A DNA stretch of 64,000 nt from Tubiluchus corallicola. Lineage: Eukaryota; Priapulida; Priapulimorpha; Priapulimorphida; Tubiluchidae. A model generated the notes under the pieces. It was not told where the DNA came from. It ran no database searches and saw nothing but the letters and a program-made list of their open reading frames with translations. The stretch is from NCBI GenBank assembly GCA_030141605.1, contig JAQGDQ010000011.1, positions 62,001 to 126,000 on the forward strand, in the 5' to 3' direction. Position numbers and translations under genes: made by a program. Below are positions 1 through 64,000 of this stretch, piece after piece; the stretch's first letter is position 1; each line of letters begins with the position of its first letter.

Positions 1-1
1 A

Positions 2-11022
<11,021 letters not shown>

Positions 11023-13460
11023 CGGCTAGCCAACCTGTTTGAAACTTCGTGGTGCTCACTCTAGTCAGATAACAAGCTTGTCGGGTAGATCTCAATGGTG
11101 TGATTATATGATCTACTCATCCCAACCGTGTTGTGATAGTCATTTCTTTGTTCATTAGTTGGGAAATTCGATGTATTCGAGTGTGATTATCAGCAGTGGC
11201 TAGCCGAAGGCAATGGTATTAGGTTTGTCTTGTAGTCTTCTGTGGCAAAAAAGTTGCACTAAAGTGTGCTATACGTGCGTCAGTCTACCGACCATCTACA
11301 CGCCAGGATTACCTGGTCTAATAATACTGCAGAAAATCTTTGTATCTTTATGGGATGATAGTGACCAGTGTCTCTGGCCCACTAATGTCCAGCCAAATGT
11401 GCGTTTTTCTTTCATGAAATGATTCTGAATTTTACAAAGTTGCCTGTTGCCATGACGATCTTACGTAACCGCTACACTTTTCCGTTCATGTACTGATGAG
11501 TGCAGCTGGTTTAATGCACCAGGTAAACGAATAATTCCAGTGGAATTTTTCAGCTGCCACTTTGTAATCATTTGAGAAAATCCTTTAGTGACTATCCAAA
11601 GGCAAAAATCACCGGACAAACCTCACAAATTCGGAAAATGTTCAAGTTTTAATGCACAGCGACTTTTTGCACTAAGCAGTTTTATTACGAGGCCTCTGTT
11701 GTTATTGAGTTTACAGTGAGGGAGGCCGTGATAAGACAGATTTTAAAACCTTGTAATATAATGTAAACAGTAGTGAAGCCGGTATCTGTTGACAGTGTGT
11801 TGTGAAAGCGTGTGTCTAAACTGCTTATGCGGTTATGTTAGGTGTTTACTGCGCGATTTATCATCACTTCTGGGTGAACCTTGTAAGTCCTGTGACTAAT
11901 CAGGCTATGATATTGGAGCCTATATTAGGAGCCTGTAATTTTGTAAATATGTATTGTGTATACAATTGTTCACACTCTTGAGCTGCAAACATCAAGAAAT
12001 CTTTAGCACCAGTAATGGAATTGATTTTTAAGTTAGAAAGCATTGGTTAGTTAGCTAATTCTTTGATTTTTTTCATGACATTCCCATTTATGATAATGGA
12101 ACATTTAACTAAAAAGCTTTTTGCAGTATGCCTCCTAGTATCCATCAAGATTATGCAAAAGCATGCCATTTAACACTATTCTTAATGCAGTGGAATAATG
12201 TCAGTAACTTTTTTGCAGAACTTTAGTACCGAATATGTGATTAGTATTTGCTGTTGTGTTGCGGTGCCAAAGTGCTAATAATTCTTTCAATTTTAAATCC
12301 TTGTGGTCACCTAAATCTAATTTGCAAGCATTTAAAATATTTGGGTGAAAATACATCAGCAGGAAAACGTGTAAGAAGAATTGTTCAATTTATATGTATA
12401 TAACTCGAGTACTGTCATTGTTAAGGTCATTGTATCTTGGTTGTGTAGTATTTATTAAACAGGTGGTTTTAGTAAAGCTATTGTTGCAGCTGGTAACAAA
12501 TTTTAAATCTGACCCCCAATATTATTTGCAATGAGCAAACGATTCATCAGTGTAATTATTGCGATGTGGTCCGCATTTAATTGTTTTGATTTTACTCGAA
12601 ATAATTTATCAGACTAAATTTGTAGCATTTTATTAAGTTATTTTTGTCTATCTTCTCGTGTAATTGAAAACGAATGTATTCTAAATAATCATAGCTGAAA
12701 ATGGGCCTAATCTTTGCCCAGTAATCCATTCTGCCCCCCAATTTCCATTTTATGGCAGTCTAACTGGTTTTATTTATTTATGATAGTATCACCTAATATA
12801 TGGATATGTATACATGTGATTGTATATATCTATGTATGTATGTACAGTATAATAATTATCAATACAGGGTGGGGCAAAAGTCGGATGCAGTTGTAAATAT
12901 ATGCAGTAACCATTGTACATTCTGTTTTATTACCGCTGCTGTAAAGACTTGCCTCAGCCTTTAATGTAATGTAGATTTTTGGTGCATATTATTTATGTAT
13001 GTATGTATAATATTATATAGACACATATGCAAATATAGTTACAAATTATTGCGTGTGTGTGCATGTGTGTGTGTGTCTGTATCATGTTTTAATACAAAAT
13101 TTTTAAATGCACTGCCTTCCAAACTTCTTTGCCATGTCATCCTTCCGACACTTTGTCTTTCAATTCTTTACAGATGCCTGGCTGAAATGATACCATTTAC
13201 TAAAAATTTGTTTTAAACATTACCATCTTCAACAAGGAGTAGCTTGTTCAAGTTGGAGTGCAATAAAAAATTTTCAATAGCCAAGTTTGCACACTAATTT
13301 CACCATGAAGGGCAGTGATAGGTCTTGCTACACATGTAATTAGGTTCGATTACACAATAGGCTACTGTTAGTGTTGATTTTATTTTGTCTGTGCTTGTTC
13401 TGTAAATGATTATCAGTCCTGTATAGTAAAATGGCTGCGTGTTTGTGAAATAAATAATCG
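11023..13460 (+). other. Probable 3' UTR of the insulin-type receptor
   Basis: AT-rich sequence with no coding signal follows the receptor stop codon. AATAAA hexamers on the + strand occur at 13262 and 13449, so a long 3' UTR of about 2.3-2.4 kb is possible. A short stretch near 12866 (CAGGGTGGGGCAAAAGTC) looks like a mariner-type terminus but has no partner that I can see. The true polyadenylation site cannot be fixed from sequence. Confidence 0.4.
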
Positions 13461-13516
13461 TGGCCCAACAAAATCTTTATCGTTCTTTGTTTGCACCTAA
13501 TCTACATATAGAATTT

Positions 13517-13550
13517 ACCGTATATACTTATGTACAAGTCGATGTGCGTT
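13517..13550. mobile_element. Lone MITE terminus (CCGTATA family)
   Basis: TACCGTATATACTTATGTAC followed by AAGTCGATG resembles one terminus of the same broad family as the complete element at 40704-41168. No opposite end is visible nearby, so this is a fragment at the left edge of the LINE mosaic. Confidence 0.4.
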
Positions 13551-13860
13551 GTGTTGTTCTCGGCTTTGGCTATTATCATTACAATTATGGCAACAAGGTT
13601 ATGAAACCGTTCGGTAACATGTTATTATAAAAGGGATACAAAACACAGTCATGACAGCACAGTAAAATATACAAAGTTTATTCAAGTTAATTATTTGACT
13701 GAGTGCCATATAAAAAAATAATAAGATGGCGTACGTAGTATCAGATGTCAGGTTCTCTCTTCTTCGTGTTTCCACGAAGCTTGCGTCTCTCCTTCCTGCG
13801 CTTAATTCTGCCAAGCCCTACGTCACTGTTAGCGTGACGTCACTGATGTCTCACGATTCA

Positions 13861-14196
13861 ACGTTCCATTAAATAGATTACGATTGTAATTTGCTTGTTT
13901 TTTATGTGAGTTTTGAGAGCAATAATTCTTGAATTTATAACAGTATACGTGCAATTAAAATCCACCGAATGAACAAAACCCACTCCAGCATGAGCGCTTG
14001 TGTCATCTCCATGCAAAAATATTTTATACTTGTTATCTAAGGAATAATTCTCTGTTGATTTCACATGAGTTTCTTGTAATGCCAAAAACGCCAATCCATA
14101 TTTGTCTAGATCTTTTAAAAGATTTGTTTCCTTCAATTTTGTTCTGAAGCCTAGAACACTGAATGAACTTATTATATCAGCATTATGATGACCCAT
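13861..14196 (-). pseudogene. LINE endonuclease (APE-type) fragment
   Basis: On the minus strand an open stretch of about 110 codons reads like the N-terminal endonuclease domain of a non-LTR retrotransposon. It contains VLGFRTKLKE, then LALQETHVKS (the QETH/QE catalytic signature), then HAGVGFVHS and NSRIIALKTHI. The frame ends at 13858. The rest of the element does not follow on this strand. It is a truncated, non-functional relic. Confidence 0.75.
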
Positions 14197-14269
14197 GTTT
14201 TTTTCGATCTTCTAATTCTACGGCTATAACTAAGCATACAACTACAACAAGCCAAGCAGCATATCAACC

Positions 14270-14770
14270 AACATATTTGTTCTATCGGAATTTACTGATT
14301 AGTAAACCAAAGAGATTAGCATCAGAGGTACTCGAAATGCAAATAAACAGTGTACATAAAAGGTCATGGTATAATGAAGTAGTTGAGACTGCAAAAAATA
14401 TACCATAGACGCTAATAAAGAAAGGGTGAAGGTCATGAAAAAGTCTGAATGGAAGAAAGAAATAAAGAATAAGATTGAATGTTGTATAAAGAGTGAATGT
14501 GCAGAAAAATGCAGGAGCAGCACTAAATTAAGATTTTTTAAGGCATACCGAGTGGAAACGACAAAATTACATAGACACATGCAAGCCAGAAGAGGTTAAA
14601 GATATATTGAAAATAAGACTGAATATGATTAAAGTTAAAGGGAACTAAAAGAATGAGTTTAAGGATCAGTTATTATGCCCAGTGGGTGAGGAAGATGATG
14701 ACACTGCTGAACATATGCTTAGATGTTATAGATATGGAGAATGGAAAAAAAACGAATGTATGGAATACAC
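14270..14770 (+). pseudogene. LINE C-terminal fragment with zinc-finger-like CX..H..C motif
   Basis: Broken reading frames on the + strand read like a LINE ORF2 C-terminus: RSWYNEVVETAKN, then MKKSEWKKEIKNKI, then TKLRFFKAYRVE, then ILKIRLNMIKVKGN, then CPVGEEDDDTAEHMLRC. This spacing resembles the Cys/His C-terminal domain of several marine-animal LINEs. Several stops and frameshifts interrupt it. It is followed by about 100 bp of A-rich sequence and then by an RT fragment, an order opposite to one intact element, so two insertions are likely. Confidence 0.6.
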
Positions 14771-14877
14771 GATAAAGACAAATAAAGATATTAAACTTGG
14801 AAAAGACAAATAAAAGATCAGCGTTAAAGAAGAATAGACTTTGCACCCTATAAAGGTGCCCGCCTCTGATAGGTGGA

Positions 14878-16134
14878 GAGAGTCGAGTATCGCAATCGCA
14901 ACCAGGACGGAATACTACTGAATTAGTACAAGCCTGTAAATTACTAGCCAAAAAAGCCATCTTTTCTGCTGATTACTCAATATATATTCTCATGATCGAT
15001 ATGTCAAAGGCCCTTGATTGCGTATTGAGAAAAACTCTGCTTTGCTGTCTGGAAGAAATCTTTGAACCTTATGAAATGTACATCATAAGTATAATGTTAG
15101 AAAATTTATTAATTCAAGTCAGGTGTGAAGGGAAAATGAATTGGCCGTTTTCTACAAACAAAGGAGTACCTCAGGGTGACTGCCTAAGACCTGTACTTTT
15201 TACTTTATATCTTGCCATAGCTCTCACTGAGGACAAAGTTATACCATTGAAAGACCTAGAAGATCACAACTACACAATTCTTGATCCTGAATTAATACCG
15301 AATGAAGTAAAACAAGAACACAGTTACAGCTCTCTACAAAGTAAGTCAACTACTATATCTATGCAGTATGCTGATGATGTGGCATGCATTACAAGAAACA
15401 AAGAAGTAGATGAAAATAAAAAACTCAATAGAGGAGTAACTGAACAGAATGGATCTCGTTGTAAACAAAAATAAAACTGAAGAGTTTCACATAACACTCC
15501 ATGGTGATGAATCATGGCAAAGATGCAAGTATCTCGGTAGTCTGCTGGCAACAGAAGACGACATATCAAGACGGGAGATAATGGCGTTATCAGCTTACTC
15601 AAAACTCACAAAAGTTTTTGAGAATAGGAAGATTTCTTTGGAAACAAAAATTAGAATATTCTCAGCCTTAGTTGAAACTGTATTTCTGTATAACTCTGAA
15701 CTCTGGACATTAAAAGCAAATCATAAAGCTAAAATTGATGTGTTTCAAAGATGAAATTACAGAAACATTTTGGGTATTAGATGGCCAAAGAAAATTTCAA
15801 ACAAAGATCTATATGAAAAAATAAAAGAAGAACCATGGATAAGAAAAATAAAAAGATGCCGTTTAAGATGGATTGGGCATATGCTTAGACTACCTGATGA
15901 CATTCCAGTGAAGATAGCTCTTCAACAAACAATAGAACCAGCTAAAAAGCCTGCAGGAGGACAAATGTTTATGTACTTAGATTTTGCACAGAAAGATTTA
16001 TACACTTCAGCATTGATCCTTAGAAATAAATGCACTTGGGGCATTGCGTCAAGCAGGGAGTCCTGGCATAGGGAGGTGAGCAGAATCATGTCCCTAGACG
16101 TATGATTCATTGGATGATGATGATGATGATATGT
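14878..16134 (+). pseudogene. RTE-like LINE reverse transcriptase relic with (GAT)n tail
   Basis: A continuous frame from about 14878 reads PGRNTTELVQACKLLAKKAI, then ILMIDMSKALD (RT motif A region), GVPQGDCLRPVLFTLYLAIA (motif B), and YADDVACI (catalytic YADD). A frameshift near 15450 leads to the thumb (CKYLGSLLATEDDI), and a stop near 15752 to the C-terminal part (RCRLRWIGHMLRLPDD). It ends in a (GAT)n run at 16113-16130, typical of RTE-like 3' ends. The frameshift and the stop make it inactive. Confidence 0.85.
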
Positions 16135-18239
16135 TCCATTAAACATTATTGCTGCCTGGTTAAATTTTCGTTTTTCTCGTCATTGCTGTATCTGTTTCAC
16201 TTGTCTTTTCATATTGTCTTGTGCCGCTCAAACAATGCTTCTGACGAAAAGTGATTACTTTAGCATTTTGCAGAAGGATAAAATTGTAAGTATACAATTT
16301 ATTCTTAGGTGTGATCCACCAGAAAAGATTTGCACACCAAGTCAAACACACTAGATGAGCTAGTATGAGTTACAATGGTAACACTAAAACAGTTATAATC
16401 ATCCCAAGAATGCCCGAAAGCCGCTCCATAGCTCCCCCAATCCAGACTTAATAACATAGTTCTCAGGAGATATTTAGTCTAATTATTGCCTTTAACAACT
16501 GTCTATATATTAACCTAAAAAGTTGTAGCTATAGCAGCTTACCTGCTGATAAGAGATTTGATTCGCGGGAGTGCTCCATGGTCCGTGCATGATCTTGTTC
16601 ACACATCCTAATATTACACCTTACACGTCTCTCATGGTTTCCATGCAGCTGCAGCTTAATAAGTAAATTTATTGCTTGCTTATTTGATATATTCCAAGAT
16701 TATTTGCTTGTTTATGATGTGGCATTTCAACTCTACCGATTTGAATAGGAGACTGCTGGCTTTAATGGTAATTCCCGTTTTTTCGCCAACTGTTGCTCCA
16801 AGGTAAGATCACACAAAATGCGATTGCAGTGAGGTAGAACATACACCCTTTGTCCAAAATAGAATCGTCACCTTACGCTATGAAAAAAAATCATTGGGAA
16901 CTTACCCAGCACTTAGAATGCGGGGGTGGGGGGCTGTGCGTTTGAACAGCCGCATGAAAACTGAATTAGATTCCGAGAGCTACTCAATGCTTTTGGCTAA
17001 TGAGGTCGATAAAGTTAGAAATTTCCAGCTTGGAGACAGTGGCAGACTGGGTCTAAACTTTATACCGAGAAAACTTGTAAAAGGACCGTGTCAAAAGGAT
17101 CAAAGCACTTAATTCCAAAACGTAGTCAAAGGAATTAAATAAAAATAAAGGTAAGGCAAATAAAATGTTAAATTTATTCAATATTGTTATATTTATTTAT
17201 GTTAATGCGTGCATTATCTTATGGTTTATAATTATATGTTTTTACCTGGTGGACTTGAAGAAACTAATATTGTAACTTCACATAAAATACAGTAAGATTA
17301 GTGATAGGGCTAATTCTCACCTTTTCTCTGTCTATCTGTTTATTTATCCCCCCTCTCTCTTTCTGTTTCTGCCTCTCCCCTCTTTCACTCTTCCTTCCTT
17401 TCTTTCTGAGGCACCAAATAACCTTCAAACTGTCAGTGTTATTTCTAATGTTTTTAAATTTCTTTCTCGTTTAGTACTAGCTGTCACATTTAACATATAA
17501 CAGTGATTTGCTTCCAGGAGGTAAGTGAAAATTATGCAGCTGCTGCCAACCAACTATCAACCTTATGTGTAAGTTGGTGTAACACAGGCTGTCGCCCAGC
17601 AATAAAACGCTGATAGCTTTGTTTACTAATGGAAATTACTAATGGGGTGACGAAGGGTTAAACAATTACTGGTGTGTTTTCTGAAATCAAAAGACAATGC
17701 GTGTGTGAAATATACCGACGTCAGTTATTTATTTTCAAAGTGATGGTCACTTTGGGGCTCTCCGGGAAATTTCCCGAATTTTAGACATTGCTGATATAGT
17801 TTTCAGCAATGTCTAAACTACGTTTTGATATGCAGTCATATTTATGCTGGTACTGCTAAAAGATTTCCATAGTTCTTTACATTTCATAATGCTTTAATTT
17901 TTTTGTGTATAATAACTGCAATCTCAACAGTTCCGAAAAACTTAATGTAATTGTAACGCATTGTTTTAGTTTAGAATACTTCTGATGGTCAAGGTAAGTA
18001 AGGTTTACATACTAACGTATATTATTGCTATGGACTATCATGGTCATACAGCGTGTGCCATAAGGAATGTGGTCGTGTACACGGTTTTGACGGTAGTGCA
18101 TACGAAAAAGGGATATCCCATATTGCGGAACTGGATCGTTGGAAATACTTTCTTCAATTCAGTTCTTCTTCTTCGAAATAATGCGTTAACTTCAGCAATT
18201 TTAAGGCTGTAACACATGGTTGTGCTTTTAGCTTACGAG
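16135..18239. other. Spacer with no recognised gene
   Basis: AT-rich intergenic sequence. I see no conserved coding frame. It holds a pyrimidine-rich patch (17340-17400) and the palindrome plus hairpin listed at 17763-17817. Confidence 0.55.
17763..17817. other. 14-bp perfect palindrome followed by a perfect 15-bp hairpin
   Basis: CGGGAAATTTCCCG (17763-17776) is its own reverse complement. Three bases later TTTAGACATTGCTGA (17780-17794) and TCAGCAATGTCTAAA (17803-17817) form a perfect stem with an 8-nt loop. The stem is too short for a standard microRNA precursor. No gene is adjacent. Confidence 0.7.
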
Positions 18240-20190
18240 TGCCGTGCCAGTACCATAATAAAAGAGGTAGCAATAATCCAAAGCTCCTTAAGGTACTCCA
18301 TTTGCGGTGGTTTACCTTAATCCAGTTTAGATCCTGGATTAAGTACTCCTGAATAAGTTGAGAGTGCCAAGCTGGACTATTCACTCTGGTAGGTGATTCC
18401 ATTCTTTTGCGGTGCGTAAGAAAAAAAAGAGTGAAGGTGATAATCACAAGAAAAATGTGGTATGTTGTATGCAAATGAATTCTCCGTACCTGAAGGAATA
18501 GTGTGACACTTTGCCTGGAAAGGCATTTCGACAACTACCAGGTAGTTGTGGATTTTGTAAAACATTACGAGCCTAGCCATCCTGTGTCGCTTGGCTAATG
18601 GGCACCAGTTGAACTCTGTCATCATGGCAGCCAAACTTAGTGTTCTCCTATAGTGATTCAGGGTAAACCTTGCAGCTCTTCTCTGAACTGGTTCCAACTT
18701 TGTTACTAAACTGACGGTATGTGGATCCCAAACAGTCTGGCTATGCTCAGTTGTCGGGTGCACAAGGCTCATGTATGCTGAATCTTTGATTTGTATGTTT
18801 GTAGGGCGCCGAGTAACCCACTTGCCGAAGTAGGACACTTCCGGCAAAAAGCATGTGCTGAATTTGCGGAAAAGCAGTGTCGTACATGGGCAGTCCAAGG
18901 AGGGCACTGGCGATTTATGACGGGAAACGAGAATTATGATGACATAATAAGACATAAAACTAAATTTGTTTTAGGGAAAAAGTAACTTTATAGTCCTTGA
19001 CAATTTACAAAATTAATGCATTTTTTACAATAGTATCATCAGTATCATTAGCTGCATTAAAATCATTATAACATTATACTAAGTATCTAATGCTTTAAAG
19101 AGAGAAACTATGCACACTGTTATAACAGAAAGAATTACGAGTTTAAAAATGAAACAGATGCTGCTAAGCCTTCACAACACAAAAATGTAATTTTTAACAT
19201 TTAGGAAAAGCATAGACAATTTTTTTTAATAATGTCAATAATATTGTAACATGTAGGGAACTGTCGTACATGGCTCGCTAGCCCATGTAAAGCACATAGG
19301 TCGCTAGAACATTTACTTATTAGAAAGCAATTATTTGTCCAACAAGTAGTGAAACGGATCATCTGTCTGTGAAGCGAGACAAAATAAAAAAATGATATAC
19401 CTTAAACAAATGTTGAAATCGCTAAAAAGTGGGTTTATTTCATTTCACTAACATTAATATCAGAGCCAAATTTAATATTGTCCGTTCTACTAGCTCAGAA
19501 TAAAATTCTTTTATTTTATCAGATGTATAATAAATTATTCAACGTGTATTGACATTTTTAATATGCTTAACGACTCAATTCGCGACCTAGTTTCTAGTGT
19601 CCTACTGGGGCAGCCCATGTACGACACGTGCTACTTGGGCTAGCCCATGTACGACGCGTCCTACTTTGGGTAGCCCATGTCGCCAGTTGTCCTACTTCGG
19701 CTAGTGGGTTACTCGGCGCCCAACATGTTGTTAACATCAATATTTCGTTGTAAAAAGCCAAGAGTTGGCTTTAGATGTAACCGATCTATGTGGTTAGTCA
19801 ACCTGAGATCATGAGACGTAATGATGCCAAGGTACTTGACTGAGTCCACATGCTTTAGCAGATGTCCTTGAAGCATATATTGGTATCTCTCTGGGTTCAT
19901 TTTCCTTGTTATACTGATGACTTTATTCTTGTCAGGATGAAATTCCATCTTCCATTTGCTTGACCTGGCTACAAGATTATCCAGATCCTCTTGAAGTATT
20001 CTAGCATGCATCTTGTTCATTCTTTACTGCTAAGTAAGATATGGTGTCGTCAGCAAACCGGCGCACTTTAGACCACAAACCTTCTGCGATGTCATTTATG
20101 TGGAAGGGGAATAGACACGGCCTAAGTATGGATCCTTGAGAAACTCCAGATTTAACAGAGGCTGTAGTCTTTGATGCACCATCGACTACA
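18240..20190 (-). pseudogene. CR1/Jockey-like LINE reverse transcriptase relic, split by a DNA element
   Basis: Read on the minus strand from 20190 downward, the RT motifs are SGVSQGSILRPCLFPFHIND and RRFADDTISYLAV. After a frameshift near 20020 come LQEDLDNLVARSSKWKMEFH and VDSVKYLGII, up to FLQRNIDVNNM near 19725. The sequence resumes after the inserted element (18804-19721) with TNIQIKDSAYMSLVHP, LEPVQRRAARFTLNHYRR and LAKRHRMARLVMFYKIHN. A weak C-terminal KEWNHLPE near 18400 closes it. The two halves join in frame across the insertion. 5'-truncated, with frameshift and stops. Confidence 0.85.
18804..19721. mobile_element. 918-bp non-autonomous DNA element with 34-bp TIRs, nested in a LINE
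   Basis: The left end (18804-18837) starts GGGCGCCGAGTAACCCACTT; the reverse complement of the right end starts GGGCGCCGAGTAACCCACTA. They match over about 34 bp with one mismatch. Subterminal motifs GTCGTACATGGGC (near 18880 and 19264) and CCCATGTACGAC (twice, 19615-19660) recur in opposite orientation. The element cuts a LINE frame whose two sides join cleanly. No target-site duplication is evident and I see no transposase, so the superfamily is unassigned. Confidence 0.85.
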
Positions 20191-20319
20191 ACAGATTAAG
20201 TTCAATAACTCACTAAGCTCCCTATTCAGGTATTCGCCATACCATTAACAGCATACGAGTGAAGTTTCCTGATTAAATACCTATGGCTTACCAAATGTCG
20301 TCCTGATAGCAGTGTTTAT

Positions 20320-20645
20320 TTATCTTGAGGGCAGATTCTTTTATTTTAGAATTCAGCCTGCCGAATGTCTACAACAGATTCGACGTATAGATACCACTAC
20401 ATTCAATGGTATAGATTCAACTTGTATGCGGTCCCTTCTCATATTCAGTTTAGATTTATCGATAGATATTGCATTTACAGTATCGGCTGCGAGTGAGTTC
20501 CATGGTTAAACAATATTCATGGAACTCAACTTGCTTCTAAGTTTGCCCACTTTATCTGTAGTAATTACTTCTGGCAGAGCATTCCAGATGTCGCTGACTT
20601 GATGACAAACTAATGCTTTCTCATATCTGTTTGGCAGTGTGGCTT
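20320..20645 (-). pseudogene. LINE C-terminal fragment and 3' tail
   Basis: On the minus strand the frame reads LPNRYEKALVCHQ, then VSDIWNALPEVITTDKVGK, then LRSKLSSMN, and stops at 20506. IWNALPE is the usual LINE C-terminal WNSLP-type motif. The 3' flank ends near 20326 in TTCTAAAATAAAAGAATCTG. A related tail occurs at 45298-45325 in a transporter intron. This is a second LINE family upstream of the split one. Confidence 0.7.
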
Positions 20646-21555
20646 AAATAACTGGCTCACTTGCAGTTTAGGTGGTTCATAATTTATTGCATATATCAAT
20701 GCAATATATGCAATATATATATTTACACATATATGTGTGTGTATGTGCGTGTGTGCGTGCATGTGCAAAGCCTATCTACTATGGCCACACGGCTACAACT
20801 GCCTACAAGGTCTGCATGCAGCTAGATATCGCGACACATCTACATGCCGCTACAACTGTCACGGAATTCTACCTTTTCCTAATCCTAATGCAAAAATGAA
20901 TGTTCAAACCTAATGAATCGTTTTTAGGCAGGAATATAGAATAAGGTAGTAAATAAAAAATGTGACGCTGTCTGTCACTGCAGAATTTGTTCTGTTGTAT
21001 TAATGCAAAGTTTCATGATCAATTGCGAATTGGTGATGCCTCAGACTGCATTTCGAAAGGGAAACAAAAGTTGCGAAATAACGTTGATAGAGGATGCCAC
21101 TGGTGGGAAATACACAATTTGCTGAATGGCTGATGTTTAGGATTGTAGGAAGTCATGTGATAGTCTTTTTACTTTCCAGTAAGTTCACACTTTTTTAGTA
21201 AACCATTGCTTGTTTCTGTTCTGTGGCGCAGAGTAGTAAATACAAGTAAGAACTTTCTGGAAATTCTAAATTGGAAATATTTTGGTAAAACGCCCAATAT
21301 TTGTTCGTTTTTGTGATGCGACACCAACTTTTAAAAAATTAAATCTTTTTTTAAATATGAGGTAGATCGTTATTTTCTTTACATTGGTATGCACATACAT
21401 GATGCATCTTTTTATTGGAGCACTGGTTTCTGTGATATTTTTGAGTTGTGCAATCTGGGAATGCGTTAAAAAACCACCTAAACTACAAACTATCCAATTA
21501 CAAAGAAATTGAAAGTACTTTTGACATTGCTGGAGAAAAATTCAAATTATATCAT
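20646..21555. other. Spacer with simple repeats, no recognised gene
   Basis: Contains a (TA/TG/GTGC)-rich simple repeat around 20703-20766. The rest is AT-rich and I recognise no coding frame or inverted-repeat element in it. Confidence 0.5.
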
Positions 21556-21559
21556 ACAT

Positions 21560-21715
21560 AGCTTTTAAAACTGGCTAATAAAGTATTAGTTGCTCAGCCA
21601 CTAGTGTGCCTATTAATTGAGAGGGTCTTCAGTCAAAGTGGTTTGTTTGTAAGAACACAAAGGTTTGTCAAAAATTTGACTTTGCAAAATTACTAATAAA
21701 GTATAAAACCGTTTG
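21560..21715 (+). pseudogene. hAT transposase C-terminal fragment
   Basis: The + strand reads VLVAQPLVCLLIERVFSQSG, then LFVRTQRFVKNLTLQNY and a stop. ERVFSQSG is the hallmark of the hAT dimerisation region. Only about 45 codons remain; upstream frames are broken. The degenerate GACTTG array at 21880-22155 follows at once and may be its subterminal region. Confidence 0.8.
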
Positions 21716-21879
21716 TAAAATATCGTGTCTTGCACAAACAGTCTGATGTATTGTAAAATTTAAAATGTGAATTCACCCAATAAATTTAGTATGTTGGCAA
21801 GCGAAATAACAACAATATTAACAAGAATAGTTTATTGCTATTAAAGAGGAACTTGAGAATCGATTAAATCCTGGATCAC

Positions 21880-22155
21880 TTTGACTTGAAACTCGATTTG
21901 CAGTTGAAAATGGCCATTCAAACATGACTTGGGACTTGATGCAAATGTAGACGTAGCAGCTTGAGACTTGACTCGGACTTGGATTTAATGACACGAGACT
22001 TGAGTTGTACTTGTACTTGAGCATAATGACTCTAGACTTGACTGGGACTTGGACCATAGTGACTCGGACCTGAGCAATAAGAACTGAGGACCCAACTTGG
22101 ACATGGGCCATAGTGACTTGGGCTCGACTTGGACTTGAGCTGAAAGACTTGAGTG
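21880..22155. repeat. Degenerate GACTTG/GGACTTG array
   Basis: Many copies of ACTTGGACTTG-like words, often spaced by ATAGTGACT or AATGACT, run across about 275 bp. The pattern is too regular for chance and resembles the subterminal arrays seen in some hAT elements. An antisense open frame across it is a by-product of the repeat. Confidence 0.65.
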
Positions 22156-22215
22156 CTACAACACTGCCATGCACACTTCTTTGTAGATCTCTCTTTTCTT
22201 AACAGTGCCTGATAA

Positions 22216-22872
22216 AATCTTGTAATCCCTAAAATTACAACTGAAGAGTAAAATCTCTTTCAACGATTGTGCACTTGAATTGTTCATTTCTGTCCATTGG
22301 GTTTGCTTAATTAAAAAAATCTCATTTTAAACTTACTCTCTTTTCTTGCAATTTATTTGCACTCATTTGCAATATCTTGTATTTGAAATTTTTTTTAAGA
22401 TTCATCAGCTGAGCAAAAGACTTTGTCCAATAGAAGAACCTGTGGAAACAACCTGCTACGCCTAGATAAAACCGTTTTACAGTTTGGGCAAATTCCAAAC
22501 ATTAACTATTGGAAATGCCACCTGGCATGAAAAAGAGGGCGTGTCCTGGAAAAACCTATACTATGGTAAGCCTATATATGTATTAGCTATATTTTAACGT
22601 AAGAGCTATCATTATTTTCTAATTGGTATTGCCTATCACTGGCTTCCGCTGGTATGTTAGTTATATACTGTAGTGTCTGGTATATTGCTGCAAATCTTAC
22701 TTCTGTAACAATGCTATTGATAATTATGATTGCAGTCATCATTTATGTGCATCATGTATTTTTGCAGTTTTTTTTTTGTCTTTTGATATTAATTAGTTTA
22801 TCAAGGTTTTGGGCTTCCATCAGTGCAGCAACAGCTTCTGTCCAGTTTTCTAAATGCATTCTTCCCTTTTAG
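22216..22872. other. Upstream flank of iduronidase
   Basis: No recognised gene. The last bases before the iduronidase ATG form a pyrimidine tract ending in TTTTAG, as at a splice acceptor. No TATA box is convincing. Confidence 0.45.
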
Positions 22873-25800
22873 ATGAATCCCATTTACGTGATGCTCATTC
22901 TGTTGTCAGTAAAGTTTAAGATGGTCTGTTCATGTGAGGTGACACCAAAGTTTGTTGTCAGCGTAGATGCGAGTTCCCCCGTTGCAGCTCTCACAAGTTT
23001 CTGGAAGAGCACTGGCCTTTGGTAAGCTGATGGACTAACTACTTTGTATATTTGCAAAAACAGTAGCTTCAAAGTGGCTTTTCCAGTTTTAATTTTTGAA
23101 AAATATCTTGTAGGACACATTAATAGAACTATGTGCTTGTTTTATTTACCTTGTTTTTTTACTTGTTCTTACTTGACCAAATAAAAAATTATTTTAATTT
23201 CTGGCTCAAGATTTATCAGAATAATAAAATTTAATCTAATGAGCTAGAATCACCTTGGTGTTAGCAATTTTATACTGAAATTCTGAATTTGGTTGGTTAG
23301 GTATAAGGAATGAACTTTGGACTGTGTTATCCATTAGAATATATGGTGGCCTAGTGGTTAAGCTGTCTGCAATGTAAGCTACAGCTTCGTGGTTCAAATC
23401 TAGGCTGTATCCCAACTTTTTTGCATTTCCTGTCTTTCAAGTTTGGTAAAAAATTTAAATAACTGAGGGTTTGTAACATCATTAAAGCCTCATTAAAGTC
23501 ATTATACTTTAGTCATTTTCTGAACTGTGGAGAATTCACTCATTTGAATGTTTGTTACTGGAATTCATTTGAAAGTCATTGTGGAAGCACTTGCAGTGTA
23601 TGCTTGTAAACATGCCTTTCTTGCCATGGATAAGGCATTAAAAGGCATGTGTCAAATATAGTAAATTTTGAAAGCAGTACCTACAGTAGGTGTATTTCAA
23701 GAATGCTTTGAGGTCAACGTTACGCATTTATCAAAACGCTTCTGGATGGAAAGTCAAAATGTGTCTGCATGCATAATTGTACACATGTGATAGTTTGAAA
23801 CCTGCCAACCAGTTGATGTAAAATGAGTGTGAAACATGGAAAGCCAGGGGATTATCCAGCTCCCGACAGTGGTCTAGGAGGGAGCAAATTATGCCCAGAA
23901 CGTTTAGCTTTTTCCGGTATCAAAATCAAATTATCAAAAAAATTTGGTCAAAACAATAAAAAAGATAATTTTTGGCTTTCTTATACTGCTATTATGTAGT
24001 TCACTATGATTTATATATAAATATGTTCTTTTGTGCAATGAAAATAGCTCAGTAGCAGTCAAAATAGTCTAATTTTCAATAATTCTAATACACTTTACCG
24101 TAATAATTGTCGTAAGATTCATGGGTGCTACTGTGTTATTGAGAGTAGTACTACTAATCATGTTCTTTGCAAACTTGTATGTGAAGTTTTGAAATGTGTG
24201 TGAACTGAAACTTGATGTGTGTGTGGATGTGAAAGACTTAAAATTTGTGTGACACATGCTTAATGCTTGAGAGTTGGCAGGTCTGCAGTTTGATGCATTT
24301 GATGTGTTTTCATTTTCAACTTTCAGTCCTCCTGATCCACACCAGAAAGCAGAGAAATTTCTATTACATGAAGACATGGCAATGAACTTGGCTTTGATTG
24401 GTGCAATTCCGCATGGTAGCATTGAACAGATAAGAATACACTGGCTACTGGACCTCATCAAAATCAGGTTTGCTTATTTTATTAGGTTGCTTCTTACAGT
24501 TTTACTGATTTTAACCCTCACACACACAGACAAGAAAAAAGATGAACTAGAGAACAGAAAACAGGGAATTTAAAGTTCTTGTGCACTAATAAAAACAGAA
24601 AACAGAAATGTTATTTTGCTGAAACATTTTGTAAAGTAAGCACTGCTTGATTTGCGAAACAGAAACAGTGACTTTGCCTACTGCCAGAGATGTTACCGAA
24701 ACTGATATTACAAACCGAAACTGAAATTAACGAAATTACGTTTTATTTGAGCTGCTTTAGCCAAAATTTTCCAGCGATTTTTAACATCTAGGAGAAAAAA
24801 GGTAAGCTGGATAAATACTACTAAAACCTCGGAAAAACCTTACCGAAAATTACGGAAAGTTTTGGTTGCAAAAGTTAATAATTTCGACGAAAACACAAAA
24901 CTCCAACCTAAAGTGCAATTATCGGCAAACCGAAACATCGAAGTTTCGGTAACATCCCTTGCTATTGTGTCAAGAAATGCTAAACAACTGCGATAACCAG
25001 CCAAGCAATGATGGAAAGCAAGTTGTTTGTGATTGAAGGAAATGGCAGCCTGAATTGCTATTGCTTTAGAATTTTGCTTTTTCTGTGTTCTTTGTTTCTC
25101 ATTTGTGGGGCATATGTTTCACTAGAGAAAAATGGGAAACGACAATAAAACAAGTGGAGACCAATTGCCTTGGGAATTATTTTGTACACTCAATGTGCAC
25201 TAAGCTTTAATGTATATGTTTCAAGGTTGGATTATTAATGTATATGTTTCAAGGTTGGATTATTAAAGAGACTGATCTATCTTTGTTGTCAGCATAAATT
25301 GCTTTACATTTAAAATTTTTGCTTTGCCTTTGTAATTCGTATGTTAAAACATAAATATCAGTTTGCGGGATTTTGTCAGTGGAAATAACCCACTTCCTTT
25401 TTTGGAGATAGATGCTTCAAAGTATACAAAAAAATTTGTTCTGAAATGTCTTTTTAGTTCTTAGTGTTTTTTCGCAGACATTTTTTCATCAGTGATAGTT
25501 CTACAACTTCAGTGTCTAATAAGATCAGTATAAGGATTGATGTTTATAACGGAAATTTATAACATTGCTGGATTTTTTTCTAAAGAAATGTTTCAAATTC
25601 ATTTGAGGTTGACTAACTCTGCTACTGTAATCGCTGAGGTTATTAGGTTGACTACAAGGTTAGATTTTATTTGATTTCACTTACTCAAAGCTGCTGCTAG
25701 TTATAGTTTATTTATAAGCATTATTGAAATCTTTAACGAAATGTTCACCTAATTACCACAAACACGCTTTTCACTCTCGTACTTTACTGAAAAGTCTATT

Positions 25801-28800
25801 AATTATAGTCATCGTTGTTGCCATCATCATCACCACCATCACTAGCATATCCATTATTATTTTCATAGGTATCCTCGTTACCATCATCACCATTGTGTGC
25901 GGCATTATCATTACCGTCATCATCATTGTAACCATCATCAGTGATTGTCGCCGCCATCTTCATTATCATGTATTGGCTACTTGCTGCCATTGTACGTATA
26001 CATTTGATTTGCATTATACTTTTTTACTTATAACAATTTACAATTGAAAACTAAAAAAGAGTGCACAACGCTTGAATTTCTCAGGTCTGTTTTCTATTAA
26101 TTGTTCATTTCAGCACTCTAGCAGATGGACCCATCGTCTTATATGATTTTCACTTTCTGGATCTGCTTCTGGATAAACTGCATCAGCTCAGATTAAAGCC
26201 GGGTTTTGAACTGATGGGAAATCCTGGAGGTTACTTTACCAATTTCGAGGATCAAAAGCAGATTTTTCAGTTTAAGGAGTTAGTGGCTACTCTTGCTAAA
26301 CGATACATAGGTAATGATTTCTTATCTGTTGCGTGTAATTAAATTTGTGCTCAATTTTAGTTATCCATAATTGTTGTGTAACTCCAATGGCGGGTAAAAA
26401 ACACTTAACCATTTTAACTTTTCCAAAAACCAAAACAGTGGAAAAGTAATTTTAAAAGATGAAATTCTATAACTTGCTTACAAACTTTTTTCTATGACTG
26501 AATTATCACTTGTAAGCCACCAGCCGTTACACCCTGTGAGAGGCTGTCTGCGTCATTTAAGTTATAATTTTATACTACAGATGGTGTTCATTGCATCATT
26601 AGCATTAAAAATTTCATTGTTAGATATAAGAGATTTGTCTAAGCAAAACAGTAGACCCGCTCTGTACTTAAAGAAAAATAAAAAACTTCTGATAGCTTTT
26701 GCTTTTTTAAGTATTTTTATAAGTTTAATTTTTTTTGTAGAAAGATTTGGGCTTGATTACGTGTCGTCTTGGAACTTTGAATCGTGGAACGAACCAGACC
26801 ATCATGATTTCGACAACCTAAATATGACTGTGCAAGGTATGAAAATGAACACAATATGGTTAATCTACCATTTTTAATATCCATTTTAATATGTTCTGAA
26901 AGAGGGTCTCTAGTAGAACATTTTTCTCATGTCCATTATAACTCGATTGGATATCCACTGTTGTAGTTGAAAAAAGTGTGACAGGCACACTGAGTGAGTG
27001 ATTGAGTGAGCAAGGGAACAAATAAAGAAATCACTGGATTTTTTTCCAGAACCCAAGCTGATGCTCGGAAATCCACTTTTTAATAATAAAAAAGTTTTGT
27101 TTCCGTCGAGAAAATTACATTGCATCTGCGATATCTTTCACTTTCCTCTTCAAATCAAATTTTGTACACTTGTACCCTGTGGTGGGTGAAAAAAGTCGTA
27201 ATGGTGCTGTGTCCAGTGACCTTAGACCTCTAGCCTGCAATGTTTTTTGCAGCCTTTTACTTTTTCTAAGAATTTTCGGAGATGGCAACAGTACATTAAG
27301 TCTTTGCTTAACTGCTATGAAAGCTTTATAAGAACCTTTACACTTTATTCAGAAAAACTTCTCAAAATTTAAAAATGTTGCACAAGTAATTCTTTTTTAC
27401 TTGTTGCATTTATATCCAGCCAACACAATGCTTAAGTTTGAATGGTACTATGGTGTTATTACTTTCAATTTATAAATAATGGGTAAATATACATATTTGT
27501 TGGGAAAGAGTGGTTGGCCAAAAAATCATCACAACAAAATGATGTACATTAAAGGAAAAAAAGCATCAAAATTTCAGCATCACCAAAACAAAAAATTGCT
27601 AAACAGGGAGGTGCTAAAGGAGGACTTGCATTTTGTTTGTGATATGAAACAGCAGAAGTCTTTACGCTGTGTGAATATTACAACAATCGAGGACCAGTCT
27701 AATGAAGGTGCCAGTTAGCTGTTGCTCCTATACATCCAATAAATGCATTATGATGAAACAGGTAAATGACAAAATATGTGGTCATACTTTAATCATTGAT
27801 TGCCAGTGTGTCATCTAAACTGAGTGTCCTGATTCTTTCTCAGTAATTGCATAGTAATTTAGTAGGGGTGTTTAATATTCAAAACTCAAATGTTTTGCTC
27901 TGATAAAAATCAAGTTTTTGAAAGTAGTGTATTTTTAAAAACTTCAAATACAAATCAGAAACTCATTAACTTGTTTGTTCTTATAAATATTCTAAAATAC
28001 AAAACAAATTCTGCTTGCTTAGTATGATGTAGAAATGTGTGTGATTAAATTTTCATTTCTAAAGGTTTCTTGAATTACTACGATGCATGCTCTGAAGGGT
28101 TGTTCAAAGCTAGCGTGAGATTAAAGCTTGGAGGACCTGCAGCTTCCTGTCGTCAGACGGATTTTTCCAGAATGTGTTGGGCACTATTAGCACATTGTGA
28201 TAATGGGACGAATTATTTTACAGAAGAGCGTGGTGTGAGGTTAGACTTCATTTCATTTCACCACAAGGTGTTTATTTAAAACATTGTGTAAAATTTGATA
28301 ACTGATGTAATGTTTCAATGTTAAAGTCAAGTAAAATGTGTGAAATTGTAATAATTGATGTGATGCTTCTAGGTCAAGGTCAAGTAAATGTGTGAAATTG
28401 TGTTAGATAATACAACAGTTCAATGGTTAAACACACACTAAACGTAAATGTAAAATGACAGGATGACATTGTGTGTAAGTCATACTTTGCATAACCAGTC
28501 TAGTCAATTGTAAATAGAACTGATCTTTAGTATACTATCATACATTGTACAGATCTCCATTCTCTCCAAGGTCAAGGTCAACTAGATGTGTAAAATTTTG
28601 GTAATCTAGTAAATTTGTTAAATTGTGATAACTGATGTAATGCTTCAAGGTCAATGATATTTTTTTAAAATGTGTAAATGTGAAATTGTAATAACTGATT
28701 TTACATTTCAAGGTTAAGGTCAAGCAAATGTGTGAAATTGTGACATCTAATACAGCATTTCAGTGTGTTCAGTGGTTAAACACACACTAACATAAATGTA

Positions 28801-31800
28801 AAATGACAAGATGACATTGTGTGTAACTCATATTTTGCATAACCAATTTAGTCAATTGTAAATAGTACTGATCTTTAGTACGCTATCATAGTCTACCAAT
28901 CTGCATTTTCTCATTCACTCATCGCCTCACTTACTCACCCCAGAAGTTTCCCACTAATCTGCTGAGTTATTTACTCTCTTACTCACATGTTTCCATTCAC
29001 TCATTGACTCCTATTCAGTCGACTGTTCACTTTCTTTCTCACTCACTCATTCATTCTCAGTCATCCATTCTTACTCACTGATTCATTCACTTACCTGCTT
29101 ACTTGTTATAAGAGACTATTCACAATGAATGTTCACTTTACAATCTTCATAATATTCAAGCTTATAAATAAAGAAACTGATTGAAAGGCTAATTGACATG
29201 TTTGTTTTTTCTGTATTTCAGGGTAATGGGTCATCTAAGTTCATTTTAGATACAGAAATTGAGACGATCAGGGCAATTAGACAAAAACATCCAAAATTTC
29301 TTCACACACCTATTTTTAACGAGTAAGTATACTTTTTATTTTTAGTACTTTATTTCTTAACGTGACATTATGGAACATTATGTTTTATAACAATGGTTTT
29401 GTACCCTCAGAAATTACTTAACACCGATGATTGTGTTGGCAGCAAGTTTAATTAAAAATAATCCTTTAGCTGAACTAGCAGTGGATGCTAGTGCTTTCTC
29501 CCTTACCCAAAAATATTTTTCCCAATGCTCACCTCTCCGTTTACTTATCAGGTTCAGTGTTCATTAACTTTTATCATTAAGAAGATAATGTGAGCTACTC
29601 CCTCACTTCAATAAAAAAAATTAAGTTTTTAGTAAGTGTCTAATTTACCCATTCTATTTGATTACATTGAGTACATGCAAGTACTCAAGTGTATTTGGTA
29701 TTTTTCTACACGAATTGGATTTACCATCTGAAATTTGTTTGTTTTTTGCCGTTCCCATTACATTTGTCTTCTTGTTATCACTGACTACCACATAATAGTG
29801 TGCACGCTGTGCACTAAGTCTAATTTCTTTGTCATTTCATTGTACAGTGAAGCTGATCCAATGAAGGGCTGGTCTAAACCTCAGTGGTGGCGGAAAGATT
29901 CAACCGATGCAGCAATGGTAGTGAAGGTAAAAACATTACTGTAGTCACAGTAAGCCCGGTATGTTGTTATGTAGGTATGCATTACACTTTTTATCCCATC
30001 TGTATAATGTGAAAAAAAGAGATCCATTTTGCTTGTTAGAGTACATTCTCTGGGGTACATATAACATATCTTAATAATCATGAAGCCCGATTTATGTAAA
30101 ATGTGACATATAACAACATATATAACAACATGATATATAACATAAGATATATATATATGCAGCAAGAAAAGTACAATAATTAAAGTGCAAGGAAACCCTT
30201 TACTTACATAAAGCTGTCTTGAAAATTTATATCACCTACATGCTACTGTCTTATTGCGCACAGAGCTTGCATTAGCAGTAACACTGTATCATACTTGTAT
30301 AAAATTTAATCTCCTGCGATGACCGTTAGATGCAGCCATTTTAACGGTAAGTCATGTGAAGCAAGTTTTGATAACATTGCGTAAAGTTTGAAAAAATAAT
30401 CAGAGCATTCACTGCACACCCTTCCCTGACTAAGGAAAAATTTAAATTACTTTATATTGTCAATTAGATCAATGATGTGTTTTTTGGTGAATCATTGGTG
30501 CACACTAGGACAGTGATATTATAACGTTCTACCAGTTGGCACGGGTATTTTAAATTATTAAGAATTTTCTTTTCCAGTTATGTAAGTCTTTCAAGCAGGT
30601 AAGTGTAATGCCAAGTAATATAACTTGGTGTGGAAAGTTTTTTTGAGATTGTCTTCAAAATTGTCTTTTCTATCCCTTTAAGAAAACTGATATTTCGCCT
30701 GCTTTCTCTGAAAATATCTTTGCATGAGCTTTACCTGCTGTCTATATAACTCATCCAAAAATATTTTCACCATTCACCATTGTTAATGCCTGGCGAAACA
30801 TCTGGTGTTTTAATTAGAGTACTTTGTATATGTAAACATGTCTGTCGTTATAATCAAAGATGTTCTTTAACATATCTTACTTCTGTGGTTACATTTATGA
30901 TTGTATATGCGATTTCCGCAATTAGATGAGCCACTGTTGCATAATTTCTAGTGTTTTATACACAAAACAGTTCATTTTAGCGCATCTGCCTATGGAACTT
31001 GTAGACTGATTTTGCACGTGTTCAGGTCATCTCCCAGCATCAGAATGAGCTACTGTCTAAACATCGGAAGCAGAACATCAACTACAAGCTGCTCAGTAAT
31101 GACAACAGTTTTCTGAATTACTTTCCACACTTTTTCACGCAGCGCACTCTATTGGCAAGGTTCCAAATGAATGCCACGATACCCAAATACAGCGAGTTCA
31201 TCCGGAAGCCGGTGTACGCGGTTATGGGTTTGATGGCGTTTCTTGGAGAAAAACAAGTAAAATCTCAGATTTGTACGTGTTGAAATGACAGTTGGTATTT
31301 TGTTTTGCAGACGTAATCATTTTAATTGTGATTGTAATCTTAGGACTTGCTACTGATATGCTTGCCAATTTGTATCAGGTTGCACACAACATGTGAACTA
31401 AGCTTCATGGGTAAAGACCAGTTATCAGCGGTTTTTAATTTCTGACAGGTTTTCTAGTAAAAAGCACAGAAATTTGTAGCAGTACTTCAAAACATTTACA
31501 GGCGTTTGTAATATCTTTACTACTAGTAAAAAATAAATCAATTTACTTTGACTATTGAGCTATAGTTATGAGTTTCTTAAAGTCCAATAAGTTTTTGTTT
31601 TAAAACAGCACCTGCCTACAATACTTCCTTATTCGTGTCAACATATGTTGTACATCTTTTTGCGTTATGTACATACTCTCGTGTGCACTGCTTTTAGTAT
31701 CAGTGTCATCAGTCTTAGTACATAAGCTTTTACATGTTTAAACCATAACGGCTTTATATTTTTTGGATTTCTTTTTATGAGCATGGAAATGTGGGCAGTT

Positions 31801-34800
31801 TACGTACTTCTTACAAAAACAACTGTGCCTGCAAACGTGGTGTGTTCTAATGCACAGCAGTTTTGAAGGAAACTATGTGCATCGCACTGTGTGGTTTTAG
31901 AAAAACTTTAATTAACTTTGTCAAGTGTTTTGGGGTAAACAGTTTGCATGTAAAAATTGATTTTTTTATTTACGATGAATATGAGAGGCATTTGAGAGCA
32001 TTGCAGAAGGAGCAAATGATTACCCGGCTGCCAAATGTGTTAAATTCAAGCCTGTTTTTTATTTGTCTAGCTAGTCTTGATGAAACCAAAGAAGTAAACA
32101 ATGACAGAGTGGGTGCTTTGGCTACTGTGCATGTTCCAAAGACCATATATGGTCATGGCAGGTATTGCAGTTGTTTAGATATGTTTATATTGTCATTAGT
32201 GTGTGATTACAGGGACATTCATGTTGCCTAAAATGAAAGACAACTAGGAAAGCCAAAATGAATGGTGAGTTGTAGGCTTCATGGCGGAGTAACTAGGTGT
32301 AAGTGAGTGATATGTGGCTGCCGTAGATTCATACTCGCTCTGGGTGGTATCATCCATAAGCCTTGACTGTTTACCTCATGCAAAGAGGATACATGTACAT
32401 CTGAATATGGCTGAGACGTCTCTGCTGGTTCAGTAGCTTGTCTTAGAGGGATAGCCTTGACGGTGAGCTGGGTTCCAGTCTTGCTGCAAACATTGCATTG
32501 AGTATGCTGTGCCTTTGAATGCCAGCTTGATGTGTGCAAAAATCTATATAAAAAGCTTACTATTAACCTTCATTTTTGCCAAGTAAGTGCTAGATGTTTT
32601 GGATACCATTAGATGAGTTTTCAAAATTTTAAGATTCAAGATTGTTTATTTCGCATCAACACAAATACAACAGGTATGTAAAAAAAATTCAATAGTTCAG
32701 TAGTTAACAAAAGGCAAAATACTCAATAAGAAGCAAATTTTGAAATATGTTTAATTAAATACCTAGTTAGATGATTTGTGTTGTAGGGAGTTATCTGCTC
32801 AATTATAGAATTTGTTTGAAATACAATTGAAGCTGTATCAGTGCAAAGAACATGTTTCACTTTACCACTTTAATAGCTACAAGCCGCAAAACAAATTATG
32901 GAAGAATTTAAAAAAAACATTTCTAAAGCATTAATTTTTGCATGTTTTTTAATCAGCTCAGCATTCTTGCAAGCCGGAATGTGCCATTTACTGGCAGGCA
33001 TATTAAACATAGGTAGTTGTGGTGGGACCGGAATCTGCAGGTAGTCATCGACTTACAATCACAATCGGTTTCTGCTGGCTGATTGATCGTAAGATGAATT
33101 GGTCACAAGTTGGACACGTATCTTCAATGTATATTCAAGCGGTGCGCTACTACATGCAAGACGTTGTGTGTGTACACACTAATTATAGTGGCACCTGTGA
33201 TATATTTATTGAAACAGACAACGATTTCTAGTTAATTTGTTTAAAAAATAAAGGGAAATATGAGTTATAGTTGGTTTTGTATAACTAATTAATTAAGTTG
33301 TGGACGTGTCGTAATGTTGAACATTCATAAGTTGCTCAGGTCATAAGTCGACAACTGCCTGTAGTTCATTTTCAGTGACAAGACACTGGCCCAGCAGACG
33401 TGTCTTAGCTATGTACCGATGGATGCACATCATCTCTCGATGACAGAAATAACCAGAAGCTGTATGTTAGGTGAAACTACTCAAAAGCAGTTTCTTGTTA
33501 GTCACTCATCTATTTACTAATCAGGTCTCTCACTGCTTAACTTTAGTTGCTAAGCATATACCATAGCCACTCTGCATTTTTCTGGCTTTGTTGTAGTGAA
33601 GCCTTTTCTGCAACTAGATTTTATTGACAAGTTTCATAAAACTAGACCTGTGATGTAGATTTAATTATCATACAAGCTTACTGCACACCTGTGTAACTGT
33701 GTACTTTAAATTTATTAGTGTAAATTGTTCTAGTTGGCAGTTGTGCATTTTATTGTACAATAGTGATGATATCAAAAACTCGTCCGGAGCTGTGGAAATT
33801 CGTTTTGATATCAGAGGCGTACCTAGTGAAATCAACTTGAAAGGTGTGCCAATTAAACTATTGAATATTAGTGTTATACCTATTAACCATATCTGTGTGT
33901 GTGTGTGTGCGCGTGCGCGTACGTGCGTGCGTGCATGCTTGCGTGCATGTGTGCATGTGTGTTGAGTGATTCCTTATTCTTGTAATACTGACTACACTAA
34001 ATTATAGGCTTATTATTTATTTGTTAAGCACACAATATGTAAATTATGTGTTTCTTTTCTACCTGTGTGAATGGAGAGGAATTAGAAAGGTTCATTAGGC
34101 TAGTTGCAGTCAGGGGACATTGCAGTAGTTCATCATCTCACTTCAGCATTTTTTCGAGTCCATATTAAACTTATGTAAAATTGCCTTAAAGCTCTAATGC
34201 TTTGGGTTTTTTGTTAATGAGAACACAAGCAGAATTGCCAAGTTTGAAACGAGCATTACGTTAGAGATTGCATTCCTTTAGAATAACAGGGCTACAATCC
34301 AATTACGTGTGTTATCTTCTGCTCCCCATAAAAAACGAATTCAATTGAGAAGGTCTAGTCTCTGGAAGGTCCAATAATAGGTTTTCTGAGCGTGTTCTAC
34401 CCCATTTCACAATACAATGAAGAGAATGTTGAAACTTGCAAGCTGGTAGTGGATAAACGCCACTTGACTTTTTTGCAATCGGTAATGTTGATGAATTTTT
34501 TCTCCATCTAGATTTACGATGGATGATGTTTGAAGTTAATAATGTAAGGACCAATCCAGCAAAAGTTTGGGAAAGCTTTGGCAAACCTGTTTATCCGACA
34601 GGAAAACAATTCCGTGAGATTAGGAACCAGGAGGTAAGCTTGTCATCTTTGCAGATACTATTTGTTTTGCATCAGTTTTGCAGGAATTCCTTGCACCTTG
34701 GATAAATGAGATAATCATAAAAGTTCATATTTGTAATGATATGATAATTAAGAAGGCACGTAAATGTACAAGATTTGGTTGGTGTATTAATTGATGTTTG

Positions 34801-37800
34801 TTTTCTAATGTGTAATCGTAAAATGGCAATTCTTTGTACAATGTTTTCAAAATAATATATACAACTACGAAAGAAAAGTGCACTATATTTTGTTAGCTAA
34901 AAAACAAGCAAAATCACTAAATATAACATTTTATATTACACTAAGTGTATTTTTTCTTATCCTGTCTTGGTTTAGCTTTCTTTATATACTTTCATGTTAC
35001 TTTTTCTGGTTCTTGATTTGCAAACGAAGGTAGATAGTGGTTTTGAAATATTTTCTCCATTAATCTATGTATTGACACCCACGAAGCACTGCAGTTAGAT
35101 TTGGACAAATACAATAACTAACAAGATGTTAATAGGATGTGGGTCCTGGGATTAATATATAATCTACATATTGGTACCCACGAAGCACTGCAGTCGGATT
35201 TGGGCAAATACAATAATTAACAAGATGTTCATAGGATGTGGGTCCTGGGATTAATATATAATCTACATATTGGCACCCACGAAGCACTGCAGTCGGATTT
35301 GGACAAATACAATAACTCACAAGATGTTCATAGGATGTGGGTCCTGGGATTAATATATAATCTACATATTGGCACCCACGAAGCACTGCAGTCGGATTTG
35401 GACAAATACAATAACTCACAAGATGTTCATAGGATGTGGGTCCTGGGATTAATATATAATCTACATATTGGCACCCACGAAGCACTGCAGTCGGATTTGG
35501 ACAAATACAATAACTCACAAGATGTTCATAGGATGTGGGTCCTGGGATTAATATATAATCTACATATTGGCACCCACGAAGCACTGCAGTCGGATTTGGA
35601 CAAATACAATAACTAACAAGATGTTCATAGGATGTGGGTCCTGGGATTAATATATAAATCATGCATAATTTTAATTTCAGGAGCCTTGGGCAGTTGGTCC
35701 TCACAGCTTTTCTGTGTTGTGTAATATGACTGTATGTCTTCCTTTACCTGGAGTATTGCTGTTACATATCTGTGCAAGATCTGCGGAGCCACCTGCTCAG
35801 GTTTGTATTCAGAAATCAATGGTACAAGACTACAAGTTTATTCATGAAAAGCGACACTGCATTTGGCTGCAAATGTTTGAAAGTTTTGGACTTGTTGGAG
35901 TGATTATGCCAATTGCAGCTTGAACTTATCTGGTACAGAGAACTACGTTTTTGCCACGCGCAATAGGCCACACTTTTAGTTGTTTCGTGAGTTAGAAGGG
36001 ATTTCAAATTCATAAATTAAATTTCTGGCATAATGTCCTTGTCAGGCATTTCTAGTTTGTGTCATATAATCAAGTGACATTATCAGTAATGGACACCTGT
36101 AACTTGCTGTTACCTAACCTACCTTATGTAAACTATAGTACAACAGTGCCATGTCAAATCAAATAACTAGAAACTCGGCTGCTGACTACATTCCTTAGTT
36201 CTTATCCCCTTTACTCGTCATCAACACTTATTCCCATAAGAATTCAAACATTTTTACCTTTTGCCTTGTGTTGTTAGCATTTGTTTTCGTTTAAACCCTT
36301 TCAGGCAAACCTTTTTACTCATGATTATGGCAGTCTGTAGTCTTTCTCAGTGTTTGACCTGCTTTGTGTATTTTTAAGCTGTTATTGTTATTGCGATGTT
36401 ACGAGTGCATCATGCTTTCACATTTTTGTAATTCTGTGAATGATGGTTTTGAACTGTCATATCCTATATGTCTGCAGGTAACTGATGTGATGATCTATAA
36501 TATCACTAGGAATGAAGTTTTGATCACTTGGAGTGATTCGTACATTCACACAAAGTGAGTGCTTTTCAATTTGTCCTACAAATACTATGTAAGTTTTCCC
36601 AGTTTTGTTGTTTACAAGTCTTTTGATCTGGTTTATTTCACCCAACTTTCTTAAATACTACATACTAGAAGTATTTTCTTAGAGCTAGAAGATTAGAAAG
36701 AACACTGTAGTGCCAATGGTCAGCTTCTCGAAACACAGGCTAACTACAACTCTGTATTGTTATTGAAAATCGGTCCCATCTTAGTTTCTGAAATTTCAAA
36801 TCAAGTTGTCAAACAAAAGCAGTATCTTCTTGAAGTCCCATTGACAGAATGTGTGATGCTTACATTGCACCATACCAAGCTGTTTAAAAAATGACTTCTA
36901 TTTTTCAGATGTATTCTTACTTATGAAGTGGAATTTGCTGCAACGGGGAGCAAGTATGAACGAATTAACATTAGAAATACATTCTTCACTTCATTCCTGT
37001 TCTCGCCTGTATCTACACAAACAGGTACAGATAAGAAATTAATATACGTTTCTGGTGAAATAAACTCACAATAAGAAAAATATTTAAAACGAAATTGCTA
37101 GAGATTCATAACTGATCCCAGATTTGAACTCAAGGATGAGAAGCTGAGATCTTTCGATTACAATTTCTATTTCTGAGGTAGATCTGAGCTGAGACTTTTC
37201 CACCATTTCTTCTTTTTGGCTAAGTTTGATTTTAAATGATTTATTAATTTTGTGTCGTCAGATAGCATGCTAATTCTGTCATTAACTGATAGTCTCAGAA
37301 TTAAGGTCTTTATTAAATAAAGTTTATTATTTATTAAAGTTTTTTATTTAATGAAAGTTGAGTGAAATGTTTTCTTTTAACTGTATGTCTAATCACACAG
37401 TTAATGTAGAATCTTAAAGCAGTAAATTTGTGCTTGTCCGCATTGACTCACTGTGGTGTGACATTGTTTTACGTTTTCTACTGACATGCAGTCCTACAAC
37501 CATATAAATAAGTTCTTTCACCCACATGAATAAAGCTCAGTAACACCCAAAAGTACTTAATTTTCAATAATTATAATATCTTTTCGTGTAATATACATCG
37601 TGAGACTCATGAACGCTACTACTAATTATGTTGTGCTGGGTACTAGTGGCAAAGGAAGCCATTGAAGTCAGGTGATTAACAAACTTGTATGTGAAGTTGT
37701 GGAACGAGTGAGAACTGAAATTTGACGTGTGTGCGAGACAAAGTGTAAAAGATTTAAAATGCATGTGACACGTGCCTAATGCATGAGAGTTGGTAGGTCT

Positions 37801-40518
37801 GATAATAGTGTATTTCAGCATAAGCAAGCCAGCAGCGATTATATCTCTATCAGTTGGAAGCGCATAGTGGATCAAATCATTTTTGTTGAAGGGGTAATGT
37901 ACGAAACTTTACCGAAAAAACTGTAATTTCTTTACAAAAAAGGCAATTGCTCAAACGAAATGGTTTATTAACATTTAAAAAGCTTTCAGGCCACTAACAA
38001 TGATACCAACAAGCAGATTGTTAAGTTTAACAACACACAAAAGCAACAATAGATTAATTATAATCACTAAGTTGTAGCTGATTCATTGATAATTACTACT
38101 AAGTAATTAAGTAGCTAAGTACAAGTACCTAAGTAACATAGAAGTCTGGGAGACAAGGTGGTGTGGTGGTAAAACACAAACGTTTTTGACTCGTAGCTCG
38201 TGTTCAGGTCTAAGCTTGTTATAACTGAATGTTAATTGCTAAGGTAACGCATTTAGTTGAAATGCATCAGTGGTTGTTTTTATTTGCGAATATAGATGAT
38301 TATAACTTATTTACTGCCACTGAATCCTAACAATCGGGTACCAGACGGGCATATGGAAAGGCGAACCAGTCTGATTTTTGCTGCCCGTCTAAACACTACT
38401 ATAAAATATTGAAAGGGAACATACTATTTTTTCATGAATGACTTGTGTGAAAGAATTGTTACCGTAGAAACGTAATTTCGTGTGGCTAGTTCTTCGCTGT
38501 TACATGCATTTCACTAGTTAGATGGGCACTAGTGCCGCCTGCATCAGTGGTAGTTTTTATTTGCTAATATAAATGATTACAATTTATTCATTACCACTGA
38601 ATCTTAACAATCGGGCACTAGCGCCGCCTGCATCTCGGAACCACGCACAAAGACAGGTGGTGTACCTCTCAGTTCAGAGTTGTTCAGTTGTGATGTCATC
38701 ACTAGTTGGGCTTGCCTGTCGATAATTATGTTTTTAACCTGTTAATTAATTATTGGAAACGCTTTAACATTATTGTAAATGTTAAAATGTATACTTTTTA
38801 CCCTACTTCAAAATAGAATAGGATATGAAAAATTATCCTTTATTCTTTTTATGCAGAACGGAAACATAGAAGTAGAACGCACAGTTTTTCTTCCTTTGTC
38901 TGCGAAGACTTATAAGTTGACATTGTATAAGCTTTTTTAGTTGCCTGTCAGTCCATAGGTGATTGAATGCTGGTATCAGTCTGCTGGTGTCAATTTGTAG
39001 ATAATTGAATCCTGGTGTTATTGTGCTGCATAATTTAGTGCTGAGGGCATGTAATGTTCTCAGGTAAATGGTATTTCCGTCGTGTCAGAGAATTATAGAA
39101 ATAACTTCCCAATATATGTTTTAGTCATCCATTTTGAAGTCCAGTCCGATTAATTTAGCCGGTTGAATTGAGATCTTAGGAACCAGTGGTTACAAATTCA
39201 GGCGTTACTAATGTAGCTTAGTAATCCAGGGCCATCTTAACACATGGGCAGTTGCCGGGGGCCCATGTTAATGTATATATGTTGTGACTTTTTGTCAATA
39301 CTACACTATATAAATATTTGTTATTGTGTTACACGTGGACATTGGCATTCGCCTCTCATTTAGTATCACAGTCACTTCTGCAACCTCACGTGCATGTAGT
39401 AAAAACTTAACGTAAAACTTATTATATGTGTGCTTATTACGTGTACGGATCTCATGCGCTACGTAATGTAAAAGTGTATACGTTAGCGTCACTTCAACTC
39501 ACTTGACAGTTAATAGCATTGTGTTGATTAGTCATTGCTGTACAACATGCTTTTTAATGTTTAAACACTGATTTTGTTGGAAGTACTAATACCATCAATG
39601 TGAGTTTAATTTTACCAACCATTTACATTTTTATTCCTGCGAGTTGTTGCATAGCTAGGGGCCCCAGTGTACTCATTTGGGGGTTATCGTACAGTTAAGG
39701 TGACCCTGTATTGATCAGCTTACAGACCAGCATAGTTTAATGGTCAGCTAAGTGACAAATGCAGCTTACTGACCAATGCAGCTTAGTGATTAGCATACTG
39801 ACCAATGCAGTTTAGTGACTTGCTTACTGGCCAATGCAGTTTAATGGTCAGCTTACTGACCAATGCAGCTTAGTGATCAGCTTACTGACCAGTGCAGCTT
39901 AGTGATCAGCTTACTGACCAATGCAGCTGAGTGACCTGCTTACTGACCAATGCAACTTAGTGACTTGCTTACTGACCAATGCAGCTTTGGCTTGCAGAAA
40001 AACAAGGCTTAGACAGAGTAAGTGTACAGGCAGTGAAAGGGTCATTTTAGCCTAACAAGACTAACTGTGTCAGTACTTTAAATTTAGGGAAGTTGAATTC
40101 ATTTCAGACAATGGAATTGGTAACAGCCTCAACTTAAATAAATGTATCATCAATTCTCATTTCATCGAATGAAAGCTAATATACAAGCCTGTTTGGTTTA
40201 TTTTATTATGTCACATTTTGTTGTTTTTTTGTATTGTTGTAGTTGTTTTCGAGTTTTAATGTGTTACGTGTAAATATTATAATTGTGTTTACATGTATGA
40301 TATGCACTACATCTGATTTGTAATAAAGAATCAAATCAATGCAGTACTACTTACTCTAATTTTGAAATGAAATATTTTGCATGATAAAGACTGAAATGAT
40401 TGTTTTGCCCTTTACCTTTATTTCAGACAAGGAGTTGGTAAGAGGCTGTTATCGTGTGAAAGCTGTTGACTATTGGAGGAGACCTGGTCAGACGTCTCCA
40501 CCCGTTTGTCATTTCTGA
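22873..40518 (+). CDS. IDUA: Alpha-L-iduronidase (glycoside hydrolase family 39), complete
   Basis: Lysosomal hydrolase that removes terminal iduronic acid from dermatan and heparan sulfate. Exons: 22873-23021, 24327-24467, 26114-26310, 26741-26836, 28065-28267, 29222-29322, 29848-29926, 31026-31272, 32071-32161, 33734-33843, 34512-34633, 35681-35800, 36478-36554, 36909-37024, 40427-40518. Every junction is GT/AG and in frame, giving 646 residues (human protein about 653). A hydrophobic N-terminus (YVMLILLSV) is a likely signal peptide. Then come [24 protein letters not shown] with acid/base Glu180, FNDEADP with nucleophile Glu297, [10 protein letters not shown], and the C-terminal beta-sandwich/FnIII-like part ending near [14 protein letters not shown]. 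An in-frame TAG directly precedes the ATG. Exon 8 must use the donor at 31273, because the one at 31257 breaks frame. The symbol rests on full-length similarity. Confidence 0.96.
23340..23415 (+). repeat. tRNA-like SINE or tRNA relic in IDUA intron 1
   Basis: GTGGCCTAGTGGTTAAG resembles a pol III A box, and GTGGTTCAAATCTAGG about 30 bases later resembles a B box. It does not fold into a full cloverleaf by eye and has no discriminator/CCA context, so a tRNA-derived SINE or decayed tRNA is more likely than a working tRNA. Confidence 0.5.
24047..24286 (+). repeat. Dispersed repeat family B, copy 1 (IDUA intron 1)
   Basis: About 240 bp sharing long blocks with 37534-37801: AATTTTCAATAATT, CAAACTTGTATGTGAAGTT, GTGTGAACTGAAA-like and TGAGAGTTGG(C/T)AGGTCTG. 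Same orientation in both copies. Its right end lies about 40 bp from the start of IDUA exon 2. No inverted repeats are seen. Confidence 0.75.
24686..24961. mobile_element. hAT-like MITE in IDUA intron 2
   Basis: Terminal inverted repeats AGAGATGTTACCGAAACT and the reverse complement AGGGATGTTACCGAAACT bound a 276-bp AT-rich element with internal CCGAAA/TTTCGG words. Eight-base flanks CTACTGCC and CTATTGTG agree at only 5 of 8 positions, so the target-site duplication is weak. The CAGNGATG-type end suggests hAT. Confidence 0.65.
25207..25262 (+). repeat. 28-bp tandem duplication
   Basis: The unit that begins TAATGTATATGTTTCAAGGT and ends TGGATTAT occurs twice in tandem with no difference between copies. 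Confidence 0.85.
25806..25975. repeat. Degenerate ATC/CAT trinucleotide repeat
   Basis: Imperfect (ATC)n with interruptions in IDUA intron 2. Open frames in both strands (Ile/Val-rich or Asp/Gly/Asn-rich) are artefacts of the repeat. Confidence 0.75.
28370..28905 (+). repeat. Tandem duplication of a ~340-bp unit in IDUA intron 5
   Basis: 28370-28560 and 28705-28905 share long blocks: CAAATGTGTGAAATTGTG-like, GGTTAAACACACACTAA, AAATGTAAAATGACA(G/A)GATGA and ACTGATCTTTAGTA. Copies have diverged by substitutions and small indels. The spacer holds further degenerate TGTGAAATTGTAATAACTGA words. Confidence 0.75.
28905..29105. repeat. Degenerate CACTCATTC array
   Basis: About 200 bp rich in ACTC, ATTC and TCACTCAT words right after the tandem duplication, still inside IDUA intron 5. 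The opposite-strand form GAGTGAGTGATTGAGTG appears at 26990-27010. Confidence 0.6.
30180..30370 (+). repeat. Dispersed repeat family C, copy 1 (IDUA intron 7)
   Basis: Shares with 52000-52170 the blocks TTGCATT, GTATAAAA, and TAAATTTAATCTCC-like followed by GATGACCGTTAGA. Both copies are on the + strand. Divergence is high; class unknown. Confidence 0.5.
32620..32675 (-). repeat. Possible LINE/SINE 3' tail
   Basis: The minus strand ends AATAAACAATCTTGAATCTT, like the 3' tails of many LINE/SINE copies. No coding part is recognisable upstream of it on the minus strand. Confidence 0.3.
33893..33962. repeat. (GT)n/(GTGC)n simple repeat
   Basis: A run of GTGT, GCGC and GTGC units at the start of IDUA intron 10. 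Confidence 0.9.
35060..35657. repeat. 99-bp tandem array (about six copies) in IDUA intron 11
   Basis: GGATGTGGGTCCTGGGATTA starts at 35135, 35234, 35333, 35432, 35531 and 35630, a period of exactly 99 bp. The central units are nearly identical; the outer ones differ at a few bases. The last unit ends 24 bp before the exon 12 start (35681). Because 99 is a multiple of three, both strands stay open through the array, giving long false ORFs. Confidence 0.97.
37534..37801 (+). repeat. Dispersed repeat family B, copy 2 (IDUA intron 14)
   Basis: Partner of 24047-24286, in the same orientation, with a few small insertions. Ends at GAGAGTTGGTAGGTCT. Confidence 0.75.
38152..38215 (+). repeat. tRNA-like SINE head in IDUA intron 14
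   Basis: GTGTGGTGGTAAAACAC followed by GACTCGTAGCTCGTGTTCAGGTC gives A-box-like and B-box-like spacing. It lies just upstream of a duplicated segment (38268-38340 and 38543-38615) and family A copy 3. Confidence 0.4.
38400..38852 (+). repeat. Dispersed repeat family A, copy 3 (IDUA intron 14)
   Basis: Matches the family A copies at ATAAAATATTGAAAGGG, GGCTAGTTCTTCGCTGTTACA, GTTGTTCAGTTGTGATGT, and AAATGTATACTTTTTACC. The middle is deleted and a ~75-bp segment starting CATCAGTGGTAGTTTTTATT has been duplicated into it from 38268. Confidence 0.7.
39712..39988. repeat. 29-bp minisatellite in IDUA intron 14
   Basis: Units of the type ACTGACCAATGCAGCTTAGT plus GATCAGCTT repeat with a 29-bp period (phase points at 39768, 39797, 39826, 39855, 39884, 39913, 39942, 39971). 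About nine degenerate copies. Confidence 0.95.
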
Positions 40519-40703
40519 ACACATTGACAGGTTGTCTCTTTTTCAAGAATCGCGAGTTCAGATTTGTCAGAAAGCTGCAAGATCAATTCATTTGCAGCGG
40601 GAGCCAGACGATTTATATAATCTGTGTAGGAATATTGCCGATTTTCTCACAAGCAGTCGCTGCTGTACACCAGTATAAAATATAAACTGCATGCATGCAT
40701 TTA

Positions 40704-41168
40704 CCGTATTTTCCCATGTATAAGAGACCCTTGTGTATAAGAGACCCCTTCAATTTTTAGGCAAAAATTCTGGAAAAAAGTTTTTTGGTAATGAATAACT
40801 TTATTCATCTCGTTGACCTCTGCCGACGTATCAATGACGTCGACGGGCATGCAGAGAGCTTATGCAGATGCGTTGATTGGCTGCAGAACAATCGATTTCT
40901 CTCCAATACCAAAGAGGCATTTAAAAAAATAATAACTTACCCGGTACATTAATTTTATCATTAGAATTTAGTCATGGAGAAGATTTATTGAAAAGAAACT
41001 ATAATTATTCGAAATAAAACAGTTGTAGAGCACTTATTTCTTTAAAATCATTAGTGTCACAATTTATGCATCTTATTGAAAAGACTTACTCCCATGTATA
41101 AGAGACCCCCTATTTTTAAAGTGAAAATTCTGAGCAAAAAAGGGTCTCTTATACATGGGAAAATACGG
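40704..41168. mobile_element. Tc1/mariner-type MITE downstream of IDUA
   Basis: Near-perfect 27-bp terminal inverted repeats beginning CCGTATTTTCCCATGTATAA and continuing GAGACCC, flanked on both sides by TA (40702-40703, 41169-41170). The terminal motif CCCATGTATAAGAGACCC recurs in direct orientation inside each end. Non-coding, 465 bp. An AATAAA at 41013 inside it is the first such hexamer after the IDUA stop. Confidence 0.92.
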
Positions 41169-41170
41169 TA

Positions 41171-42465
41171 ATATAAATGATTATACTGCACAAGTGCAGT
41201 AGTGCACGATTCCACGGTAGTACATTCTTCGATTGTGGCTTAGATCCGTTTGGCACCGATTCATGTGCAAAGCACAATACCATACGTGCTTACATGAACT
41301 CGTTTTTTTACACTATCACGCAGTCTTGCCTTGAAACTAATGTTTCTTCTAGACAACAAAAACAATGTATAAAGATCTTGTGCTTGTTTTTAATGATCTT
41401 TTTATTTAAAGATCCGCTCCTCAAGTGTAGCTTAACATGTTTTTAGTTTACCTTCACATCAGCTCCATTAGCACTGGAATAGTGAAAATTTTAAACAAAA
41501 AGTATATGTAATCTGATCACAGGAACTGTTTTACAGAAATTACAGTTACATCGAAAAGACACTATCGCTGCGGAAATGATACTGCTACACATTTAGCTTT
41601 GTTTTAACCTTCAGTTTGAAATTTGTTTTGGAAGAGGAGCCTTGTAGCAGAGAATGGGTAGGATCTGCATTTGGGGATCGGCTAATTTCAAGCATCTCTT
41701 TTGGAGTGTCTACAGATTTAAATTAATGCTATTCATGGTGCTACTGATGTGAAAGCAATGACAAGGCATGTGAATGTGATAATGTCATAAATGTCTTTCA
41801 TCACCGTAACTGAGGCAACTGAAAGGCTTGAGAGCCGTACAGCGTTATTACCTTACTACAGGGTTCACATAAATGCCACATCTGCTAGTGTGGTTCTAAG
41901 ACAGTTATGAGTAAAACAAGAAAAAGAGAAGCTAGGTACAAAGTTGACCTGAGTTGTGATTTTTTTACGATTTTTTTTTATTTAAATTATGCAAATCAAG
42001 TCTCCGATGTAGTGACACTAGAATTTGTGTATTATACGCACATTGTAAATCAATCATTGCACACAGGTATTTTTCATTTCTTCATAGTCTGTGTTACAAT
42101 CTAGTATGCTTACTAGCTACTAAAAGCATTTTAATAATAAAAATCAAAGATGCTGAACCTAGCTATCGTCGACACTTACCTAAATTTCACTAGAATTTAT
42201 TCTCGATTATATTTATGCCACTGCGTATTTATCACAGATGATATGTATGAGATAAATGATTGTATACAGACCTGTTATCATATTGTTAAAAAATATATTT
42301 TTGTATCTTATTCAGATTTCTTATTTTCTATATCTGCCTTAAATAATTCACTTATCACATTATTGCAAAATTTGGTCCATGTAAACTTCCTATTTTTCCC
42401 CATAGGGAAGGCATTTACAAATACTTATATAGAAATTTTGGTGTTTCGCTTAAAAGTTTTAAAGA
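41171..42465. other. Spacer between convergent IDUA and transporter genes
   Basis: AT-rich with no recognised coding frame. A TTTATT at 41977-41982 gives AATAAA on the minus strand, a candidate poly(A) signal for the transporter about 490 bp past its stop. Confidence 0.45.
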
Positions 42466-45400
42466 CTAGATCTCGTGTTGTGAGTACTGATCAGCTCTGA
42501 GTGATTTAACCCACTGTAGCCGTCGCCCATGAAGGGTAAATTGTGACCACACTATCAATTGTATTAATCCACATGCTATAGGAACGTATACCAGCAGTGC
42601 AAAACAACCCTCTCTGTACAGTTTTGCTTGTGAATCACCAAGATCGTCCATTTGCCTCTTTATGCTCCCCGTAGTGTCGCCAGACTGAAAAATATCGTGG
42701 CCTGCAAAAAGAGAAGCAACTTTATAAACTAATTAACAGGTTAATTTTGTGCACACATATTCATGCCTCCTGTGGCAAAAAGCCAGCGGTCTAGTTTGGG
42801 CTGATCTGTTCTTTTAAAAATGTGCTATTAAGCAAAACAATGTATTGAAACATAGAAATATTGCAAATGACAGAAACACGGGCTTTTTTGGAGCACGCTG
42901 TCTAATAATTTGCATACTGTACAGTGATGGCCCTACCATTAAGGCAAACTAGGCAGTTGTCTATGGCGCCAAATTTTGGAAATAGTTCTTTAAATGCACA
43001 AGCAGCACAACATTAATTAAATTAAACGAACTAATTGCGTTATTTTCCTGTCAAACTGTACGGGTCATAAATGCTAGTGTCTTCTTAACAGCAAAAACTG
43101 TATTTTTGCTTTATCAGGTTTTCTGAGATTATGTCATTTGCCTTGCAATTTCTATTGCAAAAAGCTGAGTTATGTAATTCCTTATAATAATGACCATTTT
43201 GTTAATAAATAAACTCTTAAAATAGCTTTTATCTAATTATGGCAGATAAACGTATTAGAATCGAAGTCTTTGAGAGCGGAATACAGAAAACGAAAGGTGA
43301 GTGAACAGCAAAAAGATTCTGTCAATGAAGTATCTGCAACCAGACCACACTTACGGTTGTGAAGATGATGAAGCTAGTGAAATAGATGTATAAGTGAAAA
43401 AGGAGTTAGGGTTTCGAAACTGTCTGATGAAAAGGCTGAGGGAAAATCAAGACAAGAATAGCTAAAATTGCAGACATTTTTGATTGCTCCTGAAGACCCA
43501 GGACATAATGGGATCATAAATTCAGTTTCAGATTCAATCAATACAAACTGTAAATAGGTAATTAACTACAGTTAATTAGTGCACTATAACACAAGTATAA
43601 GATAACACTTATACTTTATAATTTATTATACGAGAAAAATAAATTTTGGGGGTGTGGCCAGGACCGTGAAGGAATCAAGAGGTTGACTGTTGAGGAGGGG
43701 CGCTAAAAATACTTTTGCCTAGGGTGTCCAACTACCTAGAGAGGGCCCTCATACAGGAGAGACTTACCTGTATGTAGTACCAGTAACCAGGTGCCAATAA
43801 GAGGTGCCAGAGTTTGACCGGGCTTGCTCAGCAAAGCAGAAGTTCCGAAAACGAGAGCCGACACGGCCTGTTTACGCTTGTTTATCACAAAATCTTCATC
43901 CACTAGATCAGTGATGACTAGATTAAGCAGCTTACACGTTCCCTCGGTGAAAATGCGATTGCTAAAATAAAAATAAAACATGTTGGAGGATAAGCCTTTT
44001 TGCAATTTCAGCGATTGATGATGATCGTGAAAAGGTCAAAGGTTAAGTGTACCAGACAGCACCTTGCAGCCCAAGCTATGTAGTAACAGTTTTAACAGCT
44101 AGCTAGAAGCTTATTTAGTTCATTTTTTCCTGTTTCCAAGCAAGATCCTGCTAGTAAATCACTAATGCATAATTAAATAAAGTCCACATAAAACAACTGA
44201 AGTTACTGAAATGACATGGCAGATAGCTTTATTTTACTCATGGGTCACGTGATGGTTTGTGGTTAAGACGGGTACACTTAACTTTTGGCCTACAGCAACT
44301 ACGCGTGCACACAACAAAACTGTGAAAAGGTTTATTAAACACAGTTGACAGATGAATTTAAGTTAAACAACATAAAGAGCATGTCACAAAAGGCTAAAAA
44401 TGCATGAAAAACACGAAGTACACTTAAAAGCCTAAAAAATTGATTTTGAACAACTGTAACTAGTATATAGTACTCTTTTCTTTTCCTTTTTCTTCCCCTT
44501 TAAAGAATTTTTGGGCTTCTTACCTTGCTATAAAAATGCACAACAAAGCCATATTATCAGATCCCACCATCAAGATTAAAAAGCTCAGCACTAACTTTAC
44601 GATAAACAGGAACTGTACCACTCTATATGCGCCAAACCTAAAAAAAATATATCAGAAAATGATTGTTTAATGAACACAAATGCGTCGAATCAACAAAGTG
44701 GACTAAGAGTACTCGTATGCTTTACAATTATGTGCACTTACTTATCACATCAAGTCATGTGTGTTCTGGCGCTTCTTAACAATAATAAAAAAACATACAG
44801 CATGAAATCCCAACTTGTTTGCTTAATTTGCAGATTTTCAAAATATGATTCAACAGAAAAAAGGACGTGATAGTGACACACTAAAGTGTACTTTGCTTCA
44901 ATCAGTATAGCACTAAGCAGCAGAAACATAAGCAGTCAGTTAGCATTTTCCTATATTTAATCGCCCAAATACAGGAGAGCTGGAAAAAACAGCTATTTGG
45001 AAATTCCAAATAAAATGCTATGCCTATAAATGCCACTATGAAACAGCAAGACACTTAATGCAGTTCTGTGCTATTGCACTTTAGTTCACATTGCCAAGAG
45101 ACAGTGGAATATGCAATTATTAAACTCAGTAGGCAGATTTTTGCGTTCTATCTCTTGTGGCGCGAAGAAATTTGATTTCGTGATTTTTATAATTCCAAAT
45201 CCATGAAACTCATGAATGGTGGTGCTGACAAGCCACTGGCATAGCAGTGTTTTAGTTTTTTTGCTATGTGTGTTTAACTACTGTGTTTAACCGACTTGAG
45301 GGCAGAGTTCTTTTATTTTAGAACTCCAAACCTACAAAATCTAAGTATCTCAATTGTTAGCAAACTTTAAGGCATGACAAGCTATAGACATCATTAAAAT

Positions 45401-48400
45401 AGTATATAATTGAATTTATAGCAAAAAACAAAAGGTTGAATAATGTGGAATTATGGTCATTGTGTGTTCCCTGTTTACGGGACACATTATTAGATACTGT
45501 GGGTACATTAAAAAATACTGAAATTTCGCACAAATTTGGAAGCTATCTATGATAGTTCGAAAATGTCACATGACTTGCATCCCATCCAGTATATGCAGTT
45601 TAAAAAACTGGAGTGTTTTTATTACCTTTTGCACAGAGACAGAAAGTACAAGTTGTTGATATGAGGAGCGGTGAAAGACAGTCCGAGGAGCAGCGATGCA
45701 CCTAGAGGAGAGACGACTCCCATCAATAGGTTCTCCAAGAACAATGGGAAAAAGTTACTGTTGAAATGACAATGAAAAACCTGCAAAACAATACAAACTA
45801 GTTAATAGTTCCTGGGTTTTTAATCTTCATTTCAAAAGTAAGTAAATTTACTTTAGTGCAAATATACTTTGAAATGCTGGAATGGTTGATGAACTATTAC
45901 CATTGAACTAAAATCTATGATCACAAGTAGTGTCAGGTCTAGTTGACTAGTAACCCAAGGATCACCAGGACGAAATTCACAAAACAGAGAAACTACAAGA
46001 GACAATGTTCACCCTTATCAAGTTAATATTCCAAATATAACTCAAGGAAATCTAAAAGAATTTATTGAAGAAAGAAGATTCTGTTAAGCAAATAACTTAA
46101 CCTGCTTTAAATTAAGATGAACAGCTTATTATAATATCGCTTTATTATATACTACGTTATACATTGTAATTTAATTTTAATATTATATTAAAAAATACTT
46201 GCAGATTCATTAATTAGTGTGGCACAGTTTATATAGATACTTTTGCTTATCAGTATGTAACATAGCAACACAATCTATATGTACATTCATTTATTAATAG
46301 CTACATTCCCTATATGTCATTTCTTCCTCCTGAAGCCTCTGTATCAGTGCATACTGTGGCCAAAGGCTACTTGTTTTTCTGCCAATAAAAATATGGTTAT
46401 AAAAAAATAAAATCAATTTTTGCCCGTACCAAGATTTAGTCACATATCCAATATATGCTGTTACCCTTCCGTCTGCATACGTTTGTATCTGCCTCTCCCT
46501 GGATAAATTTATTAGACAGTGTGTTTACACTACTGTTTAACTGTAAAACAGCTTCAAGTATAAATTTAATGTAAGTTCAACTGAAAGTAATTTGCGCAGC
46601 TTAAGAGAGTTCAATGGTGCAATTCAATTTAGTATGACATTTAATTTATGGCGGGTACAAACAACCAACGCTTAAAATGTAAGAATTAAATCCAGCCTGA
46701 AATTTTATACAGTAGTAGTACTGTGTATATTGTGTTTTCTTATAATGCAAGACAATATAGATAAATATTTCAATCATTAATTTAATGCTAATGGAAAAAT
46801 GTGCACAAAACGCACTGCTAAAATAACTTTGGTTGTTAACAATTAATGTTAGTTAGCTAAAAGATGGAAAATTAAACAACTTGAACAAGACAATAACAAC
46901 ATATAGTACCAATAAAAATTGTGAGCTTCTAAACAGAGGTTTGCTGACTAACAAATCCATTTCATCATGCTTCATGATAAAGCCATTTTGCAGGTAAATG
47001 AGTGTCTATATGCAATACCAAATATTAAGGGAGATAAGTCAGCTGACAGCAAGCAAGATTGTAATATCTCAGTAATAAAGAAAGCCGAAGCTAATCTGAA
47101 GGACACAATCTTAGACTATAGCTCAAAACAATGTAATCTGTAAAATATTGAAAGGGTACAAATTGTTTTTTCAAGAATTATTACCGCACAAACCCAATTT
47201 TGCCTTTGTGCAGTTAGTTCTTCACTGTTACACGCATGTTCCATTCCCTAGTTAGATGGGCACAAGTGCCTGCACCCTGGAAATGATGCTGCAGAACTCA
47301 GCTCATATGTTGTTCAGATGTAATGTACTGCACAAGTTGGACAACTCACACCTGAGCACTGTGGTAAACTTGAAATTTAAATTTTACACTAACAATTTGT
47401 AGAGTTTTTTAATACCACACTGAATATTGTACAGTAGCACTGTACTTCTATTTTTGCTTTCGGAAACATGTGCAACACGCTCGTGGAATGTTTTGTGCTG
47501 TTGAAAATTATGTTCATTTCTGACATCATAACTAGCTGTCATTAATTAAGTTTTTAACTTATTATTTAATTATCAGGAACGCTTTGGCAAAATTAATTTA
47601 TAGGTGTTAAAATGTATACTTCTTATCGTACTTCAAAACGGGGTAGGCTACGAAAAATCATCCTGTTTTCCTTTAAATAAATCAATCACATCACCTACCT
47701 GTACAAGGTTCATAACAGCAAAAAGCAGAAAATTTCGATGCTTCAGCACTTCCTTGATGTAACTTCTTAACTCCATCCAAGAAGCTGTTGCCATGTCAGC
47801 TTCACTTTTCCTAAAAATAAAAACATGAAGAATTCATTTTATTCGCGAGTATTTACAATAAACAGGGCTAACCGTTTGAAGCTTTTCAACTTTACAATGA
47901 ACTTGGGAGCCTAATGGCTTGTTCACATAAGTCAACACACATCCTCCTGAGCTGTATACATTAATGTTAACTTGCCTTTTTGTTAGTGTGTTTGCTAAAC
48001 CGTCATATTTTGACTCGACAGTAATGCTAATCTAGTTTTTCCCATTTAAGTTGCAACATACACAACCCGAATAGCTTGTTATTATACAAAAGACAAAAAA
48101 CAGTCGTTATTGTACATAAGACACATGTATAAACGAAAATCATTTTTAAAAGACTAGAACACATCATAGACGCTCCTTCACAGCTTCAATTAACTTTATA
48201 AGAAACTCTGTAATCAGTATATAAGCAATAAAGCATTCTAAAGTGCAAGATACGTAACTGGCAATTTATTTGAAAATGGTAAGATAGACGTGTTGAAAAT
48301 GCATGAAGAAGCAAAAACTTTAACAAAACATAGTCGGGTGACTGAATTTGCTTTACCTCAAATCTTGCGACACTTGTTGCGTTGGATACAGTTCCGCATA

Positions 48401-49012
48401 ATGATTTCTGAGGAGTCTAGTACAAATGACGAAGCCAGCAACAGAAAATATTGCCAAGCACAAGCAAAAAACTTGAAAAGTGATGAATCGTTCTCTGTTC
48501 CACGCCAGATACGATAAAAATACAGACACGGATCCCACAGCACTGAAAAGTGAGCTGTAGTAGTTCAACTGTGCACGACTATGAGTCGACACGGCCAAAT
48601 CGGCTAACAAAGAATTATGCTGTAGGTCCACCACCGTCATGAAACCGTCGTATAAACATAAACACACGACAAACTGCAGTCCCGGATAGGCCCACAGAAA
48701 CCACATGGCCAGAAATGATAGTGCAAACAACGGCCCACTTCTGCTTAGTAAAGCTATACGGTTCGAAATGACATCCGTAATGTCCAAATGATGGTTCTTC
48801 TTCAGGTATCCTTTGTCACTCAGCCAGCCGAACAGCGGGTCATTGAACGAGTTCCAAAGAAGGAAGATGATTTCTCCCAGCCAGAAAGATGTCTTGTCGA
48901 TCTTGAAAACGGACAGAAAAGTCTCGATGTGATAAAGCAGAAAGACATTGTGGATGATTGTAGTGAAAAGTGCCAAACTTCCGTAAGCAACACTTACTTG
49001 TGTCGATAGCAT
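42466..49012 (-). CDS. MFSD13A: TMEM180/MFSD13A-type major facilitator superfamily membrane protein, complete
   Basis: Multi-pass membrane protein of the MFS, sugar:cation symporter-like branch; the substrate of the family is not established. Minus-strand exons: 49012-48357, 47810-47699, 45780-45626, 44637-44524, 43961-43768, 42701-42466, all with GT/AG sites and matching phases, giving 488 residues. The N-terminus reads [20 protein letters not shown]. Later landmarks are [20 protein letters not shown] (the MFS loop 2-3 motif), [67 protein letters not shown] and [14 protein letters not shown], matching TMEM180 along its length. Exon 1 codes for nearly half the protein. It is convergent with IDUA. 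Transposons sit within about 20 bp of two of its splice donors. Confidence 0.94.
42922..43750. mobile_element. hAT-like element remnant in transporter intron 5
   Basis: The left end CAGTGATGGCCCTACCATTA plus AGGCAAACTAGGCAG mirrors the right end (reverse complement GAGGGCCCTCTCTAGG, then CACCCTAGGCAAAAGTA). Flanking octamers ATACTGTA and ATACAGGA agree at 6 of 8 positions, as expected of an old 8-bp hAT duplication. Inside, a + strand frame near 43272 reads [20 protein letters not shown], like the basic N-terminus of a hAT transposase. The right end stops 17 bp from exon 5. Confidence 0.75.
44033..44291. mobile_element. MITE in transporter intron 4
   Basis: Terminal inverted repeats AGGTCAAAGGTTAAGTGTAC and the reverse complement AGGCCAAAAGTTAAGTGTAC bound a 259-bp non-coding element. 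The target-site duplication is unclear, so the superfamily is not assigned. Confidence 0.75.
45298..45340 (-). repeat. LINE 3' tail fragment
   Basis: Shares GAGGGCAGA-TTCTTTTATTTTAGAA with 20326-20355, the tail of the LINE fragment at 20320-20645. Only the tail is recognisable. Confidence 0.5.
47103..47678 (+). repeat. Dispersed repeat family A, copy 2 (transporter intron 1)
   Basis: Best partner of 1223-1793 over the full length. It lies antisense to the transporter, and its right end is about 20 bp from the donor of exon 2 (exon end 47699). Confidence 0.75.
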
Positions 49013-49643
49013 GGCTCAAGACGATGTAATGTTTGCACTATGACTAATTTAACACTCAAGAATAATTAATAATTCATTGGACCTCCAAGCATTTTAAATT
49101 TTATTTTTTCACAGCACACGTTTAGCAGTTGATGTAGAAACAAATGAAGAGAATGTGTTGGTTAAGAGTTGTGGTAAATCGGTAGAGTTCTGTTGGTCAG
49201 GTGTATTGATTGAGGATTCTTTCTAAATACAAGCACCTGAAAAAAACTAAATGTTGTGTTCTCATTTATTTATACAGGGAGCACACTATGCAAAATCTGT
49301 CTGACACAATTGTCGGACACAGATCTTTATTAAGCGTGCTTATATTTCTGTGTCCAAAAAAGTCACCCTGCTCAAGTTGCTAAATATTTTTGCTTGTTTT
49401 ACTGCTAATATTTTTAACAGCTTTCGCATTTCGTTGGGTTTTGAGTTGCTTTTTTTATTATTACTTTATTACATTTTGAATTATTGCTTTGCTGAATTGT
49501 TTAATGATTTGTTACCTATTCATAACTTTGCTACTATAATTTTGCTCGTAAATGGATAGAACACAACAATTATTTTTATTGCTTACCCATATATTGTCAT
49601 TTGAGTATTTGAATTTTCTTGCGAGCAAATGCTACTAATGTAA
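49013..49643. other. Spacer upstream of the transporter
   Basis: AT-rich. An open + strand frame at 49350-49559 has a faint LINE-like end (ELFNDLLPIHN) but nothing else supports it. The transporter promoter should lie here or to the right; I see no clear core element. Confidence 0.35.
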
Positions 49644-51374
49644 CTTACACCAAGTAAGTTAACAATAAATAATGTGGACTATACAGATACATATGATATT
49701 GCCAGTAAACTAAATGAGTTTTTTGTAAATATAGGCCCTGACATGGCTGCCAAAATACCTAAACCTAACGTTAATTTTACTGACTTTTTGAAAAACCCTA
49801 ACCCAAATTCTTTTTTCATTAATCCTATTACTGAAAATGAAACATGCACACTTTTAAACACACTTAATTCAAACAAATCACCAGGACCACAAAATATACC
49901 AATATCTTTTTTTAAATCTGCAAGTCAAATTATTTCACCAATACTCACATTACTGTTTAATAAATCGGTTAATGCTGGAACTTTTCCAAATATATTAAAA
50001 ATAGCAAAAGTTATTCCTTTATATAAAACTGGCTCTCCACATGAACCTGGCAATTACAGACCAATATCTCTCTTATCACCAGTATCAAAAGTTTTTGAGA
50101 GGCTAATTTACAAGAGATTATACCAGTTTGTTGTGAAAAGTAATATCCTAAGTAAATACCAGTTTGGTTTCAGAAAAAATTATTCAACTGCCCTTGCTGT
50201 ATCCGAATTAATTGACACGATCTCTCTAGACACTGACAAAAAATTACTGAATTGCGGAATATTTTTAGACTTATCAAAAGCTTTTGATACCGTACAGCAT
50301 AGTATACTAATAGCCAAATTAAACCATTATGGCATCAGAGGTCTACCTTTGCAACTAATTCAGTCATATCTAACTAACAGAAAACAATTCATATCTATTA
50401 ACAATGTATCATCAGACTATAAACACATATCGTGTGGAGTGCCACAAGGCTCTAATTTAGGACCTCTTCTATTCTTAATTTATATTAACGATCTTCCCAC
50501 ATGCAGCAACTTTCGAACCCGAATATTTGCCGATGACACTAATTTGTTCATGTCTGACTCCAATATAAATAATTTGCAAAAATCTGTTAATGACGAAATG
50601 AAAAAAATAGACCTGTGGATGAGGGCAAACCAGCTATCAATTAACTACAAAAAAACCAAATTTATGATAATCAACAATAAGCAAATTAACAATGCTAATA
50701 ATCCAAAATTTCATATTATAATAAACAAACACAAAATTGAAGAAACAGACAACATCAAATACTTGGGCCTACTCATTGATAATAAATTAACATGGGAACC
50801 ACATATAAAACACATAACAAACAAGTTAAGTCGAATTACTGGAATAATTTTAAAAGTAAGGCACTACGTTGACCAATATATTCTGAAACTTCTATATAAT
50901 TCGTTAGTTTTCCCTTATTTACAATATTCCATCTTAACATGGGGTACGGCTTTTGCATCAATTCAAAAATTAATACAGACACAACAAAACAAAATAGTAA
51001 AACTAATAACTTTTGCTCGCAAATATGATCATGCTACACCATCGTTCGTAAAATTAGAAATTTTAAAAGTAAGAGATATTTACAATCTTGAGTTGTTCAA
51101 ATTTATGTATAAATTCAATGCTGGTTTATTACCCGAACTTTTTAGTGAATATTTCACTAATGTTTCTGATATACATTCCTACTCCACAAGAGCTGCTTCT
51201 AATGAACAGTATTTTGTGGAGAGATTTTTTACCCGACATGGTTTCAATAGCTTAAAATCACGAGGAGTTAAATTATGGAACTCGTTGCCAAAAGATACCT
51301 TTGGAGGTAGCTTATTTTCTGCTTCCAAAAAATACAGAAAATTCTTACTAAATGAATATACCTGTAATACATAA
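49644..51374 (+). CDS. LINE (CR1/L2/Jockey-like) reverse transcriptase ORF, 5'-truncated but open
   Basis: Non-LTR retrotransposon ORF2 lacking its endonuclease. The frame is open from 49644 (TAA at 49641); there is no ATG at its head, as expected of a 5'-truncated insertion. RT motifs in order: SNKSPGPQNIP, NYRPISLLSPVSKVFERLIY, KYQFGFRKNYST, GIFLDLSKAFDTVQHS (motif A), SCGVPQGSNLGPLLFLIYIN (motif B), RIFADDTNLFMS (catalytic FADD), INYKKTKFMI, IKYLGLLID, and a C-terminal GVKLWNSLPKD. No internal stop or frameshift in about 577 codons suggests a young insertion. Its A-rich codon use differs from the host genes. It cannot move by itself without endonuclease. Confidence 0.93.
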   Translation, partial: LTPSKLTINNVDYTDTYDIASKLNEFFVNIGPDMAAKIPKPNVNFTDFLKNPNPNSFFINPITENETCTLLNTLNSNKSPGPQNIPISFFKSASQIISPILTLLFNKSVNAGTFPNILKIAKVIPLYKTGSPHEPGNYRPISLLSPVSKVFERLIYKRLYQFVVKSNILSKYQFGFRKNYSTALAVSELIDTISLDTDKKLLNCGIFLDLSKAFDTVQHSILIAKLNHYGIRGLPLQLIQSYLTNRKQFISINNVSSDYKHISCGVPQGSNLGPLLFLIYINDLPTCSNFRTRIFADDTNLFMSDSNINNLQKSVNDEMKKIDLWMRANQLSINYKKTKFMIINNKQINNANNPKFHIIINKHKIEETDNIKYLGLLIDNKLTWEPHIKHITNKLSRITGIILKVRHYVDQYILKLLYNSLVFPYLQYSILTWGTAFASIQKLIQTQQNKIVKLITFARKYDHATPSFVKLEILKVRDIYNLELFKFMYKFNAGLLPELFSEYFTNVSDIHSYSTRAASNEQYFVERFFTRHGFNSLKSRGVKLWNSLPKDTFGGSLFSASKKYRKFLLNEYTCNT

Positions 51375-51898
51375 CTTGTAAGACTAATAAGCAAGCTATC
51401 AAGTGTTTTTTTTCTCATCTCCTAAGTAATTGTTGCTCTTTCTTATACTAACTTTTTCTCTTAAATTTTCTATATTACACTTTTTTGATACTTATTTTAT
51501 CTCTCCATACAGTCAAAATCCCCTGTCATTAAGGCCCCTATTTGAAAATATATGTAATAATCATAATTACTTGTATTAATTGTATTGTTTTGTTTAGATT
51601 TAGGTGTCATCTAACTTTATTATTTTTTGTTTTCACTTATACTGTTTTCATTTATACTTTGTTTTCATTTATACTGTTTAATATTATTATTTCTTTCCTA
51701 TTTGATTTTGTTATCCGCAGTCTCACCATTTACTTTTAATATACTAATTTAATTATAAGACAGGGCAGGAGACTAGATGACCCTATGGTCCTTCCCTGCC
51801 CTGCTCCACTACTATAATTAAGTAATATTTAAAAAAACTTGTCATGTCAAACAAATGGAGAAAATAAATGTTCTATGTCTATGTCTATGTCTATGTAC
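51375..51898 (+). mobile_element. 3' UTR of the LINE, with stem-loop and (TCTATG)n terminus
   Basis: After the stop, 390 bp of AT-rich UTR lead to CAGGGCAGG...CCTGCCCTG (about 51761-51803), able to form a 9-bp stem, then AATAAA near 51864 and about four TCTATG units ending near 51898. A 3' stem-loop followed by short terminal repeats is the usual L2/CR1-type end. Confidence 0.75.
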
Positions 51899-51999
51899 AC
51901 CATTTTTTAAATTTCATTGACATTATCAATTAATTACTAAGGGGTTGTTGCCTGGTGACTCGACGATCTTTTTGATTATTTTCTATGGCGAACTAGCCA

Positions 52000-52170
52000 T
52001 ACTTAAAGCACAAGAAAACCCTCAACTTATACAGAGCTTAAAAAGCTTACATACTGCCTTCTTGCATATTAGACTTGCATTGGCCGCTGTATAAAACATG
52101 TAAATTTAAACTCCCATGATGACCGTTAGACATAGCAATTACCAGGATTAAGAAATCATATGATTGGATG
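52000..52170 (+). repeat. Dispersed repeat family C, copy 2
   Basis: Diverged partner of 30180-30370, with the shared core GATGACCGTTAGA and the preceding TAAATTTAAACTCC. Confidence 0.5.
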
Positions 52171-55100
52171 AGGACACATTCCAGTGGCAACTCAATGAAA
52201 AATTATTAATTAATTTGACTCATACACATCGGCATAAATTTACAGCTTAACAATTTTTCATTAAATATAAGAAAATTGACATCTAACATAAGTTAATTGT
52301 AAAAACTCCACAATTTATAAAAATTTCACAGATAACTTTATAGCTGTGTTATAACAATAATTTCTTATCGTTTTGATACAGTCGACCATAGTTTCTAATT
52401 AAAAATTATGTGTTTCTCTGTTTTTTCTAATTATTCCATTTTCACGTTATTCTAATTATTCCGTTTTTCCTTATTTCTGCCATACTACTACTGTTAGTAT
52501 TAATGATATCCTGCGGTCGATTCCCAAAAATGTGTTAGTGAATCCGGCCCCAGATTAGCTATAGTACAAACAAATAAATTTCAAATATCATAAATATTTT
52601 CTTTATTGTAACATATGTTTGCAAATTCCAACCATGCATGCAAACATGTCATGTTGAGTGTACCCGGGTTGCCACCTCTTTCGCACTTTGCCATGTTGGT
52701 TGGTACAGATTGTTAATAAGTTACTAAAATCTTAATGTAAATCTAATCCCTACATCTTGTCATTTTCCATTACTTCAGCATCTTTCTCACCACATATTCA
52801 CAATCATTACATTTCAGGTTTTCCTTCCTTTTCTCTTGCACCTTCAGCACTAGGATCTTATCTTACAACTAATACAAGTTTACCTTCTGATCTAAGCCAA
52901 TAATTATTTGTGCTATATCTTCGATATGAGTATTTCTCATGTTATTTCTATATTGTGTATTTTTGTGTAAGATATTGCCGCGTCTTTTGTGTAAGATACT
53001 GCTCACTTGACTCTTCGAATAAATAAACTATAATTTATAAACTAAAAAAAAGTCGCAATGTGAATTTCAGCTTCTTCGTGATGACGTTCATACTTTACCA
53101 CACCCTACTCAAATACAATGATCGTCGAAATGATCTACCTTTTTATAAAGAGTTATGAGGACGGGCTGCAATAATTTACTGTAGTCTGCACTACAGACTT
53201 AACCTTGCCGGATCTGTAGTGTAATTCCGGCTGTGGACCTACCAGGGGCATGCAAGCTTCAACACTTACTCCTGGTCTTTGAACAAAAAAATAATGTAAG
53301 TAAAATTAACACTTTTTTACGGCACCAGAGAATCACAAACACATAATCAAACACACAGTGTAATCAGCATCCTCGACGCCTTAATTTTTCACTTCAAAAG
53401 CCTGCTCAGCTTGGTCGATCATGTTTATATAAAATGTCAACTTGCGCCATCTATCGCTAGGTAATGTAATCATATGCAAAATTTCTGATCAGAAATAACT
53501 GACACGTTAATGATTATTATTATTATAACATCAACGTGGCCTAATTATCATAGCTCCTAACTAAAATTAACTATACCCTTCTGAAGGCTAAATTTATGTT
53601 AATTTTGTAAAAGTTGCTTATCTACATAGCATTGTTAGTTTTTCTGCATTTTGCCCAAAAAAAAAATCAGCATTAAATTGAGATTATAGTAAATAAAATG
53701 CCCATGTACTACATAAAAGTATTTGGTCTGCTTTGCCTGCTAATGATGGTAAAAAGTCCACAGGTTGTAGTTATAACAGTATGTTCTGCATTTCTCTTAA
53801 TAGCAAATCTGTAAGTTGGCACATGCAACTATAAACACAATTGCCATTTTTTATGCTAGTAAACATGGTCCCTTTATTCAAAGTCCACATTGCCTTGTAG
53901 CTCTTCCTAGCAAGCTACTTCCAATTGTTCGTTTTTGTTCTAATATGAAAAATTTGACACCTGAATGAAACCTTTAGTGCACACATAGTATATAGAAGAA
54001 GATGCAGAAAAAAATAAAGTAATTAGGTGACAAAAAATCACAATAAACTGAACTCGTCATATGGTCTTGAACTGAATACCTGTTGCAAGGAAAAGTTTTT
54101 TTTTAAAAAAAAAGCAGTTGGCATATCAAACGAACTTACAACTTCAGAACTCCATAAAATGAAGGGCTTTTGATCTTTATTGGTGACAACAATACAAGAG
54201 AAACAGCATTAAACCGTATAAAGATCTCGTCAACACCAAAACAAATTTCAACAATAATTATCTTCAATTAATTACACTGTGATGTATTTGTAAACTCTAT
54301 TCACATCAAATATGCTATGAACATTATCACAATGTCTCATAATAAAAACACTGCAAATTTCACTTAACAAAAGCTGTAATATGTACAAGGAGCTACTCTA
54401 ATCATAGTCTACTGTCAAATCAAAAAGCTATGCTTACGTTTCATGATTTTAGTTAACAGACAAATAAAATTCTCATTCCATGTTATTCTCAAAATACCAC
54501 ATGCTGTGCAAAGTAGAAAAAATGTGTTGTTGCCCAGACTTCCAAAAACGTGTATTACTTATCAAGTCATGACTGCTAGGCACTGGCCTGCAGTGTTGTT
54601 TGGATTGCCCTAATCTAGGCAGGCTAATATTTTCAGCATTTCAAATTATGCAATAATTTGCTATTTTCAAACTGCCATATGTTTGACTTTAAATCTTTGA
54701 TCAAGATCAGCCACAACTACAAAATTATTATTTCCCAATTAAAGTATTTTTTACAATAAGCACTTCAAAATCCTGCAAGCCAGAATCCAGCACTTAAAAG
54801 GCAGGGCCTTCTTAATGTGACATCTACAGTGTGACCATAGCCATGTTCATTATTAAACTTATGTCTCTAAGATGCACCATTAAACTGATGCCTGAGTTAC
54901 ATTCGTATAACAACGTCAAAGAAAATACTGAAGACTGTATGATGAGTGATTAACCTTTTAACCTAAGGTCACCGCATCTTCATTACAACAGTGCACAAGC
55001 ACCTTCCTTGTGACTCCGGGAAAGAAACTGTGGTCGGACTATTATTTGCAAATGGTAAACAAAGTTGCTTTGGGTCAACAACATCAATTTTTTTTACTTT

Positions 55101-55695
55101 TTAGCCCTGTCATATCCTCACTTACCCAAATTACCAATTTAAGATAGTGCACTGGATCTTAACCCCTTTTATCATTCACATCAATTTCAACCATTTGCTG
55201 TTAAACTTTAGAAAGAGATAAAGTGCAAAACTTTCCCAACAAAACAAAACTTTTGACCTTCAACAACCAAGTGGTCATACAGGGCTCTCCCACAATCTGT
55301 CCACCCTTGGGCATAGGCTGAGTAAAGTTGGTTGCCTTTGCCCAGTTCCTATAAAGTTTTGCTGCACTTTACGATTATCTTTTACACATATGACCCTGTA
55401 TTTTGTTGCAAGTAGGAAGATGACTGTAAAATAGTCTAAAGTATATAATTTTTTTCATTGCTCTTTGTTAGATATTGCATTTAAAAAACTGGCACATACA
55501 TATCTTACAAACCACGTAAATGTGTTGAACATGAGAATATAATAGCTATATATTATACTTATTTGAATTATTTCTTGGTTCACAAAAAAGCATCTATTAC
55601 AAAAATTTACTGAATAAGCAAATTAAAACCAGACTTCAACATGATTCCACTTTAAATCCATATTTAGCTAAATTACTAAGAACCAAAATCATGTG
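52171..55695. other. Long AT-rich spacer, no recognised gene
   Basis: About 3.5 kb without a conserved reading frame on either strand. Poly(A)/poly(T) runs are frequent. I see no convincing element. Confidence 0.5.
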
Positions 55696-56166
55696 CAGTC
55701 AAACCTCTTTATACAGCCAACGTACGGTGCACTCAAACTAGTGAGTTTTCTCACCAAAGAACTTGCGTGTTCAGACTAGACAGCAAAACTTGCTGCGAGT
55801 TACACTCCGATAGTAAGCGTGAGCTGACACTCACTTTTCTATTCGCCGTGAGAAATGTTGAGAGTAAATCGCCGAGGCGTTCATACTAAGCAGTAAATTA
55901 ACTCACAGCAACTGTCTCGTCGACGGTAACTCACAAAACAGTTCATGCTTGCGAGTTTGCTGTTAGCGAGAATACTTGCTAGTGTTGACGTGCCGCCGCT
56001 AGGAGCAGTAAAAAAGTTGTTGTTATAGCAAGTTTGGCATTATAACGAGGTGCATTAATGAGCTTAAGTACGTTTGAATATAGCAACTCAATTATTGACC
56101 ATTTTGTAGGCATTAGACAAATTTGGCATAGAGGGCAGCAACGGCGGTATAATAAGGTTTAACTCC
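55696..56166. mobile_element. Pogo/Tigger-like MITE with a second inverted-repeat insert
   Basis: The left end CAGTCAAACCTCTTTATA and the reverse complement of the right end (AGTTAAACCTTATTATA) resemble pogo-type termini, and TATAACGAGGT at 56041 is an inner copy of the same word. Between about 55726 and 55998 a less AT-rich block begins GTGCACTCAAACTAGTGAGT and ends ACTTGCTAGTGTTGACGTGC, an imperfect inverted pair suggesting a nested element. TA flanks are not clear. Confidence 0.5.
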
Positions 56167-57305
56167 AGTCACAATTATAACACAAAATGATGTGACAACA
56201 GTTCTGTAATATTTTACACAGTTTAAGTCACAGCTATTTTAAATTACATCCACTATGCACCCCATTTGTCAGTAATAATAAGACTCTAAATGACCCCACC
56301 GGTTTCCCATTTAAATGACGCCAGCAAATATGGCACCAAAGTTTCTGCTACAAAAATTTGGTACGAAGCCGTTAATTATAAATACCCGATCCAAATGTCA
56401 TGAAAGTACCTACATACACAAATAATTACTGTAGTCTTGTAAGACCTAATACTAAGAGCATGATAACATATCCATATTATACATTTGGTAGGCCTTAATA
56501 AAGTAAATTTCCCCTTCGTTCTAACATAAAACAACATGGAAATAGTACAACTTTATGCCTCAAAACAACAAATATTCTTCAAGATTTAGAATGTCTCTTC
56601 CATGAAGTGGAAAAATAATTATGCACATTGGTACTTAGTTTACTTATAAATACAATATGTACATAAATAAATGTATAAGTTCACACCATGCAAGCCAGGA
56701 TTCAGCATTCAAAGACTCCACTAATGTTGAATGGTTGTGGAGGAACCAGAACATAACTCATCATTTAAGCAGAGACACTGAACTGCCATAGGTGCTTTAG
56801 CCACATTCCTTCCTCAATGAGGTAAATGAGGGAAACAGTTAGTTAACTGTAGCATCGCAGATGAAAGTTCTCCATACCGACTGCCACAGATCAATTTCCA
56901 TTTATTTAATGGCCAAATTTGGGGTTGCCTAACTTCTGTAGCTACGCCTACACCATGACCACTCAACTCCCCTCGACCATAACTTACCATGAAAAATTCT
57001 GTTCATTTGCAACATTTAAGTTGTTTAATAAGAGCTACTACGGACATAGTCACCTAGCCCGTGAAACATTCCCGTAGACTGCATCTCTGTGAAACATTCA
57101 TGTACACTGCGTTCTCTGTGAAATTTTCCGATAGAGGTTAAACTTGAGAACTAATTCTGGTCCATGAAATACCCAAAAACTTCAGACCTGCCAAATGAAT
57201 AACACTAAACACATAACACACAAGAAACTAAACTACATGCACTGTATAAAATTTAATATTATATTTCACATCTCAAAAATGATGACCAGTAATAAATTAC
57301 GGTAG
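56167..57305. other. Spacer and likely 3' UTR of the capping enzyme
   Basis: On the minus strand downstream of the capping enzyme stop, an AATAAA (plus-strand TTTATT at 56901-56906) lies about 400 bp away and could end the transcript. Nothing else is recognised. Confidence 0.4.
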
Positions 57306-59231
57306 CTATACTGAGCTGGAAGATGGAGGAAGGAGCTTTGGCGGAGGCATAACTGTTGCATCACCACTAGCAGTATGCACGTTCTGCTTATTCACATGTG
57401 CAGCAGCTGCATGATTAGAAATGGGTAGAGGGTGCGGGTGGTCACTTTTGTGCTGTGGCTGTGTCGCATCTGCAGGTAATCCTGGACGCCAGCGCCGGTG
57501 TTCAATGAAACTTAAAAGCATATCTTTAGTCACCGGATGCTTGATGCTCTCACAAACCGCCAAAGCTGTGTTGTAACTATTTGGAAACGATTTGTCAGTT
57601 CGCTGGCGCATGAACCGCCACTCATTATCCTGGAACTTACATTCGATTATTTTATTATCAAGTTCCTTCAGTTCCTTTGAGAGTTTTGATATTTTTGCAA
57701 AGGGGGTATTCAAGGAGCCGACCATGAGAAACCCGACTTTAGTCGGAAGCATTCCTTCGCCAGAAATTTGGCCAATTTTCAATCGAAAATCAACCGAATT
57801 CAGGCCACTTGGTTTCCATTTCAGTATGTCATTGTTCTGCCCAGGATTATACAAGTCTTCTCGACCACATGGTTGAAATATCAGTCCGTCTATTTCATGA
57901 GATACTTGCGTAGTAAACTTAGAATCAAGTAACTTTGCAGATTCTGCAACATCCCAGAATGGTTTGGCCCGGACACTAAATGACTCTTTTGATCGGTCAA
58001 TTTTGCCCTGTTGAAGAAGGGTGTGTCTAGGGTCAATGATCTCCCGCCCGATACAGTAAAGACGCCGTTCAAAGTCACACTTCCCAACTTCTTGGTTCTC
58101 AAAGCGAATAATATCGTACACTAAATACCTTGGTACGTTATGTTTGTCCACCCTATCTATAATCATCTCACCATCGAGCAGAGTTTCGCTAATAAAGTGA
58201 TCGAGTTGCTTTCGTCGAGGAAAAATCAACAAGTTCACTTTAAAAACACAGTTATCCCTGTCAATCATGTAAATATTATCTTTTCCATTGAGCAACATCA
58301 AGTATCTCGTTCCATCTGCCTTCCAGCTCACTTTGTATGGCTTTTTATTCAAATATGAAATGTTTTTCACATCCATGGACACTGGTTGAGCTCCGGGAAA
58401 ACCAGAACGCTCCCAACCACACATAGATTGCACCTTCTTCTGGATTTGGGAAAGAAGGGGCTGTTGGACAACTGGAGTCACACCAGAAACCCCTTCCATG
58501 AATGACGGAGCTTTCTTAGTGAACTCGCAACTTTTAGATCGCTTTCGAGGCCCGTCACGGTCATTCTCATCGGTACTTCCGGAACTAGAATCAGCTACGG
58601 GTTCGCCATCATCATCAACGTCACCGTCATCGCTCTCAAGGTGCCATTCAGGAAGAGCTGGCGGAGGTGGAGCATCATCTCTTTCGCCATATCGAGCAAA
58701 TATCTCTTCCAAATAGTCGCCTTTGATAATACCAGGCGGACGAGCTTCAGCAAATGCGGCAACGGCAGCTTCGGTGCTCCAACCGATCTGGTCTACCAAG
58801 TACGAACAAATGAGAAATCCGGTTCTGTTAAAACCGTGAGTGCAGTGAATGGCTATGATCTCTTCAGGATGTTGAGAAATAAATTTTGCACACTGCTGTA
58901 TAAAGAAGAGCATCTGCTCCTCGGCTGGAGTTTGACCGTGTCCGCGACAATGAATCTTTAAATACCTCGCACCGTGCCGTTCAACTTCAGATCTGTTGTA
59001 AAACCGCGACGTGTTTGTCAGATCTATCCACAATCCGACTTTGACCTTATAGCTCTGCAGTGAACTAAATAGCATGGAAACATCAAATCTGAACTCTTCA
59101 GCAACCTGAGAGTCATACCGGGAATCTAGTGGCGTTTTAAAGGGCAAAAACTTGCCTGCAACAACTGTCCCTTTCCTCGGACAGCGGAGCCACCTGGGTG
59201 GTATTAGCTGGGCTCTGTCTCTATTGGCCAT
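57306..59231 (-). CDS. RNGTT: mRNA capping enzyme (RNA 5'-triphosphatase/guanylyltransferase), intronless
   Basis: Bifunctional nuclear enzyme that removes the gamma-phosphate from nascent pre-mRNA and adds GMP. One 641-codon exon. The N-terminal triphosphatase is a cysteine-phosphatase fold with [10 protein letters not shown] (Cys130). A Ser/Asp-rich linker covers roughly residues 185-245. The guanylyltransferase has KADGTRY with the nucleotidyl-accepting Lys304, DGEMIIDR (353-360), DGLIFQP (448-454) and LKWKP (470-474). The OB-fold end contains [16 protein letters not shown]. The tail ends in [14 protein letters not shown]. Length and order match the animal family (human about 597 residues) along the whole protein. 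The ATG at 59231 lies in GTCATGG context, and the next residues ([11 protein letters not shown]) match the family N-terminus. All catalytic residues are intact. The lack of introns contrasts with the neighbours. Confidence 0.97.
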
Positions 59232-60760
59232 GACGTACTGTTATTCCACAGCTAACTGAGATTAGCAGTTATACAGTAATGTAAACATCCGACCAGGAAC
59301 ACATACTTAAACCATAACCACATTCCTCCCACGGAGGTCATCAGCATTGCAAGTAGTTAACCATTGTCGAACCTGCTCCCCACCATTGCTTGCAAAGTCA
59401 TCGTGGACGTTGCTGGAAAAATGATAAAAACCTATAAAATGTGCTTGAGAAAAAATCTTTAGATACCTTCAGTAGCAAAGAACAAATTTTCCATATTTAC
59501 TAAAAATTTAATACAAACTCTAATTTAAATAAGAAACTATTTTAAAAACAAAAAAAATGTAAAAAAGGTAGAGTAATATATTGACTAATTTGAGTAATAT
59601 AGACAATTGAGTAATATATGAAGAAATATATTTATTTTTAACGAACAGCATGTGCTACAACACAGGTAATGTACAGTTGAAAGAATGTCAAATATCAGTA
59701 ACATATCACTGATTTTTTATATTCTTTCACATATAACCAAGAATATGTATAATGCACGTACAAACTAATCTGCTAAAAAATCCTAATAGGCTAATGATAA
59801 TTATTTATGCGTTCCATTTAAAATTAAATTGCTTAAATGTCCAGCCATATTAGACATACTGTAGCCGGTTATGCTAAAATAAAGCCCTTATGCCAAGGCC
59901 TAAGTTCTTCAATAGTACCATGTATCAGGGTGTGCTTAGAGAACAATTACCCAAAGAAATCAGCTCACAAACTGGAAAGGCATCAAGCACCTTCTTAATG
60001 TTAATGATCTATGTTCACCATAATGGAATTAACAATCAACTTGGAGGGTAATTTAATATTTTAAGTTTGTAAAATTTCATGTTTCAAGGTTGGCACGGAA
60101 ATTTCTATTAATTTTAGGCTAGGGTTTTCAATGTGATGACAATAACACATATAAAATTTTAAAGTACTCAAATTCTGGCAAATTTTGTTTAGTAATTATC
60201 ATGTAAACATCACCGTACAAAAGCGCTAGTCAACCTAAAAATGATGGACACTAGAAACGACATCATTAGATTACGAACGTAAAATATGAAATTAAAATTT
60301 TAAAAATGGCAAACTTGGTAATTTAGCAAAAATACATAATTGTAGCTAAACAGCCTACAAGTCTCTGAGAGACTATTTACTTTAAGCGGGCAATGTAGGC
60401 CTAAGAGGTCATAAGTAAAGCACAACTAGCTCGGGCAGGTAAACCAGTACGGTAACTGTACAAAAAAGGCACAGTAACACATACCAAATAATTTTTAATG
60501 TATTGATTACACATTTTAATTTTGTGTATAAAATCAAATCAGGAGGAAGATATAGTTTCAAAAGAAGTACGTAATTGGTATTAAAATTAAAACACAACAA
60601 AACGTTTTATAGTAAGTTCATAAATCCAAAACATAATAAAAAATTTTTTGTGGATATGCAGACAATCACTGCTTACGGACCCCGAAAAGTCGCAGACCAG
60701 TCTATTTCTCAAATGTTTGCAGATAACTCACCTTCGTGGTGAGTAGCGGAATCCGACTTT
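59232..60760 (-). other. Possible spliced 5' UTR of the capping enzyme
   Basis: On the minus strand, a good acceptor (TTTTTATCATTTTTCCAG, intron end at 59413) lies 181 bp before the ATG, and a good donor (CGAAG followed by GTGAGTTATC, near 60731) lies about 1.3 kb further up. Together they suggest a non-coding first exon near 60732 and above. This is inferred from splice-site words only. Confidence 0.35.
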
Positions 60761-61900
60761 AAAGGTAGAATATTATTTTCAGCTTGTTTGAGTTTTTCCA
60801 ATACGCAAGCCCAAAACATGCGTAACTGGTTACACAGCTTCCAGCTTCACGTGCAAAAATCGCTCACAATCCCTACGTACCCCAATTGTTGAGATAAATT
60901 AACCTGTTTTAAAAGTATTACTTTTTTCCAGTGGATCCCGCGACGTTACGGACCAAGTTATTGTATTCAGTCTCCCGATTTTGCAGAGCCGCAGAATCAC
61001 TCTGTACGGACATTGCGGTTCTGCAGCGCAAAATAAGTGGGTTCGCGAATTTCTGATCTAGTGTAGTAGTAAATTTGAAATGTAGTATCTAAATTTGACC
61101 CAGAGTTAAGGGAATTTAAGTCTACGTTATGTCTATCACGTAACAACACTTTGCAGATTCGATAAAAAAGCATATAACTATTGCTAAATTGCAAAATAAA
61201 AATAGATTAATTCTAGGATTTTAAATTTTCGTGAAGCAAGTCAACCATTTTGAAACACCGACTGTTCACTTGTTGCTAGTCGCTACTTCACTAAGTTCAC
61301 TTGAAACACTGCGCATGCGTTATGAATCACATTCCACAGGATTATTTGCTTCGTTCAGTCTGTTATGCACTTTGCAGTTTACGGAATTGTCGAATTTTAT
61401 TTTTTGGGTTACTCGCTTGCGAGTTGCAATATAACCTTATAAAATTAATATATCTATTTCGCCGTAAAACTGGCCCCAAACTGGTTTACTCACCACAAAG
61501 ATGAGTTCTCTTCAAAATAAATATAATATAATAATCAGCATATTTTACTTCAGCAATACATATACATCAACATATAAGATACATAAAAAGAAAAGGAAAA
61601 AAAATCATAGGTGACATCATATTAACCAAATAAATGAATTGCTGTATGACAACTTGATAGCGGTGCTTGTTAAGGCGAACTGAAACCACTTTTGCAATAA
61701 CTGATACGCAGTTAGCAAGTCTGAAGAAATTACTGAATCTGTAAGACTTAGGTTCTTTGTTGTAGTAGTAATAGTAAAATTTTACTCTTTGTCGATATAT
61801 TTCAAAAGATAACATTAGCCAATGGCTATTTTATGTAAGAACAAATAAAAAAATGAAACGAAATAAAAAAATTATAATGCACACAATGTACGAGCATAGA
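60760..61900. other. Spacer, no recognised gene
   Basis: Contains an imperfect inverted pair GCAGAGCCGCAGAATC / GCGGTTCTGCAGCG near 60985-61027 and otherwise AT-rich sequence. Could include the capping enzyme promoter. Confidence 0.35.
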
Positions 61901-61910
61901 ACGACATTGA

Positions 61911-62965
61911 CATTGGTACAAGTAAGTTTGGTACAGGTAATGTTGGTACGAGGAAATTTTGGTGCTAATAATTTTTGGTATAAGGGTTATTTTGGTACAA
62001 GTAAATTTGATAGTATAGTCTTAAGATACAAAGAATTTTTGGTAGTAAGAAAATTTGTTACAGGGAATGTTTGGTACGAAGAAAATATGGTACCAGGATT
62101 GTTTAGTACTAAGAAATGTTGGTACAGGGAAGTTTTGGTACTAGGAAAATATATGATACGAGAAAAATTTGGTAGCAGGAAAGTTTGATGCTGGAAAAAT
62201 TAGTACTTAACGAAAAAAAAAGAACAGTTCTATATCTCAGTATAAAATAATTGTTTCGGTAGAAAATAAAGAAGTCTATTCATTACACAAAGTTCATAAA
62301 ACATTATACTGTAATCAATAATGCCTGGCAGCTAAAATTTTATCTGTGTTTATGTAGGTACATTTGACAATTCTTTAAGCAAAAAATGAAAGGTCTCCAG
62401 CTCACCATGCAACTCATTTTTGCCATAATCATCACTGTTATTATGCATTGTTATCATTATTATTATCGTCACTAGCGTCAACGTTGCCATCATCAATATT
62501 ATTGCCATCACTTACTGTAATCATCCATCATTATTTATTGGCAACAAGACGACAAAAGTAACAATGGTGACATGACAACAGCAAAATTATGATGATGACG
62601 GTGGGTGGGTGTTGTTGTTGGTGCTGGTAGTAGTAGTAAACAGGAGAGAGAGCAAGAAACAGACAAACAAAAACAACAATGACAAATAACAAAGAGGAAG
62701 CAAACAAAAAACAAATAAAGAAATGCAACAACATGAGCCGCTAGAACTTGGTACAGTAGGTTATATAAAATATATTCTCATTGTATCAAACTTTCTCTGT
62801 ACCGAATTTTCCTAGTACCAAACCTTCCGAGTACTAAACTTTCCTAGTATCAAACTTGCTACATACCATTTTTACCTGTATCATATTTACTTGTACCAAA
62901 ATGCCTGACAAAACTTCTTTGTACCAAAAATTCCTAGTGCCAAATTTTTGCTCGATACCAAAAAC
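61911..62965. mobile_element. Foldback-like structure: two opposed arrays of a ~16-bp degenerate unit
   Basis: Left arm (61911-62207): about 19-20 units of the type TTTGGTACNAGGAAA, phase points 15-18 bp apart and mostly 16. Right arm (about 62780-62965): about 12 units of the reverse complement (TTTCCTAGTACCAAA), again mostly 16 bp apart. The centre, about 570 bp, holds degenerate ATC and GTT/GTA trinucleotide repeats and a purine-rich stretch. The arms could pair into a long imperfect hairpin. No transposase or target-site duplication is seen; foldback-type transposon is one reading, paired satellite expansion another. Confidence 0.75.
62420..62535. repeat. Degenerate ATC/ATT trinucleotide repeat
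   Basis: Similar in kind to 25806-25975; lies in the centre of the foldback-like structure. Confidence 0.7.
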
Positions 62966-64000
62966 ACGATATATAGGCTGGTATACAAAATCTTGCTATG
63001 GGATATAGAAACAACGAGTAACAGAACTGTGAATCTAACCAGTCTATTATACCATCACAATTTAATCGGAATTCCCCAGTGTCTCGTCACAATCTGCTAT
63101 CCTGAGGGGTATAATTGGTTCAGTGACTCGAATAACTCATCTTGCAGATGTCTCATAAGCTTCTCTGTTGAATACTTATCAAGTGCGTGTTTTTATCATC
63201 TTGGCGTCCGCTTTAGGATTACTTCAGCGTGTTGGGTTGGGTGGGTCGGTGAATTTCCAATCCATTCAGTTTAATCGAAAAATTAACCCAGGAATTTCAG
63301 GTTAGTGCTTCTGTCACATCCTCAAGACGTGCCAGACTTCCACACCATTTTAAAGACATTATAGATCCCGCTATTGTTTAAGCAATACTTTTGTGAAATA
63401 ACTTCTTGCCTGCTACTCGTTGTTTTTGTACCTCCTAGCAAAAGGTCATGTACCACCCTGTATTTTAAATAGAGCATAAAGCAAAATAACAAGAACTTTT
63501 TATAATGCATTATGGAGAAAGTACATATGACAGGGACTTTACCGGGTTATATCCCTATTCTAATAAACTAGTATAGTAATAATTTTTTTAACATTATGCA
63601 AATGTCTATTGTTGTTCCGGTTGTCTTTAGCATGTTGTGGGTGGTGTTGTGTTTTGCTATGTGGGTCGTGTGTGGTAGTTTTTAATATTGTGACGTCACA
63701 ATTTAGTACTATTGCAGAAAAATTGTTGGATGACTGAACCGACCGAAGGCCATCAAACCAAAAGCATGTTATCAAAGTTTGCACATTTTACAAATACGTG
63801 CAAGCAAAACCAGCGTGTGTGCATGCACCTGTGCTAGCAAGTGAGTGGCCCAATGATTCGTTCCAGACTAGTTTAGTGTGTGTTTTGAGCCCAAATAATT
63901 GTTTGACAATGATTTTAGTTCATCGTTATGCTTACGATGGTTGTAATAATTTTGCTGCAATAGTGTCATGTTATACTTATCTTATCAGAACAAAATTTTA
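62966..64000. other. Right-end spacer, no recognised gene
   Basis: AT-rich. Contains a palindrome ATTGTGACGTCACAAT around 63689-63704 with a perfect TGACGTCA core, a CREB/ATF-type site by sequence, but no adjacent gene to which it can be tied. Confidence 0.4.

Follow-up and report, generated by a model that had tools for sequence, protein, structure and literature searches.

Foldback transposons are a known kind of mobile element. TU elements (sea urchin Strongylocentrotus purpuratus) have long inverted repeats with an outer domain of 15-bp tandem units, variable centres and 8-bp duplications. Tm1 refers to a Mutator/Phantom foldback family of root-knot nematodes, one copy of which encodes a Phantom-type MULE transposase; its 7-bp tips (CGGTTAA/CCTACCC) are followed by GGA and then by an array of ~14-bp units, and its duplications are of 8-10 bp (PMC3169594). 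Tetris (Drosophila virilis) is a non-autonomous foldback element with tandem-repeat arms, 8-9 bp duplications and no known autonomous partner (PMC4079207). Galileo (Drosophila) has long, internally repetitive arms and a P-superfamily transposase (PMC3688188). Rehavkus is related to Mutator and has 9-bp duplications, inverted repeats of 26-400 bp and a minisatellite near one of its ends, which is reported only ahead of the 3′ inverted repeat (PMC6446971).

The window (the whole stretch of DNA that was analysed, 64,000 nucleotides from Tubiluchus corallicola) contains an arrayed inverted repeat that is very probably a copy of a non-autonomous, cut-and-paste DNA transposon of foldback type. Its parts are the following.

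61900..61912, + strand: site of the left terminal motif (family motif: GAATGTAGGAAAG); 5 of 13 letters are alike against the consensus, and the motif is unrecognisable.
61913..62215, + strand: left arm, ~19 units of TTTGGTACNAGGAAA(N) in the order of the family, one ancestral unit being deleted.
62216..62776, + strand: non-coding centre, common to other copies of the family.
62777..62965, − strand: right arm, ~11 reverse-complement units.

The initial annotation described about 20 GGTAC-centred units running rightward, about 12 reverse-complement units and a centre of ~570 bp. Both arrays are present, with counts corrected to ~19 (one ancestral unit lost) and ~11 (the ancestral arm has 20), and the centre was found at ~560 bp, non-coding. 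In the left block, Tandem Repeats Finder gave arrays of period 16 and 32 (61913-62148 and 62033-62150); in the right block, it gave arrays at 62783-62857, 62867-62895 and 62909-62944. Inverted-repeat detection paired segments of the left and right blocks about 20 times (best: 24 nt, 96%). The arm-to-arm local alignment score is 90; 1000 shuffles gave a mean of 21.3 (sd 2.8, maximum 33). The RNA fold of the joined arms is of -178.7 kcal/mol, against -96.2 +/- 5.8 for shuffles. Rfam families and tRNAs were searched across the window and none was found.

The copy tracks the family consensus from unit 1 (61913), via the centre, into the right arm. In the consensus alignment, the outer units of the right arm and the right terminal motif (family motif, reverse complement: GGTGCGCGGTAAG) are unrecognisable, and the centre lacks a microsatellite-rich stretch (roughly consensus positions 710-880) and two shorter stretches. 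Neither tip can be recognised in this alignment and no target-site duplication of the copy's own was seen; since the left tip is unrecognisable, none is readable there. The copy is thus a dead, damaged foldback member, assigned to its family by descent.

An old dispersed repeat with ~54-nt inverted ends (62971-63463; 56 genome-wide matches) adjoins the copy directly on its right. This repeat may be a TA-flanked miniature transposon. Three other features of the window were recorded. A full-length mRNA capping enzyme is encoded at 57306-59240 (− strand) by one unbroken, intronless 644-codon frame, which may be a retrocopy or a gene that naturally has no introns. At 49644-51374 (+ strand) lies a reverse-transcriptase frame of non-LTR type, unbroken over 576 codons. 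Six copies of a 99-bp tandem repeat (97%), with an open frame on both strands, lie at 35061-35657.

The element served as query against the genome from which the window comes (343.5 Mb in 2344 contigs). At least 217 matches were obtained from the 40 candidates that were scored out of 341, and about three dozen places show both arms and the centre in one and the same order; copy counts of the family are lower bounds. Copies (38, then 16 more) were excised and lined up, which exposed fixed ends, GAATGTAGGAAAG on the left and, as reverse complement, GGTGCGCGGTAAG on the right, each leading directly into the first unit. Genome-wide, the 21-bp end patterns were found 173 times (left) and 157 times (right) with up to 3 mismatches; the backward-pattern controls gave 4 and 0. 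One insertion with the same flanks is found on three contigs (C2264 with L019, C2138 with L020, and C1787; L019 and L020 are 100% identical), so that parts of the assembly either are duplicated or contain both haplotypes.

The family consensus is of 1453 bp, with 20 units per arm. The 7-bp tips are unlike at the two ends (GAATGTA, GGTGCGC); they are followed by GG[A/T]AAG and then by the arms, each with ~20 units of 15-16 bp and inverted relative to each other. A phase near 16 bp had been reported for the window copy; it holds for most of the inner units, and the outermost ones are spaced by 15 bp, as in the consensus (15 bp at the tips, then 16 bp for most inner units). Over their outer ~115 bp, the consensus arms match unit by unit and form a true inverted repeat; the inner arms have the unit type in common but not the unit order. 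The centre contains many GAT and CAA microsatellites. No recognisable coding capacity was found in the consensus or in the longest copies, which hold only low-complexity frames and arm repeats. The copies are 10-25% diverged from the consensus; the family is therefore old and its present activity unlikely.

The family has transposed. Target-site duplications were found in 19 of the 37 copies with both ends placed (8 bp: 7 copies; 9 bp: 12 copies), a duplication being called when at least 7/8 bases or, in other copies, at least 7/9 bases agreed. Permutation of partners (5000 trials) gave 0.13 copies on average and 3 at most. Some duplications are perfect (8 bp: TCTGGGCT, CTTTTGAC, ATTACGAC; 9 bp: CAAAAAATA, GGCTATAAC). 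An empty site was found for one insertion (L044, on C1461): a diverged paralogous repeat (L079, on C1789) spans the junction (87% identity) and has the target 8-mer only once. The foldback-like nature proposed by the initial annotation is thus borne out by an arm/centre/arm order shared by dozens of loci, by 8-9 bp duplications and by this empty site. The further copies that it had suggested to look for exist, and the duplications expected at the edges are those of the family, the window copy having none that is readable. Each of the two outcomes that it had named as fatal (no second copy in the genome, arm similarity no better than in shuffled sequence) is contradicted. As in foldback elements, a variable centre is flanked by long inverted arms that consist of short direct repeats, and the family has the dispersed copies, fixed ends and target-site duplications in the 8-10 bp range of such elements. 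The window copy itself departs from this: its tips are unrecognisable, its outer right arm is lost and it keeps no duplication.

Two further readings of the element were considered and refuted. According to the first, the arrays are a local minisatellite and its chance inversion. Units of such size can grow by slippage and some copies of the family hold long recent arrays, but unlinked loci share one centre and one order of units, and the copies have fixed ends and target-site duplications. Such dispersal, together with the duplications, leaves a plain minisatellite origin practically no chance. Helitrons are not known to duplicate their target site. A tandem-repeat-bearing derivative of a Helitron or Helentron, as in oysters, is an equally negligible candidate: short tandem arrays are reported from non-autonomous Helentrons of molluscs and flies (PMC7492417), but the family has inverted arms and clear 8-9 bp duplications, and the latter refute this origin.

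The closest described family is Tm1. Both have unlike 7-bp tips outside the inverted repeat, a GGA spacer, arrays of short units, unequal unit numbers per arm, duplications (8-10 bp in Tm1) and mostly non-autonomous, decayed copies. The asymmetric tips lead into the spacer as GAATGTA-GGA and GGTGCGC-GGT, a correspondence of layout only. By inspection, the tips and the unit of Tm1 (CGATTCAGTATCCGC) are unrelated in sequence to those of the present family. The units of Tm1 are of 13-15 bp, mostly 14, with 1-9 per arm, whereas those of the present family are of 15-16 bp, with ~20 per arm. The present family showed no counterpart of the GA-rich inner motif of Tm1, and a Phantom-type transposase is encoded by a Tm1 copy, whereas none was found here. 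Because the sequences differ, the family is Tm1-like and is not Tm1. TU elements, with their 15-bp units, are a further close parallel in layout. Tetris resembles the family in its non-autonomous foldback structure, tandem-repeat arms, 8-9 bp duplications and lack of a known autonomous partner, but its arm repeat is of ~220 bp (PMC4079207), against 15-16 bp here. Galileo has similarly repetitive long arms, but these arms and their repeats are longer (PMC3688188). Rehavkus is comparable in its duplications and its terminal minisatellite, but both arms of the present family are arrays. The unit sequences of the family were not found in the literature searched. The family is a new foldback family.

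The units were then compared by position. Of 638 unit instances in the copies, 553 fit their own consensus position at least as well as any other; the order was therefore fixed before the copies spread. Since the order was inherited from the progenitor, the phase of the window copy reflects descent. The regular phase had been tentatively ascribed to constraint or new amplification; neither new amplification nor present constraint holds for this copy, and fresh amplification in the window copy is ruled out by the positional match of its units to the consensus. GTAC is present in 39 of the 40 contiguous consensus units (left: 20/20; right: 19/20), and the base that follows it is nearly random across units (0.23 bits). 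The conservation value of GTAC in the unit profile is partly set by the procedure of unit picking, so retention of the core is argued from the unbroken 15-16 bp spacing, in which only one unit without GTAC is skipped. In scattered copies, losses of the GTAC letters amount to 7.5-13%, a rate not below that of other positions. This is most simply read as selection on the core during the active life of the element, as expected of a binding site, followed by decay in dead copies.

The GGTAC units are putative binding sites for a transposase, a role that is somewhat favoured by analogy with Galileo, whose arm repeats were found by experiment to hold extra transposase-binding sites (PMC3688188). It is far less probable that the arms serve mainly as a transcribed hairpin feeding small-RNA silencing, for which the spacing of units would be kept. 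The joined consensus arms do fold at -361 (shuffles: -136 +/- 8), but any inverted repeat yields a stable hairpin. Moreover, the GTAC core alone is kept unit by unit, not the pairing of the arms, and the units further in do not match between the arms.

Transposase-domain matches in the genome are of MULE type (7), Merlin type (7), hAT type (115) and P-like type (26). No transposase was found inside any copy, nor near the located MULE, Merlin, hAT and P-like domains. No arms or tips lie within 1.5 kb on either side of the 7 MULE domain matches; the Merlin loci were likewise scanned for both features, and the positions of the hAT and P-like domains were checked by eye against the listed ends; none of the domains is inside an element. 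On one contig (C1451), a left end (467406) and a right end (476192) face each other 8.8 kb apart (467406-476212). This span could be a long copy, possibly autonomous.

The likeliest superfamily is Mutator (Phantom-like), a guess that is assigned by layout only because no transposase was found, and that has a better than even chance. The duplications (8 bp in 7 copies, 9 bp in 12) fall in the 8-11 bp range of Mutator/Phantom (MULE) elements, but this is not decisive for Mutator since such duplications are common to other superfamilies. hAT and P elements normally give a fixed 8-bp duplication. A foldback-type transposon moved by another superfamily with 8-9 bp duplications (Merlin, hAT or P-like) is possible, with roughly one chance in three. 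Domains of these three types are present in the genome, and more than one superfamily has given rise to foldback elements, Galileo being P-like (PMC3688188). However, no Merlin, hAT or P-like domain is inside an element or near its listed ends, 9-bp duplications are commoner here than the 8-bp ones usual for hAT/P, and asymmetric 7-bp tips are known from Mutator-like elements (PMC3169594). It is improbable that the family belongs to an undescribed transposase lineage, with long-array elements, asymmetric tips, a transposase reading GGTAC at 15-16 bp spacing and arms that also seed new satellites. For such a lineage, the spacing corresponds to ~1.5 helical turns, so neighbouring sites would face opposite sides of the helix.

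The following mechanism is proposed. A transposase from an autonomous element (partner not found) would have bound to the GGTAC-centred units of the left and right arms, brought the ends together and cut at the asymmetric tips, and the element would have inserted with a stagger of 8-9 bp. The many sites per arm would give specificity and avidity. Copies would then drift as dead sequence, and the arm units of a few would expand into satellite-like arrays. Expanded arms are found in a few copies. One arm has grown to 55 copies of a 30-bp dimer (L041, on C823, 2185-3833; 93%) and another to 13 copies of a 64-bp four-unit block (L065, on C1861, 696-1533; 92%); unit counts indicate fresh arm amplification in L021 and L063 too. 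The 55 x 30-bp and 13 x 64-bp arrays of single copies show satellite growth out of transposon arms. The arms of Tetris were also found to have seeded satellite arrays in Drosophila virilis (PMC4079207).

The class of foldback elements has few fully described cases, and gains here a well-delimited family whose ends, duplications and empty site are proven. A core kept in the ancestor and lost in dead copies is indirect evidence that the arm repeats of foldback elements are protein-binding sites. The match of layout with Tm1 suggests a wider distribution of asymmetric-tip foldback elements among animals.
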